From positions 62,001-126,000 of the forward strand of contig JAJKHS010000126.1 of assembly GCA_021154885.1 (NCBI GenBank): 64,000 nucleotides of DNA, given 5' to 3'. This DNA is from Thermoanaerobaculum sp. Lineage in GTDB: Bacteria; Acidobacteriota; Thermoanaerobaculia; Multivoradales; UBA5704. A program made the position numbers and the translations under genes. Each line of letters opens with the position of its first letter. The first letter of the stretch is position 1. This document shows positions 1 through 64,000 of this stretch, one piece after another. The notes below the pieces were generated by a model. The model saw only the letters and a program-made list of their open reading frames with translations, did no database searches and was not told the DNA's origin.

Positions 1-670
1 CATTGCGGCCGTGGAGACCCTCGTCCAGGGCCAGAGTGAAGACGGAGACCTTGTTGCGGGCGAGCTCTTTCATCACCGGATTGTCGGTGCGCAGGAAGTT
101 GCGATACCGGTCGAGCTCCTCCTTTTCGAGCGTCCCTTGAGATTTTCGGTTGATCTTTCCCAGGTCCAGCTCGCCGTCCGAGATCAGCAGGAGGTTCTTC
201 TTGGCCTCTTTGTGCTGGGCGTTGAAGAGATCGGCCGCCGTGCCGATGGCGCTGATGTAGTCCGTCCGGGAGCCGATGTCGCCGGGGATCTGCTCGTTCC
301 ACCAACCTTCGCCCTGAATGTCGCTCCATTGCACGGGCTGAACTGGCAGCTTCTGGATGCGTCGCGTCTGGTTGCCGAACACGTACACGTCCAGATAGTT
401 GTTCTCGTTCTGGTTCTTCTCGCTGAGTGAAGCCACCAGAGTCTGCATCATCACGAGGATTTCGTTGCGCAGCCGGTAACCGGTGGTCCCGAGCGCCTGG
501 CTCTGCTCGCGGTCCCGCTGCTCCGAGCTCAGGGAGACGTCCAGCAGGACGATCCAATATTGCGCTTCAGGCTCCTTCGAATCCTTTTTGGCGCCGCGCT
601 CCTGGGCCAGGGACCACGGCGCCAGCAAAAGCGCCACGAGGAGAGCCGCAGCGGTTCGGCGATAGCTCAT
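1..670 (-). CDS. exported vWA-domain protein (3' end beyond window)
   Basis: Only the first 223 codons are present; the gene runs off the left edge. Residues 1-22 form a signal peptide (basic MSYRR, a Leu/Ala core, then SLAQ). A von Willebrand A domain follows, with the MIDAS motif DVSLS near residue 46, a RTDY threonine and LLISDGELD, so metal-dependent ligand binding looks intact. Export suggests it acts outside the cytoplasm. Its ATG overlaps the stop of the upstream TPR gene as ATGA, so the two are probably translationally coupled. Function is not known beyond the fold. It lies downstream of the VMAP/tubulin cassette on the same strand and could belong to that operon, but it is outside the direct repeats that bracket the cassette. 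Confidence 0.85.
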   Translation of the reverse strand, partial: MSYRRTAAALLVALLLAPWSLAQERGAKKDSKEPEAQYWIVLLDVSLSSEQRDREQSQALGTTGYRLRNEILVMMQTLVASLSEKNQNENNYLDVYVFGNQTRRIQKLPVQPVQWSDIQGEGWWNEQIPGDIGSRTDYISAIGTAADLFNAQHKEAKKNLLLISDGELDLGKINRKSQGTLEKEELDRYRNFLRTDNPVMKELARNKVSVFTLALDEGLHGRN

Positions 671-3516
671 CGATTCTCTCCCTTTCCTTCCGAGGCCGGC
701 GGCTCCGGCAATTCCTTGTAGTAGCGGTCGTAGAGAACCTCAGTTTTGAAACGCTGCCATCGGGTCATATTGCGCTTGGCGCGCTGCCGAAGCTCCTCAA
801 TCTCGCGCCGCCGGCGGGTCCGAATCCTGCTTCCCTCCAGGTCCAGGGCGCGCACCGTCTGGTCCATCTCCTTTAGAGCGTAGAAGGGCTTTCCCTTGTT
901 CTGGCGGAGAAGATCGCGCAACTTCTTGACTTGATCGTCCAACTCCTTCTCCTCTGCCCTGAGCGCCTGCTTTCGCTCCACCTCCCGCTGCCGGGCCTCC
1001 ACAAATGAGGGATCCCACCGCTGGTGGATCTTCAGGAGGTCGTCCGCGGCCTTCTGGTTCTCCTCGGAAGGGTCTGCGAGGAGCTCGTCGATCTGGCCGC
1101 GCAGCAGCGCCAGGGCCTCTTTCCGTTTCTCCTGGACCTCGTCCTCGAGATCGGGATCCCGCACGGCCGCGAGCAACTGGAGGGCCCTTTTCGGATCGGG
1201 ATCGTCGCCGAGAAGGACCTCCTCGGCCTCGCCCAATTTGTCGTAGCTACGTTTCCGTTTTTGATTGTCGTATCCCTTGGAGACTTGGCGCAGCTCTTTG
1301 CTCAACTCGCGGGCGGGCTTGAAATTGGGCTGGAGAGAGAAGAGACGCTTGAGCTTCTCCGTCAGAGCGTTGGCCGTCTCGGGCGTCCGATCCTTCTCCA
1401 GTTGCACCCGCAGGGCCTCGACGAAGGCCGACGGGACCCACTCGAGAGCTTCCCTGGTGTGTGGGTCGCGGCGATCGAGCCTTTTCATCTCAAGAGCCCA
1501 TTCCAAGGCCCGCTCGGGATCTCCAGCGTCACGCGCTTCCATGTAGGCGTAGAACGCCTTGTCATAAGGATTGGAATCCTGTTTGTCCTGCTCAGCGCGG
1601 CGCTCGGCGATTTTGATCTCCCGGCGGATCTCTCGGGCGCCGGCGTGATCAGGATCGAGGGCCTCGATCTTCGCGCATTGCTTGGCAGCGTCGTCGAGCC
1701 GTCCACGTTCGAGAAAGCCCTTGGCCTCCTCGGACCATTGCTCGATGAGCTTTTCCTCAGCCATCCGCAATTGGTGGCGAGCCCTCGACTCTTCCGGCAC
1801 CGCCGCCAGGATGGCGTTGGCGATTCCCTGGGCTTCGTTCCACTGCTGGGCTTCGAGCGCTTCCTGAGTCTGCCGGAGCAACTGACTGATCAGGGCTTGA
1901 CGACGGGCCGTGAGCCGTCCATCGCCAGGGTCTTTCTCGAGCGCCTCGACGCAATGGCGGAGCGCCTCCCGGTCGTTCCGGTCCCGCAACAAAGCTTGCA
2001 ATTCGGTCTGCAGCTCTGCGGGTGCGGACTCGAGGAGCTCGTCGATGAGCTGATCGAGGCTTTCGACGACATGGGCATCCTCCGCCAGCAATGCGGCCTC
2101 CCTGCCATCCTTCCAGCAGGTGGCCGCCTCCTTCCACTTGCGTTTCTTGAAGAAGGCTCGGCCCTTCGTCCGCAGGCTCTCCGCCTGGCTGGTATAGACA
2201 CGGCGCCGCCAGCCGGGGAGGTCCCGCGAGGCGAACCACTCGATGTCGGAGAATTCCAAAAGATCGATGGCGACCTCGTATTCTCCACGCCCCAGCAAAT
2301 AGGTGATCTGCTGGCCCCAGGCTTGACGGCACACCTGGCGGATGTGCTCCGCGGCAGGGCCTTCGCGGACCGCGCCGTTCGATGGGGCCGGAGAGGGCGG
2401 CTCCTCCTTGCCGGTCTCGTTCTCGCTGGCCCCTTCCTCGCCGGCGGTCTTCTCCTGGGCAGCTTCCGGTTCAGGAGTCTTCTCCAGACCGGGAATCTCT
2501 TCTTCCTCCGGAGTCTCCGTTTCTCCGTTCCGGAGATCGTCCTCCACCCGCTGCCGCGCCGCAGTGATCAGCCGTTGGAGAGCTTCCCAGCCTTCTTCAG
2601 GTTTATGGCTGCGAATCCGTTCAGCAGCGTGGTTAAGGGCAGCCGTCACGATCTCGTCGGCGAACGCCCGGTCGGGAAGTATGGGAACCAGTTGGATGAG
2701 CTCGTCGTAACCTCGCTTGGCGCCTTCGAAATCTTCGGCATCCCACTTGTTGCGAATCTCTTCGAAACGGGATCGAACCATCCCCACCAGCGCGCGCGTT
2801 TTGGGAGCCTTGATCCGCTCCTTCAGATCAGGATGGAGGCCCGCCGAAGCGTCGAGCTTCGAGATTCCTTCCTGCCATCGACCCTGGTCCACGAGGCTGA
2901 TGCCCTCGTCGTAGACCGCGATGGCCTCTTCGATGTTGACGATCTCGCGCTTCAACTCGAAGCCGAAGCCCGATGGCAGGTCGTCGATCCACAGAAAGAG
3001 CGGCCGGTCCAGAGGCCCGGTCTCGGCCCAGCCCGCGCCAGGGTTGGTGCCGTCGAGCGCCTGCGCGAAGATCGAGCGGGCGATCTCGCTGGCCTTCTTG
3101 CCGGAAGCCTCCAGCTTGAGGTCGAGGAGCACGGCCGGCAGGCTCCCCTCATTCCCCAGCTTCTCGCAGAGGATGCCCAGGTTGTAGCTGGCGGGCCGGC
3201 AGCCCTCGGCCTGCCTGGCCGCATCCGAAAGGTCCTTGAACGCCATCCGGGATTCGCCGAGGCAGGAGAAGACGACCCCCCGGTTGTTCAGGGCAATGGG
3301 CCCGGGCCAGCGATACAGCCAGGCGGTCTCGAAGCACACCAGGGCTTCGCGGTACCGCCCCTGGTAGGCCAGGAGATTGCCCAGCCGGAAGGCGCTCCGG
3401 GCATCGGCCGCGTCCTCCTTGAGCGCGTCGCGAAAGATACGCTCCAGCTCCTCCCAGCGCCCCTGCTGGAAGTACTGGCTGACCTGGCTGGCGAGAATGC
3501 CGTGAACGGGTTGCAT
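667..3516 (-). CDS. large TPR-repeat / coiled-coil protein
   Basis: A 949-residue protein without an obvious signal peptide. TPR-like helical hairpins fill residues 1-115 (for example GRWEELERIFRDAL and GRYREALVCFETAW). An acidic Glu/Pro-rich linker lies near 345-395, then further TPR units (GEYEVAIDLLEF, GRLDDAAKQCAKIEALDPDH) and a charged coiled-coil tail to the C-terminus. This architecture indicates a protein-protein scaffold. It overlaps the vWA gene by 4 bp and starts 264 bp after the stop of the tubulin-like gene. A direct-repeat copy lies in that gap, so co-transcription with the cassette is plausible but not proven. No enzymatic motif is visible. Confidence 0.85.
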   Translation of the reverse strand: MQPVHGILASQVSQYFQQGRWEELERIFRDALKEDAADARSAFRLGNLLAYQGRYREALVCFETAWLYRWPGPIALNNRGVVFSCLGESRMAFKDLSDAARQAEGCRPASYNLGILCEKLGNEGSLPAVLLDLKLEASGKKASEIARSIFAQALDGTNPGAGWAETGPLDRPLFLWIDDLPSGFGFELKREIVNIEEAIAVYDEGISLVDQGRWQEGISKLDASAGLHPDLKERIKAPKTRALVGMVRSRFEEIRNKWDAEDFEGAKRGYDELIQLVPILPDRAFADEIVTAALNHAAERIRSHKPEEGWEALQRLITAARQRVEDDLRNGETETPEEEEIPGLEKTPEPEAAQEKTAGEEGASENETGKEEPPSPAPSNGAVREGPAAEHIRQVCRQAWGQQITYLLGRGEYEVAIDLLEFSDIEWFASRDLPGWRRRVYTSQAESLRTKGRAFFKKRKWKEAATCWKDGREAALLAEDAHVVESLDQLIDELLESAPAELQTELQALLRDRNDREALRHCVEALEKDPGDGRLTARRQALISQLLRQTQEALEAQQWNEAQGIANAILAAVPEESRARHQLRMAEEKLIEQWSEEAKGFLERGRLDDAAKQCAKIEALDPDHAGAREIRREIKIAERRAEQDKQDSNPYDKAFYAYMEARDAGDPERALEWALEMKRLDRRDPHTREALEWVPSAFVEALRVQLEKDRTPETANALTEKLKRLFSLQPNFKPARELSKELRQVSKGYDNQKRKRSYDKLGEAEEVLLGDDPDPKRALQLLAAVRDPDLEDEVQEKRKEALALLRGQIDELLADPSEENQKAADDLLKIHQRWDPSFVEARQREVERKQALRAEEKELDDQVKKLRDLLRQNKGKPFYALKEMDQTVRALDLEGSRIRTRRRREIEELRQRAKRNMTRWQRFKTEVLYDRYYKELPEPPASEGKGENR

Positions 3517-3628
3517 CGGATGTCTGGAACTCCCAAGTCTTCAGGTTGGGCTAGCCCTCTCCGGTTCAAGACACGAAGGAAGGCAGAACGGGTGAGCACC
3601 GCTGTTTCGGAGCGGGCACAGGGCCCTG

Positions 3629-3671
3629 TCAGGTCATCCTTGGGGACCCTGATGCCGGAATTTACAGGCTT
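3629..3671 (+). repeat. 43-bp direct repeat, copy 1, flanking the VMAP/tubulin cassette
   Basis: This stretch matches 11,637-11,680 in the same orientation at 39 of 44 aligned columns (four substitutions, one 1-bp gap). It lies just 3' of the tubulin-like gene, while the other copy lies just 3' of the Trypco1 gene, so the pair brackets exactly four genes. It could be a recombination or attachment scar, or a shared 3' structural element; part of it (TCAGGTC with GACCCTGA) can pair. The rest of the 3,517-3,779 gap shows no gene. Confidence 0.7.
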
Positions 3672-3779
3672 CTTAAAAAGGCTACCGAAAGATGGGCGGG
3701 CCTGTCAAGGAAATCGCAAATAGGCAATAAGCTATGCTCTTGGTCCACAAGGTGAAAACTTCGTTACTTGTGAGCTCCA

Positions 3780-6700
3780 TCAACGGAAATGGTCGCGCTG
3801 CAGCTCGTCGCGGAGGGCTCGGATCTCAGCATGGGCCTCGTAGATATCGACGCTCAAGAACGGGTCCGAGGTTGTTTCCCAGCGTTGGACGGCTTCCTGC
3901 TCCCGGTTCTGAAGATCCTCGATTTGCCGCTGGATACGGGTACGCCATTCGACATCGTCCTGCTTACGGGTCTCTATCTCGACTTCCACGAGTCGTGCCG
4001 TGGATGTGCAGAAGTTGCGGTAAGCCTCCCACCTGGAGCGGCCCAACGGCAAACCATCGTTCCCCACATATCCTCGTCTTGCCTCTTTCCGCACCCACCC
4101 CAAGATCTCCGCTGCGCTGAAGAGGTAGAGCCGGCGGACCTCCTCCGGGTCTTCTCCGGCAAAGTCAAGGCGGGTGACCGAGCGCCGGTCGTTGAAGAAG
4201 TGCTGGTCGTAACGCTGCTCATCTACGACCGATGCCATAAGGCTCGTGCGGTACGCAGGTAAGCGCTTGAGGCCGGGGAGAGATATGCCATGCTCGGTGC
4301 GGAAGATCGGCACGTAATCGTCCCGCTGCTCGTCGACCGGCGAGATTTGCCGCCAGCTTTCCCGCACTGTTCTGTAGAGCGTAGAATCCCGAGGGACGCC
4401 GATGGCCGAGATCTCCAGCCGGTTGTTCCTCATAATGTAGGACTCATGGATCTCCCAGTTTGCCTGAGCCCGCGAAAGCAGTACGTCGACCTTGGCCTTG
4501 TATCTTTCGCTGGGATACTCGAAACAATTGGCGAGAAGATGGTCGCAGGTCATACCCGGCTCGTTCTGGAAAAAATGATGGATCGCCTCGGTGCAGAGAT
4601 CATAGAAGCGGACGTTGACCTCCTTCGGCTCCAAAGGCGCCCATGTCCGCGATTCTTCGATGAGCTTACGGAGAACGTCGTGCAGGAGACGGTCCTGGTT
4701 CGGGCCGATCAGGGCTTTGCGGAACCATTTCAGGGGACCCACGCTGGTCCGCGCCCGCCGGATGTGGTAGTACGATTCTTCGTCCCGTGCTTCCGCCAAG
4801 CTGAGCATGTTGAGCATGTCCTTGATCCGCATCCAGGGAGCGATGAACTCTTGCTGAACAATAAAAGCCAACTTTTCGATGCGGGAAAGCTGGTCGCGAT
4901 ACACCACGGCAGCAGTCTGGTTGCGCACGTGCTTGCTCCAAGCTTCGTAAGCCCGGGCCAGGAGCTGGTTCAGGTCTTTGCCCACGACGTTGCCCTGCTC
5001 AAGTCTATCGGCGGTTGAGCGATGCTTCTCTGCGATGCTCTCGAGCTCCTGCGCTTTCTCGCGGATCTGAGACTGGAAGATGCGGAGCGCCTCGATGCAG
5101 CGCGCGAGGTAGCGCAGGTGGCGGTCGAGGCCGGCCGGCCGGAGAAGCGGGGAGCGGATCTGGTCGGAAAGGTGTCGGCGTAGCTCGCCTTCGTCGAAAG
5201 GGTCCTCCTGGCTCAGGCGCCTGCGCTCGCGGCGCTGCGCGTCGTGGGCCTCCGCCAGCAACCGTTGCAGCTCAGTCTTGCCTTGCTCCTGCTTGCGCTT
5301 GTCGCCTTGCAATAGGATGTTGATTGTCGTCAAGTCGAGATCGAGTGGCGGCAGGATTTCGTCGATGCGTCGGAAATCAGTGATCTGCATCCGCTCCCTG
5401 AAACTCTGCAGGTCTTCCGGCGCCACCGCCTCGGCTTCCTCTACGGACTGGAGAAGCTGCTTATAAAATTCCCTTGCGAGATCCGAGGCCAGGGATTCGC
5501 CGAGCAGCTCTTCTGGCAACTCGATGCCGAGCACACCGTAGCTGCTGTAGCAGCAGACTCGCCCCAAGGCGTCCCGGGTCGACTTCCGCTGGCCCGCCAT
5601 GTTGATGATGCCTTCGGAGATCTTCTGGCCAGCTTGCGAAAGAGTCAGTAGCGTGATGGCTTCACCGACCACGGCGGTCAGCGTCTCCATGTCCGTCGCG
5701 CCGCCTTGCGGAAGGCCGCTCAGCAGGTAACAATGATCGAAAGGCGCGCCCTGGGAGATCTCGGGGCGGTTCTGCACGTATTCCACAATCCAGGGATCGT
5801 CGCTCGTGGCGTTCATGTAGTGGTCCAGTTCCTGAAGAGCCGCATAGGCGTTCGCCTCCAGGGTCTTCATCACCACCGGCTCGGCGCGGAACGCCTCCGG
5901 CAGCACCAGATGGCCGGTCACTGTCGCCGTGCGATTTGTGTGCTCCTCGGCCCAGCGCCGGAGATCGAACGCGAGATCGAGGAAGATGCCTGAGCCGGTG
6001 CCGCCGCAAACGGAGCCTATGAGATGGATGTCGATGTCTGCTTCGAGGTTGATCCGAATCCCTGTTTGCTGGTAGAAACGAATGGCGAGATCGCTGTCCG
6101 TCACTGCCGTCAAGGCTTCCTGGATGGCGGCCTTTACGCGGTCCCTGCGGTAGAAGTAACAGAGCCGGCCGATGGGGCGAATGCCGCTGGTGCCGAAAGC
6201 CACATGTTGGAAGCTCAGCCGCGGCGGCAACCACTTCTCCCAGTGGGGGAAGGCTTGCCCCGAGACGATGCTCGCAATCACGCTCTGGGCGTTGAAACCG
6301 CCAAGATAGATGTACTCGGAGTTGTCCACCAGCCGGGGCTCGCGGTTGTCCTGGAATGTCGTATCGAAAGCGCGGAACACCACGTAGTGGTGTCTCGGCC
6401 CCACGAAGTGCTCGATCCGGGCCCGCACCGCCTTGGCTGCCGCGGTTCCAGTACCGCCGACCGCAATGATCAGCGTCGGTCGGACGAACCGGGTCATGCC
6501 TTTCCATGATCGCCCTTCGTCGGGGACCAGGGGCGGCGAACTCTCTTCGATGACAAGTTCTATTCCTACCTTCTTGATAGCTGTGGTTGCCTCGGCGAAT
6601 GGATCGTCCTGAATGAGATCCTCGGCAGGCTCCTTGACACCGACTGACTCCGTGTCTACCAGCACGCCTATAGAAGGTTCCGTGACAAACCGTGAAAACT

Positions 6701-8288
6701 CCCCACCGACGTGCCACAGGATTTGAGAGGCGATTCTGGCGAATGGCTCCTGGTCGGACGGGATGAACTTCCCAGCGAGGGCCGGATTGGCGAGGATCGC
6801 CCGGAAACTCTCCCACCAGCCGAAGCGGCCGAAACGCTTCTCAAAAAATTGGGTTGCGCGCTCCAGAACTCGCACGATCTCCGACCGCGGGAGATTGTCG
6901 AGAAGCCTACGTCTCGCCTCATCGGAAAAACTGTAGATTACCTCCTCGGGATCCTGTGCATCCTGGTCGACTTCGAGGAGGCCGCAAAGGAGCAACTCCG
7001 CTTCGTTTTCGTGAGAAGCCTCCGGAACCATCGTCTCTCGGATTACCTGCAAGAGCGGCAAAGTCAACACTGGTGAGGCGGCGGCGTAATAGGCCAGTCT
7101 TCGAGTCAGGGGAGAGGCCGAGCGAAAGAAGCTCTCGAGTACGGCTTCGGGGTCCGGTAGAGCTCCTGCCACATCAGGATGCTTGATGAGGTCAAGCTCG
7201 AACCCGGGAGTCCAGTCTCCTCTGCCTGTGAACCATCGCGCCCAACGTCTCAAAGAACCCGGATGGAGGCTGATGATGGGGACGGCCAATCGGTTCGAGC
7301 TCCGCTCGCGATTGCGAAGGCCGAAGCCGAACTCATACCTGCACGACTCCAGATGGGTTGCCCTCCGGAAATCGGTGAGCCGAAGAAAGCGGACAGGGCG
7401 TGCGAACCGCAAGGCGGTCCGCGGCCACAGGCTCTCTGGCAGAAGCTGAAGGAGGGCCACAGATCCGGATTGCCGAAAGCGGTGGAGCAGCCAGTGGTAA
7501 CTCCCATCATACCAGGCGTCCCCCACGCAGTCTGTGAGAACCAGGACGAGCTGTCGGTCAAGGGGGTCAAAGATCTCGCGCCACGAACGCCGACGAGACT
7601 CATTCCGAGAGAGCCCGGAGGAGAGGTGTACTTCCCCTCCCTCCATCCTCAAGCTCCAAATACGGATATCTCGAAAGGCTCCCAGCCACGCCATGAGCTG
7701 AATGACCTCAGCCACAGTGTGCTGCCAGAGGTCCGTCGACCGGCCACGGTCAACAACCAGGTGCAAGGTGAGCCAACGTTCCTGCGCCGGAAGGAGGGCC
7801 GGAACCCAGATCTCTTCTTGAGCAATTCGGTGAGCCGTTGCCCGTTCGGCAATGATTGATCGTCGAGTCGAGGGCTCTCGCCGCGTCAGCGGGCGGAGTG
7901 CACGCGCCAGATCCAGCTTGTGCGGAAGAGCGCTGGCACGAGGAATTCGAATGCTGCTCCCAGGCCGACCGCCGGAATCAGAGAGACGATCAACCCAGGG
8001 GAAAATCGCTGTTCGGGTTGAGTCTTCCCGAGCCCGGTCGTGGGGCGGAGCCGGGTCCGAGGGAGCCGTTGTGCCGCCCATTGCTGATGGCTGGTGGTGG
8101 GCCTCTTCTGGAAGCGATGGAGCCGATGGAGCCTCCGAGCCTTGAGAGCTCGTCGGCTCGAATTGCGGAAGGTACTGAGCGAGCCAGAGAATGTCAGCGA
8201 CTTCTTCTACCAGCCCGGGAATGGAGGCCTCGGACTCACCACGTAACTTCCAGACGGCTCTGGCCAGCTTGCCGAGCGAGGTTTTCAT
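3780..8288 (-). CDS. SAV_2336-type vWA fused to tubulin-like (Tub_2) GTPase domain
   Basis: A 1502-residue fusion. Residues about 120-560 match the SAV_2336 N-terminal type: LDLARALRPLTRREPS, then ERWLTLHLVVDRGRSTDLW (near 179) and LVLVLTDCVGD (near 250), a vWA fold whose MIDAS is degenerate (DRGRS instead of DxSxS). From about residue 600 comes a tubulin/FtsZ-like domain with an N-terminal glycine loop LIIAVGGTGTAAAK and the tubulin signature SVCGGTGSG near residue 760; the remaining 700 residues are helical and charged. In VMAP ternary systems the vWA protein works with MoxR and VMAP; having a tubulin-like GTPase on the same chain is unusual. The start overlaps the MoxR stop (ATGA), indicating coupling. 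A GTP-dependent, perhaps polymerising, role is inference. Confidence 0.85.
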   Translation of the reverse strand: MKTSLGKLARAVWKLRGESEASIPGLVEEVADILWLAQYLPQFEPTSSQGSEAPSAPSLPEEAHHQPSAMGGTTAPSDPAPPHDRAREDSTRTAIFPWVDRLSDSGGRPGSSIRIPRASALPHKLDLARALRPLTRREPSTRRSIIAERATAHRIAQEEIWVPALLPAQERWLTLHLVVDRGRSTDLWQHTVAEVIQLMAWLGAFRDIRIWSLRMEGGEVHLSSGLSRNESRRRSWREIFDPLDRQLVLVLTDCVGDAWYDGSYHWLLHRFRQSGSVALLQLLPESLWPRTALRFARPVRFLRLTDFRRATHLESCRYEFGFGLRNRERSSNRLAVPIISLHPGSLRRWARWFTGRGDWTPGFELDLIKHPDVAGALPDPEAVLESFFRSASPLTRRLAYYAAASPVLTLPLLQVIRETMVPEASHENEAELLLCGLLEVDQDAQDPEEVIYSFSDEARRRLLDNLPRSEIVRVLERATQFFEKRFGRFGWWESFRAILANPALAGKFIPSDQEPFARIASQILWHVGGEFSRFVTEPSIGVLVDTESVGVKEPAEDLIQDDPFAEATTAIKKVGIELVIEESSPPLVPDEGRSWKGMTRFVRPTLIIAVGGTGTAAAKAVRARIEHFVGPRHHYVVFRAFDTTFQDNREPRLVDNSEYIYLGGFNAQSVIASIVSGQAFPHWEKWLPPRLSFQHVAFGTSGIRPIGRLCYFYRRDRVKAAIQEALTAVTDSDLAIRFYQQTGIRINLEADIDIHLIGSVCGGTGSGIFLDLAFDLRRWAEEHTNRTATVTGHLVLPEAFRAEPVVMKTLEANAYAALQELDHYMNATSDDPWIVEYVQNRPEISQGAPFDHCYLLSGLPQGGATDMETLTAVVGEAITLLTLSQAGQKISEGIINMAGQRKSTRDALGRVCCYSSYGVLGIELPEELLGESLASDLAREFYKQLLQSVEEAEAVAPEDLQSFRERMQITDFRRIDEILPPLDLDLTTINILLQGDKRKQEQGKTELQRLLAEAHDAQRRERRRLSQEDPFDEGELRRHLSDQIRSPLLRPAGLDRHLRYLARCIEALRIFQSQIREKAQELESIAEKHRSTADRLEQGNVVGKDLNQLLARAYEAWSKHVRNQTAAVVYRDQLSRIEKLAFIVQQEFIAPWMRIKDMLNMLSLAEARDEESYYHIRRARTSVGPLKWFRKALIGPNQDRLLHDVLRKLIEESRTWAPLEPKEVNVRFYDLCTEAIHHFFQNEPGMTCDHLLANCFEYPSERYKAKVDVLLSRAQANWEIHESYIMRNNRLEISAIGVPRDSTLYRTVRESWRQISPVDEQRDDYVPIFRTEHGISLPGLKRLPAYRTSLMASVVDEQRYDQHFFNDRRSVTRLDFAGEDPEEVRRLYLFSAAEILGWVRKEARRGYVGNDGLPLGRSRWEAYRNFCTSTARLVEVEIETRKQDDVEWRTRIQRQIEDLQNREQEAVQRWETTSDPFLSVDIYEAHAEIRALRDELQRDHFR

Positions 8289-9274
8289 TCCTGATTCAGC
8301 TCGTGAAGGACAATATCCAGCACTTGCTCCATCTCGTGCCCCTCCGGCGCGTGCTCCCCCGTGACGATAAAAATAGCGTTGAGGAGTTGATCGGTGGCAA
8401 GGATGGTGACCCCATCCGCCCGCCTACGGAGGAAATCCTTGATCACTTCGTCCACCTTTGAAGGATCGATCCCGGCGAAATGCGCGTCGACAATTTCTGC
8501 AAGCTCCTTGGGGTTCGGCGGCTCGATGGTGAGGCTGAGGCAACGCCTCCGCAGAGCAGGCGGCATCTCACGCTCGGAATTGCTCGTGATCACGACCAGA
8601 GGGAAGGTGGAACAGCGCACCCACCCCCCCTCAATAGGGACCCGATCCGCCTCCGACCGTCTGCCCGCCGGCATGACCCTGACTTGGGGCGTTTTCGACT
8701 GGATCCGGACGAGCTCTGGAATCTCGAACTCTCCTTCTTCGAAGACATGAAGGAGATCGTTGGGTAGATCGATATCCGCCTTGTCAATCTCGTCGATCAG
8801 CAGAACCCTTGGTTTGTCTCCCGGCAGTAGAGCAGTGCCGAGAGGGCCGAGTTTGATGTATCGGCCCAGATCCTCGGTCGCGCTACCATCCACCCCCCCC
8901 TCACTCGCAGCCTTGATCTCCCACAGCCGGGCGAGAGCATCATAATGGTATAGGCCCTCTTGCAAGGTCGATCGGGAGTTGATCGGCCAGCGTAGAACCG
9001 AACCGAGCTTGAGCTCGTATGCCATTGCGTAGGCTAAAGTGGATTTCCCGCTTCCCGGTGGTCCTGTGATGAAAAGAGGTCGTCTCAGGTAGAGTGCCGC
9101 GTTGACCAGATCCACCTCATTTTTGCGTGCCCTAAAGGTCTTGCCACGGGGATCTACCCCATCCTCGGTCTGATCGCGTCGGGCTGCGAAGTCTCGCCAC
9201 GGTGGAGGGGCGGGAAGTTCCGCGATTCCGTCGTGGGGCTTGCCGCTGCCTTGGTAAATCTTCCAATTATTCAT
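8285..9274 (-). CDS. MoxR-family AAA+ ATPase of the VMAP ternary system
   Basis: An AAA+ ATPase of about 329 residues. Walker A (GPPGSGKST) lies near residue 73, Walker B (VLLIDEIDKAD) near 158, then a sensor-1-like VVITSNSERE and an arginine-rich PPALRRRCLSL. The N-terminal GKTFRARKNEVDLVNAAL and this order fit MoxR-type ATPases, chaperone-like remodellers that act with vWA partners. The ATG at 9,274 is preferred because an excellent GGAGG lies 8-9 nt upstream; the longer frame to 9,346 would overlap the VMAP gene by 41 bp. It sits 31 bp after the VMAP gene and overlaps the vWA-tubulin gene by 4 bp, so the three should be made together. Confidence 0.9.
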   Translation of the reverse strand: MNNWKIYQGSGKPHDGIAELPAPPPWRDFAARRDQTEDGVDPRGKTFRARKNEVDLVNAALYLRRPLFITGPPGSGKSTLAYAMAYELKLGSVLRWPINSRSTLQEGLYHYDALARLWEIKAASEGGVDGSATEDLGRYIKLGPLGTALLPGDKPRVLLIDEIDKADIDLPNDLLHVFEEGEFEIPELVRIQSKTPQVRVMPAGRRSEADRVPIEGGWVRCSTFPLVVITSNSEREMPPALRRRCLSLTIEPPNPKELAEIVDAHFAGIDPSKVDEVIKDFLRRRADGVTILATDQLLNAIFIVTGEHAPEGHEMEQVLDIVLHELNQE

Positions 9275-9305
9275 GAAGAGCCTCCATTTCGGTTTTCGTT
9301 GCGCT

Positions 9306-11132
9306 TCACGAAACTCTCGCCCCGGGAGTTTTGGATTTCGCTTCACGGAATCGTTCTTGCTGCTCTCGCCCCGGGAAGGGCCGCGTCGGATCGTCCCAGA
9401 GAAGAGTGAGACAGTGGCCGATCTGGTCCGGCTTCATGTAGTCACTTCGGCGCTTCTCCCAAACCCTTCTGGGGAGTTGATTCAAAGGCTCACCCTCGAT
9501 CCACGAGCGGAAGAGACTGAAAAGATCCTCTTCGGAAAGGACTTCCTTTCTCGGCCAAAGCGCAATTGGGATTCCAACCTGAAGCAAGGCTCTCACTCTC
9601 TGGTCCTTCACGCTTGGCGACTCTAAGAGGACGGCGCAGACGACTCCAGTATTCTCCAGCCGAAGGGACAGACGTTGTTGGTAAGCTAGATCGCGAGTCA
9701 GACAAACCGCCGATGGAAGTGGGTCGACAGGTAGCTCCCCATTGCTTCCTCGGAACAATAGGCAGCGGAGATCTGGATCACGCTTCATCGCGTTCCATCG
9801 CCTAGTCAGAAGCTCTCTCGAAGAGAAATCGTTGTCGCGCTCGAGAGAGCGAACTACGACGACATTTCTTACCCCAATGGGCAAAGGCTCCTCAAAGACC
9901 TGTTTTAGCTCCCATCTGTCGACCTCCATTCCGAGAAGATGTATGGGAAGAAGGAATTCAATTTGGGTTTCAAGCGTACTAGCTCCGTCATCGCGGAGAA
10001 TTTCTGCAGTCTTGGCGAGTATGCGATACAGGCTTTCTCCGCGCCTTTCGGCACTCAGAGTCGAGGTTTCATGAAAAATGCCTCCAGGTTGTCGCGTGCC
10101 GAGTAGATGAGCGTTTACAGTACAGCGAGGGTCCTTTGCATCATCCTCTACCCACTTTTCAGTTTCAATACTTATGAGCAGGTGGTACGTCCCCGATGAT
10201 CGGGGTAGGGGACCCACGCCCAGGGAAACGCTGCACTGGGGCGGGTACGAAGTCACCATTTCGACCTTTTCTCTCCACCCCTGAAGAGTTTCGCGCGCCT
10301 CCCCTTGAGAGCGATCTTCCAACGCCCGAACGAAGCATAGCAAAGGAAGTGCCCCCGAGTAACTTTGGTGGGGGGCATCACTCAAGCTCCAGATCGCCTC
10401 CTGCAGCAACTCCGAAGCGCTCTCTATGCCTGGAAGACTGGGCCAGTCGCGTGGGCAGCAAAGTGAATAAAGATCGCGGATCTCTTTCGAAGAGAGGAAG
10501 ATTGACTGGCAGATGTGGATCAAGCCGGGCAGTGAGGTTGCAAGTTGTGGAGAGAGCGACACCATGGAAGCGCGCGCGAGAGCCTGTCGCAGCTTTAAGG
10601 AGGGCATGATGTAGGCTTCCGTGTTACTCCCCTCTTCCTTGCCTACGAGCATACCCAGGGCGGCACGACGCTTGGGGCACCACGCAGGAGTACCGCTGAA
10701 GCCTCTCTGAACCTGTTCGCTTCCCATCGTCTCGATGCCATATAGGCCACCCATCACTGCAGCCTTCAGTACCCCTCGAATTGGAGCTCCTTGCGGACGG
10801 GGACCAGGGAATCCCACGGCTACGAATTCGTCCCCTGCTTCTGGGTCTGCAATGGCAACTGGAATGCTCCCGGATGGGGCGTCATCCCTCAACTCTAAGA
10901 CCGCCACATCGTCACGATCAGGGTTACCCAGGTAGAGGATGTTCGCTAGTCTTGATACCATGCCGCTGTCTTTCACGAAGACAGCGGCGACGACTGAACG
11001 AGCGCCTACCACGTGAGCGCAGGTCAGGAGCTGACGCTCGGTGACGAGGAACCCCGCACCGAGGATCTTGGCATCAGGCTCCGGGCTGTGAATCCTAGCC
11101 ACAGCCGCCTCGAAGGTGGGCCTTTCAGGCAT
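9306..11132 (-). CDS. VMAP protein: trypsin-like peptidase, EAD-like and VMAP-C regions
   Basis: A 608-residue cytoplasmic protein. Residues 1-190 are a trypsin-like serine protease with an apparently complete triad: His40 (LLTCAHVVG), Asp75 (DRDDVAVLEL) and Ser146 (QRGFSGTPAW). A helical segment at about 200-280 resembles an effector-associated domain, and the C-terminal third ends with VGIPIALWPRKEV, typical of the vWA-MoxR-associated protein C-terminal domain. In published VMAP ternary systems this chain carries the effector, here a peptidase, and is thought to be controlled by the AAA+ and vWA partners. A -10-like TATACT ends 7 nt before the ATG and no Shine-Dalgarno sequence has room, so the mRNA may be leaderless. 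First gene of the leftward operon. Confidence 0.88.
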   Translation of the reverse strand: MPERPTFEAAVARIHSPEPDAKILGAGFLVTERQLLTCAHVVGARSVVAAVFVKDSGMVSRLANILYLGNPDRDDVAVLELRDDAPSGSIPVAIADPEAGDEFVAVGFPGPRPQGAPIRGVLKAAVMGGLYGIETMGSEQVQRGFSGTPAWCPKRRAALGMLVGKEEGSNTEAYIMPSLKLRQALARASMVSLSPQLATSLPGLIHICQSIFLSSKEIRDLYSLCCPRDWPSLPGIESASELLQEAIWSLSDAPHQSYSGALPLLCFVRALEDRSQGEARETLQGWREKVEMVTSYPPQCSVSLGVGPLPRSSGTYHLLISIETEKWVEDDAKDPRCTVNAHLLGTRQPGGIFHETSTLSAERRGESLYRILAKTAEILRDDGASTLETQIEFLLPIHLLGMEVDRWELKQVFEEPLPIGVRNVVVVRSLERDNDFSSRELLTRRWNAMKRDPDLRCLLFRGSNGELPVDPLPSAVCLTRDLAYQQRLSLRLENTGVVCAVLLESPSVKDQRVRALLQVGIPIALWPRKEVLSEEDLFSLFRSWIEGEPLNQLPRRVWEKRRSDYMKPDQIGHCLTLLWDDPTRPFPGREQQERFREAKSKTPGARVS

Positions 11133-11136
11133 TCCT

Positions 11137-11147
11137 TATAGTATAGT
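11137..11147. promoter_or_regulatory. shared palindromic -10 region of divergent promoters
   Basis: The 39 bp between the VMAP and Trypco1 starts contain TATAGTATA, a near-palindrome. On the minus strand TATACT (11,145-11,140) is 7 nt from the VMAP ATG, giving a leaderless transcript. On the plus strand TATAGT occurs at 11,137 and again at 11,142, leaving a short leader with GGGGAGGA before Trypco1. The two polymerases could not bind at once, which would tie the two transcripts together. No good -35 box is visible. Confidence 0.5.
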
Positions 11148-11174
11148 CGAGAGAACCTTGGGGAGGAAGCGGTG

Positions 11175-11534
11175 ATGAAGCGGCTGGTGAAGTTTGAGTT
11201 GGAGGACGGGTCCCCCATGTACATGGAGGTGGAGGAGCAGCAGGAACGCGGCGGGATGCAGAGGGTCGGCGGGGATGAGGAGGAACAGAAGCAGCAGCGC
11301 GAGGCTGGACGCTTCGAAACGGCGCTTGCGCGGATCAAACCCGCCGCCCAAGCGGTAGTGAATGCCTTCCGCGAGGTCAATACCCCTGACGAAATCGCTC
11401 TCGAATTAGCCTTGACCTTCAATACCAAAGTCGGTGCCTTCGTATTCTCTTCAGATACCCAAGCCGTGTTCAAGGTATCCCTGAAATGGAAGGCGCGTGG
11501 TGCTTCGGGCTCGAATCAGGCCGATGGCCACTAG
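11175..11534 (+). CDS. Trypco1 (CU044_2847-type) trypsin-co-occurring protein
   Basis: A 119-residue protein. The N-terminal strand segment (KRLVKFELEDGSPMYMEVEE) and the later block FREVNTPDEIALELALTFN followed by KVGAFVFSS and FKVSLKWK match the small trypsin-co-occurring domain 1 family, which is repeatedly found beside trypsin-like effectors of VMAP-type systems. The ATG at 11,175 sits behind GGGGAGGA; a GTG one codon earlier is also possible. It is transcribed divergently from the VMAP operon through a shared promoter region. Its likely partner is the trypsin-like VMAP protein, perhaps as sensor, inhibitor or substrate; this is inferred from family co-occurrence, as no catalytic residues are visible. 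Confidence 0.8.
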   Translation: MKRLVKFELEDGSPMYMEVEEQQERGGMQRVGGDEEEQKQQREAGRFETALARIKPAAQAVVNAFREVNTPDEIALELALTFNTKVGAFVFSSDTQAVFKVSLKWKARGASGSNQADGH

Positions 11535-11636
11535 GAATGGGTGGTGGCATCCCCGCCGGACTCCTAGCCTTCGAGGGTCGCCGACGGCGGCTGCCATCCC
11601 GGTACGATCCCGCAACGGCGTCATCACCGCTCGGGC

Positions 11637-11680
11637 TCAGGTCATCCCTCGGGACTCTGATGCCGGAATCTCACAGGCTT
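11637..11680 (+). repeat. 44-bp direct repeat, copy 2
   Basis: Second copy of the sequence at 3,629-3,671, same orientation, 39 of 44 columns identical. It lies 102 bp after the Trypco1 stop. The distance between copies (about 8.0 kb) spans the four cassette genes and nothing else. The 11,535-11,687 gap holds no other recognisable feature. Confidence 0.7.
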
Positions 11681-11687
11681 GTGGATC

Positions 11688-12140
11688 TCAAGGCTCTCGC
11701 ATATAGGAGGAGAGATGCCCATCGGTCGACCAGATGTAGACTCGCCGGCTGGGATGGAGGGAGCACTGGCGCTGCCACTCTTTGAGGATCGTCAGGTCGG
11801 CAAGCCCGGAGCCGCTGCCAGCCCAGCCGGGGAATTCCTCCAGCCACTCGAGCAGCGATTCCGGCTCTCTGAACAGCGGTGTCGGAGTGAAGGGAGAGAG
11901 GCCTCGGAGGGCTTGCTGCACGAACCGGACAAAGTTCTCCGCCGTGGAGCGGCGCTGCCGCCCATCCCCGTTCTGGCCGATATGATTCCCGGTCTCGATA
12001 ATGGCGCTCACCGGGAGAAGAAACGTTTCCTTCTTGAGTTTCCGCTCCATCTGGGCGTAAACGTCTCGGTGATTCCCGCACCGGTTGGGAACCCGGAGGA
12101 TTTCGCAGAGAATGGACGTGTCGACCAGACAGATGCTCAC
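11688..12140 (-). CDS. PIN-domain protein (putative RNase)
   Basis: A 150-residue protein with PIN-fold acidic residues: SICLVDTSILCEIL at the N-terminus, a conserved Glu in SAIIETGNHIG, GLADLTILKEW and a C-terminal WSTDGHLSSY. PIN domains are Mg-dependent single-strand RNases, commonly toxins. It overlaps the upstream AAA ATPase gene by 4 bp (ATGA), so the two form a coupled pair. No classical antitoxin lies beside it; the ATPase may be the sensor or controller. An AAA-PIN pair suggests a defence or stress module rather than a simple VapBC, but that is inference from the pairing. Confidence 0.75.
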   Translation of the reverse strand: MSICLVDTSILCEILRVPNRCGNHRDVYAQMERKLKKETFLLPVSAIIETGNHIGQNGDGRQRRSTAENFVRFVQQALRGLSPFTPTPLFREPESLLEWLEEFPGWAGSGSGLADLTILKEWQRQCSLHPSRRVYIWSTDGHLSSYMREP

Positions 12141-13492
12141 GATGACTTGACCCGTCGCCGGAAGTCCGAGATCCAGGCAAGGTTCTTCTCAACCTTTGCC
12201 GCGCTGTCTCGCTTGTCTGGATCTTTGAGGAACCGGTCGAGAATCCCTCGCGTGACCAGCCCTCCGAGAGGACCCTGGGCGACGAGCTCGGGATAGCTCT
12301 CCAGGTCTTCGAGGCGGAGCAGGCGGCTGTCGCCCTCCTCCGGGTCGCGATAGCAAGCCACGACGTGTGGAATGGCGTCCAACGGAAGGGCGTCCAGGAG
12401 GGCGGGGTTGTGGGTCGTGAGCAGGACGCGGAGTCTGCGTTCCTGAGCGACGCGCTGGATATTCTGCAGCAACAGCTCAGCCCGATTGGGATGAACCCCG
12501 TTGTCAATTTCCTCGATGACGACCATGGAGCCTTCCGGCACTGAGAGGAGGGCCGCAGCGACGGCCAGGGTCCGGACGGTGCCGTCTGAGAGAAGAGCGG
12601 CCTCCCGGGGGCTCGCAGTACCGCCGAAGGTCTCATGGAGTCGAACCATGACCTCGCCGCGCTCAGTCTTGAGAAACGAGATGTCCTGGATGTTTTGTTC
12701 GGGCAGAGAGCGGATGAGCTCGAGGACCGCTTCCTTCTGGTCTCCCTCTTCGATGAGGCGGTAGAGGACCGCGGAAAGTGCGGCGCCGTCGCCTTGGAGC
12801 TTCTTCTCCTGGATGAAGCTGTAATTCCGCATCCGGCGGGGACTGGGGTCCAGGAAAAGGATGCCCTCGAGGTTCTGTCGAAGGCGAGAGGCCGCTGCCG
12901 GAATGAGGATCTGGGATTCTGGATGGCTGGCTGCAAAGCGAGCGGGGGTTGCCAACTGAGTGAAGACTGCCTGCTGGTCGACGCAGGAGATCCGCGGCCT
13001 CTTTCCGCCTTTGGCGCTGCCTTTGCCGAACTTGGTATAGGCCACTTGGACTTCATGGTTGTCGGGACTGGCCTTCTCGACGACTTCATAGAGCGGTTGG
13101 CTCGTCGGGGGATCCTCGGTGGCCAGCCGCTCCTCGACGATCTGCAGGCCGTCCTCCCCCACCCTCAGGGTGACCGCAAAATCGAGAGCCGGCCGGAAAC
13201 CCCCTTCAGACCGGGACTCCTTGCGATCGAGCTGGCAGCCCAGAGAGAGTTTCTTGCCTTGCCGATGAACGAAGTCGTTGAGCGTCCCTCGCAGGCTCAG
13301 CTCCTGCTCGCGGATTGCGTAGTGGATATCCCCCAGCCGGCGGCCTGAAGCCATCCAGGAAAGGAGCTGAATCGCCTCGATCGCATTGCTCTTGCCCGAG
13401 GCGTTGGCGCCGATCAGCAGCGTCAGCGGAGCCAGCGGAAGGGTGGCCTTCCGGAAGCTCTTGAAGTTCTCGATGCTGAAGCTCTGGATCAT
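12137..13492 (-). CDS. AAA family ATPase (AAA_21/SMC-like), partner of PIN protein
   Basis: A 451-residue ATPase starting at MIQSFSIENFKSF. Walker A (GANASGKSN) is at residues 28-36; an ABC-type signature-like LLSDGTVRTLA lies near 315 and Walker B (MVVIEEIDNGVHP) soon after; LRVLLTTHNPALLD contains the H-loop-like histidine. This order matches the OLD/AAA_21 group of SMC-like ATPases found in many phage-defence operons. The longer frame to 13,537 adds 15 residues that do not fit the family, so the ATG at 13,492 was chosen, though its Shine-Dalgarno (AAGG) is weak. It is coupled to the PIN gene downstream by an ATGA overlap. The target is unknown. Confidence 0.82.
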   Translation of the reverse strand: MIQSFSIENFKSFRKATLPLAPLTLLIGANASGKSNAIEAIQLLSWMASGRRLGDIHYAIREQELSLRGTLNDFVHRQGKKLSLGCQLDRKESRSEGGFRPALDFAVTLRVGEDGLQIVEERLATEDPPTSQPLYEVVEKASPDNHEVQVAYTKFGKGSAKGGKRPRISCVDQQAVFTQLATPARFAASHPESQILIPAAASRLRQNLEGILFLDPSPRRMRNYSFIQEKKLQGDGAALSAVLYRLIEEGDQKEAVLELIRSLPEQNIQDISFLKTERGEVMVRLHETFGGTASPREAALLSDGTVRTLAVAAALLSVPEGSMVVIEEIDNGVHPNRAELLLQNIQRVAQERRLRVLLTTHNPALLDALPLDAIPHVVACYRDPEEGDSRLLRLEDLESYPELVAQGPLGGLVTRGILDRFLKDPDKRDSAAKVEKNLAWISDFRRRVKSS

Positions 13493-13611
13493 GGGTGTAG
13501 CCTTGTTCTCGGTGACTCGACCTCTAACTGCCGCCAAGCCTCCTTCTCCCTGTATTCAAGCACAGGAGCTGCGGCGAGACAATTCCTGGGCCAACCTGGA
13601 GCCGCCCTCGC

Positions 13612-15315
13612 CTACTTCCGCTTACCCGGCAGGTCCCGCCCACCCTGGTGGAGCACCAGGCTGGCGGCCTTGCCGTCGGGGCCGCGGAGGAAGTCGATCT
13701 CGGCGTCCACGACTTTGAGGAAGAACCGGGTCTCGGACTCGGGGAAGATCTCGAATTTCGGCTGGCCCGTGGCCTGGGCGAAAAGGTGGTCGCCCTCGCG
13801 GGTAATTTCGCGGGTAATAGTGAGCGAGAAGCCGGGGGCGAGCTCGTACTCGCCGACGTAGCCGTCGAAGAGGGACGGGTCCACTTTGACGGCCTGGCGC
13901 TCCTTCGGGGATTCGGCGGTCCGCGTGCCGGTGGTGGGAGCGCCGGACTGGCGGGTGAGCACGAGGCCGGTGACCTTCCCCTGGGCGTCGCGCTGGAAGC
14001 GCAGGCGGTCGGGGCTCTCCTTATAGAAGAAGTCGTCGCGGCCGGCGGCCAGGATCGTCCTCTTCTCGCCGCCGTCGCGCTGGATGAGCAGCTTCGCATT
14101 ATCGCGGGCGTCGCGGATGTCGCGGGTGACCGTGCGGGTGGTCTCCGGATCGAAGCGGTAGACGCCCACGTAGTCGTCGAGGGTCCGGGGATCGAGCTGC
14201 ACGGACTTGCGGTCCTCCAGCGCCTCGCCGAGCGCCTTGGCGAGGATGTGCACGACGAGGTCGTCCGGCCCGCGCTGCGCCGCTTCGTTGTTGGACAGCA
14301 CGGCGACGAACAGCCCCGCCTCGGGCACCCGCGCCTCGTCGCAGACGAAGCCGAAGATGCCGCCGCCATGCTCGATCACCTTCCGGCCCGCGAGGTTCCC
14401 GATCGCCCAGCCGTAGCCGTAGCCGGTGGTCTCGCCCGAGCTCAGCTTGACGGGAGTGAACATCCGCTCCCGGGAGGCCGGCGAGAGGAGCGCGTCGGTC
14501 TTGAGGGCGGCGTCCCACTTCGCGAGGTCGTCCACGGTCGAGATCAGCGCTCCGGCGGCGTAAGGCTGGGTCATGCTGAGGTAGCGCGCGTTGCGCAGGC
14601 CGCCGGCGTCGCGCCCGTAGCCGGCCGCCCGGCGGGGGACGACCTCCTCGGGGGGGTTGTAGCGGGTGTGGCTCAGGCCGAGCTTCTGGAAGATCTCTTC
14701 CGTCAAGAACCGCTCGTAGCTCTTGCCCGATACCTTCTCGATGAGGGCCCCGAGCACGATGTACCCCGAGTTGCTGTAGGACCACTTCGTGCCGGGCTTG
14801 AAGTCGAGCGGCCTGTCCTTGAAGAGGGCCATCAGCGCCGCTGGCGACAGGTCCTCCCGCAGCCGGGGAAACCACTCCGGCAGGCTGGTGTAGTTCGGGA
14901 TGCCGGAGGTGTGAGAGAGCAGGTTCTCGATGGTGATCCTCTCGCCGTGGGTGGGATAGTCCGGCAGGTGCTTGGTGATCTCGTCCTCCACCCGCAGGAG
15001 CCCCCGCTCCTGGAGCAGGAGGACGGCAGCGGCCGTGAACTGCTTGGTGACGGAGCCGATCTCGAAGACGTCCTCGGGCGCGACGGGCACCCCGAGCTCC
15101 AGGCTGGCCATGCCAAACCCTTTGCGGAGCACGACCTGTCCGTCCTTGATCACCAGGGCCGCGGCCCCGGGCTGATCGGCCGGATAGGCGGCGGCCAGCA
15201 GCCGGTCGGCATAAGCGGCGAGCTCGGAGCTGGGCGACGTCCCGGCCGCCAGGGGGATCGCGGAGAGGACGAATACCAGGAGCAGGGTCTGGGCCAGGGA
15301 GGCGCGAATTCTCAT
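13612..15315 (-). CDS. secreted class-C beta-lactamase-fold serine hydrolase
   Basis: A 567-residue protein with a signal peptide (residues 1-24, MRIRASLAQ then a Leu/Val core). The penicillin-binding/class-C beta-lactamase fold shows Ser88-x-x-Lys91 (GSVTK), Tyr180-Ser-Asn182 (SYSNSGY) and HGGG near residue 320. Residues about 380-567 form a C-terminal beta-rich extension in two similar halves, each starting with a DGYVGEYEL/DDYVGVYRF-like stretch. Such proteins are usually D-aminopeptidases, esterases or peptidoglycan-related hydrolases in the periplasm rather than true beta-lactamases. A second, related hydrolase is encoded at 17,047-18,741. Substrate unknown. Confidence 0.88.
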   Translation of the reverse strand: MRIRASLAQTLLLVFVLSAIPLAAGTSPSSELAAYADRLLAAAYPADQPGAAALVIKDGQVVLRKGFGMASLELGVPVAPEDVFEIGSVTKQFTAAAVLLLQERGLLRVEDEITKHLPDYPTHGERITIENLLSHTSGIPNYTSLPEWFPRLREDLSPAALMALFKDRPLDFKPGTKWSYSNSGYIVLGALIEKVSGKSYERFLTEEIFQKLGLSHTRYNPPEEVVPRRAAGYGRDAGGLRNARYLSMTQPYAAGALISTVDDLAKWDAALKTDALLSPASRERMFTPVKLSSGETTGYGYGWAIGNLAGRKVIEHGGGIFGFVCDEARVPEAGLFVAVLSNNEAAQRGPDDLVVHILAKALGEALEDRKSVQLDPRTLDDYVGVYRFDPETTRTVTRDIRDARDNAKLLIQRDGGEKRTILAAGRDDFFYKESPDRLRFQRDAQGKVTGLVLTRQSGAPTTGTRTAESPKERQAVKVDPSLFDGYVGEYELAPGFSLTITREITREGDHLFAQATGQPKFEIFPESETRFFLKVVDAEIDFLRGPDGKAASLVLHQGGRDLPGKRK

Positions 15316-15450
15316 GAGACCAGGATTCTACCCGAAACCGCGAGGTACCCTGGACCGGGTGAGGTCATTCCTGCGGAGTCGAAGATCCGGGAAGTCCTCT
15401 CTCCTCCGCGTGTCAAGCAGAGCGACAGAAGGGATGTCGACCGCAGTGCG

Positions 15451-15612
15451 GAGTTCCGCTGGATCAAGGCGCATGCGGCCAGCCATCAGGGGAAATGGGT
15501 GGCGCTCGTGGAAGAGAAGCTCGTCGCGTCCTCCGGCTCCCTCAAGGAGTTGCTCGTTCAGATCGACCAGCTCCAATTCGACCGCAGGCCGCTGATCCAT
15601 CACCTCCTCTAA
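15451..15612 (+). pseudogene. DUF5678-like small protein without a usable start
   Basis: The last 53 codons before the retropepsin gene read as a DUF5678-type domain: FRWIKAHAASHQGKWVALVE, then KLVASSGSLKELLVQID. The frame is open leftward beyond 15,316 but has no ATG, GTG or TTG; only ATT codons occur (15,325 and 15,367). It may be a remnant, start at a rare codon, or have lost its start through an indel. The stop is 4 nt before the next ATG, the spacing of a co-translated pair. The rest of the 15,316-15,616 stretch shows nothing else. Confidence 0.45.
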
Positions 15613-15616
15613 AGAG

Positions 15617-16090
15617 ATGCTCATGCTGGATGTCCAGTGGTTCACCTCGGGGCGAGCCAGATTCCTCGATCAGCATCCGAGATTTCTGGAACCGACGGCC
15701 AAGGTCTTCGTGAAGGTCTCGTTTCCTGGGATCCAAGATTCCGTCATGGCCCAAGTCGATACGGGAGCCGCTTACTCTACGCTCGAGTCGGAAATCGCTG
15801 AAGCGCTGGGCCTCTTCGATTTTGAGGGGCAGTCGACGCGGATCAGCACGCGTCTAGGCACTGTTGGCGGACAGCTCATCCGCATTCCTCTCGCCCTGAT
15901 CGCCGATGAAGGAAGGTCTCTCGATCTCGAAGCCACCTTCTTCGTTTCCCGGGATTGGAGAGGCGTGACATTTCTCGGCTACGTAGGGCTTCTGGACCGC
16001 CTGCGGATTGCCCTGGATTCGCCCTCCGACCTCTTCTATTTTGGAGAAAACGGGCTGAGCGACGGCACCCCGGCACTGCCAGCATTGTAG
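15617..16090 (+). CDS. retropepsin-like aspartic protease domain protein
   Basis: A 157-residue soluble protein with the retroviral-type aspartic protease signature AQVDTGAAYSTL near residue 47 and a hydrophobic-hydrophobic-Gly motif VTFLGYVGLLDRL near 117. Clan AA single-domain proteases of this size act as homodimers, each giving one DTG aspartate. It follows the DUF5678-like remnant at 4 nt spacing, suggesting the two were once a unit. No signal peptide is seen, so it is probably cytoplasmic. Physiological substrates of this family are unknown. A second clan AA protein lies at the far right end of the window (63,619-63,996) but is not closely similar. Confidence 0.75.
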   Translation: MLMLDVQWFTSGRARFLDQHPRFLEPTAKVFVKVSFPGIQDSVMAQVDTGAAYSTLESEIAEALGLFDFEGQSTRISTRLGTVGGQLIRIPLALIADEGRSLDLEATFFVSRDWRGVTFLGYVGLLDRLRIALDSPSDLFYFGENGLSDGTPALPAL

Positions 16091-18741
<2,651 letters not shown>

Positions 18742-18820
18742 GGCGAAGGATCTCCTATCAGACGGGCCGCTGCTATCTGCTATACGCACGAAGCCGGAAA
18801 AGAGTTGGGCGGCTGGCTGG

Positions 18821-19140
18821 GGAACATCGCAACGTCCGGAGATATGTCGCAACATGCCTGAATACGTCGCAGGGTCAGGAGATATGTTGCGCCATCCCTG
18901 AATACGTTGCAACTTCCATCGCTACGTCGCACTGGCTGCAAATATGACGCAACGAATCTGAATCTGGCGTGGACTTCGCAAATACGTGGCGCCGTCTTCG
19001 AATATGGCACAGCTTCTTGAGATATGAGGCATCGTTCGCGGATATGCCGCAGAACCGGGGGATATGACGCAGCCTCTCGTGATATGAGGCAACTTCCCGG
19101 GATATGCCGTGGTCTGGCGGGCTATGGCTGGCGGGGAACA
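18821..19140. repeat. 16-unit, exactly 20-bp phased degenerate tandem array
   Basis: Cutting from 18,821 every 20 bp gives units that all begin (G/A)ATATG or AATACG, followed by NNGCA; a consensus is GATATGNCGCANC with a variable last 6-8 nt. Fourteen or so units keep strict register with no indel. Twenty is not a multiple of three, so the array cannot encode a repeat peptide. It fills the gap between the hydrolase start (18,741) and the isochorismatase gene (19,267). The rest of the gap shows nothing. It may be a protein-binding array or an iteron-like set; no rep gene is near. Confidence 0.85.
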
Positions 19141-19266
19141 GCGTGGCCCGATCTGACCGCCCGCCGTCCCGGATCGGGTCTGTCCGCCGCTGGCAGGTCC
19201 CTCTACCATAGAGCTGCAACCGGGAGATTTCCCTTCCGGAGACCGATTCCAGGAGACCGAACCCCA

Positions 19267-19863
19267 ATGGCCCAGACTCCGAAGCCCATCGAGCGCTCCG
19301 CGCTGCTCGTCATCGACGTCCAGGACTCCTTCAAGGCCGGCCCGCGTTGGGAGCGGCGGAGCAGCCCGAAGTTCGAGGAGAACGTGGACCGCCTCGTCCA
19401 GTCCTACCGCGCCGCCGGCCTGCCGGTGATCTTCGTCCTCCACACCGATCCCGACGCGGAGTTCGCGATCGACAGCCCCCACTTCAAGCTCATGGACTTC
19501 CTCGTCCGCCGGGACGACGAGCCCCTGCTGGTGAAGAACACCCGCAACGCCTTCACCAGCACCAACCTCCAGGAGCTGCTGCGAGAGAAGGGAGTCGAGC
19601 GGCTGGTGATCACCGGCATCCAGACCGAGCAGTGCTGCGAGACCACCACCCGCCTGGCCGCCGATCTCGGCTACGACGTGGACTTCGTGACCGAGGCCAC
19701 GCTGACCTTTCCCATCGCCGATCCCGACACCGGAGAGGAGCTGTCGACGGACGAGATCCTGCGTCGCACCGAGTTCGTCCTCCGCCGGCGCTTCGCCCGC
19801 ATTGCCACGGTGGACGCCCTGACCGCGGAGCTGGCGAGGGCCGCCGTGCCGTGCATCGCGTGA
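19267..19863 (+). CDS. isochorismatase-family cysteine hydrolase
   Basis: A 198-residue cytoplasmic protein. The family triad is visible: Asp in ALLVIDVQDSF near residue 17, Lys in LLVKNTRNAF near 96, and Cys in GIQTEQCCETTTRLAADLG near 122, preceded by the usual cis-peptide-type VITGI turn. This fold covers isochorismatases, nicotinamidases and carbamoyl hydrolases; the sequence alone does not fix the substrate. The ATG at 19,267 was chosen over the upstream frame because the protein fold begins there and the earlier codons lie in the repeat array. No operon partner. Confidence 0.88.
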   Translation: MAQTPKPIERSALLVIDVQDSFKAGPRWERRSSPKFEENVDRLVQSYRAAGLPVIFVLHTDPDAEFAIDSPHFKLMDFLVRRDDEPLLVKNTRNAFTSTNLQELLREKGVERLVITGIQTEQCCETTTRLAADLGYDVDFVTEATLTFPIADPDTGEELSTDEILRRTEFVLRRRFARIATVDALTAELARAAVPCIA

Positions 19864-20065
19864 TCTTCGCCCTGGCGCCGGACGCGGGTGGACGACCTCC
19901 AGCGCCGCTTCCCCCGTGCCCGGGTACTGAAAGCGCCCGCCAGCTCCGGCGGGTGTGGAAGGAGGCCTTCGGGACGCCGCCTTCGGCGGGGCGGTGAGAG
20001 TTCGAGAGGGTCATCTGAAACGGAATCTGGGATCGCACCACCACACCAGGAAGGAGGGTTCCGTC

Positions 20066-21337
20066 ATGGGGAGACTTGGCTGGCCGCTCATAGCGGGTGT
20101 TCTACTTCTGGTGGCCGTCGTGCCCGGCAGGGCTCAAAGTGCGTGCAGCTTGACCCAGCTCACCAACACGACAGGCAGTAGCTTCTTCAATTTCTTCCCT
20201 GCGTTCAATGCCGCCGGCAACCGGATCGTCTTCAACTCTAGTGCCGACCTCGTGGGCAGCAATGGTGATGGTGGCGTCGAAGCCTTCCTGTGGGATGCCT
20301 CAATCGGCTTTACTCAGATCACCAACGTCAACAGCGCTTTGAGCGTTACTCCCTCGATCAACGCTGCCGGCTCCCGCGTTGCTTTCCAATCCAATACCAA
20401 CCCCTTGGGCACCAATGGCGATGGGAATTTTGAGATCTTCCTCTGGGACGCCTCCACCGGCTTGATCCAGATCACCAATACCACCAAGGGGAATAGCGCC
20501 ACTCCTAAGATCAACGCCGCCGGAAACCGGATCGCCTTCCAATCGACCGCCGACCTCACAGGCAACAACAGCGACGGGAGCCTTGAGGTCTTTCTCTGGG
20601 ACTCCTCGACAGGCTTCACTCAAATAACCGACTCCGTCGACGGGAAAAGCAGCTTTGCACCCGCGATCAATGCCAGCGGTGATCGGATTGCTTTCGAGTC
20701 CGACGCCGACCCTTTGGGCGGCAACGGTGATGGCAACTTCGAGATCTTTCTTTGGGATGCCTCCAACGGCCTCACTCAGATCACCAACACGACCAGCGGA
20801 GGCAGCTTCTTTCCCGCGATCAACGCCGCCGGCAACCGGATCGCTTTTCAATCCATTGCCGACCTCGTCGGCACCAACAGCGAGGGGAACAATGAGGTCT
20901 TTCTCTGGGACTCCGCGACAGGCTTCACCCAGATCACCAACACCGTGAGCGCGAACAGCTCGACGGTTTCGATCGATGCCGCTGGCAACCGGATCACCTT
21001 CCAGTCCAATGGCGACCTTCTGGGCAACGGCAGTAACGGCGTCGAAATCTTTCTCTGGGACGCCTCCGGCGGCCTGACTCAGGTCACCAACAGCAACGCG
21101 GACAGCTTCTTCCCCGTGATCGCCGCCGCCGGCAACCGGATCGCCTTCTCCTCCTCTGCCAACTTCTCGGGCAACAACAGCGATGGGAATAGCGAGCTCT
21201 TCCTGGCCTCCTGCCCGCAGTCCGTGGCAGAAGTTCCAGCGGTCTCGTCGCTCGGCCTGGGGGTCCTGGCCACCCTTCTGGGCCTTGCCGCTGCCTGGAC
21301 ACTCCGAAGGCGACGCGGCCATTATGGCTGTGGCTAA
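20066..21337 (+). CDS. exported TolB/PD40-type beta-propeller protein with C-terminal sorting-like tail
   Basis: A 423-residue protein with a signal peptide (MGRLGWPLIAGVLLLVAVV... RAQS) and GGAGGG ahead of the ATG. The body consists of about eight near-identical blocks of 48-50 residues, each carrying INAAGNRIAFQS, then NGDGNFEIFLWDAS and GLTQITNT, the pattern of a beta-propeller. The C-terminus ends EVPAVSSLGLGVLATLLG, a hydrophobic segment and RRRR, resembling IPTL/PEP-CTERM-type envelope sorting signals. Probably exported and anchored or processed at the cell surface. The acidic NGDGN loops could bind Ca2+. The high internal identity suggests recent expansion of the repeats. Confidence 0.85.
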   Translation: MGRLGWPLIAGVLLLVAVVPGRAQSACSLTQLTNTTGSSFFNFFPAFNAAGNRIVFNSSADLVGSNGDGGVEAFLWDASIGFTQITNVNSALSVTPSINAAGSRVAFQSNTNPLGTNGDGNFEIFLWDASTGLIQITNTTKGNSATPKINAAGNRIAFQSTADLTGNNSDGSLEVFLWDSSTGFTQITDSVDGKSSFAPAINASGDRIAFESDADPLGGNGDGNFEIFLWDASNGLTQITNTTSGGSFFPAINAAGNRIAFQSIADLVGTNSEGNNEVFLWDSATGFTQITNTVSANSSTVSIDAAGNRITFQSNGDLLGNGSNGVEIFLWDASGGLTQVTNSNADSFFPVIAAAGNRIAFSSSANFSGNNSDGNSELFLASCPQSVAEVPAVSSLGLGVLATLLGLAAAWTLRRRRGHYGCG

Positions 21338-21352
21338 ACGGAGGCGATTGAG

Positions 21353-21652
21353 TTGAACCAAGAATATGAAGAGGACGAGAAATTCATCGAGCGCCGCGAC
21401 TATGTCGTTCTGGCGATACCGTGGCTCGCCGCCCTCGTCTACTGGCGAGTGCTTGCGGCGACTCGACATCTGGAGGACATTGGGACACCGTTGATCGTAT
21501 TGACCCTTGGCGCCTTTGCCGCCTTGATTGCTCTTGGTGTAGGTCTCTACGGAGCAAGGGGGCGCAGACTGCGCTTGGCGCTCGCTTGGACCGTCTCCAC
21601 TCTTGGAGCGTGGGCATGTCTGGAGCTCGTTCTTGGCTCTGTCTTTCCCTAG
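21353..21652 (+). CDS. small membrane protein, unknown function
   Basis: A 99-residue protein starting at TTG 21,353 with GGAGG about 10 nt upstream and only 15 bp after the propeller gene, so likely co-transcribed. It has an acidic N-terminus (NQEYEEDEKFIERRD) and three predicted membrane segments (YVVLAIPWLAALVYWRVL, PLIVLTLGAFAALIALGVGL, LALAWTVSTLGAWACLELV), separated by a basic loop GARGRRLR. I do not recognise the family. It could assist handling or anchoring of the neighbouring propeller protein; this is only inferred from spacing. Confidence 0.6.
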   Translation: MNQEYEEDEKFIERRDYVVLAIPWLAALVYWRVLAATRHLEDIGTPLIVLTLGAFAALIALGVGLYGARGRRLRLALAWTVSTLGAWACLELVLGSVFP

Positions 21653-22001
21653 AGTAAGAGCCGGCAGGGCGCGGTCTCGTTACTCCCTCGTCCCTGAGCT
21701 CGCTGCCTCGGGAGCATAGCGAAGAAGCATTACCTGGTAGGGGAAAAAATGGCCGGCGTCAACTATTCCTGTGCGGCGGCGACAATTAGAACTGTGCAGT
21801 CTTCCTCTCTCCTCCCCTCGCCGTCGCGGGGGCCGGTGGGCTGTGGGAAACGCGTAGCGTTTTCCAAGGGGTGTGGGAGGGTGCCGGGGGGCGGGTGGGG
21901 GCGGCAGCCTTCCATACCCCGGCAGACCGCCGGCCGGGGTGATGGGGGTGCCGGGGGAAGAGGGGGCGTTTTCCACAGGAGACCTGCGGAAAATTCGCGG
22001 T

Positions 22002-22766
22002 TCATGGCGCCTCCGGCTTGCCCGAGCGGCTTTTGGCCGCTTCGGCGCGGTAGCTCGGCCCCGCCAACTCGAGGATGACGGCGTGATGGACGATCCGGTC
22101 GATGGCGCAGGCCGTCGTCATCGGGTCCTGGAAGATCTTGTCCCACTCTGAAAAGACCAGGTTGGAGGTGATCAGCACGCTGCGGCGCTCGTAGCGCTCG
22201 GCCAGGAAGGTGAAGAGCACCTCCATCTCGGCGCGACCCTGCTGGACGTAGCCGAGGTCGTCGAGGATGACGGCGTCGAAGTGGTCGAGCCGTCGCAAGG
22301 TGGCCTCCAGATCGAGGTTTTGTTTGGCGGTCAGCAGGCGCTGTACGAGCTTGAAGGTGGGCACGAAGAGCACCGTGTAGCCGCGCTGGATGAGCTCGTG
22401 GCCGATGGCGCAGACCAGGTGGGTCTTGCCGCGTCCCGGCAGGCCGAAGGCGAGGAGATTCTCGGCCCGGTCGACGAAGCCGCCCTCACAGAGAGTAGGT
22501 ACGCTACGGCGTATTGACGCTGGAAGGCGGGGCAGATCGAGGGTGGAGAGCCTCTTGTCCTGCGGCAGGCCGCTCTGCCGCAGCAGGCGCTCAATACGGC
22601 GGCCCCTTCGATCCTCGATCTCGATCTCGGCGAGGTGGTGGAGGTAGCGCTCGAAGCCCCACCCTTCGCGCTCAGCTTGCTCGGCAACCGGCGCATAGGC
22701 GCGTACGAAGCCGGGCAGCTTGAGCGAGCGCAGCAGCACGGCGGCGCTTGGCGCCGAGGCGCTCAT
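22002..22766 (-). CDS. istB: IS21-family transposition helper ATPase
   Basis: A 254-residue AAA+ ATPase of family length. Walker A is GLPGRGKTHL, Walker B is AVILDDLGYV, and SVLITSNLVFSEW is the sensor-like block; YGxxRYLxxLxxxE-type N-terminal residues appear as WGFERYLHHLAEIE. It binds target DNA and stimulates the IstA transposase. The start overlaps the istA stop by ATGA (22,763-22,766), the usual coupling in IS21. Note GRGKT instead of the more common GxGKT/S variants, still a functional P-loop. Confidence 0.95.
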   Translation of the reverse strand: MSASAPSAAVLLRSLKLPGFVRAYAPVAEQAEREGWGFERYLHHLAEIEIEDRRGRRIERLLRQSGLPQDKRLSTLDLPRLPASIRRSVPTLCEGGFVDRAENLLAFGLPGRGKTHLVCAIGHELIQRGYTVLFVPTFKLVQRLLTAKQNLDLEATLRRLDHFDAVILDDLGYVQQGRAEMEVLFTFLAERYERRSVLITSNLVFSEWDKIFQDPMTTACAIDRIVHHAVILELAGPSYRAEAAKSRSGKPEAP

Positions 22767-24241
22767 CGCTGCACCTCGGCGGTCAATAGCTCGTCATAGC
22801 CCGTAAGATCGACAGCCAGAGGAGTGAGCTGCGGCACTTCCGGCTTTCGATCCGACACCAGGGCTTTCACCTCGGTGAAGAGGGGTAGCTGGCCTTGTTC
22901 GAGCAACCGCTCAACGGCCGCCTCGACCTCGTGCTGCAAGGTCGCCGCCGCCAGATGGAGGACCCTCAGATACTCCAGCTCGGCCCGCCTCTCGGGCAGT
23001 TTTGCCGTCAACGCCTCAAGGGCCTTCTCCCACAGCGGGGTCGGAAACAGCGCGTCGCGGTAGCGATAGCGGGCCAAAGCCCAGGGCTTTTTCACCAGCG
23101 ACCAGATGACGTGGCGGTAGTCGATCCGATGTTTGCCCTCGCCCCGCAGGCGCTCGATCACGAGCTGTTTCTGACCGGCATAGTACACCTCCAAATCCAG
23201 GTCGAACACCCGCACCACCAGCCGCTCACCCCGCAGGCGCGGCGGCACCGAGTAGGTGTTTTTCATGACTTGAATCGTGCCGTTCGAGCTGACCCGCACG
23301 TGCAGCTCGCGATAGCGCGGTAGCTGCGCGGCCGTCAGAGGCCGCATGACCGCCAACTCCTCGGCCAGCCACGCCGAGCGTGAGTCGTTGGCCCGGTCGA
23401 CGGTGGTGCTGATGAATGAATCGTATTCGTTGAGCGTCGCGAATTCCCGGCTGCCCCGCAGCAGTAGATGCTGCTCCAGACGCCGCTTCAGCACTCCGTT
23501 GAAGGCCTCCACATCGCCGTTCTGGTTGCTCGCGCCGATGGCGATCGTGCGCGGCTTCATTCCCAGGTGTGCCATCAAATCCCCATACTCGACGTTGAAC
23601 CCCCGCTTGCCGGTGCGCAGGTCATGCGTCGCCGCAGTCGAGTTGTCGGTCTGGTGCCACTGCGGTACCCGGCCCAGACGAAACACAGCAGTCTGGATCC
23701 CGTCGCGAAGCGCCAGCATCGACTCCGAACGGCAAACCACCACCGACTGCCAATTGCTGTACGGCAGCACCGACTGGCACAGCAGGTGCTCGAAGGCCTC
23801 CCCCGCGATTCGAATCCCAAGACCCGCACCGCAGGTGAAGTCGGTCTGCATCGCCTCCCCAGGGCGATGGTTTTGGGGTAGGAAGATCTCACGCGCCGGG
23901 CCGTGCTGAGCGCGCCACTGCTTGACCCGCCGCTGGAAGCTGCGTAGATGCCCCTCGTCGTAGCGCCCCGGCCGGCGCTGCATCAGATCCTCGAACAGCG
24001 CCTTGGCCTCCAACTCCGGCGCCTCCTCCAGACGCGCCGCGATCTTCTCCCAATCCTCAGCGAACGGGTCGGGCCGCGTCCGCCACGCCCGCGGCGACTT
24101 CAGCTCCGAGGGCAGACGATCTGCCCCCAGATACCGCCGACCTGTATTCCGGTGCATCCCGGCCCGCAGCGCTGCCAGACCCACTTGACCGTGCTTGCTC
24201 ATCTCGCTCATCAGCTTCCTCACTTGTGCGTCCTTGACCAA
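22763..24241 (-). CDS. istA: IS21-family DDE transposase
   Basis: A 492-residue transposase. An N-terminal helix-turn-helix (SKHGQVGLAALRAGMHRNTGRRYL) is followed by the DDE catalytic core: Asp in AMQTDFTCG (near residue 134), Asp in HQTDNSTAA (near 200) and Glu in NGDVEAFNGVLKRR (near 250). The C-terminal beta-barrel and helical region binds the terminal repeats. No frameshift or internal stop is present. First gene of the istAB pair; transcription comes from the right end of the element. Confidence 0.95.
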   Translation of the reverse strand: MVKDAQVRKLMSEMSKHGQVGLAALRAGMHRNTGRRYLGADRLPSELKSPRAWRTRPDPFAEDWEKIAARLEEAPELEAKALFEDLMQRRPGRYDEGHLRSFQRRVKQWRAQHGPAREIFLPQNHRPGEAMQTDFTCGAGLGIRIAGEAFEHLLCQSVLPYSNWQSVVVCRSESMLALRDGIQTAVFRLGRVPQWHQTDNSTAATHDLRTGKRGFNVEYGDLMAHLGMKPRTIAIGASNQNGDVEAFNGVLKRRLEQHLLLRGSREFATLNEYDSFISTTVDRANDSRSAWLAEELAVMRPLTAAQLPRYRELHVRVSSNGTIQVMKNTYSVPPRLRGERLVVRVFDLDLEVYYAGQKQLVIERLRGEGKHRIDYRHVIWSLVKKPWALARYRYRDALFPTPLWEKALEALTAKLPERRAELEYLRVLHLAAATLQHEVEAAVERLLEQGQLPLFTEVKALVSDRKPEVPQLTPLAVDLTGYDELLTAEVQR

Positions 24242-24383
24242 TCTCCTGGCTCCTCACGTTGAAGAGCCCGGATTGTGGCCCCTCTGGCGGCGGCCGAAAC
24301 CGCCGCCAGAGGGTACTCAGGTTGCACAGGAATAGTTGTCGTCAGTGCACAGGACTAATTGTCGCTGAGCAGGAGAAGGCTGA

Positions 24384-24572
24384 GGGAGGCGTAGGTGCGC
24401 CCAGAGTGCGCCCAGCCCGATCGCAAAACTCCACTTCGAAGGCCCTGCTTCCATTGAGGACTTCTACGACAGTGCCTACGTGGCCTCGCCGGAGGTTGAC
24501 CTCTTACAGCCCTCTCAAGGATCAATATCTATCTCGGCAATTATGGACAGATCTGGGAAAGTCGTGAAGTAG
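24384..24572 (+). pseudogene. 3' remnant of an unknown gene next to the IS right end
   Basis: The frame ending at 24,572 reads like real protein in its last 51 codons (IAKLHFEGPASIEDFYDSAY, then VASPEVDLLQPSQGSISISA) but has no start codon and begins just 13 bp after the IS terminus. The element or a linked deletion probably removed the 5' part; no matching 5' piece is visible left of the IS. The remaining 24,573-24,701 stretch holds nothing recognisable. Confidence 0.35.
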
Positions 24573-24701
24573 GGCCGGTTGGAGTCCCTGGAATTAGATT
24601 GTTGACTTAATAGACCACGACGATCTGGCCATCAGTAAAATCGGGGTTTCTCAACTGTTTTCACCCTGGGCTGCAGGCGTTTGCGAAAAGGAGCCGCAGG
24701 C

Positions 24702-24833
24702 TCACCAGTTGAAATCCCTGCCGGGAGATTGATCCCGAACATCGCGGAAAATCTCGTCGGGATCGAAGTTGAGTTCCTCGAGGTCGACTCTGAGATTGTC
24801 CCTGGCTTCCGCGATCGAATACGTCTTGACCAT
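24702..24833 (-). CDS. miniature Phd-type antitoxin (internally shortened)
   Basis: A 43-residue reading frame with a near-perfect AAGGAGG seven nt before the ATG. It begins MVKTYSIAEARDNL, the N-terminus of Phd/YefM antitoxins, and ends ELNFDPDEIFRDVRDQSPGR, like an antitoxin C-terminal toxin-binding tail. The central DNA-binding portion (about 30-40 residues in normal family members) is missing, and the join is in frame. It could be a decayed gene or a functional anti-toxin peptide. No cognate RelE/Doc toxin lies downstream on the same strand. It is divergent from the RHH-MazF pair. Confidence 0.55.
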   Translation of the reverse strand: MVKTYSIAEARDNLRVDLEELNFDPDEIFRDVRDQSPGRDFNW

Positions 24834-24947
24834 CCCGGCCTCCTTGCGGCCATTTTAGCGGTTCACGTAAGGGGTGACAATCTTCAGCCTCCGATCCACC
24901 CAACTCCGAAGGTTGCCGGGTACGACCAGCAGTGATACCATAACCTC

Positions 24948-25187
24948 ATGAGCAGCGCCAAGATCGCCATCTCTCTGGACCCACAGGCTCTCAAGCAAGT
25001 CGACCAACTCGTCGAAGGGGGGCTCTTTCCCAGCCGCAGCAAGCTTATCCAGGATGCGGTCGCCGAGAAATTGCAGCGACTGGGGCGGATTCGCCTCGCT
25101 CAGGAATGTGCCAAGCTCAGGCCCCTTGCTGAACGGGCCGCGGCTGAAGAATGGTTCCGGAGCGAGGCCGAATGGCCCGAATACTGA
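24948..25187 (+). CDS. ribbon-helix-helix antitoxin of a MazEF-type pair
   Basis: A 79-residue protein. The N-terminal KIAISLDPQALKQVDQLVE followed by FPSRSKLIQDAVAEKL is the ribbon-helix-helix DNA-binding fold; the C-terminal part (ERAAAEEWFRSEAEWPEY) is acidic and should wrap the toxin. It overlaps the MazF gene by 16 bp, the typical antitoxin-toxin order with translational coupling. It would bind the operon promoter and repress it, more tightly in complex with toxin. Start at ATG 24,948. Confidence 0.85.
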   Translation: MSSAKIAISLDPQALKQVDQLVEGGLFPSRSKLIQDAVAEKLQRLGRIRLAQECAKLRPLAERAAAEEWFRSEAEWPEY

Positions 25188-25510
25188 GAGGCGACATTCT
25201 CTGGGCTGACCTCGATCCTGTCCGTGGCCGCGAGCAGGCCGGCCGGAGACCGGTCCTGGTGCTGAGCCAGGACGTCTTCAACGAGCGCTCGGGCACCGTC
25301 ATTGCGGTCGCGCTCACCAGTCAAGAACCGACCGTCGGCTATCCTCTGGCTCTGGAGGTCCGGTCCGTCCCCCTGCCGAAGCGGTCCTGGGTCAAGATCA
25401 GCCAGATTCGTACGCTCTCCACCGAGCGACTCGGGAATCTCCTCGGGCGTTTGTCTCCCGAAGAGCTCCAGTTAGTGATTGAGGGCTTGAACGAGATCGT
25501 CGGCGATTAG
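25172..25510 (+). CDS. MazF/PemK-family endoribonuclease toxin
   Basis: A 112-residue toxin starting at MARILRGDILWADLDP. Family marks: RGDILWADLDPVRGREQAGRRPVLVLS at the N-terminus with the conserved Arg-Pro, VIAVALTSQEP, and KISQIRTLSTERLG near the C-terminus, covering the catalytic Arg and Thr/Ser. It cleaves single-stranded mRNA at short motifs in the cytoplasm. The ATG at 25,172 lies inside the antitoxin gene; the longer frame to 25,151 adds residues outside the fold. The protein appears intact. Confidence 0.9.
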   Translation: MARILRGDILWADLDPVRGREQAGRRPVLVLSQDVFNERSGTVIAVALTSQEPTVGYPLALEVRSVPLPKRSWVKISQIRTLSTERLGNLLGRLSPEELQLVIEGLNEIVGD

Positions 25511-25576
25511 GTGCCAGACCGCCGCCCGCCCCCGCCCTTCCCCCCGCCCCCTCCCTTCCGATATGCTGGGTTCTCG

Positions 25577-26464
25577 ATGTCTGAACCCGAAGCACCCCCA
25601 CGCCAGCAAGTGTCCGCAGAGCCCGAAGAGACCGGGAGCTCCGCGCTCCGGTCGTTCCTGGGGCTGTTCGTGGTCCCTCTCCTGGTGGTCATCCTCTGTG
25701 TGGCCGTGTTCATCGGGTTCGGCTGGATCGCCTATGACAAGCAGTCCACCACGGATTACTTGAACGACCTCCAGTCGTGGTGGAAGCCGCGGCGGGTGCA
25801 GGCGGCGTATGAGCTGTCCAAGATTCTGGTCGCCGATCCCAAGGCGCTGGACGAGGAGCCGGGGGCCAGGAAAGAGGTGCGCCGGCTGTTCCAGGAGGCC
25901 AAGGAGCCGGAGATGCGCCAGTACCTGGCGCTGGTCCTCGGCCGGACGCACGACCGCGAGGCCGTGCCCCTCCTCGTCGAGGCGCTGAAGGACGCGGACG
26001 ACAAGACGCGCATCTACGTCCTCTGGGCCCTGGGCACGCTGGGCGACCCCGGCGCCCGGAGCGCGCTCGAGGGCGCGCTCGCGGACCCCGACCCGGGGCT
26101 GCGCAAGACCGCCGCCTTCGCCCTCGGCGAGCTCGGCGACCGCGCCGCCGTGCCGCGTCTCACCGCCGCCCTCGACGACGCCGTGGCCGACGTGCGCTGG
26201 AACGCCGCCCTCGCCCTCGCTCGCATGAAGAGCGACGCCGGCGCGCCGGTGCTGGAGACCATGGTGGACCGCCGTCTCCTCGCCCAGGTGCCGGACATCA
26301 CGCGCGAGCAGCAGGACGACGCTATGATCAGCAGCATTCAGGCCCTGGCCGCCGTGGGCGGGGCGAAGTACCGGTCCACTTTCGACCGGCTGGCCGCGGC
26401 GGATCCGAGCCTCAAGGTCCGCCAGGCGGCGATCGAGGCGCGGCGGGAGGTGGAGAGGCGTTGA
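25577..26464 (+). CDS. membrane-anchored HEAT-repeat protein
   Basis: A 295-residue protein. A Pro/Glu-rich cytoplasmic N-terminus of 25 residues precedes one membrane helix (LFVVPLLVVILCVAVFIGFG). The rest has five or six HEAT/PBS-lyase-like repeats, for example REAVPLLVEALKDADDKTR, ARSALEGALADPDPGLR and AVPRLTAALDDAVADVRWN. HEAT arrays act as binding scaffolds. It lies 122 bp before the Rieske gene on the same strand and could help assemble or regulate the bc complex; this is inferred from position. ATG 25,577 was chosen as the first plausible start; the frame upstream is a low-complexity Pro tract. Confidence 0.78.
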   Translation: MSEPEAPPRQQVSAEPEETGSSALRSFLGLFVVPLLVVILCVAVFIGFGWIAYDKQSTTDYLNDLQSWWKPRRVQAAYELSKILVADPKALDEEPGARKEVRRLFQEAKEPEMRQYLALVLGRTHDREAVPLLVEALKDADDKTRIYVLWALGTLGDPGARSALEGALADPDPGLRKTAAFALGELGDRAAVPRLTAALDDAVADVRWNAALALARMKSDAGAPVLETMVDRRLLAQVPDITREQQDDAMISSIQALAAVGGAKYRSTFDRLAAADPSLKVRQAAIEARREVERR

Positions 26465-26475
26465 CGCACCAGGGC

Positions 26476-26505
26476 TTGACACCCTCCTTGGGTTTCGCTT
26501 AGAAA
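26476..26505 (+). promoter_or_regulatory. candidate promoter of the cytochrome bc operon
   Basis: TTGACA (26,476-26,481), an 18-bp spacer and TAGAAA (26,500-26,505) form a sigma70-like promoter about 80 bp before the Rieske ATG. Downstream, GATGTAGNCCAAG occurs twice with 22-bp spacing (near 26,528 and 26,550), a possible operator. Confidence 0.4.
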
Positions 26506-26586
26506 AACCCCCTCTAGGTACCAGGTATGGATGTAGCCCAAGAATGTAAGCAGATGTAGGCCAAGCAATGCTACGAAAGGGTCCCA

Positions 26587-27465
26587 ATGGCTGACGAACC
26601 CAACCAGGACGGTCGCGCGTCCGAACCTGACGGCCCGGCGGATTCCGCGCCGGGAGCTCCGGCCGCGACCTCCGAGACGTTCAAGGCACCGCCGTCTCCG
26701 CAGCCCGTGGCCGAGGCGCCGGCGGTCGCCGGAGGTACCAACGCGCCGCGCGTGACCCAGCCGCCCGGCGACGCGGCCCCCGCGAAGGCCGCCCTCCCCG
26801 CCGCGGCTGCCGCGGAAAAAGCCGCGCCGAAGCCGGCCCCCGCTGCCGTTGCGGCTGCCGCCGCGGCGACCGGCACCGCTGCCGCCAGCGGCACGGAGAA
26901 GGCTCCGCCCCCCGCCGCCAAGCCCGCGCCGGCGGCCCGGCCTGCCGCCGCCGCTGCGGCCGCCGCCGCGGACGGCGTCACCCGCCGCGGCTTCTTCTCC
27001 TGGGCCGCCGTGGCCTGGGTGGGCTTCACGGTGGCCATCGGCGGCTGCGTCACGGCCATGGGGCGGTTCATGTTCCCCAACGTGCTCTTCGAGCCGCCCA
27101 CCAGCTTCAAGGTCGGCAGGCCCGAGGACTTCCAGGCCGGCGTGGTGGACACCCGCTTCGTCGACAAGTACGGCGTCTGGATCGTCCACGACGGCGGCCG
27201 GATCTACGCCCTGATCGCCATCTGCACCCACCTCGGCTGTCCGCCGGCGTGGCTGGACACGCAGAACAAGTTCAAGTGCCCCTGCCACGGCAGCGGCTAC
27301 TACAAGAGCGGCGTCAACTTCGAGGGGCCGACGCCCCGGCCGCTCGAGCGCGCCCACATCTTCATCAGCCCCGACGACGGCCAGATCGTCGTCGACAAGT
27401 CCCAGAAGTTCCAGTACGAGCTGGGCCAGTGGGAAGACCCCAACGCTTTCATCCCGGCTGCCTGA
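26587..27465 (+). CDS. Rieske iron-sulfur protein of the cytochrome bc complex
   Basis: A 292-residue protein. The first 130 residues are an Ala/Pro-rich, low-complexity extension not found in standard Rieske subunits. Then TRRGFFSWAAVAWVGFTVAI gives a twin-arginine-like, uncleaved membrane anchor, and the C-terminal domain binds the 2Fe-2S cluster through CTHLGC and CPCHGSGY. It carries electrons from quinol to cytochrome c, with the cluster outside the cytoplasmic membrane. First gene of a tight operon (15 bp to cytochrome b). The long N-terminal tail is cytoplasmic and its role is unknown. Confidence 0.93.
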   Translation: MADEPNQDGRASEPDGPADSAPGAPAATSETFKAPPSPQPVAEAPAVAGGTNAPRVTQPPGDAAPAKAALPAAAAAEKAAPKPAPAAVAAAAAATGTAAASGTEKAPPPAAKPAPAARPAAAAAAAAADGVTRRGFFSWAAVAWVGFTVAIGGCVTAMGRFMFPNVLFEPPTSFKVGRPEDFQAGVVDTRFVDKYGVWIVHDGGRIYALIAICTHLGCPPAWLDTQNKFKCPCHGSGYYKSGVNFEGPTPRPLERAHIFISPDDGQIVVDKSQKFQYELGQWEDPNAFIPAA

Positions 27466-27480
27466 CCACGAAGAGGACTC

Positions 27481-28260
27481 ATGATCGAGAACTTGTCGAA
27501 GAGCATCACCAAGTCCCAGATCTGGAAGTCCATCTTCCGGGTGGGCATCCCGACGGATAACCGCAAGCGCGCCCTGGCCATGCTGGGCAACGTGGTGCTC
27601 CACCTGCATCCGATCAAGGTGAAGAAGTCCGGCATCCGGATGAGCTACACCTGGTGCATGGGGGGCACGGCGTTCTTCCTCTTCCTGGTGGAGACGATCA
27701 CCGGCCTGCTGCTGATGTTCTACTACCGGCCGACGGTGGAGTACGCCTTCGTCGACATCGTCGACCTGCGCGAGGCCGCGGCCTTCGGCATCATGCGCGA
27801 GCTGCACCGCTGGGGCGCTCACGCCATGGTGATCGCCGTCTGGCTGCACATGTTCCGGGTGTTCATGACCGGCTCGTACAAGCCGCCCCGCGAGTTCAAC
27901 TGGAACGTCGGCGTCATCCTGCTGGTGCTGACGCTGCTGCTCTCCTTCACCGGCTACCTGCTGCCATGGGACCAGCTCGCCATCTGGGCCATCACCGTCG
28001 GCTCGAACATGGCCCGGGCAACGCCCCTGTTAGGCAACGAGGGACCGGGTGCCGCCTTCCTGAAACTGGGAGGGCAACGTTTGATCCACGCCGGCAGCGA
28101 CGCCCGCTTCGCCCTCATCGGCGGCCGCACGATCGGCGGCGCGACGCTCATCCGCTTCTACGTCCTCCACTGCGTGGGCATCCCGCTGGTGGCGGCCTTC
28201 CTCATCGCCGTGCACTTCTGGCGCGTCCGCAAGGACGGCGGCATCTCGGGACCGATGTAG
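27481..28260 (+). CDS. cytochrome b N-terminal subunit (cyt b6-like)
   Basis: A 259-residue integral membrane protein. It carries four haem-ligand histidines in two helices (ELHRWGAHAMVIAVWLHMF and LHCVGIPLVAAFLIAVHFW), the quinol-site GYLLPWDQLAIWA block and MSYTWCMGGTAFFLFLVETI. The length and the split from the C-terminal half resemble cytochrome b6/b of b6f-like complexes rather than one-piece cytochrome b. It oxidises quinol and passes electrons across two b haems. Between Rieske and the second cytochrome b subunit, spacing 12-15 bp. Confidence 0.93.
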   Translation: MIENLSKSITKSQIWKSIFRVGIPTDNRKRALAMLGNVVLHLHPIKVKKSGIRMSYTWCMGGTAFFLFLVETITGLLLMFYYRPTVEYAFVDIVDLREAAAFGIMRELHRWGAHAMVIAVWLHMFRVFMTGSYKPPREFNWNVGVILLVLTLLLSFTGYLLPWDQLAIWAITVGSNMARATPLLGNEGPGAAFLKLGGQRLIHAGSDARFALIGGRTIGGATLIRFYVLHCVGIPLVAAFLIAVHFWRVRKDGGISGPM

Positions 28261-28272
28261 GGGGAGGGAGCC

Positions 28273-29352
28273 ATGGATTTCGTCAAGCACGCCATCAACG
28301 TCCTGGCCTATCCCTACTGGTCGTTCACGCTGGTGCTGATCGCCTTCGGGTTCATGCTGTGGTCGAAGGGTCTGTGGTCGAAGCGCGGCGGGCTCATCCT
28401 GCTCGCCGCCGGCACTCTCTTCTTCCTGGTGTCGCTGCTCGACCCGAACTTCTACCTGATCGTCGCCAAGGCGGACAACGTGCCGATCGTGATGATGGTC
28501 TTTCTGGTCGGCTTCTTCGTCTGGTTCGCGATGCACAAGGCGATCGAGAACGACGTCCGGGTCTCTCGCGGCGAGCCGCTGTTCGAGAAGACCGAGGTGG
28601 AGGATCGCATCTTCACCTGGCCGGACCTCGTCTTCTCCGAGTTCATCTGCATGGTGGTTCTGACGGTGGTGATGGTGGTGTGGTCCATCGCCCTGCGCGC
28701 CCCCCTGGAGGAGCCGGCCAACCCCGCCCTCGCGCCCAACCCGTCGAAGGCGCCGTGGTACTTCCTCGGCCTCCAGGAAATGCTGGTCTACTTCGACCCG
28801 TGGCTCGCCGGCGTGCTGCTGCCCGGGCTCATCATCGTCGGGCTGATGGCCATCCCCTACATCGACACCAACCCCAAGGGCAACGGCTACTTCAGCTTCC
28901 GCGAACGCAGGGTGGAGATCGGGCTCTTCCTCTTCGGCTGGCTGGTGCTGTGGAGCCAGATGATCGTCATCGGCACCTTCCTGCGCGGCCCCAACTGGAA
29001 CTTCTTCGGCCCCTACGAGTTCTGGGACCAGAACAAGGTCGAGGCGCTGGTCAACGTCGACCTCTCCGAATACTTCTGGATCAAGCTGCTGCACATCGGA
29101 TTGCCGGGCAACTGGTTCCTGCGCGAGCTGCCCGGGATCCTGCTCATCGCCTTCTACTTCTTCGTCCTGCCGGTGCTCTTGAAACGGACGCGATGGTTCA
29201 AGAAGTATTACGACAAGATGGGGCCGGCCCGCTACTACGTGGGCGCCACCCTGTTCCTGTTCATGATGCTGCTGCCCATCAAGATGTACTGCCGCTGGTT
29301 GTTCAACCTGAAATACTTCGTCCATGTCCAGGAGTACTTTTTCAATATCTAG
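28273..29352 (+). CDS. cytochrome b C-terminal subunit (subunit IV-like), extended
   Basis: A 359-residue membrane protein, about twice the length of plant-type subunit IV. Two or three extra N-terminal helices (YWSFTLVLIAFGFMLW onwards) precede the cytochrome b C-terminal domain, recognised by ALAPNPSKAPWYFLGLQEML and PGLIIVGLMAIPYIDTNPKG. The PEWY motif of the quinol oxidation site is replaced by APWY, seen in some b6-type families. GGAGGGAG lies before the ATG. It completes the quinone sites with the preceding subunit. The extra helices may dock the large cytochrome c encoded next. Confidence 0.88.
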   Translation: MDFVKHAINVLAYPYWSFTLVLIAFGFMLWSKGLWSKRGGLILLAAGTLFFLVSLLDPNFYLIVAKADNVPIVMMVFLVGFFVWFAMHKAIENDVRVSRGEPLFEKTEVEDRIFTWPDLVFSEFICMVVLTVVMVVWSIALRAPLEEPANPALAPNPSKAPWYFLGLQEMLVYFDPWLAGVLLPGLIIVGLMAIPYIDTNPKGNGYFSFRERRVEIGLFLFGWLVLWSQMIVIGTFLRGPNWNFFGPYEFWDQNKVEALVNVDLSEYFWIKLLHIGLPGNWFLRELPGILLIAFYFFVLPVLLKRTRWFKKYYDKMGPARYYVGATLFLFMMLLPIKMYCRWLFNLKYFVHVQEYFFNI

Positions 29353-29394
29353 GCCCGGTGTCGTATCCCTCGTGCGAGGGAGAGGAGCGCCAAG

Positions 29395-32300
29395 TTGAGT
29401 CCAGCGAAGTTGCCCGAAAAGCGTCCTGACCGTCACTACAACTTCGGTCGTATGAACATGGTGTTCGCCCTGAGCTCGCTGGGGCTCCTGGCGGTGACGC
29501 TGTGGATGGCTTTTGCGGACTACGCCCAGCCGTGGAAGCGGATCCAGTCCGAGTTCCGCAGTCTGGAGCGGCAGAAGCTGGTCAAAGAGGAGGAGGCGGA
29601 GAAGCAGCGGCTCAACCAGAACGACCTGGTGCAGCTCAAGCAGCAGGTGGCCCAGGCGCAGAAGGACCTCGACCAGCACCACCGGGACATCGCCAGGCTG
29701 GAGTCCGAGGTCACGGACTGGAAGAGCAAGGTCTACTCCACCGACTCGGCCTGGAAGGGCAGGAAGGCGACGGCGGACGCCGCCAAGTTCCAGTACGACA
29801 ACGCCCTGCAGGCAGGCGACAAGGACGTGATCGCCAAACGCAGCGCCGAGCTCGAAAGGGCCCGCCGAGACCTCGCGGACGCCTTGCATGCGCGCGAGAA
29901 GGCCGAGACCGGCCGCGACGACGCCCAAGCCCGGCTGGCCGCCAAGGAGGCGGTGCTGTCCGATGCGGAGAAGAAGCTCAAGGCCCTGCAGAGCGGCGTC
30001 GACGGCATCGAGACGCGCATCGCCCACCTGAACAAGGGCGTCGACTACTTCGTCCTCAACGCGCCGATGATGGACTTCATCCAGCCGAGCCTCAAGATCG
30101 AGCAGGTGATCCTGCCGGGGCTCTACCAGAACATCAACTTCACCAACATCGACCGCGTCGACCGCTGCATGACCTGCCACGTGGCGGCCAACCGCCCGGG
30201 GTTCGACGGCACGGACTGGAAGGAGCCCTTCCGCTCCCACCCGCGGATCGACCTGTTCGTGGGCGACTCCTCGCCCCACCCCTACACCCGCTTCGGCTGC
30301 ACCATCTGCCACGGCGGCCTCGACCGCGCCACCGACTTCGCGCGCGCCGGCCACAACCTGCCACTGCTGGCGTCGAACGATCCGCAGTCGCGGAAGCAGT
30401 GGGAGGAGACCAAGAAGGAGTGGGAGCGCAAGTGGGACTGGAAGCAGCCGCAGTTCCTGGACTATCCCATCCTGCCCGGCAGCGTGGCCGAGTCGGGCTG
30501 CGTCAACTGCCACGCCAGCGGCGTGTGGACGGCGAAGTCCGACACCCAGGAGACGGGCCGCGAGCTGATCGCCCACATGGGCTGCTACGGCTGCCACACC
30601 ATCAACCTGCCGGGTTTCACCGGGCTGCGCAAGGCCGGTCCGTCGCTGCTGCGCATCGCCGGCAAGACCAACCCCGGCTGGGCGTACAAGTGGATCGAGG
30701 CGCCGCGCAACTTCCACCCCACGACCTGGATGCCGCACTTCTTCAATCAGGAGAACAACACCCTCGAGGTCAACAAGAAGCGCCAGCAGGTGGAGATCGT
30801 GGCCCTCGTCTCCTACCTGTGGGCGAAGTCGGAGCGGCCGGTCTACACCGACGCCGGCGTGCCGGCGGGTGATGCAACTCGCGGCAAGGCCCTGTTCGAG
30901 ACCGTGGGCTGCGGCGGCTGCCATCTCCTGGACGCCAAGGCGAAGCGCGACGACTATTACCCGGTGATCAACCGTCTGCACGGTCCCAACCTGGTGCGAA
31001 CGGGGAGCAAGGTCTCACGCGGCTGGGTCTACGCCTGGGTCAAGAACCCCAAGCAGTATTACCCGGACACCAACATGCCGAACCTCCGCCTCACCGACCA
31101 GGAGGCGGCGGACCTCACGGCGTACCTGACCGACACGCCGAACCACGATCCACAATATGAAAACCTGCAGTTGCCGGCCGTCGATCCGCGCCTGCGCGAC
31201 GAGCTCGCGATGGCCTATCTCAAAGAGCTCTATACGATCGACCGCAGCCGGGCGATGCTCGCGGCCATGCCCGAGCAGGACCGCAACGTCTTCCTTGGCG
31301 AGAAGACGGTCGCCAAGTACGGCTGCTACGGCTGCCACGACATCAAGGGGTTCGAGAACCTGAAGCCGATCGGCACCGAGCTCACGGCGGAAGGCTCGAA
31401 GCCGCTGCACCAGCTCGACTTCGGCCACGTGCACGAGGTGCCGCACACGCGCCAGGACTGGGTCTACAACAAGCTGCTGCGGCCGCGTATGTGGGACGAG
31501 GGCAAGGAGGCGGTCAAGGACTACAACGAGCTGTTGAAGATGCCCAACTTCGGCATGTCGCAGCGCGAGGCCCAGTCCGTGCTGTCCAACGTCATGGGCT
31601 TCACCAAGGAGTCGGCCATCGCCACCCGCAAGGCCGGCACCGATCCGCGCACGGCGGCGTTGGCCGAGGGGCGCAAGCTCATCACCCGCTACAACTGCCA
31701 GGGCTGCCATCTGATCGAGGGTCAGGGCCACGCCATCAAGACCCTGTTCACGCAGGTGCTCAAGGAGCAGGGGCAGGCCGATCCCGACGTCTCGGGCCTG
31801 CTGCCGCCGAACCTCGCCGCCGAGGGCGCCCGCGTGCAGTCCGCCTGGCTGTTCAACTACCTGCACGACCCCGGCCGGGTGCGCATGCGCCCCTGGCTGA
31901 CGGCGCGCATGCCCACCTTCGGCTTCACCGACGACAAGGCGAACACGGTCGTCGGCTACTTCGCGGCCCGCGAGGAGCAGCGGCCGTTCCTCTCCGAGCC
32001 GGACGCGCCGGACGCGAAGAGCCTGGCCGTGGGCGGCGCGGTGTTCTCCATGCTGCAATGCGCCCGCTGCCATCCGGCGGGGGCGGAGGCTTCGGCAGCG
32101 GTGGGCGGCTCCAAGGGGGACCTCGCGCCCTCCCTGCTGATGGCGCACGACCGTCTCCGCTACGATTGGGTGCCGTCGTGGATCCAGAACCCGCAGCACT
32201 GGATCCCGGGGACCCGGATGCCCAACTTCTTTCCGGAGACGAAGCCCGGCGAGTTCATGTCGCCGGTGCCGCCGATGCTGGGCAATCCGGCTTTCGCCGC

Positions 32301-32493
32301 GCAGAAGCAGCAGATCCTGCGCTACTTCTCCTCCGAGGCGGAGATGAACGCCTATCTCTCGGACGTCAAGACCGTGACCACGGCGCTGCGCGACCACATC
32401 TGGTCGATCTCGGGAGGCGGGCGGGCGCCGGCAGCGGGGGCGCGGGGCGCAGCACCGGCGGCGGTACCCGCCGGGGCGGCGGGCGGCCGATGA
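29395..32493 (+). CDS. membrane-anchored octaheme cytochrome c of the bc complex
   Basis: A 1032-residue protein. One membrane helix (MNMVFALSSLGLLAVTLWMA) is followed by a 170-residue coiled coil and then eight CXXCH motifs: CMTCH, CTICH, CVNCH, CYGCH, CGGCH, CYGCH, CQGCH and CARCH. Distal ligands are likely methionines in blocks such as TWMPHFF, NMPNLRL and RMPNFFP. The C-terminus is Ala/Gly-rich. It would receive electrons from the Rieske subunit and store or pass them on outside the membrane. The start is TTG 29,395. An octaheme chain with a long coiled coil is far larger than cytochrome c1 and is a notable feature of this complex. Confidence 0.9.
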   Translation: MSPAKLPEKRPDRHYNFGRMNMVFALSSLGLLAVTLWMAFADYAQPWKRIQSEFRSLERQKLVKEEEAEKQRLNQNDLVQLKQQVAQAQKDLDQHHRDIARLESEVTDWKSKVYSTDSAWKGRKATADAAKFQYDNALQAGDKDVIAKRSAELERARRDLADALHAREKAETGRDDAQARLAAKEAVLSDAEKKLKALQSGVDGIETRIAHLNKGVDYFVLNAPMMDFIQPSLKIEQVILPGLYQNINFTNIDRVDRCMTCHVAANRPGFDGTDWKEPFRSHPRIDLFVGDSSPHPYTRFGCTICHGGLDRATDFARAGHNLPLLASNDPQSRKQWEETKKEWERKWDWKQPQFLDYPILPGSVAESGCVNCHASGVWTAKSDTQETGRELIAHMGCYGCHTINLPGFTGLRKAGPSLLRIAGKTNPGWAYKWIEAPRNFHPTTWMPHFFNQENNTLEVNKKRQQVEIVALVSYLWAKSERPVYTDAGVPAGDATRGKALFETVGCGGCHLLDAKAKRDDYYPVINRLHGPNLVRTGSKVSRGWVYAWVKNPKQYYPDTNMPNLRLTDQEAADLTAYLTDTPNHDPQYENLQLPAVDPRLRDELAMAYLKELYTIDRSRAMLAAMPEQDRNVFLGEKTVAKYGCYGCHDIKGFENLKPIGTELTAEGSKPLHQLDFGHVHEVPHTRQDWVYNKLLRPRMWDEGKEAVKDYNELLKMPNFGMSQREAQSVLSNVMGFTKESAIATRKAGTDPRTAALAEGRKLITRYNCQGCHLIEGQGHAIKTLFTQVLKEQGQADPDVSGLLPPNLAAEGARVQSAWLFNYLHDPGRVRMRPWLTARMPTFGFTDDKANTVVGYFAAREEQRPFLSEPDAPDAKSLAVGGAVFSMLQCARCHPAGAEASAAVGGSKGDLAPSLLMAHDRLRYDWVPSWIQNPQHWIPGTRMPNFFPETKPGEFMSPVPPMLGNPAFAAQKQQILRYFSSEAEMNAYLSDVKTVTTALRDHIWSISGGGRAPAAGARGAAPAAVPAGAAGGR

Positions 32494-32609
32494 GGTGACT
32501 TCGTATACAATTCCCCGTCCGTGCCCGCCGCCAGAGGCTCTCGCGACGGCGGGCACGGCTCCCGATCGATCGATGCTTCCAACACCAATCCAACAAGGAG
32601 GTTTTTCGT

Positions 32610-33377
32610 ATGAGCAGGAAACTATTGTGGCTCGTGGCGCTCTGCGCGGTCCTGGCGCTGGTGGGCTGCGGCGGCGGGGATAAAAAGGACGAGACCGCCT
32701 CGGCGCCCGCCCCGGCGGCGGCTCCGGCAGCGCCGGCCGCCAATGCCGGCGGCGTCAGCGGCACCGTCACCTTCGCGGGGACGGACACCGACACGCCCAT
32801 CGCCTTCAGCGCCGATCCGGTCTGCGCCAGTCTCCACAAGACACCGGCGGATACCAACGAGATCGCGGCCAAGGACGGCAAGCTGGGCAACGTCTTCGTC
32901 TACGTCAAGACCGGTCTCGAGGGGAAGACCTTCCCGGCGCCGGCGGACAAGAAGGAGCTCGACCAGCAGGGCTGCCTCTACACACCGCGCGTCCAGGGCA
33001 TCCAGGTCGGTCAGCCGCTGACCATCAAGAACACGGATGCGACGCTGCACAACGTCCACGCCCTGGCGAAGACGAACGCCGAGTTCAACCAGGCCCAGCC
33101 CCAGGGTCTGCCGCCGTTCGACAAGACCTTCGACAAGCAGGAGCTGATGGTCCACGTCAAGTGCGACGTTCATCCGTGGATGACCGCCTACGTGGGCGTG
33201 CTGCCGCACCCCTTCTTCGCCACCACCGGCGACGATGGCACCTTCTCGATCAAGAACCTGCCTCCGGGCAAGTACACCCTCGAGGCGTGGCACGAGAAGC
33301 TGGGCACGCAGGATCAGGAGATCACGGTCGGCCCGAGCCAGACGGTCACCGCGAACTTCGACTTCAAGGGCAAGTAA
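32610..33377 (+). CDS. cupredoxin-like lipoprotein
   Basis: A 255-residue lipoprotein. The lipobox is LVGCGGG (Cys20) after MSRKLLWLVALCAVLALVG; AAGGAGG precedes the ATG. After an Ala/Pro linker comes a beta-sandwich with type-1 copper ligands His (TLHNVHA), Cys-x-x-His-x-x-Met (VKCDVHPWM), followed by a carboxypeptidase-regulatory-like block (DGTFSIKNLPPGKYTLEAWH). Being the last gene after the octaheme cytochrome, it probably carries electrons from it to a terminal oxidase. This role is inferred from the copper site and context. It is 116 bp from the cytochrome gene, and may have its own promoter. Confidence 0.85.
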   Translation: MSRKLLWLVALCAVLALVGCGGGDKKDETASAPAPAAAPAAPAANAGGVSGTVTFAGTDTDTPIAFSADPVCASLHKTPADTNEIAAKDGKLGNVFVYVKTGLEGKTFPAPADKKELDQQGCLYTPRVQGIQVGQPLTIKNTDATLHNVHALAKTNAEFNQAQPQGLPPFDKTFDKQELMVHVKCDVHPWMTAYVGVLPHPFFATTGDDGTFSIKNLPPGKYTLEAWHEKLGTQDQEITVGPSQTVTANFDFKGK

Positions 33378-33382
33378 TACCC

Positions 33383-33463
33383 TCACCCCCGCCCTCTTCC
33401 CCCCTCCTCTCCCGGGGAGGGGGGAAGGGAGGGGCGGGAGAGGAGGGCCGGGGTGGTGAGGGC
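33383..33463. terminator. C/G-rich palindrome between convergent genes
   Basis: Starting CCCTCACCCCC and ending GGGGTGGTGAGGG, this 81-bp stretch forms a long imperfect hairpin around CTCTCCCGGGGAG. It lies between the convergent stops of the cupredoxin and TPR genes and can terminate both transcripts, although no U-tract follows. It may be one member of a dispersed palindrome family. Confidence 0.55.
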
Positions 33464-33466
33464 CGG

Positions 33467-34822
33467 CTAGTCCTTGGGTTCCTCGAAGCGCAGCTCTGGA
33501 TCGTGGCGGGCGCGCTTGAGGAACGCCGCCACGCCGCTGACGAGTTTGGCACCGGCCCGCTCGGCGTCCACCGCCTGCTTCCAGAAGGCGAGGGCGGCCA
33601 GGGCCTCGCGGTGGATCTGGCGGGAGGAGAAGATGGGCATCATCTCTTCGGCGATCCGCTTGACCTCGGTGCTGCGGCCCTGTCCGGCATAGAGCGCGGC
33701 GAGGTCGAGCGAGACGAGCGCCGTGTCGTAGGCGGCGTCCTCGGCGAGGAAGCCGTCCCGCGCCTTGAGGAAGAGGACCTCCGCCTTCTGGTCCTGGCCA
33801 AGGCCGTGGGCGATCCGTCCCTCGACCCAACGGTGACGGTTCTGATGCCAAGGCAGGGGGAACTGCCGAAGGATGGGACGGGCTCGCACCAGGAGCTTGT
33901 GCGCTTCCATGTACTGCTCGTTGTCCGCCAGGTCGTCGATGAGGTTGTTCCACACCGCGAACAGGAGCCTGGGCTCGCGGGACGCATCGATCAGGTCGAG
34001 GGCTTCATAGAGCAGCGGGATGGCCTTCTCGGGCTCGCCGGCGTAGCGGTGGACGATGGACATGTTGATTAGGGACCGTCCTGCCCGGTGCCTCTCTCCG
34101 AGCTGGCGGAAGATGCGAATGGCGCGGCCCAGCAGCCGCAGGGCGCCGGCGAAGCGCCTTTGGGCGCGAAGCAGCGAGGCCTTGAGGTCCAGGAGGACCG
34201 CCCGTTCCATCGGCTCGCCATTTCCCCGGGCCAGATGCGAGAAGGCGATGGCGAAGGCCTCCTCGGCGCCGCGCAGGTCGGACCGCACCCGCCGGGCGTT
34301 GGCCACCCAGGCCCAGGACCGAGCTCGGAAGTCTTCCAGCCGCTCTTCGCCGAACCCCTCGAGCCGGTCCGCGATCTCCAGGGCGAGGAGCGCCAAGCCC
34401 TCGCCGGCCGCCGGATCGTCGAAGTTCTCCTCGTGGCTGCGCTCGAGGAGCAGCTCGAACAACCCCCAGGTCTGGAAGCGGGGGTGATTGCGCACGATCC
34501 ACTGCCGCCGGCCTCCAGGGTGCTCCAGCAACTCGGCCAGCAGGCGCACAGCCTCGGACCGCTCCCAATCGCACGACGCCTGCAGCCTCAGGGCGACCGC
34601 CGATCCGCGGTCCAGCGCTGTGCCATAGTCGGCGGGCGCCGTGGCCAGCCAGTCCAGCCGGACGACCCGCTCTATGAAGGAAGCCGGCGGTGCGTGGAGC
34701 AGCTCCCGCGTCCGCCGCTGGCAGGCCCTGCATCGGAGGACGTGATCCAGAACGGCTTGGGGCTCGTCGCCCGCAGAAGCGAAAAGCTCCTGGATCAGGA
34801 GGTCATGGGGGTGAATCTTCAC
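33467..34822 (-). CDS. TPR protein with N-terminal zinc-finger-like motif
   Basis: A 451-residue protein from GTG 34,822, chosen because GGGAGGG lies 9 nt upstream; the frame to 34,921 has no such site. The N-terminus (HDLLIQELF... HVLRCRACQRR) resembles a zf-HC2/anti-sigma-like motif. Residues 60-450 are TPR-type helical repeats (for example FAGALRLLGRAIRIFRQLGE, GEPEKAIPLLYEALDLID, ALVSLDLAALYAGQGRS). Such proteins may regulate the small secreted-protein gene upstream (35,043-35,312), which is transcribed in the same direction. The actual target is unknown. Confidence 0.75.
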   Translation of the reverse strand: MKIHPHDLLIQELFASAGDEPQAVLDHVLRCRACQRRTRELLHAPPASFIERVVRLDWLATAPADYGTALDRGSAVALRLQASCDWERSEAVRLLAELLEHPGGRRQWIVRNHPRFQTWGLFELLLERSHEENFDDPAAGEGLALLALEIADRLEGFGEERLEDFRARSWAWVANARRVRSDLRGAEEAFAIAFSHLARGNGEPMERAVLLDLKASLLRAQRRFAGALRLLGRAIRIFRQLGERHRAGRSLINMSIVHRYAGEPEKAIPLLYEALDLIDASREPRLLFAVWNNLIDDLADNEQYMEAHKLLVRARPILRQFPLPWHQNRHRWVEGRIAHGLGQDQKAEVLFLKARDGFLAEDAAYDTALVSLDLAALYAGQGRSTEVKRIAEEMMPIFSSRQIHREALAALAFWKQAVDAERAGAKLVSGVAAFLKRARHDPELRFEEPKD

Positions 34823-35042
34823 GGGTTGGGCCCTCCCTGAACCGATATCGTGCAGGGGGGGCAAGCCCCCGGCCCGGCCGGTTCCATGCCGCTTCGGAGG
34901 GAAGACTCCGAGGCGGACCAAAGAATTCTCTTGAGAATACCATCCTATCTATAAAGATGCCTGAGCCACGAAAAGCGGGACAAAGAAGGCATCGGCTGGC
35001 CTGATCCCAGCCCCCCGATGCCTCCTCCTCCCGCGGTGCGAC

Positions 35043-35312
35043 TCAGTGGGGGCTGGTGCCGTTGGGATCCGCCTGAGGCCCCTCCTTCGTGTGGATGTGG
35101 GGTGGCTTGGAAGCGGGCTTCGTGTGCGGCGTACCCTGCTTCTCGAACAACAGGGACAGGGTCCAAGCCACGAGGTTTTCCGCCAGAGAGACCTCCCCCT
35201 GGAGGACCGGCGCCGGCTCATGGACCGGCCGGGCCCAGGCACCAGAGCTGGAGACCAGCGCAAAGCAGACGAGGACTGCGGGGACGGTGAGGCGTGTCAT
35301 CTGAGATCTCAT
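35043..35312 (-). CDS. small secreted protein, His/Pro-rich tail
   Basis: An 89-residue protein. MRSQMTRLTVPAVLVCFALV with SGAWA forms a signal peptide; GAGAGGA lies 5 nt before the ATG at 35,312. The mature part contains an amphipathic stretch (SLAENLVAWTLSLLFEKQG) and a C-terminal tail rich in His, Pro and Lys (KPPHIHTKEG). No family is recognised. It has the same plan (signal peptide, short Trp-containing helix, Pro/Gly-rich tail) as the protein at 48,123-48,431. The stretch between it and the TPR gene (34,823-35,042) shows no other gene. Confidence 0.55.
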   Translation of the reverse strand: MRSQMTRLTVPAVLVCFALVSSSGAWARPVHEPAPVLQGEVSLAENLVAWTLSLLFEKQGTPHTKPASKPPHIHTKEGPQADPNGTSPH

Positions 35313-35419
35313 AATCCTCTCCCATTGAGCGGTCCGCGGGCAGCCACCATAGCCGTCCGGAGCGCCTTCAGAAGGGTGTATTTTTCCCTGAAACAGGTTC
35401 GCCTGAAGCGTCTTCTTTG

Positions 35420-36220
35420 TCAACTCTCGCGAATTGCCGGTCCCCCAACCACCCCCCTCCCCCTTAAAAACTCCCCCATCAGCTCCCACAATCTCTCCTT
35501 CCGGTCGGTCATCCTATGGTCGCCATCCGCGAAGAAATGGAGCTCGATACCCGGGAAAGCGCAACGCGTGGCGAAGTCGGCGACGCTGCGCCAGCCGACC
35601 GAGGTATCCCGTTTCCCCTGGAGGAGGAGACAGGGCGTGCGGTACTCGGCGAGGAGCCGGTCCAGGGGATGGGCGCGGAGGTCTTCGATCAGTCCCCAGC
35701 CCAGCTCGCAGGAGACGAGGTCATTCTCGAAGTGGATCGTCCCCGTCTCCTGCCAGCGGCGCACCCCTTCCTCGCCGGCCCAGGCGAGGAAGCCCTGGTC
35801 CATCTCCAGGGCCGGCGCGATGTGGAGGCCGGCGGCGATCTCCTCCGGATGGAGCGCCGAGTACCAGAGAGCCGAGCCGCCGCCCATGGACGAGCCCAGG
35901 AGGATCAGCCGTTCGTGCCCCCGGGACCGCAGGAGGTCGTGGACACGGGCGATGTCCCCCAGGTTGCGCGTCAGGGTGATTCCGGTGAGGTCGCCGCCGG
36001 ACTGGCCGTGGCCCTGGAAGTCGAAGGAGCAGAAGCCGAGCCCGGCGTCCAGGACCCGCCGGCGGAAGAACTCCGCCTTTTCGCCCGACTGCTCGGAGCC
36101 GAAGCCGTGAAGGTAGAGGATGCAGGGGCGTCCAGGAGCGCCCGCGTGGGGCGGCGGATCGAAGCGGACGGCGAGGTGCGAGACCTCCCGTCCGTCGGCG
36201 ATGATGGGGATCCGTTCCAT
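35420..36220 (-). CDS. alpha/beta hydrolase (serine esterase/acyl-CoA type)
   Basis: A 266-residue enzyme. The oxyanion block ILYLHGFGSEQSGEKAEF, the nucleophile elbow LLGSSMGGGSALW (GxSxG) and a C-terminal His (FFADGDHRMTDR) with Asp in LLQGKRDTSVGW form a complete triad. It resembles YqiA/acyl-thioesterase-like hydrolases acting on small esters. Cytoplasmic, no signal peptide. ATG 36,220 was chosen because the upstream frame is the antisense of the next gene. It is divergent from the esterase gene at 36,359. Confidence 0.85.
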   Translation of the reverse strand: MERIPIIADGREVSHLAVRFDPPPHAGAPGRPCILYLHGFGSEQSGEKAEFFRRRVLDAGLGFCSFDFQGHGQSGGDLTGITLTRNLGDIARVHDLLRSRGHERLILLGSSMGGGSALWYSALHPEEIAAGLHIAPALEMDQGFLAWAGEEGVRRWQETGTIHFENDLVSCELGWGLIEDLRAHPLDRLLAEYRTPCLLLQGKRDTSVGWRSVADFATRCAFPGIELHFFADGDHRMTDRKERLWELMGEFLRGRGVVGGPAIRES

Positions 36221-36358
36221 GGCGGCTTCCAGCGCCAGCGCGGAGACTGTGACACCAGCGGTCCGCCCGGCGCAAGAGGAGCACGGCTCCCGGCCGAATG
36301 GGATATTCTCCCGGGCATTGACGACCTCCGGGCGGGACGGCCCGGAAGCGAGGACCGG

Positions 36359-37102
36359 ATGGGAAACGAGCGGGAGATCACGAGCTGGCGCAGCCCGAGC
36401 CTGGGGCAGGAAATGCCCATCGTCTCCTACGGGCACTGGGGCCATCCCCTGCTGCTCTTCCCCACGGCGGCGGCGGACTTCCTGGAGAACGAGCGCTTCT
36501 GGCTGATCGGCGCGGTCGCGCCGGCCCTGGACGCCGGCCGGGTGCGCGTCTTCTCCATCAACAGCATCAACAACCAGGCCTGGATGGACCGCGGCCTGCC
36601 GGTGCCCGAGCAGGCCCGGCGCCAAGCCCTCTACTCCCGCTACGTGGAGGAGGAGGTCGTCCCCTTCATCCGCCAGGTCTGCCAGACACCCGACATCCGC
36701 GTCGTCACGGCCGGGGCCAGCTTCGGCGCCTTCCACGCCGCCAACACCCTGTTCCGGCGGCCGGACCTCTTCGACGGCGTCATCGCCATGAGCGGCTTCT
36801 ACGACCTCGGGCCGGACTACCTCCACGGCTACAGCGACGACAACGCCTACTTCAACAATCCGGCCTGGTACCTGCCGAACCTGGAGGGGCACCCCCTCCA
36901 CCTGCTGCAGACGGCGGCGAAGATCCACGTCCTCACCGGCCAGGGGGCGTACGAGGCGCCGCAGGCCTCCCGTGAGCTTTCGGAGATCCTTCACCGCAAG
37001 GGGATTCCCCATTTGCTGGACCTCTGGGGGCACGATGTCGCTCACGACTGGCCCTGGTGGCGGAAAATGCTCCCGTACTCCATCGACAAGATGGAGTGGT
37101 GA
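36359..37102 (+). CDS. esterase-D-like alpha/beta hydrolase
   Basis: A 247-residue protein related to the esterase/PHB depolymerase group: PIVSYGHWGHPLLLFPTAAAD at the N-terminus, the nucleophile elbow VTAGASFGAFHAANTLFR and a C-terminal His in WGHDVAHDWPWW. Cytoplasmic. GGAAGCGAGG lies before the ATG. It is 14 bp upstream of the DinB gene, so the two probably share a transcript. The substrate cannot be told from sequence. Confidence 0.85.
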   Translation: MGNEREITSWRSPSLGQEMPIVSYGHWGHPLLLFPTAAADFLENERFWLIGAVAPALDAGRVRVFSINSINNQAWMDRGLPVPEQARRQALYSRYVEEEVVPFIRQVCQTPDIRVVTAGASFGAFHAANTLFRRPDLFDGVIAMSGFYDLGPDYLHGYSDDNAYFNNPAWYLPNLEGHPLHLLQTAAKIHVLTGQGAYEAPQASRELSEILHRKGIPHLLDLWGHDVAHDWPWWRKMLPYSIDKMEW

Positions 37103-37116
37103 ATGGAGGAATTCGC

Positions 37117-37683
37117 ATGACGGAAGGGTTGCCGGAGGATCTGGCCAAGCTCCGGCAAGGGCTCGAAGAGAGCGACCGGGAGGCCCGGATCCTCCTGGCG
37201 GAGCTGGACGACGAGCGTCTCAACTGGCGGCCGGACGAGAGCTCCTGGAGCGTGGCCCAGTGCCTCGACCATCTGAACGTGGCCAATCGCGTCTACCTCG
37301 ACCCTATGCGTCAGGCCCTGGAGGCGGCCCGGAGCCGGGGAGAGATCCGGCGGGGGCCCATCCATCCCGGGGCCCTGGAGCGCTGGTTCGTCCGCACATT
37401 GGAGCCACCGCCGCGCCGCAAGTTCCCGGCGCCTCGCAAGATCGTTCCCGCCCAGCGCAAGACCCGGGACGAGGTGGCCGGGGAGTGGTCGCGAGTGCAG
37501 GCCGAGCTCGCGGATCTCCTGCGCGAGGCCGCGCCCTTCGACCTCAACGCCGCGCGTTTCAGGAACCCCTTGTTCCCCCTGGTCCGCTTCGGCGTCGGCA
37601 CCGGTTTCCTGGTCATGGACGCCCATGAACGCCGGCACCTCTGGCAGGCGCGGCAGGTGCGGAACAATCCGCGGTTTCCGTGA
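37117..37683 (+). CDS. DinB/YfiT-like metal-binding protein
   Basis: A 188-residue four-helix-bundle protein. The three metal-ligand histidines are placed as in DinB: His in SVAQCLDHLNVAN near residue 53, and HERRHLWQARQV near 170 with two. This superfamily includes thiol-dependent S-transferases and damage-inducible proteins of mostly unknown role. ATG 37,117 has GGAGGAA 6 nt upstream. Likely co-transcribed with the esterase. Function not specified. Confidence 0.83.
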   Translation: MTEGLPEDLAKLRQGLEESDREARILLAELDDERLNWRPDESSWSVAQCLDHLNVANRVYLDPMRQALEAARSRGEIRRGPIHPGALERWFVRTLEPPPRRKFPAPRKIVPAQRKTRDEVAGEWSRVQAELADLLREAAPFDLNAARFRNPLFPLVRFGVGTGFLVMDAHERRHLWQARQVRNNPRFP

Positions 37684-37729
37684 CTTCTTCAGCGGATGGC
37701 CCGTCACAGCCCATCTCAAGGAGTTTCTC

Positions 37730-39198
37730 TCAGCGCCCGGATTCGAAGATCCCCCTCACCGTCCCGATCGTATCTGCCTCCGCCGCCGTCTTATCCTCCC
37801 GATAGCCCTTGACGCGGGCGAAGCGGAGGGCCATGCCGGCGGGGTATTGCGGGCTCTCCTGGACGTCGCTGAAGGCCACCTCGACCACCAGCTCGGGGCG
37901 GACGTGCACGGTCCAGCCGTCGGTGCCGAGGGCGAGCTCCTGGAGCTTCTTCGTCTGCCAGGCGAGCCTCTCGTCGGTCAGTCCCTTGAAGGTCTTGCCC
38001 AACATCACGAAGCCGCCGTTGTCGGGATCGCGGGCACCGAGGTGGAGGTTCGAGAGCCAGCCCTGGCGCCGGCCGTGCCCCCATTCGGCGGCGAGGATCA
38101 CCAGGTCCAGCGTGTGGGCGGGCTTGATCTTGAGCCAGGAGAAGCCGCGCCGGCCGGCCTCGTAGGGCGCGTCGAGGGCCTTGGCCATCATCCCCTCGTG
38201 GCCCCGCTGCAGGGCGTCCGCGAAGAAGTCGTCCGCCTCCTCGGCGTCCGCGGTGACGAGGCGCGGCACGGTGAGCCCCGGCACGGCCGCGCCCAGGGCC
38301 GCGAAGCGCTCGCCCGCCGGGCGGTCGAGGAGGTCCTCGCCGTCGAGATGGAGGACGTCGAAGAAGAAGGGGGTCAGGGGGAGCTCGCCGCGCAGGCGGG
38401 CGACATCGAGCTTGCGGCCGAAGCGGCGCATGGTGACCTGGAACGGCAGCGGCGCGCCGTCCGGTCGCAGCGCGATGACCTCGCCGTCGAGGATCGCCTG
38501 GCGCGCGGGCAGCGCCTGGACGGTCTCGACCAGCTCGGGCACGGCCTGGCTGACGTCGTTCCCCCGGCGGGAGAAGACGCGGATCTCCTCCCCCGCCTTG
38601 TGGACCTGCACGCGCGCGCCGTCCAGCTTCAGCTCGAAGGCGGCCTCGCCGAGCCGCTCCAGGGCCTCGGAGACGTCCTCCGCGGTGGAGGCGAGCATGG
38701 GCTGAAGGGGACGCAGCAGCTCGAGGCGGAAGCGGTCGAGCCCGCCCCGCCCCTCGCCGAGCACGGCCCGGGCGACGGCCGGCAGCTCGCCGGCGAGCAT
38801 GAGCGCCGGGCCCCCTGCCGCAACTCGCCGAAGATCAGGCGGATGAGGAACTCCTGCTCCTCCCGCGTCGCCCGGGCGAGGAGCTCCCCGAGCATCCCCA
38901 CCCGCGCCGCCGTCGAGCCTGCGCCCGTGGTCGCGGCGATGCGCTCGAACGTCGTGTCCACCTCGCCCAGGGTGAGAGTTGGCTCGCCGGCGGCCGTACC
39001 CGGGCGAGAATCTCGCACCGCCGCGGACCCAAGGCCGATCCTCCCCTGCCGCAGGTTTCCCGAGAGCCAGGCCACGGCGACGTCGATCTCTTCAGGGGCC
39101 AGGCGCCGCAGCAGGTCCGCGAGCGCCGCGGCCTTCTCTAAGCGCGAACGGGTCTCGGCGACGCGGCGGGAGGTGGTGACGAGGTCGGAAAGGCGCAT
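37730..39198 (-). pseudogene. ATP-dependent DNA ligase, one frameshift
   Basis: Two frames together encode a ligase of about 490 residues. The 5' frame (39,198 to about 38,815) gives the N-terminal ligase domain (MRLSDLVTTSRRVAETRSR to [13 protein letters not shown]); the 3' frame (from about 38,810 to 37,730) continues [14 protein letters not shown] with the catalytic lysine in [34 protein letters not shown]-like motif IV/V blocks and an OB-fold tail. The break is at a C5 run (38,811-38,815); restoring one base joins both parts. It is either an inactive gene or a consensus error. The enzyme would seal nicks in DNA repair. Confidence 0.85.
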
Positions 39199-39208
39199 GG
39201 GAGCTGGT

Positions 39209-40120
39209 TCAGAGGTCGTCGAGGCCCCAGTTGCGCAGCACGAACATCTCGCCGTGCACCCGGCCGGAGCCGGCCGCTAGAGTGAGCTTGCGCTCGCGGA
39301 CGTCGTCCCGGAATTGTGGATTCGCCTTGTCCGCGACCGCGTGCGCGATGATGATCCGCAGATCGCGCTCGGCCGCCACGGGATGCGCCGCCAGCTCTTT
39401 GCGGATCTGCTCCCGGGCCGCGGCCTTGATCCCGCCGTTCTGCACGTGGATGTCGAAGGCCAGCGCCGTCCCCAGCTCCGTCTTCAGGCCGAAATCCTTC
39501 GCGGTCTGGAGCGCCGGCTGGAAGTAGTCCTCGTCCACGTGCTGGAGCTGGATCTCCTGAACCTCCGGAAACTCGCCGAGCGTGCGGAAGGCGGAGCGCC
39601 AGGGCTCGGCCAGCCGCGCCTTGCTCGCGCCGAGGCTGATGGAATCCGCAAAGGCGATCTGTTGCTTCATCGGCAGCTTCAGCACGCCCAGGAGTTGGTC
39701 GGTCCTGGCTCCGAAAGCCTGACGCACCAGCTCGGGCTTGCTCTCCAGGATCTCCTGGATGATTCCTTTGAGCTCGCCGCCGGAGAGGGTGAAACCGATG
39801 ATTCCCCAGGTGATCCCCGCTCCGTCGAAGTTCCCCTGCGCGAGAGTGAAGCCGTGTCCTTCGAAGTGGGCCGTCAATCCCAGCGCGCGATCCCGGACCG
39901 GCGGCACCGGCTGGCCCATGAGCTTCTGATAGGTGTCACCGTCGACCTCCCCGGTCACGCCGAGCTTGCGGTCCGCCTGGAACGCCTCGACGGCCTTCAC
40001 GGTGTCCTGTCCAAAGACGCTGTCGATGCCCTGGGTGTCGAATCCGAGCTCGGTCAGCCGCAGTTGCATGCGCCGGACGATCTCGCCCTGAACCCCTTTG
40101 GCAAAAAAGACTCTGGCCAT
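39209..40120 (-). CDS. peptidoglycan-binding protein with chitosanase/lysozyme-like domain
   Basis: A 303-residue protein. Residues 10-75 are a PG_binding_1 domain (EIVRRMQLRLTELGFDTQG, VFGQDTVKAVEAFQ). Residues about 85-300 resemble GH46/lysozyme-like domains: AHFEGHGFTLAQGNFDGAG contains the Glu of the catalytic Glu-x(n)-Asp pair, followed by ITWGIIGFTLSGGELKGII. No signal peptide is seen, so export would need another route or lysis; a phage-like or tail-associated muramidase is possible. It starts 10 bp after the ligase gene start on the same strand, so the ligase may follow it in an operon. Confidence 0.72.
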   Translation of the reverse strand: MARVFFAKGVQGEIVRRMQLRLTELGFDTQGIDSVFGQDTVKAVEAFQADRKLGVTGEVDGDTYQKLMGQPVPPVRDRALGLTAHFEGHGFTLAQGNFDGAGITWGIIGFTLSGGELKGIIQEILESKPELVRQAFGARTDQLLGVLKLPMKQQIAFADSISLGASKARLAEPWRSAFRTLGEFPEVQEIQLQHVDEDYFQPALQTAKDFGLKTELGTALAFDIHVQNGGIKAAAREQIRKELAAHPVAAERDLRIIIAHAVADKANPQFRDDVRERKLTLAAGSGRVHGEMFVLRNWGLDDL

Positions 40121-40374
40121 GCCCGCATTATAAAGGTCTCGCCAAGGGAACGGTGGGACCCCGGGGAGCGGCCGGCTTCCGCCCCCGAAGGTTGATCGAA
40201 TCGATTGTCAAAGATCAGAGGCGCCACTCTCCCTCGCGGGGAACGTGGCCCAGAGCAGCAATATAGTCCAGGGGTCCAGGCTTGTCAAGCATTTTTTGCG
40301 CAGACTTGACGATTCGGCCTTATCATGATCTTATTCCGGCTGGAACGTCTTCGGCTAAAGATGAAGATCCTCTG
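40121..40374. other. gene-free AT-richer intergenic stretch
   Basis: No gene is supported here. The sequence is richer in A/T than its surroundings and holds a short inverted repeat (GTCAAG ... CTTGAC, near 40,281-40,307) that could be an operator. The phased 21-bp array begins at its right edge. Confidence 0.4.
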
Positions 40375-40752
40375 GATCAGTTTCGAAGCGATTCGCATCC
40401 TGCGCCAAGCGGTTCGCGCCGGGCTCCACGCGACCTGCACCAGTCTCGACGCGGTCGGGACCTCGCTCCAAGGGGCTGGGACCGAGGTCCACGCGGTCGA
40501 GACCTCGCTCCAAGGGACCTGGAGCTCGCTGCAGATACCTCAGACCGAGATCGAAGGGGCTTGGACCGAGGTCGCGGAGGTCCGCACCTCGAGGCAGACC
40601 CCTTGGAGCCAGGTGCGAGCCCCTCGGAGCTTGGTGCGAGGGGCCCGGACCTCGGTGCAGACCCCTCGGAGCTTGGTGCGAACCGCGTTGCGATCGGCGC
40701 GAGCGATGTCGAGGCTGGCGCCGGTGACGTTGAGGTCGGTGCGGCCGGCTCA
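40375..40752. repeat. 18-unit, 21-bp phased degenerate tandem array
   Basis: Register is kept without indels from about 40,375; from 40,459 the units read GACCTCGCTCCAAGGGGCTGG, GACCGAGGTC..., GAGCTTGGTGCGAG... and so on. Because 21 is a multiple of three, plus and minus frames stay open and give heptad peptides such as TSLQGAG-TEVHAVE on the plus strand. The plus ORF 40,325-40,909 has no Shine-Dalgarno sequence and no known family, so it is treated as a repeat, not a gene. Coding of a heptad-repeat protein remains possible. Confidence 0.7.
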
Positions 40753-40753
40753 G

Positions 40754-40837
40754 CGGAGCAGCAGGGGCGGCCGCCGGGCCTGCGATTCGCGCAGCAGCTT
40801 CGTCCCGAGCAGAGCGAGGACCCCCAGGATCAGCACC
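40754..40837. repeat. 83-bp direct repeat, left copy
   Basis: About 75 percent identical to 43,357-43,439 in the same orientation. On the minus strand both encode LGVLA(L/I)LGTKLLR, the C-terminal membrane tail of the MBL protein at 43,352-44,335. The PIN fragment stops exactly at this copy, so it marks a recombination junction. Confidence 0.65.
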
Positions 40838-40938
40838 CGACTCATTGAGTTGCCGGTCGAGCCACTGGTGCGCGGCGGGGTGTTGGGGAGACCAGCGACG
40901 GAAGAGTAGATCAGAAGGTTGGCGTCGACAACGATCAC
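40838..40938 (-). pseudogene. truncated, frameshifted PIN-domain toxin
   Basis: GTG 40,938 starts IVVDANLLIYSSVAGLP, the canonical N-terminus of VapC-like PIN toxins (first catalytic Asp in VVDAN). The next residues need a shift of one base at a CCCC run (about 40,888) to read QHPAAHQWLDRQLN. After about 35 residues the homology ends at the 83-bp repeat, so three quarters of the gene is missing. The GTGA overlap with the antitoxin stop is preserved. Without the other acidic residues it cannot be an active RNase. Confidence 0.7.
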
Positions 40939-41093
40939 TTGAAGGCTTCCCCTTCAGCGACTGCCAGTGCCTTGGTAACGTCGTCCAGATCCTCCAGCAG
41001 GCAGAGTCCCAGGTCAAGAACCTTGGTCTCAAAACGCCTGGGCTCTCGAGGACGAGGAAGATTCCGTACCGGTTTCTCGACCTTGGGCTCCAT
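40935..41093 (-). CDS. small antitoxin-like protein upstream of the PIN remnant
   Basis: A 52-residue protein (MEPKVEKPVRNLPRPREPRR, ending DDVTKALAVAEGEAFK). Its stop overlaps the PIN start by GTGA, the standard antitoxin-toxin arrangement. The basic N-terminus and acidic C-terminus suit a short antitoxin that neutralises a PIN toxin. No recognised DNA-binding fold is visible. With the toxin truncated, the gene has probably lost its role. Confidence 0.5.
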   Translation of the reverse strand: MEPKVEKPVRNLPRPREPRRFETKVLDLGLCLLEDLDDVTKALAVAEGEAFK

Positions 41094-41147
41094 AGCGTCA
41101 GCCTACCACGGAGAATACCAAACTCCCCAGCCAGTCGCCGCAGCAGC

Positions 41148-41327
41148 TCAGAAGTGCTTCAGGACGGCGGCGAGGTCATTTCCGATCGTCCGCAGATTCC
41201 GCTCCATCAGCTTTTCATAGTCACCGCCCAAGGCTCCCACGCCGGACCGGCGCTCCTGGTGGAAACAGAGGAGGACCTTGTCCGTCCCGATGTCCACGAC
41301 CTCGCCCTCGACCTCCGTTCGAGCTGC
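41148..41327 (-). pseudogene. SnoaL-like C-terminal remnant
   Basis: The minus frame reads TEVEGEVVDIGTDKVLLCF, then HQERRSGVG and KLMERNLRTIGNDLAAVLKHF, resembling the last third of a SnoaL-like cyclase/isomerase-type protein. There is no start codon, and the frame begins within the 3' end of the Mrr-like gene. It is probably what was left when the nuclease island was inserted. Low certainty because the fragment is short. Confidence 0.35.
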
Positions 41328-41328
41328 C

Positions 41329-42942
41329 TTAAGGCGGCATTATGATTCTGGCCTCGACGTTCTGTTGCTCAAGCAGGTAAAGCAGCCCTGATCCGTCAAT
41401 CAGCTCAATCGGCTTGTCCCTCGCGAATTCAAAGGCATCCGGGCCAAACCCCGCAGTCGTTACAAGGATTCCTTTATTAGCCCCCTCATTCATCATGGTA
41501 CCATAGAGATCTCGAACCGCCGCCACTCCTACGGTATTCTTATAGCGCTTGGCTTGAATTACCACCTTTCCCCCAAGTACAGGCCGCTGATCAAAAGCGA
41601 CCGCATCCACGCCCCCGTCGCGTGACGATCGAGTCTGCTTAGTGTCAAGTCCCATGGAAGAAAAAAGATTGGTAACGAGACCCTCGAACTCGAAAGGCGT
41701 CAGTTCCATGATGTTGGGTCGGCTTTCCAGTCCTGACAGAATATCCAGCTCTTTGACGAATCTCGGATCGGCCATGTCGAATTCGATGATTGGCCGAACG
41801 GGCGCAAGCTCGTCCGGCTTCTTTGAGACTGATCCCAGATTTCTCAGGCAAGCCACGGGATCAATACGACTTAGAACAATTTTTGAGAACTCATCCTTGG
41901 AAGCCCTTACCGACACTATGCACGGCCGTATACTCTCGCCGGTTGCCGGGTTAACGGTATCAACAATGCCATTCAAAACAAGGCTTGCAACCACTAACTC
42001 GGCATCGGAAGAGAATATTTCATTGATTATCCGCAGGGATGTACTTGCGATAACCGTCTCGTAGAGATCCTTGATTTCGGCCTTCTTTCTCGGCTTCTCT
42101 CGAATCTCGTCCTTAGCTTTAACATATGAATACTCGGCAACCGAAGGAACGATGTCGAGGGTTGGCAAAAGATGTTCTACGACGACCTGCCTGGACTCCG
42201 GTACATATGCCAGCCGGAAGCCTTCCGGAAAATCGAGAGGCAACTCAGATCTGTCCAGGATTAGAGAAAAATACTCGATCACGGATTGAGCCAACCCACC
42301 TTTATAGCCTTGTTCGAATTCGTCGACAGCCGAATTCTGCTCCTCCACCTCTTTTTTGCGGGCCGATTCAGCCTCCTCGAAGCGCAGTCGCTCACGTTCT
42401 TCTCGAAGACACCAATCTGCAAGATTATCGCGGTATTCTGCGACTGAGGCCTCATACCTTCTCGTGTCGTTCTCCTCCGCCTCTCTGACGGCAGCCTCGT
42501 ACTTCGCCTTCCCGCCCAAGAGTCTCGCCACTAGGTTCGGGCGCAGCACCGGCGTGACAAAACTCTCACGCCGAAGCTCTTCAGGTTTCCTGCCAATGAC
42601 CGAAGAAACATCTAGAGTCTGTGGAACATACTTCTTCTTGAGAGAGACGAAGTCAAATGGTCGAGCGCTTTTGGGAGATAGGGACAGGAGAGATCTTAAC
42701 TCCTTGACCCGCCGACTTAGATCCTCGTTCATTTCAGAGACTTGTGCCTCTCGACTTCGTAGGTAGGCCAGCCGAGCTTCTTTATCAGCAACTTTAGTCC
42801 GTCGCAGATACTCGCGCTCTTGCGCCTTTCGTTGGCTTTCAGCCTGCCTCACAGCGCGTTCGTGCTCTCGCAGCGAACGCTTATAAGATCTTTCGGCAGA
42901 GCGCGCAGCCTGTCGCATAATGCCATAGAAGGACTTAGCCAT
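41329..42942 (-). CDS. Mrr-like restriction endonuclease with long coiled-coil
   Basis: A 537-residue protein from ATG 42,942 (GAGGAG 9 nt upstream). Residues 1-230 are a charged coiled coil; the C-terminal 130 residues hold the Mrr-type PD-(D/E)xK nuclease: LTPFEFEGLVTNLFSSMGLD, RDGGVDAVAFDQ and VVIQAKRYKNTVG, then GILVTTAGFGPDAFEFA. Such enzymes cut modified DNA. The gene is visibly lower in GC than its neighbours, uses more A/T-ending codons, and lies between 83-bp direct repeats, so it is probably foreign. No methylase is adjacent, in line with a type IV (modification-dependent) role. Upstream sensing by the coiled coil is inference. Confidence 0.8.
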   Translation of the reverse strand: MAKSFYGIMRQAARSAERSYKRSLREHERAVRQAESQRKAQEREYLRRTKVADKEARLAYLRSREAQVSEMNEDLSRRVKELRSLLSLSPKSARPFDFVSLKKKYVPQTLDVSSVIGRKPEELRRESFVTPVLRPNLVARLLGGKAKYEAAVREAEENDTRRYEASVAEYRDNLADWCLREERERLRFEEAESARKKEVEEQNSAVDEFEQGYKGGLAQSVIEYFSLILDRSELPLDFPEGFRLAYVPESRQVVVEHLLPTLDIVPSVAEYSYVKAKDEIREKPRKKAEIKDLYETVIASTSLRIINEIFSSDAELVVASLVLNGIVDTVNPATGESIRPCIVSVRASKDEFSKIVLSRIDPVACLRNLGSVSKKPDELAPVRPIIEFDMADPRFVKELDILSGLESRPNIMELTPFEFEGLVTNLFSSMGLDTKQTRSSRDGGVDAVAFDQRPVLGGKVVIQAKRYKNTVGVAAVRDLYGTMMNEGANKGILVTTAGFGPDAFEFARDKPIELIDGSGLLYLLEQQNVEARIIMPP

Positions 42943-43134
42943 CCCTTGATCTCCTCTGGACCTCGCGTCTATTATGGCACCAAAGAACAAGGAGAAGAAG
43001 AGACGGCAGAAGGCAGGCGGCATGCTTGCCCCTAGTAATGCGTCCCCGAGTTCGTTCCGGATTTGTGCTCGGTAAAGTCGGCCGGGGATGGAAATGAACC
43101 GGCCGTTCCGGGCCGAAGGTCCGGGTTCCTTCAG

Positions 43135-43277
43135 CCCAGCCCAACGGGCTGGGTCAGCCTGCGACACCGCCTTCAGGACCATCCGCCCGCCTAGCGCGGC
43201 CCTTCAGGCCGCATCGAACCTAGGCCCTCACAACCCAGGGCGTTGCCCTGGGCTGAGGAATGACGGCCCTTTGGGCC
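43135..43277. repeat. cluster of four REP-like hairpins
   Basis: Four short stems are spaced by 35-55 bp: CCCAGCCC/GGGCTGGG (43,135-43,153), GCGGCC/GGCCGC (43,196-43,212), CCCAGGGC/GCCCTGGG (43,234-43,252) and GGCCC/GGGCC (43,265-43,277). They occupy the 42,943-43,351 gap, which has no gene. This is the look of dispersed palindromic elements common in Acidobacteriota and Planctomycetota intergenic DNA. Confidence 0.6.
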
Positions 43278-43351
43278 TCAGAGGCGGGACGGAGAAATCC
43301 GGAACGGATTTAGGGAACGCAGTTTCCCAGGCAGCCCGGGAGCGGTCCCGA

Positions 43352-44335
43352 TCAGCCGCGAAGCAGGGCCGGCCGCCGGACCGGCGAGCCGCGCAGCAGC
43401 TTCGTCCCTAGAATCGCGAGGACTCCCAGGCTCAGCACCAGCGGCGGCAGCGGATCGAAGACGGGCGGCGGCACCCGCACGATGCCACGCTCGTCCGCCA
43501 GCGCCGGCTGGTCCACGTACCGGCCGTGGCGGGGGATCTCGTCGTCGAAGTACCGGGCCAGAGCCTCCAGCTCGCTGTGGAGCTGAATGCCGAACATGGG
43601 AATCCCATGGCCGGTCGCCGCAATCGCCGGATCGAGTCGCGCCAGCTCCTGGAGGGAGTCGCGGGACGACTCCCAATCTGGCGTGAAGTAGGCCGGCGGG
43701 CGCGACACCTCCTGCCGCCGCGTCAGCACGGAGATCAGCGATTCCTGGCGCATGGTCACGAAGGCGTCGCCGGCGATCAGCACGCGGTCCGCGTCGCGGA
43801 AAAGGGAGACGTGGCCGGGCGTGTGACCCGGGGTGTGAATCCACCGCCACCCCGCCATCCCCGGGAGGCTGCCGTCCTCGTTCAGCAGACGGAGACGAGG
43901 CCCGAGGTCGATGGGGCTGCGGGGAAAGAAGCGCGAGGCCACTCGCGCCATGGCGCCACCGCCCACGGTGGGATCGGCCGGCGGATAGTCGGAGCGGCCC
44001 GTGAGGTACGGCGCCTCCAGCCGATGGGCGTAGACGGGGACATCCCAGCGCTCCGCCAGACTCCGGACCGAGCCGGCGTGATCGAAGTGGCCATGGGTCA
44101 GGACGATGGCCGAGGGCCGCGCCCCCGGGCCGAAGCGCCGCTCCGCCTCGCGCACGATGGAGTGCCCGGAGGTCGGCATGCCGGCGTCGACCAGCACCCA
44201 GCCCCGGTCTCGCGCCAGGCGCTCGCCGATGAAGCAGACGTTGACGATAGGAAGCTCGAGGCACGCGACGTCCGGTGCCACCTCGAAGACCCGCGCGGGT
44301 CCGATTGCCGATCTCTGAAGAGCCTTGATTGCCAT
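43352..44335 (-). CDS. MBL-fold metallo-hydrolase with C-terminal membrane tail
   Basis: A 327-residue protein. The metallo-beta-lactamase core shows THGHFDHAGS (metal ligands His-x-His-x-Asp-His), HTPGHTPGHVSLF and GDAFVTMRQES; a late HSELEALARYF follows. The C-terminus (LVLSLGVLAILGTKLLRG) is a single membrane helix, so the enzyme is likely tethered. Substrate unknown; similar proteins are lactonases, glyoxalase II-like or thioesterases. The DNA for the tail is repeated at 40,754-40,837. ATG 44,335 was used; MAIKALQRS starts the fold. Confidence 0.83.
   Translation of the reverse strand: MAIKALQRSAIGPARVFEVAPDVACLELPIVNVCFIGERLARDRGWVLVDAGMPTSGHSIVREAERRFGPGARPSAIVLTHGHFDHAGSVRSLAERWDVPVYAHRLEAPYLTGRSDYPPADPTVGGGAMARVASRFFPRSPIDLGPRLRLLNEDGSLPGMAGWRWIHTPGHTPGHVSLFRDADRVLIAGDAFVTMRQESLISVLTRRQEVSRPPAYFTPDWESSRDSLQELARLDPAIAATGHGIPMFGIQLHSELEALARYFDDEIPRHGRYVDQPALADERGIVRVPPPVFDPLPPLVLSLGVLAILGTKLLRGSPVRRPALLRG
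43357..43439. repeat. 83-bp direct repeat, right copy
   Basis: Part of the MBL gene's 3' end, and about 75 percent identical to 40,754-40,837. The two copies bracket the antitoxin/PIN remnant and the Mrr-like gene. Confidence 0.65.
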
Positions 44336-44545
44336 GCTGTGTTCCCCCTCGTTGTAGTTCCCGGCCTCAGGCGATCCTGCCGATGCCGTAAGGGGGATGC
44401 TGCAATGGCGGTGCCGGGTTGAAGACGCGTGGATGAAGGAACCCGGGACCTGAACCGAAGGGTGGGTTCCCCCCCGATGGATCCGGAAAACATCAGGCTA
44501 CGGTACATGAGCAGCGTCCTTTCCAGAGAGCAGGCTCGCCTGGGA

Positions 44546-44700
44546 GCCTGCGCGGCAGAAACAAAGAGCAAGGACGTAAAGGACATCAGGGACAACAAGG
44601 ACCTCAAAGACACGAAGGAATGATGCCAAGTCCGGCATTTATTGTCCCTGCTGTCCTTGTAGTCCCTGCTGTCCTTGATCGGCTTTTCTGCCGCGCAGGC
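44546..44700. repeat. 155-nt imperfect inverted repeat with nested tandem units
   Basis: The outer stem is 16 bp perfect (44,546-44,561 with 44,685-44,700). The inner arms contain tandem AAGGACNNCAGGGAC-like units on the left (44,568-44,610) and their complements on the right (44,641-44,680), with an apex ATGCC/GGCAT hairpin near 44,622-44,638. It sits in the 473-bp gap 44,336-44,808, which otherwise holds nothing. It may be a MITE-like element or a structured RNA. Confidence 0.6.
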
Positions 44701-44808
44701 TGCCATTCCCGAGTTCCAGAGGCCACGGCTATTTCCTCCTCATTCTGAAATCGATCCATAGATTGGGATCAGGATCGTAAAGCATAATGATTTCTCGGCG
44801 GCCCCAAC

Positions 44809-47181
44809 TCACGCCCCCCGATTGAACTTCCGCATCAAATCCTCAAGGCTCGCCGCCGGTTTCTCAGGCGGTTTCGGCGCCGGCTTCGCCTGTGGCCGTC
44901 CCCCCTTTCCTCCGCCGCCTCCGCCGGGCCCCCCGGGCCGGTCCGGACGCCCGCCCCGGCCGGCGCTGCCGGCGGCGTGGCGGCCTTCGACCGGGGGCTG
45001 CTGGAGGGCCTTGATGGAGAGGCTGATGCGCTCGCGCTGGTAGTCCACTTCGAGGACCTTCACCTTGACGATCTCCCCCACCTTCACCGCCTCCCGCGGG
45101 TCCGCCACCCAGCGGTGGGTCAGCTCGGAGACGTGCACCAGGCCGTCGCGATGGACGCCGACGTCCACGAAGGCGCCGAAGTTGGCGACGTTCGAGACCC
45201 GCCCTTCGAGCACCATGCCGGGCTGCAGGTCTTTGACCGAGGTGACGTCCGGCCGCCACTCCGGAGTCTTGAACTCCGGGCGCGGATCGCGGCCCGGTCG
45301 GAGAAGCTCATTGCGGATGTCCTCCAAGGTGTATTTTCCCACTTGGTGCGCCGCGTCCGCGAAGCGGCTGAAGTCGAGCCTGCCCACCAGGTCCGGATCG
45401 CCCACCAGGCTGCCCACCGGCACGGCGAGCGCCGCAGCCATCTTCTGCACCACCTCGTAGCGCTCGGGGTGGACGGCCGTGCGGTCGAGCGGGTTCTCGC
45501 CCTCGCGGATGCGCAGGAAGCCGGCGGAGAGCTCGAAGGTCTTGGGTCCGAAGCCGGAGACCTTGAGCAGCGACTTGCGCGAGGGGAAGGGGCCGTTGCC
45601 GTCGCGATGGTGCACGATGGCGTGGGCCAGACGCTCGGAGAGGCCGGAGATCCGCCGCAGCAGCGAGGCCGAGGCCGTGTTGAGCTCGACGCCGACGCGG
45701 TTCACCGCGCCCTCGACGGCCGTGTCCAGCTCGCGGTCCAGCGCCTTCTGGTCCACGTCGTGCTGGTACTGGCCCACGCCCAGGGAGCGGGGCTCGATCT
45801 TCACCAGCTCGGCCAGCGGGTCCTGGAGGCGGCGGGCGATCGAAACCGCGCCGCGTAGCGAGACGTCGAGCGTGGGCAGCTCCTCGCGCGCCACGGCCGA
45901 GGCCGAGTAGACCGAGGCGCCCGTCTCCGGGACGATGGCCACCACCACCTTGTCGAGCCCGGCCTCCTGCACGGCTTTGCGGGCGAAGGCCTCGGTCTCG
46001 CGGCTGGCCGTGCCGTTGCCCACGGCCACGGCTTGGACGCCGTGCTTGCGGATCAAGGAGACGACCGTCTTCGCCGCGCCGGCTTCGTCGGCGTGGGGCG
46101 GGACGGCGTGGATGACGTCGGTCGCCACGACGCGCCCGGTGCCGTCCACCACCGCCAGCTTGCAGCCGGTGCGGAAGCCGGGATCGAGCCCCATGACGGC
46201 CGTCTGGCCCAGCGGCGCCTGGAGGAGCAGCGCCTCCAGGTTGGCGCGGAAGACGGCGATGGCCTGGGCCTCCGCCCGCTCGCGCATCTCGGAGCGGACC
46301 TCGTTGGCGATCGACGGCCGCAGCAGCCGCTTGTAGCCGTCCGCCGAAGCCTCGGCGAGCTGCCGGCCGCAGGGGGTGTCGAGCGGCAGGCGCCAGGAGC
46401 GGCCCAGGCGCTCGGCCTCGCGCTCGTCGTCGATCCGCAGGTCTGAAATCAGGAAGCCCTCGCGCTCCCCGCGCAGGATGGCCAGCAGGCGGTGGGAGGG
46501 GATGTCCCGGCCCGGCTCGTCGTGCGCGAAGTAGTCGCGGTAGGTGGCGGCCTCGGCGTCCTTCTCCTTCTCGGGGAGGACGCGCACGCGCAGCGTCCCC
46601 TCGGTGGCGAGCACCCGCCGCAGCTCGGCGCGCTCGCCGGCGTTCTCGGAGAGCCGCTCGGCCAGGACGTCCCGCGCGCCGGCCAGGGCCGTCTCCGCGT
46701 CCTCGACGCCCTTCTCGGCGTTGACGAACTCGCGAGCCAGCTCCTCCGGCAGGGTGCGCGAGGCGGCGTGAGCGAGCAGACTGTCCGCCAGCGGCTCCAG
46801 CCCCTTCTCGCGAGCGATCTGGGCGCGGGTGCGGCGCTTGGGTTTGTAGGGGAGGTAGAGGTCCTCCAGCTCCTGCTTGGTGACGGCGGCGCGGATCGCC
46901 GCCTCCAATTCATCGGTGAGCTTGCCCTGCTCGCGGATGCTCTCCAGGATGGCGTCCCGGCGCTCGGCGAGCTCCAGGAAATACTCCCGGCGTTTGAACA
47001 GGGTCTCGAGCTGCAGGTCCTCGAGGCCGCCCGTGGCCTCCTTGCGATAGCGGGCCACGAAGGGGACGGTGGCCCCCTCGGCAAACAGCTCGGAGGCGGC
47101 CTGCACCTGCTGCGGCCGGCAGCCCACCTCCGAGGCGATCATCGCGACGAAGGGCGGTTCGAGTACGGCGGTCTTGCTCAT
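44809..47181 (-). CDS. tex: Tex family RNA-binding/transcription accessory protein
   Basis: A 790-residue protein of near-family length. ATG 47,181 has AGGGAGA upstream; the longer frame is antisense to fabI and was rejected. Domains: Tex N-terminal helical region (VPFVARYRKEATGGLEDLQL), YqgF-like RNase H fold (AVMGLDPGFRTGCKLAVVDG), helix-hairpin-helix (ASLLRRISGLSERLAHAIV and SLLKVSGFGPKTFELSAGFL), and an S1 RNA-binding domain (GMVLEGRVSNVANFGAFVDV). The C-terminal 70 residues are Gly/Pro/Lys-rich. Tex binds nucleic acid and affects transcription; cytoplasmic. No sign of damage. Confidence 0.95.
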   Translation of the reverse strand: MSKTAVLEPPFVAMIASEVGCRPQQVQAASELFAEGATVPFVARYRKEATGGLEDLQLETLFKRREYFLELAERRDAILESIREQGKLTDELEAAIRAAVTKQELEDLYLPYKPKRRTRAQIAREKGLEPLADSLLAHAASRTLPEELAREFVNAEKGVEDAETALAGARDVLAERLSENAGERAELRRVLATEGTLRVRVLPEKEKDAEAATYRDYFAHDEPGRDIPSHRLLAILRGEREGFLISDLRIDDEREAERLGRSWRLPLDTPCGRQLAEASADGYKRLLRPSIANEVRSEMRERAEAQAIAVFRANLEALLLQAPLGQTAVMGLDPGFRTGCKLAVVDGTGRVVATDVIHAVPPHADEAGAAKTVVSLIRKHGVQAVAVGNGTASRETEAFARKAVQEAGLDKVVVAIVPETGASVYSASAVAREELPTLDVSLRGAVSIARRLQDPLAELVKIEPRSLGVGQYQHDVDQKALDRELDTAVEGAVNRVGVELNTASASLLRRISGLSERLAHAIVHHRDGNGPFPSRKSLLKVSGFGPKTFELSAGFLRIREGENPLDRTAVHPERYEVVQKMAAALAVPVGSLVGDPDLVGRLDFSRFADAAHQVGKYTLEDIRNELLRPGRDPRPEFKTPEWRPDVTSVKDLQPGMVLEGRVSNVANFGAFVDVGVHRDGLVHVSELTHRWVADPREAVKVGEIVKVKVLEVDYQRERISLSIKALQQPPVEGRHAAGSAGRGGRPDRPGGPGGGGGGKGGRPQAKPAPKPPEKPAASLEDLMRKFNRGA

Positions 47182-47274
47182 GGCGTCTCCCTGGGATGGA
47201 CGGGGTAAGTCTCTCATAGAGCCATCGGCTCGCCGGCTCTCCACTTCAGGATAATCGGGATAACATACCGCCCC

Positions 47275-48063
47275 ATGATCGCCATCGACCTCAAGGGCAA
47301 GCGTGGCCTCGTGATGGGAGTCGCCAACGCGCGCAGCCTCGGCTGGGCCATCGCCGAAAGGCTGGCAGCGGCGGGCGCCGAGCTGGCTTTCAGCTACCAG
47401 GGGGAGCGGCTGAAGGACGATCTGGAGAAGCTCACCCGCGACCTGGCGGGGACGCGGCTGTTCCAGTGCGACGTCACCAACGAGGAGGAGCTGAAAGGCA
47501 CCTTCGCCAGCCTCAGGGAGGCCTGGGGGAGCCTCGACTTCGTCGTCCACTCCATCGGCTTCGCCCCCCGGGCGGCCATGGACGGGCGCTACATCGAGAC
47601 CACCCGCGACGACTGGCGCACGGCGCTGGAGATCTCCGCCTACTCGCTGGTCTCCGTGGCCCGCGAGGCCGAGCCCCTCCTCAACGCGGGCGGCGCCCTC
47701 GTCACCCTCACCTACTACGCCGCGGAGAAGGTGGTGCCCAAGTACAACGTCATGGGCATCGCCAAGAGCGCTCTCGAGGCCAGCGTCCGCTACCTCGCCT
47801 ACGAGCTGGGCAAGAAGGGCGTGCGGGTCAACGCCGTCTCCGCCGGCCCGGTGCGGACGGTGGCCGCCCGCTCCATCCCCGGCTTCATGAAGATGTACAA
47901 CAAGGTGGGGAGCATCGCCCCCCTCGGCCGCAACGTCACCCACGAAGAGGTGGGCAACCTCGGCCTCTTCCTCCTCTCGTCCCTGGCCGGCGGCATCACC
48001 GGCGAGACGGTCTACGTCGATTCCGGCTTTCACATCATGGGCATGGAGCTGGGCGAGGAGTAG
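47275..48063 (+). CDS. fabI: enoyl-[acyl-carrier-protein] reductase (NADH)
   Basis: A 262-residue SDR enzyme of the fatty-acid synthase II pathway, reducing trans-2-enoyl-ACP. The cofactor motif is GVANARSLGWAIA; the catalytic pair is Tyr157-x6-Lys164 in KYNVMGIAKSAL; VVHSIGFAPRA lines the substrate site, and the position where FabI mutations give triclosan resistance (Gly in SIGF) is unchanged. Near-family length, cytoplasmic. No good Shine-Dalgarno precedes the ATG, and TAACAT lies 8 nt upstream, so the transcript may be leaderless. Divergent from tex with 93 bp between the starts. Confidence 0.96.
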   Translation: MIAIDLKGKRGLVMGVANARSLGWAIAERLAAAGAELAFSYQGERLKDDLEKLTRDLAGTRLFQCDVTNEEELKGTFASLREAWGSLDFVVHSIGFAPRAAMDGRYIETTRDDWRTALEISAYSLVSVAREAEPLLNAGGALVTLTYYAAEKVVPKYNVMGIAKSALEASVRYLAYELGKKGVRVNAVSAGPVRTVAARSIPGFMKMYNKVGSIAPLGRNVTHEEVGNLGLFLLSSLAGGITGETVYVDSGFHIMGMELGEE

Positions 48064-48122
48064 GGGGACCGGCCCGCCGGGCTCATCCCCCCTTTCCGTC
48101 CTTCGCCCTCGTCGATACTGCT

Positions 48123-48431
48123 TCAGCTTCCGGAGCCGTCACCGGGCGGCGGCGGAGTGGTTCCCTGAGTGGGGCCGCCAGGGTTCTGTATGCAGACCGG
48201 CTGACCTTGAGGATCGATGCCGCAGCCGTTCTTCGGCTTGATCGTGCGCTGGGCCGGAGCATGACCCCGGACGCTGCCCGTCAGGAGGTCCCACCAGTGT
48301 CCGAGAGAGCTCGACGCCACGTCCGCTCGCGAAAGCGTGGACCAGGCGGGCATGGCCCGAGAGGCAGCGGGGGCAAGGAGCAGGAAGGTTGCTAGTAGAG
48401 TTGAGATAATCCCAAGTTTCTTTTTGAGCAT
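48123..48431 (-). CDS. small secreted protein, Gly/Pro-rich tail
   Basis: A 102-residue protein from ATG 48,431, with GGAGGAG 9-10 nt upstream. MLKKKLGIISTLLATFLLLAP is a signal peptide ending near SRA. A Trp-containing segment (SSLGHWWDLLTGSV) and a Cys-x-Cys-spaced loop (GCGIDPQGQPVCI) precede a Pro/Gly-rich end. It resembles 35,043-35,312 in layout. No family recognised; possibly an envelope or surface protein. Confidence 0.55.
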   Translation of the reverse strand: MLKKKLGIISTLLATFLLLAPAASRAMPAWSTLSRADVASSSLGHWWDLLTGSVRGHAPAQRTIKPKNGCGIDPQGQPVCIQNPGGPTQGTTPPPPGDGSGS

Positions 48432-48627
48432 TTTCTTTTTCTCCTCCGCAAAATAGTCCATCAACAGAGAACGGGATCGGTCCTTGCCATAGTGCCGCGA
48501 GGAGGGCGAAGCGGGGCACTCGTCTGCAATCCGACTGCGATCACCTGCGATCGAGCGGCGGGTATACTCCCTGCCCCATGAAGAGCCTGATTTCGCAGAC
48601 CGGAATCATCGAACGAGGAGCACGGGC

Positions 48628-49671
48628 GTGCAGGCGCTGATCCTGGCCGGCGGCAGTGGCACGCGCTTCTGGCCCCTGTCGCGCAAACGGAGCCCCAAGC
48701 AGCTCCTGGCCCTGGAGGGGGAGCGGAGCCTGCTGCGCGACACCCTGGAGCGTCTGCGGCCGCTCGTCGGCCCGGAGTCGGTCTGGGTGTGCACCACCGA
48801 GGCGCTGGGGGAGCGGGTGCGCGCCGAGCTGCCGGAGGTGCCGCCCGAGCAGATCCTCCTCGAGCCCGAGGGGCGCAACACGGCTCCGGCCATCGGCTGG
48901 TCGGTGCGCTCGATGCCTGAGGCGGCGCGGCGGGGTGTAGTGGCCGTGCTGCCGGCGGATCATCGGGTTGGAGATGCCGCGGCCTTCCGCGACACCCTGG
49001 AGCGGGCCGGCCGGATCGTGGAGCGGGAGGACCGGGTGATGACTCTGGGCGTGACGCCGCGCTGGGCCGAAACGGGGTACGGCTACCTGGAGCTCGCGCC
49101 CGGAGCCGGCCCCGAGGGGGTGCGCCGGGTGCGGCGCTTCGTCGAGAAGCCGACGCCGGAGAACGCGGCCCGCTTCGTGGCCTCGGGCGACTACCTGTGG
49201 AACGCCGGTATCTTCCTCTTCCGCGGTGCCACGTTCCTGGAGGTCCTGGCGCGCCTCCAGCCGGAGCTGGCGGCCGGCCTGGAGGAGATCGCTGCGGCGC
49301 CCGGCCGGCGGCGCGAGCTCTACGCCCGGCTCCCCTCCGACTCCATCGACTACGCGGTGATGGAGAGGCTCGACGCCATCTCCACTCTCCCGCTCGACTG
49401 CGGCTGGAGCGATCTCGGCTCCTGGGAGGCGCTCGCCGAGGTGCTTCCCCCCGACGCCCAGGGGAACACCGGCCGCGGGGAGGTCGTGGCGGTGGACGCC
49501 CGCGACAACCTCCTGGTCTCCGACTCCGGCACCCTCGCCGTGCTGGGGGTCGAGGGGCTGGTGGTGGTACGCACCGGCGACGCCGTGCTGGTGTGCCCCA
49601 AGGCCCGCTCGCAGGAGGTGCGTAAGATCATCGCCGAGCTCGCCGCGCGGGGGCGCGGGGACCTCCTGTGA
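48628..49671 (+). CDS. manC: mannose-1-phosphate guanylyltransferase
   Basis: A 347-residue nucleotidyltransferase forming GDP-mannose from GTP and mannose-1-phosphate for surface polysaccharides. Motifs: ILAGGSGTRFWPLSRKRSPKQLLAL (P-loop-like), LEPEGRNTAPAIG, FVEKPTPENAARF and WNAGIFLFRG. It ends after the left-handed helix region and lacks the cupin isomerase domain of bifunctional enzymes. Start GTG 48,628 has GAGGAG 9 nt upstream, and TATACT lies at about 48,553. Its end overlaps trmB by 4 bp. Confidence 0.93.
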   Translation: MQALILAGGSGTRFWPLSRKRSPKQLLALEGERSLLRDTLERLRPLVGPESVWVCTTEALGERVRAELPEVPPEQILLEPEGRNTAPAIGWSVRSMPEAARRGVVAVLPADHRVGDAAAFRDTLERAGRIVEREDRVMTLGVTPRWAETGYGYLELAPGAGPEGVRRVRRFVEKPTPENAARFVASGDYLWNAGIFLFRGATFLEVLARLQPELAAGLEEIAAAPGRRRELYARLPSDSIDYAVMERLDAISTLPLDCGWSDLGSWEALAEVLPPDAQGNTGRGEVVAVDARDNLLVSDSGTLAVLGVEGLVVVRTGDAVLVCPKARSQEVRKIIAELAARGRGDLL

Positions 49672-50399
49672 TCCATCCCGTCGTGGTCTCCACGGCCGCG
49701 GGCGACCGCGGCCTGGCCGGCCTGCCCGCTCCCCTCCCCCTGGACGAGCTGGTGCCAGCCGCGGGTGCCACGACCGGAGCGGGTGCCGCCGAGGCCGGGG
49801 AGTGGGAGGTGGAGATCGGCTTCGGCAAGGGTCGCTACCTCCGCCGCCGCTGCCAGGAGGAGCCGGGCCGCCGCTTCCTCGGCATCGAGGTGGCCGGGGA
49901 GTATCACGGCCTCTTCGTCTCCCGGGTCCGCCGGCTGGGGCTCGGCAACTGGCTGGCCCTGCGCGGGGAGGCCCTCTACCTCCTCTCGGCCGTCCTCCCC
50001 GCCGGCTTCGCCGCGGCCCTCCACGTCTACTTCCCCGACCCGTGGCCGAAGAGCCGCCACCACAAGCGCCGCCTCTTCGATCCGGAGACGGTGGACCTGG
50101 TGCTGCGCCTTCTGCGCCGGGGCGGCCGCCTCTCCTTCGCCACGGATTTCCTGGACTACGGCGAACGGGTGGTGGAGATCCTCGCCGGCTATCCCGGCCT
50201 GCGGTGCGAGCGCCGGGAGCGGCCGTGGGACGAAGGGCCGCGCACCAACTACGAGGCCAAGTACGAGACCGAGGGGCGCCCCATCCTGCGGCTCGAAGGC
50301 GAGTTGGAGATGGACGGCGGCGAGGCGCCCCTCCACCCCCAGGGGGCACGGGCGGTGCTGGCGGCCGTCGGTGCGGACGAGCGCGACGAGGAGGACTGA
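49668..50399 (+). CDS. trmB: tRNA (guanine-N7-)-methyltransferase
   Basis: A 243-residue enzyme methylating G46 of tRNA with S-adenosylmethionine. WEVEIGFGKGRYL is SAM motif I, FLGIEVAGEYH is motif II-like, HVYFPDPWPKSRHHKRRLF is the family signature and TNYEAKYETEGR the C-terminal substrate-binding block. GTG 49,668 overlaps the manC stop (GTGA). Residues 1-40 are an extra N-terminal stretch. Cytoplasmic. Confidence 0.94.
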   Translation: MIHPVVVSTAAGDRGLAGLPAPLPLDELVPAAGATTGAGAAEAGEWEVEIGFGKGRYLRRRCQEEPGRRFLGIEVAGEYHGLFVSRVRRLGLGNWLALRGEALYLLSAVLPAGFAAALHVYFPDPWPKSRHHKRRLFDPETVDLVLRLLRRGGRLSFATDFLDYGERVVEILAGYPGLRCERRERPWDEGPRTNYEAKYETEGRPILRLEGELEMDGGEAPLHPQGARAVLAAVGADERDEED

Positions 50400-50401
50400 G
50401 G

Positions 50402-50638
50402 ATGACGGAGCCAGGATCGCCGAAATCGCCGGCAGCGCCGCCCGGCCCCGAGCCGCCCGCCCGCTGGAGTTGGGGAGCCCGCTTCTGGTTCCTCGTCACC
50501 CTGCTGATCGGCCCCGCCTACGTCCTCTGGATGACGGGGGTGGAGGGGCGGCGGATCTGGGTCGTGGTGGGGATCATCCTCCTCATCGCCCTCTGCGCCG
50601 GCCTCGCCCATTGGCTGATGGGGATGACGCGGCGGTAG
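50402..50638 (+). CDS. small two-helix membrane protein
   Basis: A 78-residue protein whose ATG is 2 nt after the trmB stop, so translationally coupled. A Pro/Gly-rich N-terminus precedes two membrane helices (FWFLVTLLIGPAYVLWM and VVVGIILLIALCAGLAHWLM). No family identified. It may simply travel with trmB; no role can be given. Confidence 0.7.
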   Translation: MTEPGSPKSPAAPPGPEPPARWSWGARFWFLVTLLIGPAYVLWMTGVEGRRIWVVVGIILLIALCAGLAHWLMGMTRR

Positions 50639-50692
50639 AGGCCGCAGGAAGCCGCCGCTTGCCGTGTTCCACGGTCAGGAGGAAACACGACC

Positions 50693-51028
50693 ATGAACGT
50701 CAAGAAGAGCTTCGCTTTGACCATAGCCCTGACCGTCCTCGTCTCCGCTCTCGCTTTCTCGTCTGCCGCCTCGGCCGCCCGGGTGGGGATCAGTCTCCGC
50801 GTCAACGCGCCGCCGCCGCCCCTGCACCGAGAGGTGGTGGTGGTGCGCCCGGGACCGGGTTTCGTCTGGGTCCGCGGTCACTGGGACTGGGTGGGGGGAC
50901 CCCGGGGATACGTCTGGATCCCCGGCGCCTGGATGCACCCGCCCCGTTCGCACGCCGTCTGGATCGAGCCGCGCTATGAGTTTCGCCACCACCGCCACTT
51001 CTTCGCTCGCGGCCACTGGAAGTTTTGA
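50693..51028 (+). CDS. secreted WXXGXW-repeat protein (first of two)
   Basis: A 111-residue protein with a signal peptide (MNVKKSFALTIALTVLVSALA, SAASA). The mature part shows the aromatic repeats GFVWVRGHWDWVGGPRGYVW and IPGAWMHPP, the YXWGXW/WXXGXW type found in small envelope proteins of Acidobacteriota and Proteobacteria. GGAGGAA precedes the ATG. It is followed 42 bp later by a paralogue. Probably exported; function unknown. Confidence 0.75.
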   Translation: MNVKKSFALTIALTVLVSALAFSSAASAARVGISLRVNAPPPPLHREVVVVRPGPGFVWVRGHWDWVGGPRGYVWIPGAWMHPPRSHAVWIEPRYEFRHHRHFFARGHWKF

Positions 51029-51070
51029 GCCCCCCAGGGTGTTGTAGACAGTAAGGAGGTATCAGTAACC

Positions 51071-51613
51071 ATGAACGCCAAGCGGTCCCTAGCCTTAGCC
51101 ATTGCCCTGTGCAGCCTGATCGCCGTCCTGGGCTTCACTCCCGCCGCCTCGGCTCGTACGCGGGTGAGCATCGGGATCGGCCTCGGATTCCCCGTCTACT
51201 ACGGTCCGCCTCCGCTGCGCCGCGAGGTGGCCTACGCCCGCCCCGGCCCCGGCTACACCTGGGTCGACGGTTATTGGGACTGGGACCCGGCGTACCAGGA
51301 TTACGTCTGGATCAGCGGCCGGTGGGTGCTCCCGTCCTACTACGACTCCTACTGGGTGGCGCCCCGCTACTCGGGGAACTACTTCTACGGCGGTTACTGG
51401 AGCCGTGGCTTTGATCGCGGCTTCCGCTCCCGCGGCTTCCGCGACCGCGACGATTTCCGCGGTTTCCGCGGCCACGATGATTTCCGCAGCTTCCGCGGCC
51501 ACGACAATTTCCGCGGCCAGGATCGCGGCGTCCGGCGCGATCATGACGGGCGGGACCGGGGCCACGACAGGGGGAACCGGGGCCGCGGGGACCACGACCA
51601 CCGGCGCCACTAG
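51071..51613 (+). CDS. secreted WXXGXW-repeat protein with Arg/Asp/Gly-rich tail
   Basis: A 180-residue paralogue of the previous product: similar signal peptide (MNAKRSLALAIALCSLIAVL, ASA) and repeats (GYTWVDGYWDWDPAYQDYVW, ISGRWVLP). From residue 118 the tail has FRGFRGHDD/FRSFRGHDN repeats and ends DRGNRGRGDHDHRRH, an intrinsically disordered, charge-alternating tail. TAAGGAGG precedes the ATG. The two genes arose by tandem duplication; the second gained the tail. Confidence 0.75.
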   Translation: MNAKRSLALAIALCSLIAVLGFTPAASARTRVSIGIGLGFPVYYGPPPLRREVAYARPGPGYTWVDGYWDWDPAYQDYVWISGRWVLPSYYDSYWVAPRYSGNYFYGGYWSRGFDRGFRSRGFRDRDDFRGFRGHDDFRSFRGHDNFRGQDRGVRRDHDGRDRGHDRGNRGRGDHDHRRH

Positions 51614-51630
51614 CTGACCTTCCGGAACCA

Positions 51631-51664
51631 GGCTCCCGGCGGTGATATCCTTCCGCCGGGAGCC
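51631..51664 (+). terminator. 12-bp perfect hairpin
   Basis: GGCTCCCGGCGG (51,631-51,642) pairs perfectly with CCGCCGGGAGCC (51,653-51,664) across a 10-nt loop. It lies 18 bp after the WXXGXW gene stop. No U-tract follows, so it may act as an attenuator or with Rho. The possible GTG start of the ABC exporter at 51,642 falls in this stem. Confidence 0.6.
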
Positions 51665-51671
51665 CGCGACC

Positions 51672-53423
51672 TTGCTCAACCGACTAACCTACCTCTGGCC
51701 CTACCTTCGACCCCACCGCCGTAAGCTGACCCTCGGCATCCTGGCGATCGTCGCCGGAGTCCTGCTGGGGCTGGTGAGCCCGCTGCTGGTGGGGCGAGCC
51801 ATCGACGCGGTGCGCCGGCACGTCTCCGCCGCCGAGCTGGCGGGCTACGCCGGCATGATCCTCGGGTTCTCCCTCGTCCAGGGCATCTTCACCTACCTGC
51901 AGCGGATGGTCTTGGTGGCCATGAGCCGCGACGTCGAATTCGACCTCCGTAACGTCTACTTCGCCGCCCTGGAGAAGCAGTCGCCGGCGTTCTTCCACCA
52001 ATATCCCACAGGCGACCTGATGGCCCGGGCCACCAACGACATCCAGGCCGTGCGCATGCTCTGCGGCCCGGCCATCATGTACAGCATCACCACCGTGATC
52101 ACCGGGCTGGGCGCGCTCCTCCTGATGGCGCGCATCAACGCCCGGCTGACGCTCATCGCCCTGGTGACCGCGCCGCTGGTGGCCGGCGCCACGTCCCTCT
52201 TCGGGCGCCGGATCCACCTCCTGTTCACCAGCGTCCAGGAGAAGTTCGCCAACGTCTCGGCCCGGGTGCAGGAGAACCTGGCCGGCGTGCGGGTGGTGCG
52301 GGCCTATGCCCGGGAGGCACGGGAGGAGGAGGACTTCGGGCGGGTGAACGAGGAATACCTGGAGGGCAACCGCCGTCTCATCGCCTGGTCGGTCGCCTTC
52401 CACCCTATCCTCCAGGCGCTCATCGGACTGGGCTTCGCGGCGGTGCTCTGGTACGGCGGCCTGCTGGTCATCCGCGGCCGGATCTCGATCGGCCAGTTCG
52501 TCACCTTCCAGCTCTTCCTCGGCAAGCTGGCATGGCCGATGATCGCCCTCGGCTGGGTGGTCAACCTGGCGCAGCGGGGCACCGCGTCCCTCGTCCGCAT
52601 CCAGAAAATCCTCGACGCCGAGCCGGCGATCCGCGACGCGGCCGATCCAGAGCCGGCAACCCCCGACCAGATCCATGGCTCTGTGCGTTTCCGGAGCCTG
52701 ACCTTCGCCTACCACGAGGGGGACGCTCCCGTGCTCTCCGACGTCGACCTCCAGGTGGCGGCCGGGCAGACGGTGGCCGTCGTCGGCCGCACCGGCGCGG
52801 GCAAGACCACGCTGCTCGCCCTCATCCCGCGGCTGATCGATCCGCCGCCGGGCACCTTGACGGTGGACGGCCTGGACGTCCGGCGGATGCCGCTCGCCCG
52901 CCTGCGCTCCGCCATCGGCATGGTACCCCAGGAGACCTTCCTCTTCTCGGCCACCATCCGCGAGAACATCGCCCTAGGCCGGCCGGATGCCAGCCTGGAG
53001 GAGGTGGCGCGAGCGGCGCGCCTGGCCGGCCTGGAGCAGGACCTGGCGGCCTTCCCCCACGGGCTCGACACCGTGGTGGGCGAGCGGGGCCTCACCCTCT
53101 CCGGCGGCCAGAAGCAGCGCGTGGCCCTCGCCCGGGCGCTGCTGCGCGAGCCGCGCATCCTGCTCCTCGACGACTGCCTCTCGGCCGTGGACACCCAGAC
53201 CGAGGAGCTGATCCTCTCCAATCTGCGGCAGGTCTTCGAAGGCCGGACGGTGTTCCTGGTCTCCCACCGCATCTCGACCGTCAAGGACGCGGACCTCATC
53301 CTCGTCCTCGACCACGGCCGCATCGCCGAGCGGGGCACCCACGGCCAGCTCATCGCCGCCGGCGGCCTCTACGCCGACCTGCACCAACGCCAGCTCCTGG
53401 AGGAGGAACTGGCGGCGGTGTAA
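51672..53423 (+). CDS. ABC exporter half-transporter (MdlA/BmrC-like)
   Basis: A 583-residue fused permease-ATPase. Six membrane helices occupy residues 1-310, starting LTLGILAIVAGVLLGLV. The ATPase shows Walker A (VGRTGAGKTT, near residue 375), signature LSGGQKQRVALARAL, and Walker B ILLLDDCLSAVDTQTEE. The residue after Walker B Asp is Asp, not the catalytic Glu, as in the degenerate site of heterodimeric exporters; a partner half is not encoded nearby. TTG 51,672 (GGGAG 9 nt upstream) is preferred over GTG 51,642, which is inside the hairpin. Substrate unknown. Confidence 0.88.
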   Translation: MLNRLTYLWPYLRPHRRKLTLGILAIVAGVLLGLVSPLLVGRAIDAVRRHVSAAELAGYAGMILGFSLVQGIFTYLQRMVLVAMSRDVEFDLRNVYFAALEKQSPAFFHQYPTGDLMARATNDIQAVRMLCGPAIMYSITTVITGLGALLLMARINARLTLIALVTAPLVAGATSLFGRRIHLLFTSVQEKFANVSARVQENLAGVRVVRAYAREAREEEDFGRVNEEYLEGNRRLIAWSVAFHPILQALIGLGFAAVLWYGGLLVIRGRISIGQFVTFQLFLGKLAWPMIALGWVVNLAQRGTASLVRIQKILDAEPAIRDAADPEPATPDQIHGSVRFRSLTFAYHEGDAPVLSDVDLQVAAGQTVAVVGRTGAGKTTLLALIPRLIDPPPGTLTVDGLDVRRMPLARLRSAIGMVPQETFLFSATIRENIALGRPDASLEEVARAARLAGLEQDLAAFPHGLDTVVGERGLTLSGGQKQRVALARALLREPRILLLDDCLSAVDTQTEELILSNLRQVFEGRTVFLVSHRISTVKDADLILVLDHGRIAERGTHGQLIAAGGLYADLHQRQLLEEELAAV

Positions 53424-53463
53424 GGTCCTCATCCGGTGTAGCATCGCCCGGGAGGTAGAGGGC

Positions 53464-54372
53464 ATGCGGATCGTGATCACCGGCGGATCGGGGCTCATCG
53501 GCAGCGCGGTGGCCCGGGAGATGGGAGGAGCGGGGCACGAGATCGTCGTCCTGACGCGCGACCTGTCCAAGGTGAAAGTGCTCCCCCCCAATACCCGAGC
53601 GATGCAGTGGGACGGCAGGACCGGTGACGGGTGGGCGCCGCTGCTCGACGGCGACACCGGCATCGTCCACCTGGCGGGCGAGAGCATCGCCGACGGCCGC
53701 TGGACGGAGAGCCGCAAGCGGCGCATCCGGACGAGCCGCGTGGAGCCGGGCGCGGCCGTGCTGGCCGCCATCCGCCAGGCGAAGGAGCGGCCCAGGGTGC
53801 TCCTCCAGGGCTCGGCCGTGGGATTCTACGGGCCCTGTCGCGACGAGGTGGTCACCGAGACCCACTCCCCGGGCCGCGACTTCCTGGCCAGCGTCTGCGT
53901 CGATTGGGAGGCCTCTACGGCCGAGGCCGAAGCGCTGGGGGTACGGCGGGCCATTCTGCGCACCGGCGTCGTGCTGAGCGGCGACGGCGGCGCCCTCCCC
54001 AAGATGGCCCTGCCTTTTCGCGTCGGGGTGGGCGGCCCGCTGGGCGGCGGTCGCCAGTGGCTCCCCTGGATCCACCTCGCCGACGAAGTGGGAGCCATCT
54101 GCTTCCTCCTTGAGCGGGAGGACGCTCGCGGCCCCTTCAACCTCACGGCGCCCGAGCCGCTGACCAACCGCGACTTCAGCCGCGCCCTGGGCCGGGCCCT
54201 CCACCGGCCGAGCCTGGCGCCGGCGCCGGGGTTCGCCCTGCGCCTCGTCCTCGGCGAAATGGCCGGCATGCTGCTCAACGGCCAGCGCGCCGTGCCGCAG
54301 CGATTGCTCGAGCTGGGCTACACGTTCCGCTATCCGGAGGCCCTGGGAGCGCTCCGCAACCTGTTCGACTGA
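53464..54372 (+). CDS. TIGR01777-family epimerase (YfcH-like)
   Basis: A 302-residue NAD(P)-binding SDR protein. The N-terminal Rossmann motif is VITGGSGLIGSAVAREM; family marks are IVHLAGESIADGRW, QGSAVGFYG, LRTGVVLSGDGGALPKM and WIHLADEVGAICFLL; the C-terminal half ends LLELGYTFRYPEALGALRN. Cytoplasmic; enzymatic substrate not known for this family. It is 10 bp before a START-like gene, so they probably form an operon. GGAGG precedes the ATG. Confidence 0.9.
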   Translation: MRIVITGGSGLIGSAVAREMGGAGHEIVVLTRDLSKVKVLPPNTRAMQWDGRTGDGWAPLLDGDTGIVHLAGESIADGRWTESRKRRIRTSRVEPGAAVLAAIRQAKERPRVLLQGSAVGFYGPCRDEVVTETHSPGRDFLASVCVDWEASTAEAEALGVRRAILRTGVVLSGDGGALPKMALPFRVGVGGPLGGGRQWLPWIHLADEVGAICFLLEREDARGPFNLTAPEPLTNRDFSRALGRALHRPSLAPAPGFALRLVLGEMAGMLLNGQRAVPQRLLELGYTFRYPEALGALRNLFD

Positions 54373-54382
54373 GGAGGGGCAG

Positions 54383-54865
54383 ATGCCCGAGGCCATCCGC
54401 GAGGGCGACATCCCCGGCGTCCAGCTCCGCCGCCGGCAGCGGCTCGCCGTGCCGCGGGAGGAGGCCTGGACGTGGCTCGCCGAGCCCCACAAGCTGACTC
54501 GCTGGTTGGCGGACGAAGCCGAGGTGGAGGCCGGTCCGGCCGGCTCGCTCCTGCTGCGCGGCTCCTCTCCCCGCGTCGATCCACCGCCGGCGCCCTGGCG
54601 GGAGCGGGGCCGGACGGTGGAGATCGCGCCGCCGGAGCTGTGGGTTCTCTCCTTCGAACGGCTGGACGCCGGCTGGACCGCCGCCACCCGGCTCACCCTG
54701 CGGCTCCACGCCATCCCGGGCGGCAGCGAGCTCGACGTCCTGCAGCACGGCTTTCAGCGCCTGCCGCTGTCGCTCGGCCTCACCATCTGGGAGAGCTACC
54801 GGATTCGCTGGCGCACCGCCCTGGCGCGCCTGGCGGCAGCGATGGAAAAGCCCTCCTCTCCCTAG
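54383..54865 (+). CDS. START/SRPBCC-like (AHSA1-type) protein
   Basis: A 160-residue protein of the START-like fold. EEAWTWLAEPHKLTRWLADE opens the domain and SELDVLQHGFQRLPLSLGLT with WESYRIRWRTALARL closes it, as in activator-of-Hsp90 homology proteins that bind hydrophobic ligands. ATG 54,383 has GAGGAGGGG upstream. It is downstream of, and probably co-transcribed with, the TIGR01777 epimerase, a pair often linked in cofactor or lipid contexts. Its stop codon lies inside the palindromic terminator. Confidence 0.78.
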   Translation: MPEAIREGDIPGVQLRRRQRLAVPREEAWTWLAEPHKLTRWLADEAEVEAGPAGSLLLRGSSPRVDPPPAPWRERGRTVEIAPPELWVLSFERLDAGWTAATRLTLRLHAIPGGSELDVLQHGFQRLPLSLGLTIWESYRIRWRTALARLAAAMEKPSSP

Positions 54866-54878
54866 GGAGAGGAGGGCT
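54849..54878 (-). terminator. perfect 30-bp palindromic terminator
   Basis: AGCCCTCCTCTCCC (54,849-54,862) pairs with GGGAGAGGAGGGCT (54,865-54,878), a 14-bp stem with a TA loop. Leftward transcription then meets TTTTCC, a U-tract, so it is an intrinsic terminator for the TonB receptor gene. It also overlaps the stop codon of the START-like gene. Confidence 0.75.
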
Positions 54879-54900
54879 CGGGGGTGCAGAGGGGTTCTGA

Positions 54901-57900
54901 CTAGAACCGCAGGCCGACGGCGAACCGATACGTCCGAGGCTGCTGGAAGCCGAAGGCGTTGGTGGGCTTGCCGAAGTCCGACGCCTTGACGAAGTTCACG
55001 CCCTCGACGGGCTTGTCGGTGAACGGGTTGAAGGGCAGGCACTTGCCCGTGGGCGACTGCGGGCAGGCAGCGCCGTTGTCGGCGGTCAGGACGGTGGTGC
55101 TGAAGTACCGGATGTCCGTGGTGTCCACCTTTTGCGCGTTGAACACGTTGATGATTTCCGGCTTCAGGAAGAGGTCGAGCTTGCCGATACGGAAGTCGTA
55201 GTTGAGGCCAATGTCCGTCCGGAGCACGTTGGGGGTCGTGAACGCGCCGCGCGCGCTGAAGTAGTAGCCGACCCGGGTGGGCGGTGCAGCGTAGCCGGGG
55301 TTGGCGACGAAGGGCTGCGTCCGGATGGTCCCGACCTCCTCGTACGGATGCCCGCTGGCGAAGCTCTCGAGCACGGTGGCGGTCAGGCCGTTGTGGTCGT
55401 TGCCGAAGATGTTGAATACACCGTAGAGGTTCACCCGGTGCCGCTGGTCGATGGAGAGGGGACCATCGGGGGAGTTCCAGCGCACGTCAAAGTACTCCGG
55501 GTAGTTCCCCAGGCCGCCGGGCACGGGGCCGCTGCCCTGGTTCTCGGCGTTGTAGTTGCCCTCGGTCTTCGACATCGTCCAGTTGCCGCCGAAGTCGAGC
55601 CGGTCGCTGGCGCGGAAGCGGAACTGGGTGTGCAGGCCTTTGTAGGTCCGGTCGTAGAGCGAGTCGTTGTTCTGGACCAGCGTGAGGTCGAAGGTCTGTT
55701 TGACGCTGCCGATCTGCCCCGTGACTTTGCCGGTCGTGGTGTCGGTGCGCTGGGAGTAGAAGTTGCCCCACTTGCGATACACGGCGTCGGTGCGGAAGAT
55801 GCCGCGGCTGCCGATGTGCGTGGTCACGCCGAGAGCGTATTCAGTGACGTTGGGCGAGGAGAGCGAGCCGCGGATCTGCGTGTTGAGGCCGCGGATGGCG
55901 GCGGCGATCACCGGCTGCAGGCCGCCGCCGACCGGGCTCGCCACCGTGGGCAGGCCGCCATTGGCAGTGGCGAACCAGTTGAAGACCTGGCGGATGGCCT
56001 CGTCCTGGCTGAGGTTGCCGTTGATCGACGGCCCCAGGTAGGTCCACTGGAAGGCGGCGGGCACGCCGGCCGGGGAGCTGCTGTCGCCGATGGTGTTGGC
56101 CAGCGCCGTTACGTACTTGCTATAGCTCCCGTGGAGGACCAGGTTGCCGTTCCCCGCGGTGTCGTACGTCACCGACAGGCGAGGGCTCACCGCGGAATCG
56201 TTGGCGACCTTCGCGCCGGCGGCGTTCGTGCCGTCGTTCGCGTCGTACCGCGCGCCGAGGCCCAGGGTCAGCCGCTCGCTGAAGCGCCAGGTGTCGTTGA
56301 GGTAGAGCGAGTTCGTCTTGAAGGCGGTCCCCCGGCTCGACTGGAGAACCGGATCGAACTCGATGACCGTCGAGCCGTCGTTCTTGAAGATGGGGAAGAT
56401 CTGACCGTTGGAGGTGACGTTGGCCCCGGTGCCGATGATCCGGAAGTCGCTCCCCGACTGGTGGTTGTCAGACCTGCGGATGTCGTTGAAGGTGTCGTAG
56501 CCGCCCACGATGTCATGCGAGCCCATGCCCGCGGTGGAGACGAAGTAGGAGGCCTTCAAGAGGGCGTTCTTGTTGTTGCGGTCCTCAGGCGTGCAGACGC
56601 CACAGAAGGTCGGGCTGTGGTACCGGGCGCTGCCACGGGAGCGGTCCTGGAGCAGAGTGCCGACGATGAGGTCCGTCGAGGGGGCGCCCGAGCCGATGAA
56701 GGAGAACTTCCGCTGGGAGTACTGGCCGCTCAGCAGGAAGCTGTCCGAGAAGGTGCCGGTGTAGTTGACCGACCACAGCTCCTGGGGGGTCTCGCGGTTG
56801 ACGAGGCTGAGGGTGTCGAGAATGGTGCCGAAGGAGTTCCCATTCTCCTGGTCCTTGACTTTGCTGTAGGAGCCGAGCAGGGTGTGCTGGGGCGTGAGCG
56901 ACGCGGTGAGCTTGCCCTCGTAGCGCTGCTGTTTCCGAATGTCGGTGAACGCAGCGCCGGGGAAGATGATGGCGGAGCTCGCCGGATCCCGGATGGTCGA
57001 GGTGTTGTTCGTCAGCTCGTTCTTGACGTCGCGGGCGGCGAGGAAGAACCAGAGGCGGTCGCGCAGCACCGGGCCGCCGAGAGTCGCCTCGTAGGTCGGC
57101 ACGATCTTGTCGGTCAGGGTGGTGGTCAGCGGGGTTTTCTGCTGCCAGTCCTGGTTGTTCAAGGTGGTGCGGAAGGAGCCGGAGAAGTCGTTGCCGCCGG
57201 ACTTGGTGAGGACGTTGACCACGCCGCCCGAGAAGCGGCCGTACTCGGCCGAGACGCCGGCCGTCGCCGTGGTGGTCTCCTGGATGGCGTCCTCGATGAA
57301 CAGGTCGAAGGCCTGGCCGCGGACGTTCTCGTTGAGCACCACGCCGTTGAGCAGGAAGAGGTTCTCGTAGCTGGGTGCGCCGGAGATCGTGATGTTGCTC
57401 AGGCCCGTCCCGCTGTCCTTGCTCGGGCCGTTGGGCTGCACGCCCGGCGACAGGGCCACGATCTGGTTGACCGTGCGCCCCGCCGGCAGCTCGTCGACCA
57501 GTTTCTTGGTGAAGGTGGTCGCCGCCTGCACGCTCTGCGAGATGTTCTCGAGGCTGCCGGTGACCACGATCTCCTCCGTCACCGCGGCGGCCGCCATCTC
57601 CGCGTCCAGGGAGCTGTCCTGCGCCGCGGCGAGCCGCAGCTCCTGCTTCACCGGCTGCAGCCCCTCGCGTTCGAACAGCACCGAGTACTCGCCGGCGGGG
57701 AGCGAGGGGAACAGATAGTCGCCGTTGTTCGTCGTCGTCGTCGACTTGGTCCCCTGCAGGTTGGGCGAGGTCACCGTCACCTTCACTCCGGGGAGGCCTT
57801 CATTGCCGCTCGTCACCCGTCCTGAAAGTTTGCTGGTGGGGTTCCCCTGGCCGAAGGCCGGCAGGCCCCAGCTCCAGAGGAGTGCGAACGTCAAGCCAAG

Positions 57901-57921
57901 AACCCAGGCTCTCATCCTCAT
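54901..57921 (-). CDS. Oar-like TonB-dependent outer membrane receptor
   Basis: A 1006-residue outer-membrane protein from ATG 57,921 (AAGGAGA upstream). Signal peptide: MRMRAWVLGLTFALLWSWG with AFGQ. Residues about 30-110 are a carboxypeptidase-regulatory/CNA-B-like domain (GLPGVKVTVTSPNLQGTKST, GDYLFPSLPAGEYSV). Then a plug (EEIVVTGSLENISQS, TVNQIVALSPGVQPNG, AEYGRFSGGVVNVLTKSG) and a beta-barrel, ending FGFQQPRTYRFAVGLRF with the C-terminal Phe recognised by the BAM machinery. It likely imports a substrate, perhaps a peptide or glycan, using TonB energy. It is a single gene; no SusD-like partner is nearby. Confidence 0.93.
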   Translation of the reverse strand: MRMRAWVLGLTFALLWSWGLPAFGQGNPTSKLSGRVTSGNEGLPGVKVTVTSPNLQGTKSTTTTNNGDYLFPSLPAGEYSVLFEREGLQPVKQELRLAAAQDSSLDAEMAAAAVTEEIVVTGSLENISQSVQAATTFTKKLVDELPAGRTVNQIVALSPGVQPNGPSKDSGTGLSNITISGAPSYENLFLLNGVVLNENVRGQAFDLFIEDAIQETTTATAGVSAEYGRFSGGVVNVLTKSGGNDFSGSFRTTLNNQDWQQKTPLTTTLTDKIVPTYEATLGGPVLRDRLWFFLAARDVKNELTNNTSTIRDPASSAIIFPGAAFTDIRKQQRYEGKLTASLTPQHTLLGSYSKVKDQENGNSFGTILDTLSLVNRETPQELWSVNYTGTFSDSFLLSGQYSQRKFSFIGSGAPSTDLIVGTLLQDRSRGSARYHSPTFCGVCTPEDRNNKNALLKASYFVSTAGMGSHDIVGGYDTFNDIRRSDNHQSGSDFRIIGTGANVTSNGQIFPIFKNDGSTVIEFDPVLQSSRGTAFKTNSLYLNDTWRFSERLTLGLGARYDANDGTNAAGAKVANDSAVSPRLSVTYDTAGNGNLVLHGSYSKYVTALANTIGDSSSPAGVPAAFQWTYLGPSINGNLSQDEAIRQVFNWFATANGGLPTVASPVGGGLQPVIAAAIRGLNTQIRGSLSSPNVTEYALGVTTHIGSRGIFRTDAVYRKWGNFYSQRTDTTTGKVTGQIGSVKQTFDLTLVQNNDSLYDRTYKGLHTQFRFRASDRLDFGGNWTMSKTEGNYNAENQGSGPVPGGLGNYPEYFDVRWNSPDGPLSIDQRHRVNLYGVFNIFGNDHNGLTATVLESFASGHPYEEVGTIRTQPFVANPGYAAPPTRVGYYFSARGAFTTPNVLRTDIGLNYDFRIGKLDLFLKPEIINVFNAQKVDTTDIRYFSTTVLTADNGAACPQSPTGKCLPFNPFTDKPVEGVNFVKASDFGKPTNAFGFQQPRTYRFAVGLRF

Positions 57922-58133
57922 GCACTGTCTCCTTTCCGGGAACGCAGTCCCTGGAAGGGAGAGGCTCCCGTTGACCCGAAATTGATTTTCAGCAAAACAA
58001 CCGAGAGGCAATTCTCATGCCGAGACACCGCCGTGTCAATGGTGTTCCCGCCCCGAGGAGAAAAAGCCTCAACCCCGGCTGATGAAGCGCCTGCGATTCA
58101 ATTGCCTGGATCGGGTCAAACCAAAAAGATGGA

Positions 58134-59348
58134 TCAGGAGGCGGTTTCCGTCCAGAGCCCTCGCAAGGCCGCGGCCACCTCGTCGCGCAGGGCGGGCGGG
58201 GTGTAGACGCGGTAGCGGTCGATGCGGGATAGGTGGCGGATGAACTGGCTCGCCTGCTCCATCGGTTCGAGCGAGCCGTCGAAGCGCCGCACCAGGACGC
58301 GACTGCTGCCCAGGCGGTGAGGGTCCTTGGCGGAGTTGGAGACCAGGATGCTGCCGGCCCCGAAGCGCTGGCGCAGGCCGGGGAGGAGCTCTTCGAAGCG
58401 CTCCTTGTCCGCTGGCGCCAGGTGCTCCCGCGTCTCGAAGGCGACGGGGAAGTGGCGCCTTTCGATAAGCGCCCGGGCGTGCGGGCTGGCCGAGGTGCGC
58501 AGGGCCGTCCACACCGAGACGTCGTCCTGGCCGAGGAACGCCTCCGGCGCCGCCGCCCAGTGGCACCCCTGCTCTGCCAGCCACTCGTTGAGGTGGAGCT
58601 CCATGGCCTTGCCGGTGACGTTGAAGTAGACCTGCGTGAACATGTAGTAGCGGGCCATCACCAGCGCTTCGAGGGCGTGGACGCCCCCCTCCTCGACGCC
58701 GATTCCCCACTCGCCGGTCTCGGGGTCGGCGATGGGGAGGATGGTGTCGAGCAGCCGCTCCAGGTCGTAGGTGCCGTAGCGCACGCCGCAGAACAGGCTG
58801 TCGCGCAGCAGGTAATCCATCTTGTCCACGTCCAGCTCGCCGGAGACGATCTTCGACAGCAGCCGCTCCGTGGGCGAGCCGCCGCCGGCGAGCAGGCGGG
58901 CCACGTCGGCCGTGGTGATCCCCTCGCCATGGGCGTGGAAGATCTCCTCGATCTCCGCCGTGCCCAGCAGGCGCCGGGTCATCTCCTCGTGATCGATGCC
59001 GCCCTCGAAGAGGTCCTCCGCCGAGTGGCTGAAGGGGGCGTGGCCAAGATCGTGGAGCAGGGCGGCGGCGCGGGCCAGGCGCCGCTCGGGGCTGTGAGAG
59101 CCGGCGGGCAGCAGCCCCTCGCCCTTTGAACCGCTTTTCGAGCACAATGCGTCGTAGACCCGGCCGGCCAGGTGCATGGCCCCCACCACGTGGCCGAAGC
59201 GGGTGTGCTCCGCCCCGGGGAAGACCAGGAAGGTGAAGCCGAGCTGATGGATGAAGCGCAGGCGCTGGACCGGCCGGCTGTCGATCAGCGCGGTCTCCAG
59301 CGGATCGGCGCGGATGAAGCCGTGGACCGGGTCGCGGATCGAGAGCAC
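58134..59348 (-). CDS. HD-domain phosphohydrolase (SAMHD1/YwfO-like)
   Basis: A 404-residue enzyme. SIRDPVHGFIRADPLETALI and RPVQRLRFIHQLG open the family; metal-binding His and Asp are in EHTRFGHVVGAMHLA and ALLHDLGHAPFSHS, and KMDYLLRDSLFCGVRYG is the conserved late block. Such enzymes hydrolyse dNTPs or related nucleotides. Cytoplasmic. It follows the LON-domain gene by 20 bp, forming a two-gene operon. All catalytic HD residues are present. Confidence 0.92.
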   Translation of the reverse strand: MLSIRDPVHGFIRADPLETALIDSRPVQRLRFIHQLGFTFLVFPGAEHTRFGHVVGAMHLAGRVYDALCSKSGSKGEGLLPAGSHSPERRLARAAALLHDLGHAPFSHSAEDLFEGGIDHEEMTRRLLGTAEIEEIFHAHGEGITTADVARLLAGGGSPTERLLSKIVSGELDVDKMDYLLRDSLFCGVRYGTYDLERLLDTILPIADPETGEWGIGVEEGGVHALEALVMARYYMFTQVYFNVTGKAMELHLNEWLAEQGCHWAAAPEAFLGQDDVSVWTALRTSASPHARALIERRHFPVAFETREHLAPADKERFEELLPGLRQRFGAGSILVSNSAKDPHRLGSSRVLVRRFDGSLEPMEQASQFIRHLSRIDRYRVYTPPALRDEVAAALRGLWTETAS

Positions 59349-59368
59349 GATGGGCGGGGACGCGGAGC

Positions 59369-60064
59369 TCAGTTGTGCTCCGCGCTGCCGGCCAGCCGGC
59401 GGAACGGGCGCAGCAGGTCGAACACCTGGCGGCGGGCGCGCAGGATCGACAGCACCGACAGGCCGCGCTCCGGCAGCGACTCGGTGAGGAGCTGGAGCTT
59501 GCGCAGCGGCGGCACGTCCACCCGCGCGGCGACGCGGTTGACCAGCTCCTCGAAAGCGGCGCCGCCGGAGAGCGATGCGAGGTCCTCCAGGTCCCAGGGG
59601 AACTGCGGGCCCAGCTCCTCCTCGAGGGCCCGGAGCAGCTCCAGGAGGTCGTGGCGCACGGCGAGGATGCCGGCGTCCCGCTCGTTGAGCCAGGGCTCCT
59701 CCAGGAGGCGGACCACGGCCTGGCGATAGGGGGCGTCGGCGATCTCGCGCTCCAGCTCAAAGCGGAGCTCGCCATAGAGGAGGATGTCCGTATTGCCGTC
59801 GGGTTGCGTCTCCAGGTCCAGCACCCGGGCCGCCGTGCCGCCGGGGAAGATCTCGGGCCGGCCCTGGGGATCGAACCGCGGTCCGGGCTTGAGCAGGACC
59901 ACGCCGAGCCAGCGGGAGTCCTCGTCCTGCTCCTCCAAGTCGTGGACGAGCGGCAGGAACGTCGGATCGACGACGTGCAGCTTCAACTCCGTGCGCGGGA
60001 AGTGCACGACGTTGGGGAGAGGGACGAGCGGGAGCCGGGTACCGTCGCCTGCCATGCCTGCCAT
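59369..60064 (-). CDS. LON N-terminal-domain (substrate-binding) protein
   Basis: A 231-residue stand-alone LON_substr_bdg protein. LPLVPLPNVVHFPRTELKLHV opens the domain, with GGTAARVLDLETQPDGNTDI and LLYGELRFELE in its core. The AAA+ and protease domains of Lon are absent. It may deliver substrates to a Lon protease or bind RNA/lipid, but its role is unknown. Both ATGs (60,064 and 60,055) are possible; neither has a strong ribosome site. Operon with the HD gene. Confidence 0.87.
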   Translation of the reverse strand: MAGMAGDGTRLPLVPLPNVVHFPRTELKLHVVDPTFLPLVHDLEEQDEDSRWLGVVLLKPGPRFDPQGRPEIFPGGTAARVLDLETQPDGNTDILLYGELRFELEREIADAPYRQAVVRLLEEPWLNERDAGILAVRHDLLELLRALEEELGPQFPWDLEDLASLSGGAAFEELVNRVAARVDVPPLRKLQLLTESLPERGLSVLSILRARRQVFDLLRPFRRLAGSAEHN

Positions 60065-60101
60065 GGAGCTGAATGATAGCGCGCGGCGGGGGTGGTCGTC
60101 A

Positions 60102-60494
60102 TCAGCCCGGCTCTGCCGTGATCTCGATCTCCTCGATGGAGGAAGCCAGGACCGCCCGCGCCAGCCAGCGATCCAGTCGGGCAAGGTCGCGACATTCCAG
60201 GATCTAGGATCGCGAAGATCCGCCGCACTCCTCGCCGGTGCATGTACACGGCCTTCTCTGTCGCGTTCCGCTCGCGCTGCTCCGAGACGATCTCGAAGCG
60301 ATCTCCTCCAGATGTCTCCCGCCCGTCTCCGGATCGACACCCTGCCCGTAAATACAGGCATCGCTGGCGAAGTCGGCATCAAAGTCGTGGCGGGTGGGCA
60401 GGTCCGCCGGCGTGAGGTAGCCCGGGGCCACGTGGGCCCGCAGGACATAGTCGAGATCGCTCTGCTGGCCGGCGTGGGGCTCCAGCGCCGGCAT
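60102..60494 (-). pseudogene. Uma2-family (DUF820) nuclease-fold pseudogene
   Basis: The first 60 codons read well: SDLDYVLRAHVAPGYLTPAD, LPTRHDFDADFASDACIYG and GVDPETGGRHLEEI, a PD-(D/E)xK-like Uma2 N-terminus. At about 60,290 the frame must shift by one base to continue FEIVSEQRERNATEKAVYMH and RRGVRRIFAI; a second shift near 60,210 is needed to reach a plausible 3' end (LDRWLARAVLASSIEEIEIT). The gene is decayed or carries consensus errors. Its ATG at 60,494 overlaps the LanM ATG on the opposite strand in the palindrome CATG. Confidence 0.7.
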
Positions 60495-63400
60495 GGACAC
60501 CACGCGGCGACCGACGTCCTCCACCGCCCCCGACTGGTACCGCGCCCTGACGCTCGAGGAGCGCGCCCGGGCCGGGCGCCCGCTGGACCCGTCCGCGGCT
60601 CCCGGCGAGCTCGGACGGCGCCGGCTGGCACGCTGGAAACGGCAGAGCCCTTTCGATCTCGACGGCTGGCTCGCCCGCCGGCTCGCCGCCGAGGGGCTCG
60701 ATGAGGGGGACCTTGCCCGGCTGCTCGCCGCAGATGCCGGACGCTGCGGCCTCCGCCGCCTTCCTCGAAGCGGTCCGGCCGCTCGCCGAGCGCGCCCGCC
60801 GGCGGCTGGAGGAGGCCGCCCGGGAGATTGCGGGCAGCGGGAGTGTGCCGTTCGATCCGGCCGAGGCCGTGAGTCTCCTGTGGCCGGCCGTCGAGGGGCG
60901 GCTGCTGACGATGCTGGCCCGCACCCTGGTGCTCGAGCTGCACGTGGCCCGCGCCGAGGGGCGGCTGGAGGGAGCGACCCCGGAGGAGCGTTTCCAGAGC
61001 TTCGCCCGCGCGCTGCGGGACCCCGGCTTCATCCTCGGCCTGTGGTGGGAGTACCCGGTCCTCGCCCGCCAGATCGCCGCCGCCCTCGACCGCTGGGTGG
61101 CGACCGGCCGCGAATTCCTGTCCCACCTCGCCGCCGACGGGCCGGCCCTGCGCGAGGCCCTCTCGCCGGAGCGCGATCCCGGCCGGCTCGTCGCCCTCGC
61201 AGGGAGCGGCGACGCCCGCCGCGGCGGCCGCGCCGTGCTGATCGCCACCTTCGCCTCGGGATTGAAGGTGGTGTACAAGCCCCGGCCGCTCGCCGCGGAC
61301 GTTCACTTCCAAGAGCTGCTCGCCTGGCTCAACGAGCGCAGCGGCCAGCCCCCCTTCCGCACCCTGCGCGTCCTCGACCGGGGCGACCACGGCTGGGTGG
61401 AGTTCGTGGTGGCCGGCCCCTGCGCCTCCGAGGAGGAGGTGCGCCGCTTCCACCTCCGCCTCGGGGGCCTCCTCGCCGTCTTCTACGCCTTGGAAGCCAC
61501 CGACTTCCACTTCGAGAACTTGATCGCCGCGGGCGAGCAGCCGGTGGCGGTCGACCTCGAGTGCCTGTTCCATCCGCGAACGCGCGGTGCCGCGATCGAG
61601 CAGCCGGACATGGCGCTCGTCAGCGCCTTCCTCAGCCGCTCGGTGGTGCGCGTCGGGCTCCTGCCCTTCCGCATCGAGGCGGGCGAGGATGCCCACAGCA
61701 TCGACATCAGCGGCCTCGCGGCGGTCGAGGGGGAGATGACCCCCAATCCCATCCTCCAGTGGGAGAAGCCGGGCACGGATGAGATGGTCGCCGTCCGCCG
61801 CCGGCTCCCCCTGCCCGGCGGCAGCAACCGCCCCCGGCTCATAGACCGCGAGGTGGACACCCTGGACTACGCCGCGAGCTTCGCCGAGGGGTTCACGGCG
61901 ATGTACCGGACCCTGGTCCGGCACCGGGAGGAGCTGTCGGCGCGGCTCGGCCGCTTCGCGGACGATCCCGTGCGGGCGGTGCTGCGGGCGACGCGGGGCT
62001 ACCACCTGCTCTGGTTCGAGAGCTTCCATCCGGACATGCTGCGCGACGCCCTCGACCGCGACCTCTTCCTCGATCGCCTGTGGCTGGGCGTCGACGAGCA
62101 CCCGCACCTGATCCCGCCCCTCCCCTTCGAACGGCGGGACCTCGAAGCCGGCGACATCCCCGCCTTCGGCAGCCGGCCGGGCTCGGCCGACCTGGGGTCC
62201 GCGAGCGGCGAGCGGGTGCCGGACTACTTCGAGGAGCCGGCGTTGGCGGCGGTCCGCCGCAAGCTCGCGGGGCTCGGAGAGGACGACCTGCGGCGCCAGA
62301 CCTGGCTCGTGCGCTCCTCGCTCGCGACGCTCGTGCTGCGGCGGGAGGTCGTACCCTGGCCCCGCTACACCCCCGAGGAGCCACCCGGGGAGGTCTCCCT
62401 CGCCGAGTTGCGGCCCCGGCTGCTCGCTCAAGGCCGGGCCGTGGGCGAGCGCCTCGCCGGCCTGGCATTGCGGGGCGACGCCGGCGCCACCTGGATGGGG
62501 GTCGAGTTCCACCATCAGCGCTGGTCCCTCGTGCCGCTTGGCGAGGACCTCTACATGGGCACGCCGGGCCTCGCTCTCTTCTGGCTCACCTGGGCGAGGC
62601 CCTGGGCGAAGACCGGTTCACTCTCCTGGCCCGGGACGCCCTGCGTACGCTGCGGGGCCGGCTGGCATCCACGGCGCCGGCCCTCGCCTATCCCGGCGCC
62701 TTCCAGGGCTGGGGCGGCCTCGTCTACCTCTTCACCCGGCTCGCGGCCCTGTGGGACGACCGGGACCTCCTGGCCGCGGCGGAGGCGATGGTCGAACGCG
62801 TACCGCCCCTCCTCCCGACGGACCAGGACCTCGACCTCATCGCGGGTGCGGCGGGCGCCATCGGCGGCCTTCTCGCCCTCTGGCGGACCAGCGGATCGCG
62901 GCGGGCTCTGGAAGTCGCGGCGCTCTGCGGCGAGCACCTCCTGGCCCGCGCCGAGCCGGTGGGCGGCGGCCTCGGCTGGCGGTCGCGGATCGAGACCGAG
63001 CTCCCGCAGACCGGCTTCTCGCACGGCGCGGCGGGGATCGGCTGGGCGCTCTGGGAGCTCGGAGGCGCCACCGGCGACGCGCGGTTCCGCGACGCCGCTC
63101 TCGGCGCCCTGCTCTACGAGCACGGCCGCTACGACGCGGCACGGAACAACTGGCTGGACGCCGGGGACGCCGAAAGGGGCCGGATCCTGAAAGGGGGAGA
63201 GATCATCACCGCCATGGCCTGGTGCTACGGCGCACCCGGCGTGGGCCTCTCCCGCCTGGCTGTGCTCGCAGCGGGCGATCCGGGATTGAGGTCCGACCTG
63301 GAGCACGCCTTGAAGGCCACTCTGGACGGCGGCTTCGGCTACAACCACTGCCTGTGCCACGGGGACCTGGGGAACCTGGACGTCCTGCTCCAGGCGAGCC

Positions 63401-63633
63401 AGGCGCTCGCCCGCCCTGAGCTCGACCGGGAGATCGCCCGCCGCACCTGGAGCGTCCTCGCCAGCATGGACCGCCACGGCTGGCTCAGCGGCACGCCCCT
63501 GGAAATCGAGTCCCCCGGCCTGATGAACGGCCTCGCGGGAATCGGCTACGGTTTGCTGCGCCTGGCGGACCCGGAACGGGTGCCGTCGGTGTTGACGCTG
63601 GGGATGGCGGATCAGAAGCTACGAAATGGGTAA
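60493..63633 (+). pseudogene. lanM: class II lanthipeptide synthetase LanM, two frameshifts, no precursor seen
   Basis: Three frames together encode a LanM of about 1045 residues. Frame 1 (60,493 to about 60,740) holds the N-terminus (WYRALTLEERARAG, WKRQSPFDLDGWLA). Frame 2 (about 60,750-62,575) is the DUF4135 dehydratase domain (LKVVYKPRPLAADV, YALEATDFHFENLIA, VAVDLECLFHP). Frame 3 (about 62,585-63,633) is the LanC-like cyclase, with zinc ligands in MAWCYGAPGVGLSR and HCLCHGDLGNLD. The second break is at TTCTGG, where TTCCTGG would restore LALFLAHLGE. Dehydratase and cyclase residues are intact, so the breaks may be sequencing errors. No precursor or transporter gene is adjacent. Confidence 0.85.
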
Positions 63634-63996
63634 CTTGTGGATGACGATCTCGCCGCCTTCGATGACCTGCATGGCAAATTCGCTGCCGTAAAGCATCTCC
63701 ATCCCAAGGAGAGGATCCGATTCAACGGCATGGACCGGTATGACCTGGGGCTGTCCATGCCAGAGAGCGATCGCTTCGTAAACTTCGAAGGAACCTCTGG
63801 TTCCATCTGCAAGCAGACCACTCCCATGACCTTGATAGATCAATCCCAACCGCGCTACGTAGGACTGCGGAAGGGTGAGGGAACCTGAAAATCCTGTGTC
63901 GACGATCGCCTCGGCCTTAAGAGCCTGACCCGACGGTCCCCTGATCCAGAGCCGGACGACAGCCTCGCGCTTTGTGTTGACTCTGCCGCTGTGCAC
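63619..63996 (-). CDS. clan AA aspartic protease
   Basis: A 125-residue protein with the catalytic signature EAIVDTGFSGSLTL near residue 33 and the later hydrophobic block DPLLGMEMLYGSEFAMQVIE, as in small clan AA (TIGR03698-type) proteases. These work as dimers and are often found with toxin-antitoxin-like genes. ATG 63,996 may not be the true start because the window ends soon after. It is convergent with LanM, overlapping its 3' end by 15 bp. Confidence 0.8.
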   Translation of the reverse strand: MHSGRVNTKREAVVRLWIRGPSGQALKAEAIVDTGFSGSLTLPQSYVARLGLIYQGHGSGLLADGTRGSFEVYEAIALWHGQPQVIPVHAVESDPLLGMEMLYGSEFAMQVIEGGEIVIHKLPIS

Positions 63997-64000
63997 TCGT

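Follow-up and report, generated by a model that had tools for sequence, protein, structure and literature searches.

A VMAP ternary system of Thermoanaerobaculum that probably captured the tubulin-like protein of a neighboring gene cluster, tentatively as bait

The vWA protein of a VMAP ternary system in Thermoanaerobaculum sp. (Acidobacteriota) has probably taken up a duplicated neighboring tubulin as its variable C-terminal module. That the captured tubulin serves as bait, or decoy, is in our judgment the likeliest reading, one that we hold tentatively and at slightly less than even confidence, with an assembly-forming effector as its main rival. The locus lies in a draft assembly (161 contigs, 8.2 Mb), of which a stretch of 64,000 nucleotides was analyzed (hereafter the window, to which coordinates refer). 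It is a suspected bacterial self-defense system, by its sequence features a canonical VMAP ternary system with a divergent Trypco1 gene, and the only VMAP system in this genome. All four genes were found where the preliminary description had placed them: VMAP (608 aa; 9306..11132), the MoxR-type AAA+ ATPase (353 aa; 8285..9346), and the vWA::tubulin fusion protein P0001 (1502 aa; 3780..8288) follow one another on the minus strand as overlapping genes, with the start codon of the fusion gene overlapping the MoxR stop codon, so that the strict 5' VMAP-MoxR-vWA 3' order of VMAP ternary systems is present; Trypco1 (120 aa; 11172..11534; PF19493, 83.2 bits) is encoded on the plus strand, divergent from VMAP.

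The VMAP protein consists of a trypsin-like domain (residues about 22-164; Trypsin_2, PF13365, 36.4 bits), a weak VMAP-M1 match (PF19963; 15.6 bits, below cut-off), and VMAP-C (residues 362-582; PF20028, 108.6 bits, cut-off 27). The trypsin residues H40, D75, and S146 (GFSGTP) can be read straight from the sequence at the positions claimed for them; with these catalytic residues in place, VMAP itself could do the killing. The MoxR protein matches AAA_5 (41.6 bits) and carries Walker A (GPPGSGKS) and Walker B (LLIDEID) motifs. Its N-terminus reads W28xIYQG (WKIYQG) and P48PWRDF (PPWRDF), conserved in four of four relatives and in agreement with the WxhapG and PsWRxa definition for VMAP systems; Kaur et al. 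(2020; PMC7159879) describe these two motifs as unique to the MoxR proteins of such systems. Together with the SAV_2336-type vWA and the gene order, VMAP-C and the MoxR motifs bear out the identity proposed earlier. PADLOC returned no convincing defense-model match for VMAP, MoxR, or the fusion protein, which is weak evidence because its library is apparently without VMAP systems; promoter and terminator scans gave nothing above chance, and an Rfam search gave no match.

Both profile searches suggested for the two ends of the fusion protein were positive. SAV_2336_NTERM (NF041121) covers residues 28-488 (6825..8207, minus strand) with 371 bits (cut-off 200), and Tubulin_2 (PF13809) covers residues 606-942 with 163 bits (cut-off 27). 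The former corresponds to a vWA domain with helical N- and C-terminal extensions followed by variable C-terminal domains, as in VMAP ternary systems; relatives carry caspase, FGE-sulfatase, or TPR domains in place of the tubulin. Compared with the [D/E]xxx[D/E]xxxa motif, the N-terminal extension reads EEVADILWLA, with the acidic pair at a spacing of 4 and a leucine, not an aromatic residue, at the last position. An intact DxSxS MIDAS is absent from P0001, which reads DRGRS, and the MIDAS is variable in relatives too; Kaur et al. (PMC7159879) do not list it as a defining feature of VMAP systems. A model of the N-terminal half, built from seven sequences only (pLDDT 61), gave no PDB match better than E 0.001, the best being the vWA domain of TRAP (E 1.8e-3) and NorD of NorQD (E 2.0e-3, probability 1.00), with phosphoribosyltransferases mixed among the lower-ranking matches. 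Within the NorQD complex, NorD is the vWA protein that pairs with a MoxR ATPase; as no match passed E 0.001, the assignment of this half leans more on its sequence family than on the model.

The halves are connected by a low-confidence linker (residues 541-595; 6504..6668, minus strand; pLDDT 31-46). What follows is a tubulin-like half (residues 595-1502; 3783..6506, minus strand) made up of a GTPase domain, a long helical part, and a second alpha/beta part. An AlphaFold2 model of this half, with 24 relatives in the alignment (mean pLDDT 75, pTM 0.61), matched CetZ1 (4b46; E 4.5e-5), CetZ, and FtsZ (2e-4) in the PDB, with matches ranging to 6.6e-4 at probability 1.00. The structure prediction thus yields a tubulin fold of the CetZ/FtsZ type and, with PF13809, upholds the claim that a genuine tubulin-fold GTPase module is joined to the vWA component. 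The extent given in the preliminary description needed widening: the tubulin homology spans about 908 residues, well beyond the Pfam match of about 340, and the set of modules reaches past the interval 3780-11534, since the next cluster includes a stand-alone tubulin that closely resembles the fused one.

This stand-alone tubulin, one of three Tubulin_2 proteins in the genome, is a protein of 930 aa (167 bits) encoded on the same strand 5.7 kb downstream of the fusion gene, just past the window edge (G000:C126:57333-60125; L004:11333-14125). It is 76% identical to P0001 residues 595-1497 over 910 aa, and the two copies share 81.7-81.8% of their DNA sequence. With dN 0.15 and dS 0.80 over 908 codons, and dN/dS about 0.1 in the GTPase region (first 450 codons), the pair is held under purifying selection. 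In a tree of the GTPase domain the pair is recovered with 100/100 support on a stem of 2.36, with tips of 0.10 and 0.083 changes per column, and every other aligned Tubulin_2 protein is at most about 28% identical to it.

Departures from the family consensus were counted at positions that differ between the copies and show a majority residue in the family. The T1 (GGTGT) and T4 (GGTGSG) loops are intact in the fused copy, which also retains all 15 columns invariant across 24 sequences; in the segment that we align with the T3 loop of FtsZ, the family consensus GAG is changed to GTS, accounting for two of its five departures. Over residues 1-345 the fused copy departs five times from the consensus and the stand-alone copy not once (two-sided p about 0.06); over all 911 residues the counts are 16 and 7, a weak skew, and a simple relative-rate count against L047 is even (29 to 23). 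The T3 change is suggestive, but no proof, of altered GTP sensing; given the intact T1 and T4 loops, the fused copy could still be a GTP-binding, active effector.

The stand-alone gene belongs to a cluster encoding, in order, a TPR protein (949 aa; 667..3516, minus strand), a vWA protein (836 aa), the tubulin (930 aa), and a TM protein (659 aa); farther on lies a divergent gene for a Ser/Thr kinase. The cluster is of the FtsZ-like-1 type and matches in composition the FtsZ-like-1/vWA operons that Makarova and Koonin (2010; PMC2875224) described, which regularly include vWA proteins and kinases. The ternary module and this cluster are adjacent and run in the same direction, separated by a 263-bp gap. 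An RHS-repeat-like ORF of 1824 aa, possibly a polymorphic toxin, lies near the cluster (L004:1192-6666). A second cluster (G000:C77:155725-168410; L005) encodes the third Tubulin_2 protein (1270 aa), a vWA protein of 933 aa, and a protein of 1327 aa that has TM segments and starts with the tubulin-like sequence VIVVGVGRFG.

A cassette found in Nostocales and in other Acidobacteriota encodes a vWA-TM protein, a stand-alone tubulin of about 910 aa, and a TM protein of about 1000 aa. The third cassette gene encodes a degenerate Tubulin_2 relative with TM segments (L047:12728-15499, L034:12794-15841, L059:5206-8418), matched to the active tubulins by profile comparison (99.5%, E 3e-23) and by Pfam below cut-off (21.5 bits); in the literature searched we found no earlier statement of this nature. 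The arrangement suggests an active/inactive tubulin pair that would act at the membrane. The 659-aa TM protein and the TM protein of the second cluster were considered as members of the degenerate family (A6) and rejected, being collinear but without a significant match, and the profile comparison of the vWA protein vWA2 with the vWA protein of the conserved cassette was likewise not significant.

The base composition changes along the ternary module. GC at fourfold sites is 0.56 in VMAP, 0.68 in MoxR, and 0.63 in the vWA half, followed by 0.78 in the tubulin half and 0.89 in the stand-alone tubulin, against a background of 0.889 +/- 0.061 (lowest 0.725) in 30 genes from nearby or from the second cluster's contig. 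VMAP, MoxR, and the vWA half look foreign by composition, and the tubulin half closer to the host. The best change point inside the fusion gene falls at residue 579, in the linker and beside the domain junction, 16 residues ahead of the start of tubulin homology (log-likelihood gain 12.6, reached in none of 2000 permutations). In a genome of the same family (G398) the vWA protein ends in a caspase domain without such a step (0.63 and 0.61), indicating that the C-terminal module is exchangeable; this locus (L060:3337-10893) encodes VMAP, MoxR, and a vWA protein with Peptidase_C14 in place of the tubulin, a module exchange within one family. Ternary genes at L062 are also low in GC (0.57-0.63, neighbors 0.83), whereas those at L061 are not; the low GC may come from relaxed codon use in conflict genes and not from transfer.

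The module is bracketed by a 33-nt direct repeat (91% identical; 3629..3661 and 11637..11669, plus strand; start-to-start spacing 8008 nt), which has exactly two copies in the 8.2-Mb genome and none in 146 other genomes of the class, ruling out a dispersed element or a conserved regulatory motif. With a paralog next door, a GC change at the junction, and the bracketing repeat, the ternary system probably captured a duplicate of the neighboring tubulin. Most simply, the region would be accessory, and the ternary module would have arrived by lateral acquisition beside a resident cluster and been joined to a duplicated tubulin. On its other side the module adjoins a candidate phage-defense pair, a PDC-M07B-like protein (150 aa; 11688..12140, minus strand; PADLOC PDLC04395, 172.5 bits) and a PDC-M07A-like AAA_21 ATPase (466 aa; 12137..13537, minus strand; PDLC04393, 587 bits; PF13304), which together span 11688-13537.

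No other SAV_2336-Tubulin_2 fusion was found in four genomes of the family, in 149 of the class, or in 396 of the phylum, the best few candidates per genome being scored for the latter two, nor in phages and viral contigs, nor in plasmids searched with the whole protein and with the tubulin half. Actinobacteria, in which VMAP systems are common, were covered via plasmids only. A scan of genome contigs with the tubulin alignment, using two peptide patterns, gave 15 matches, all of them stand-alone tubulins from Acidobacteriota or cyanobacteria. Two genomes of the same genus (82% and 93% complete) are without the ternary vWA protein and without the TPR cluster. The possibility raised at the outset, of a mis-joined fusion absent in relatives, is therefore correct in its second half, as the fusion is seen in the source genome alone, but nothing about the gene points to a mis-join. 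An assembly artefact, a false join of the vWA gene to a tubulin copy across 82%-similar repeats, would suit the single occurrence and the draft state of the assembly with its 161 contigs; we regard it as very improbable, given that the tubulin half differs from the other copy along its whole length (81.8% DNA identity), that the 1502-codon frame is open, that start and stop codons overlap as in operons, that the module contains no N, and that the joint is located exactly where effectors normally attach.

The preliminary description knew of no account of this fusion, which is contradicted by Kaur et al. (2020; PMC7159879), whose section "Domains related to cell-division" mentions, in one sentence and there without an origin, rare FtsZ/Tubulin-superfamily effector domains in VMAP ternary systems. 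With those systems the locus shares its gene order, the MoxR motifs, a SAV_2336-type vWA with variable C-terminus, a trypsin-VMAP, and Trypco1; what sets it apart is that its tubulin is paralogous to the one in the adjacent cluster and that the composition breaks at the joint. The stand-alone paralog sits in a cluster like the FtsZ-like-1 (FtsZl1, Tubulin_2 PF13809)/vWA operons (PMC2875224), with vWA, tubulin-like, and membrane proteins and a kinase nearby, whereas the fused copy is part of a VMAP system and attached to the vWA partner of MoxR. The GAP1-N2 GTPase-centered systems of Kaur et al. (2020) likewise combine tubulin-like and vWA genes in predicted conflict loci; here VMAP and MoxR occur instead, and no GAP1 or DO-GTPase was detectable by Pfam among the cluster proteins tested. 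As far as the literature searched shows, what is new is the presence of source and copy side by side with a seam between them.

Two models assign the sensing and killing roles differently. According to Kaur et al., as summarized in PMC10907252, sensing falls to VMAP, transmission to MoxR, and the effector role to the vWA C-terminus; the model of PMC10907252 itself makes the vWA C-terminus the sensor and gives the effector role to the VMAP peptidase, with a bait logic for systems diversified by DGRs. Under the former, VMAP would sense the invasion, MoxR would remodel the complex, and the trypsin would cleave the vWA protein; once freed or unlocked, the tubulin would form GTP-dependent assemblies or poison the host FtsZ-like-1 polymer as a dominant-negative subunit. 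This is possible, in our estimate, as Kaur et al. list FtsZ/Tubulin domains among the effectors and argue for superstructure formation, and as the low-confidence linker, the intact T1 (GGTG) and T4 (GGTGSG) loops, and the purifying selection are all in keeping with it; it sits less easily with a tubulin half that copies, under constraint, a resident protein already made by the cell, with the altered T3 loop, and with a cleavage site that is only hypothetical. A merger for regulation, by which the ternary module would belong to the membrane FtsZ-like-1 machine and MoxR-vWA would assemble or disassemble tubulin polymers in normal physiology, could draw on the vWA proteins and kinases regular in FtsZ-like-1 clusters (PMC2875224) and on the adjacency and shared direction of the two gene sets; we judge it improbable, since the trypsin and Trypco1, the exchangeable C-terminal modules of relatives, and the defense-candidate neighbor indicate conflict, and the two gene sets are separated by 263 bp.

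With a constrained copy of a resident protein and an intact VMAP trypsin, the model of PMC10907252 would fit better, in the form of an integrated decoy. Paralogy, the composition break, and the altered T3 loop agree no less well with the capture of a resident protein, as bait or dominant partner, than with the GTP-gated or filament-based sensing or assembly proposed earlier. The locus would share with the DGR-diversified systems the vWA C-terminus as sensor and the VMAP peptidase as effector, the bait here being a captured cellular protein and not a hypervariable C-type lectin. As bait, the fused tubulin would mimic or co-assemble with the stand-alone tubulin; the trigger would be an invader or toxin engaging tubulin, or a disturbed tubulin assembly. 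MoxR remodeling of the vWA::tubulin protein would then license the VMAP trypsin, with Trypco1 as a putative adaptor or regulator, and the licensed trypsin would cleave cell targets and so stop the infection. The bait model is supported by the close paralog nearby, the exchangeable vWA C-terminus, the intact trypsin residues, the T3 change, and the PDC-M07A/B neighbor; against it are the intact T1 and T4 loops, the smallness of the 5-to-0 count, the ambiguity of low GC, and the occurrence in one genome only. In its full form, in which the neighbor's cytoskeletal protein was copied as bait and the trypsin of VMAP responds to an invader's attack on the FtsZ-like-1 machine, we consider it rather unlikely.

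Kaur et al. (PMC7159879) argued that other cellular systems are where ternary systems recruit their C-terminal modules. A source and its copy are seldom found together; here the putative source, the fused copy, and a compositional seam lie within about 15 kb, so that bait and effector become directly testable against each other with two defined partners. The locus ties together two uncharacterized sets, the VMAP systems and the FtsZ-like-1 clusters, and looks like a snapshot of conflict systems acquiring new parts. If true, the integrated decoy would parallel, in bacteria, the integrated-decoy receptors known from plants, and the decoy reading would make the FtsZ-like-1 cluster a phage target.
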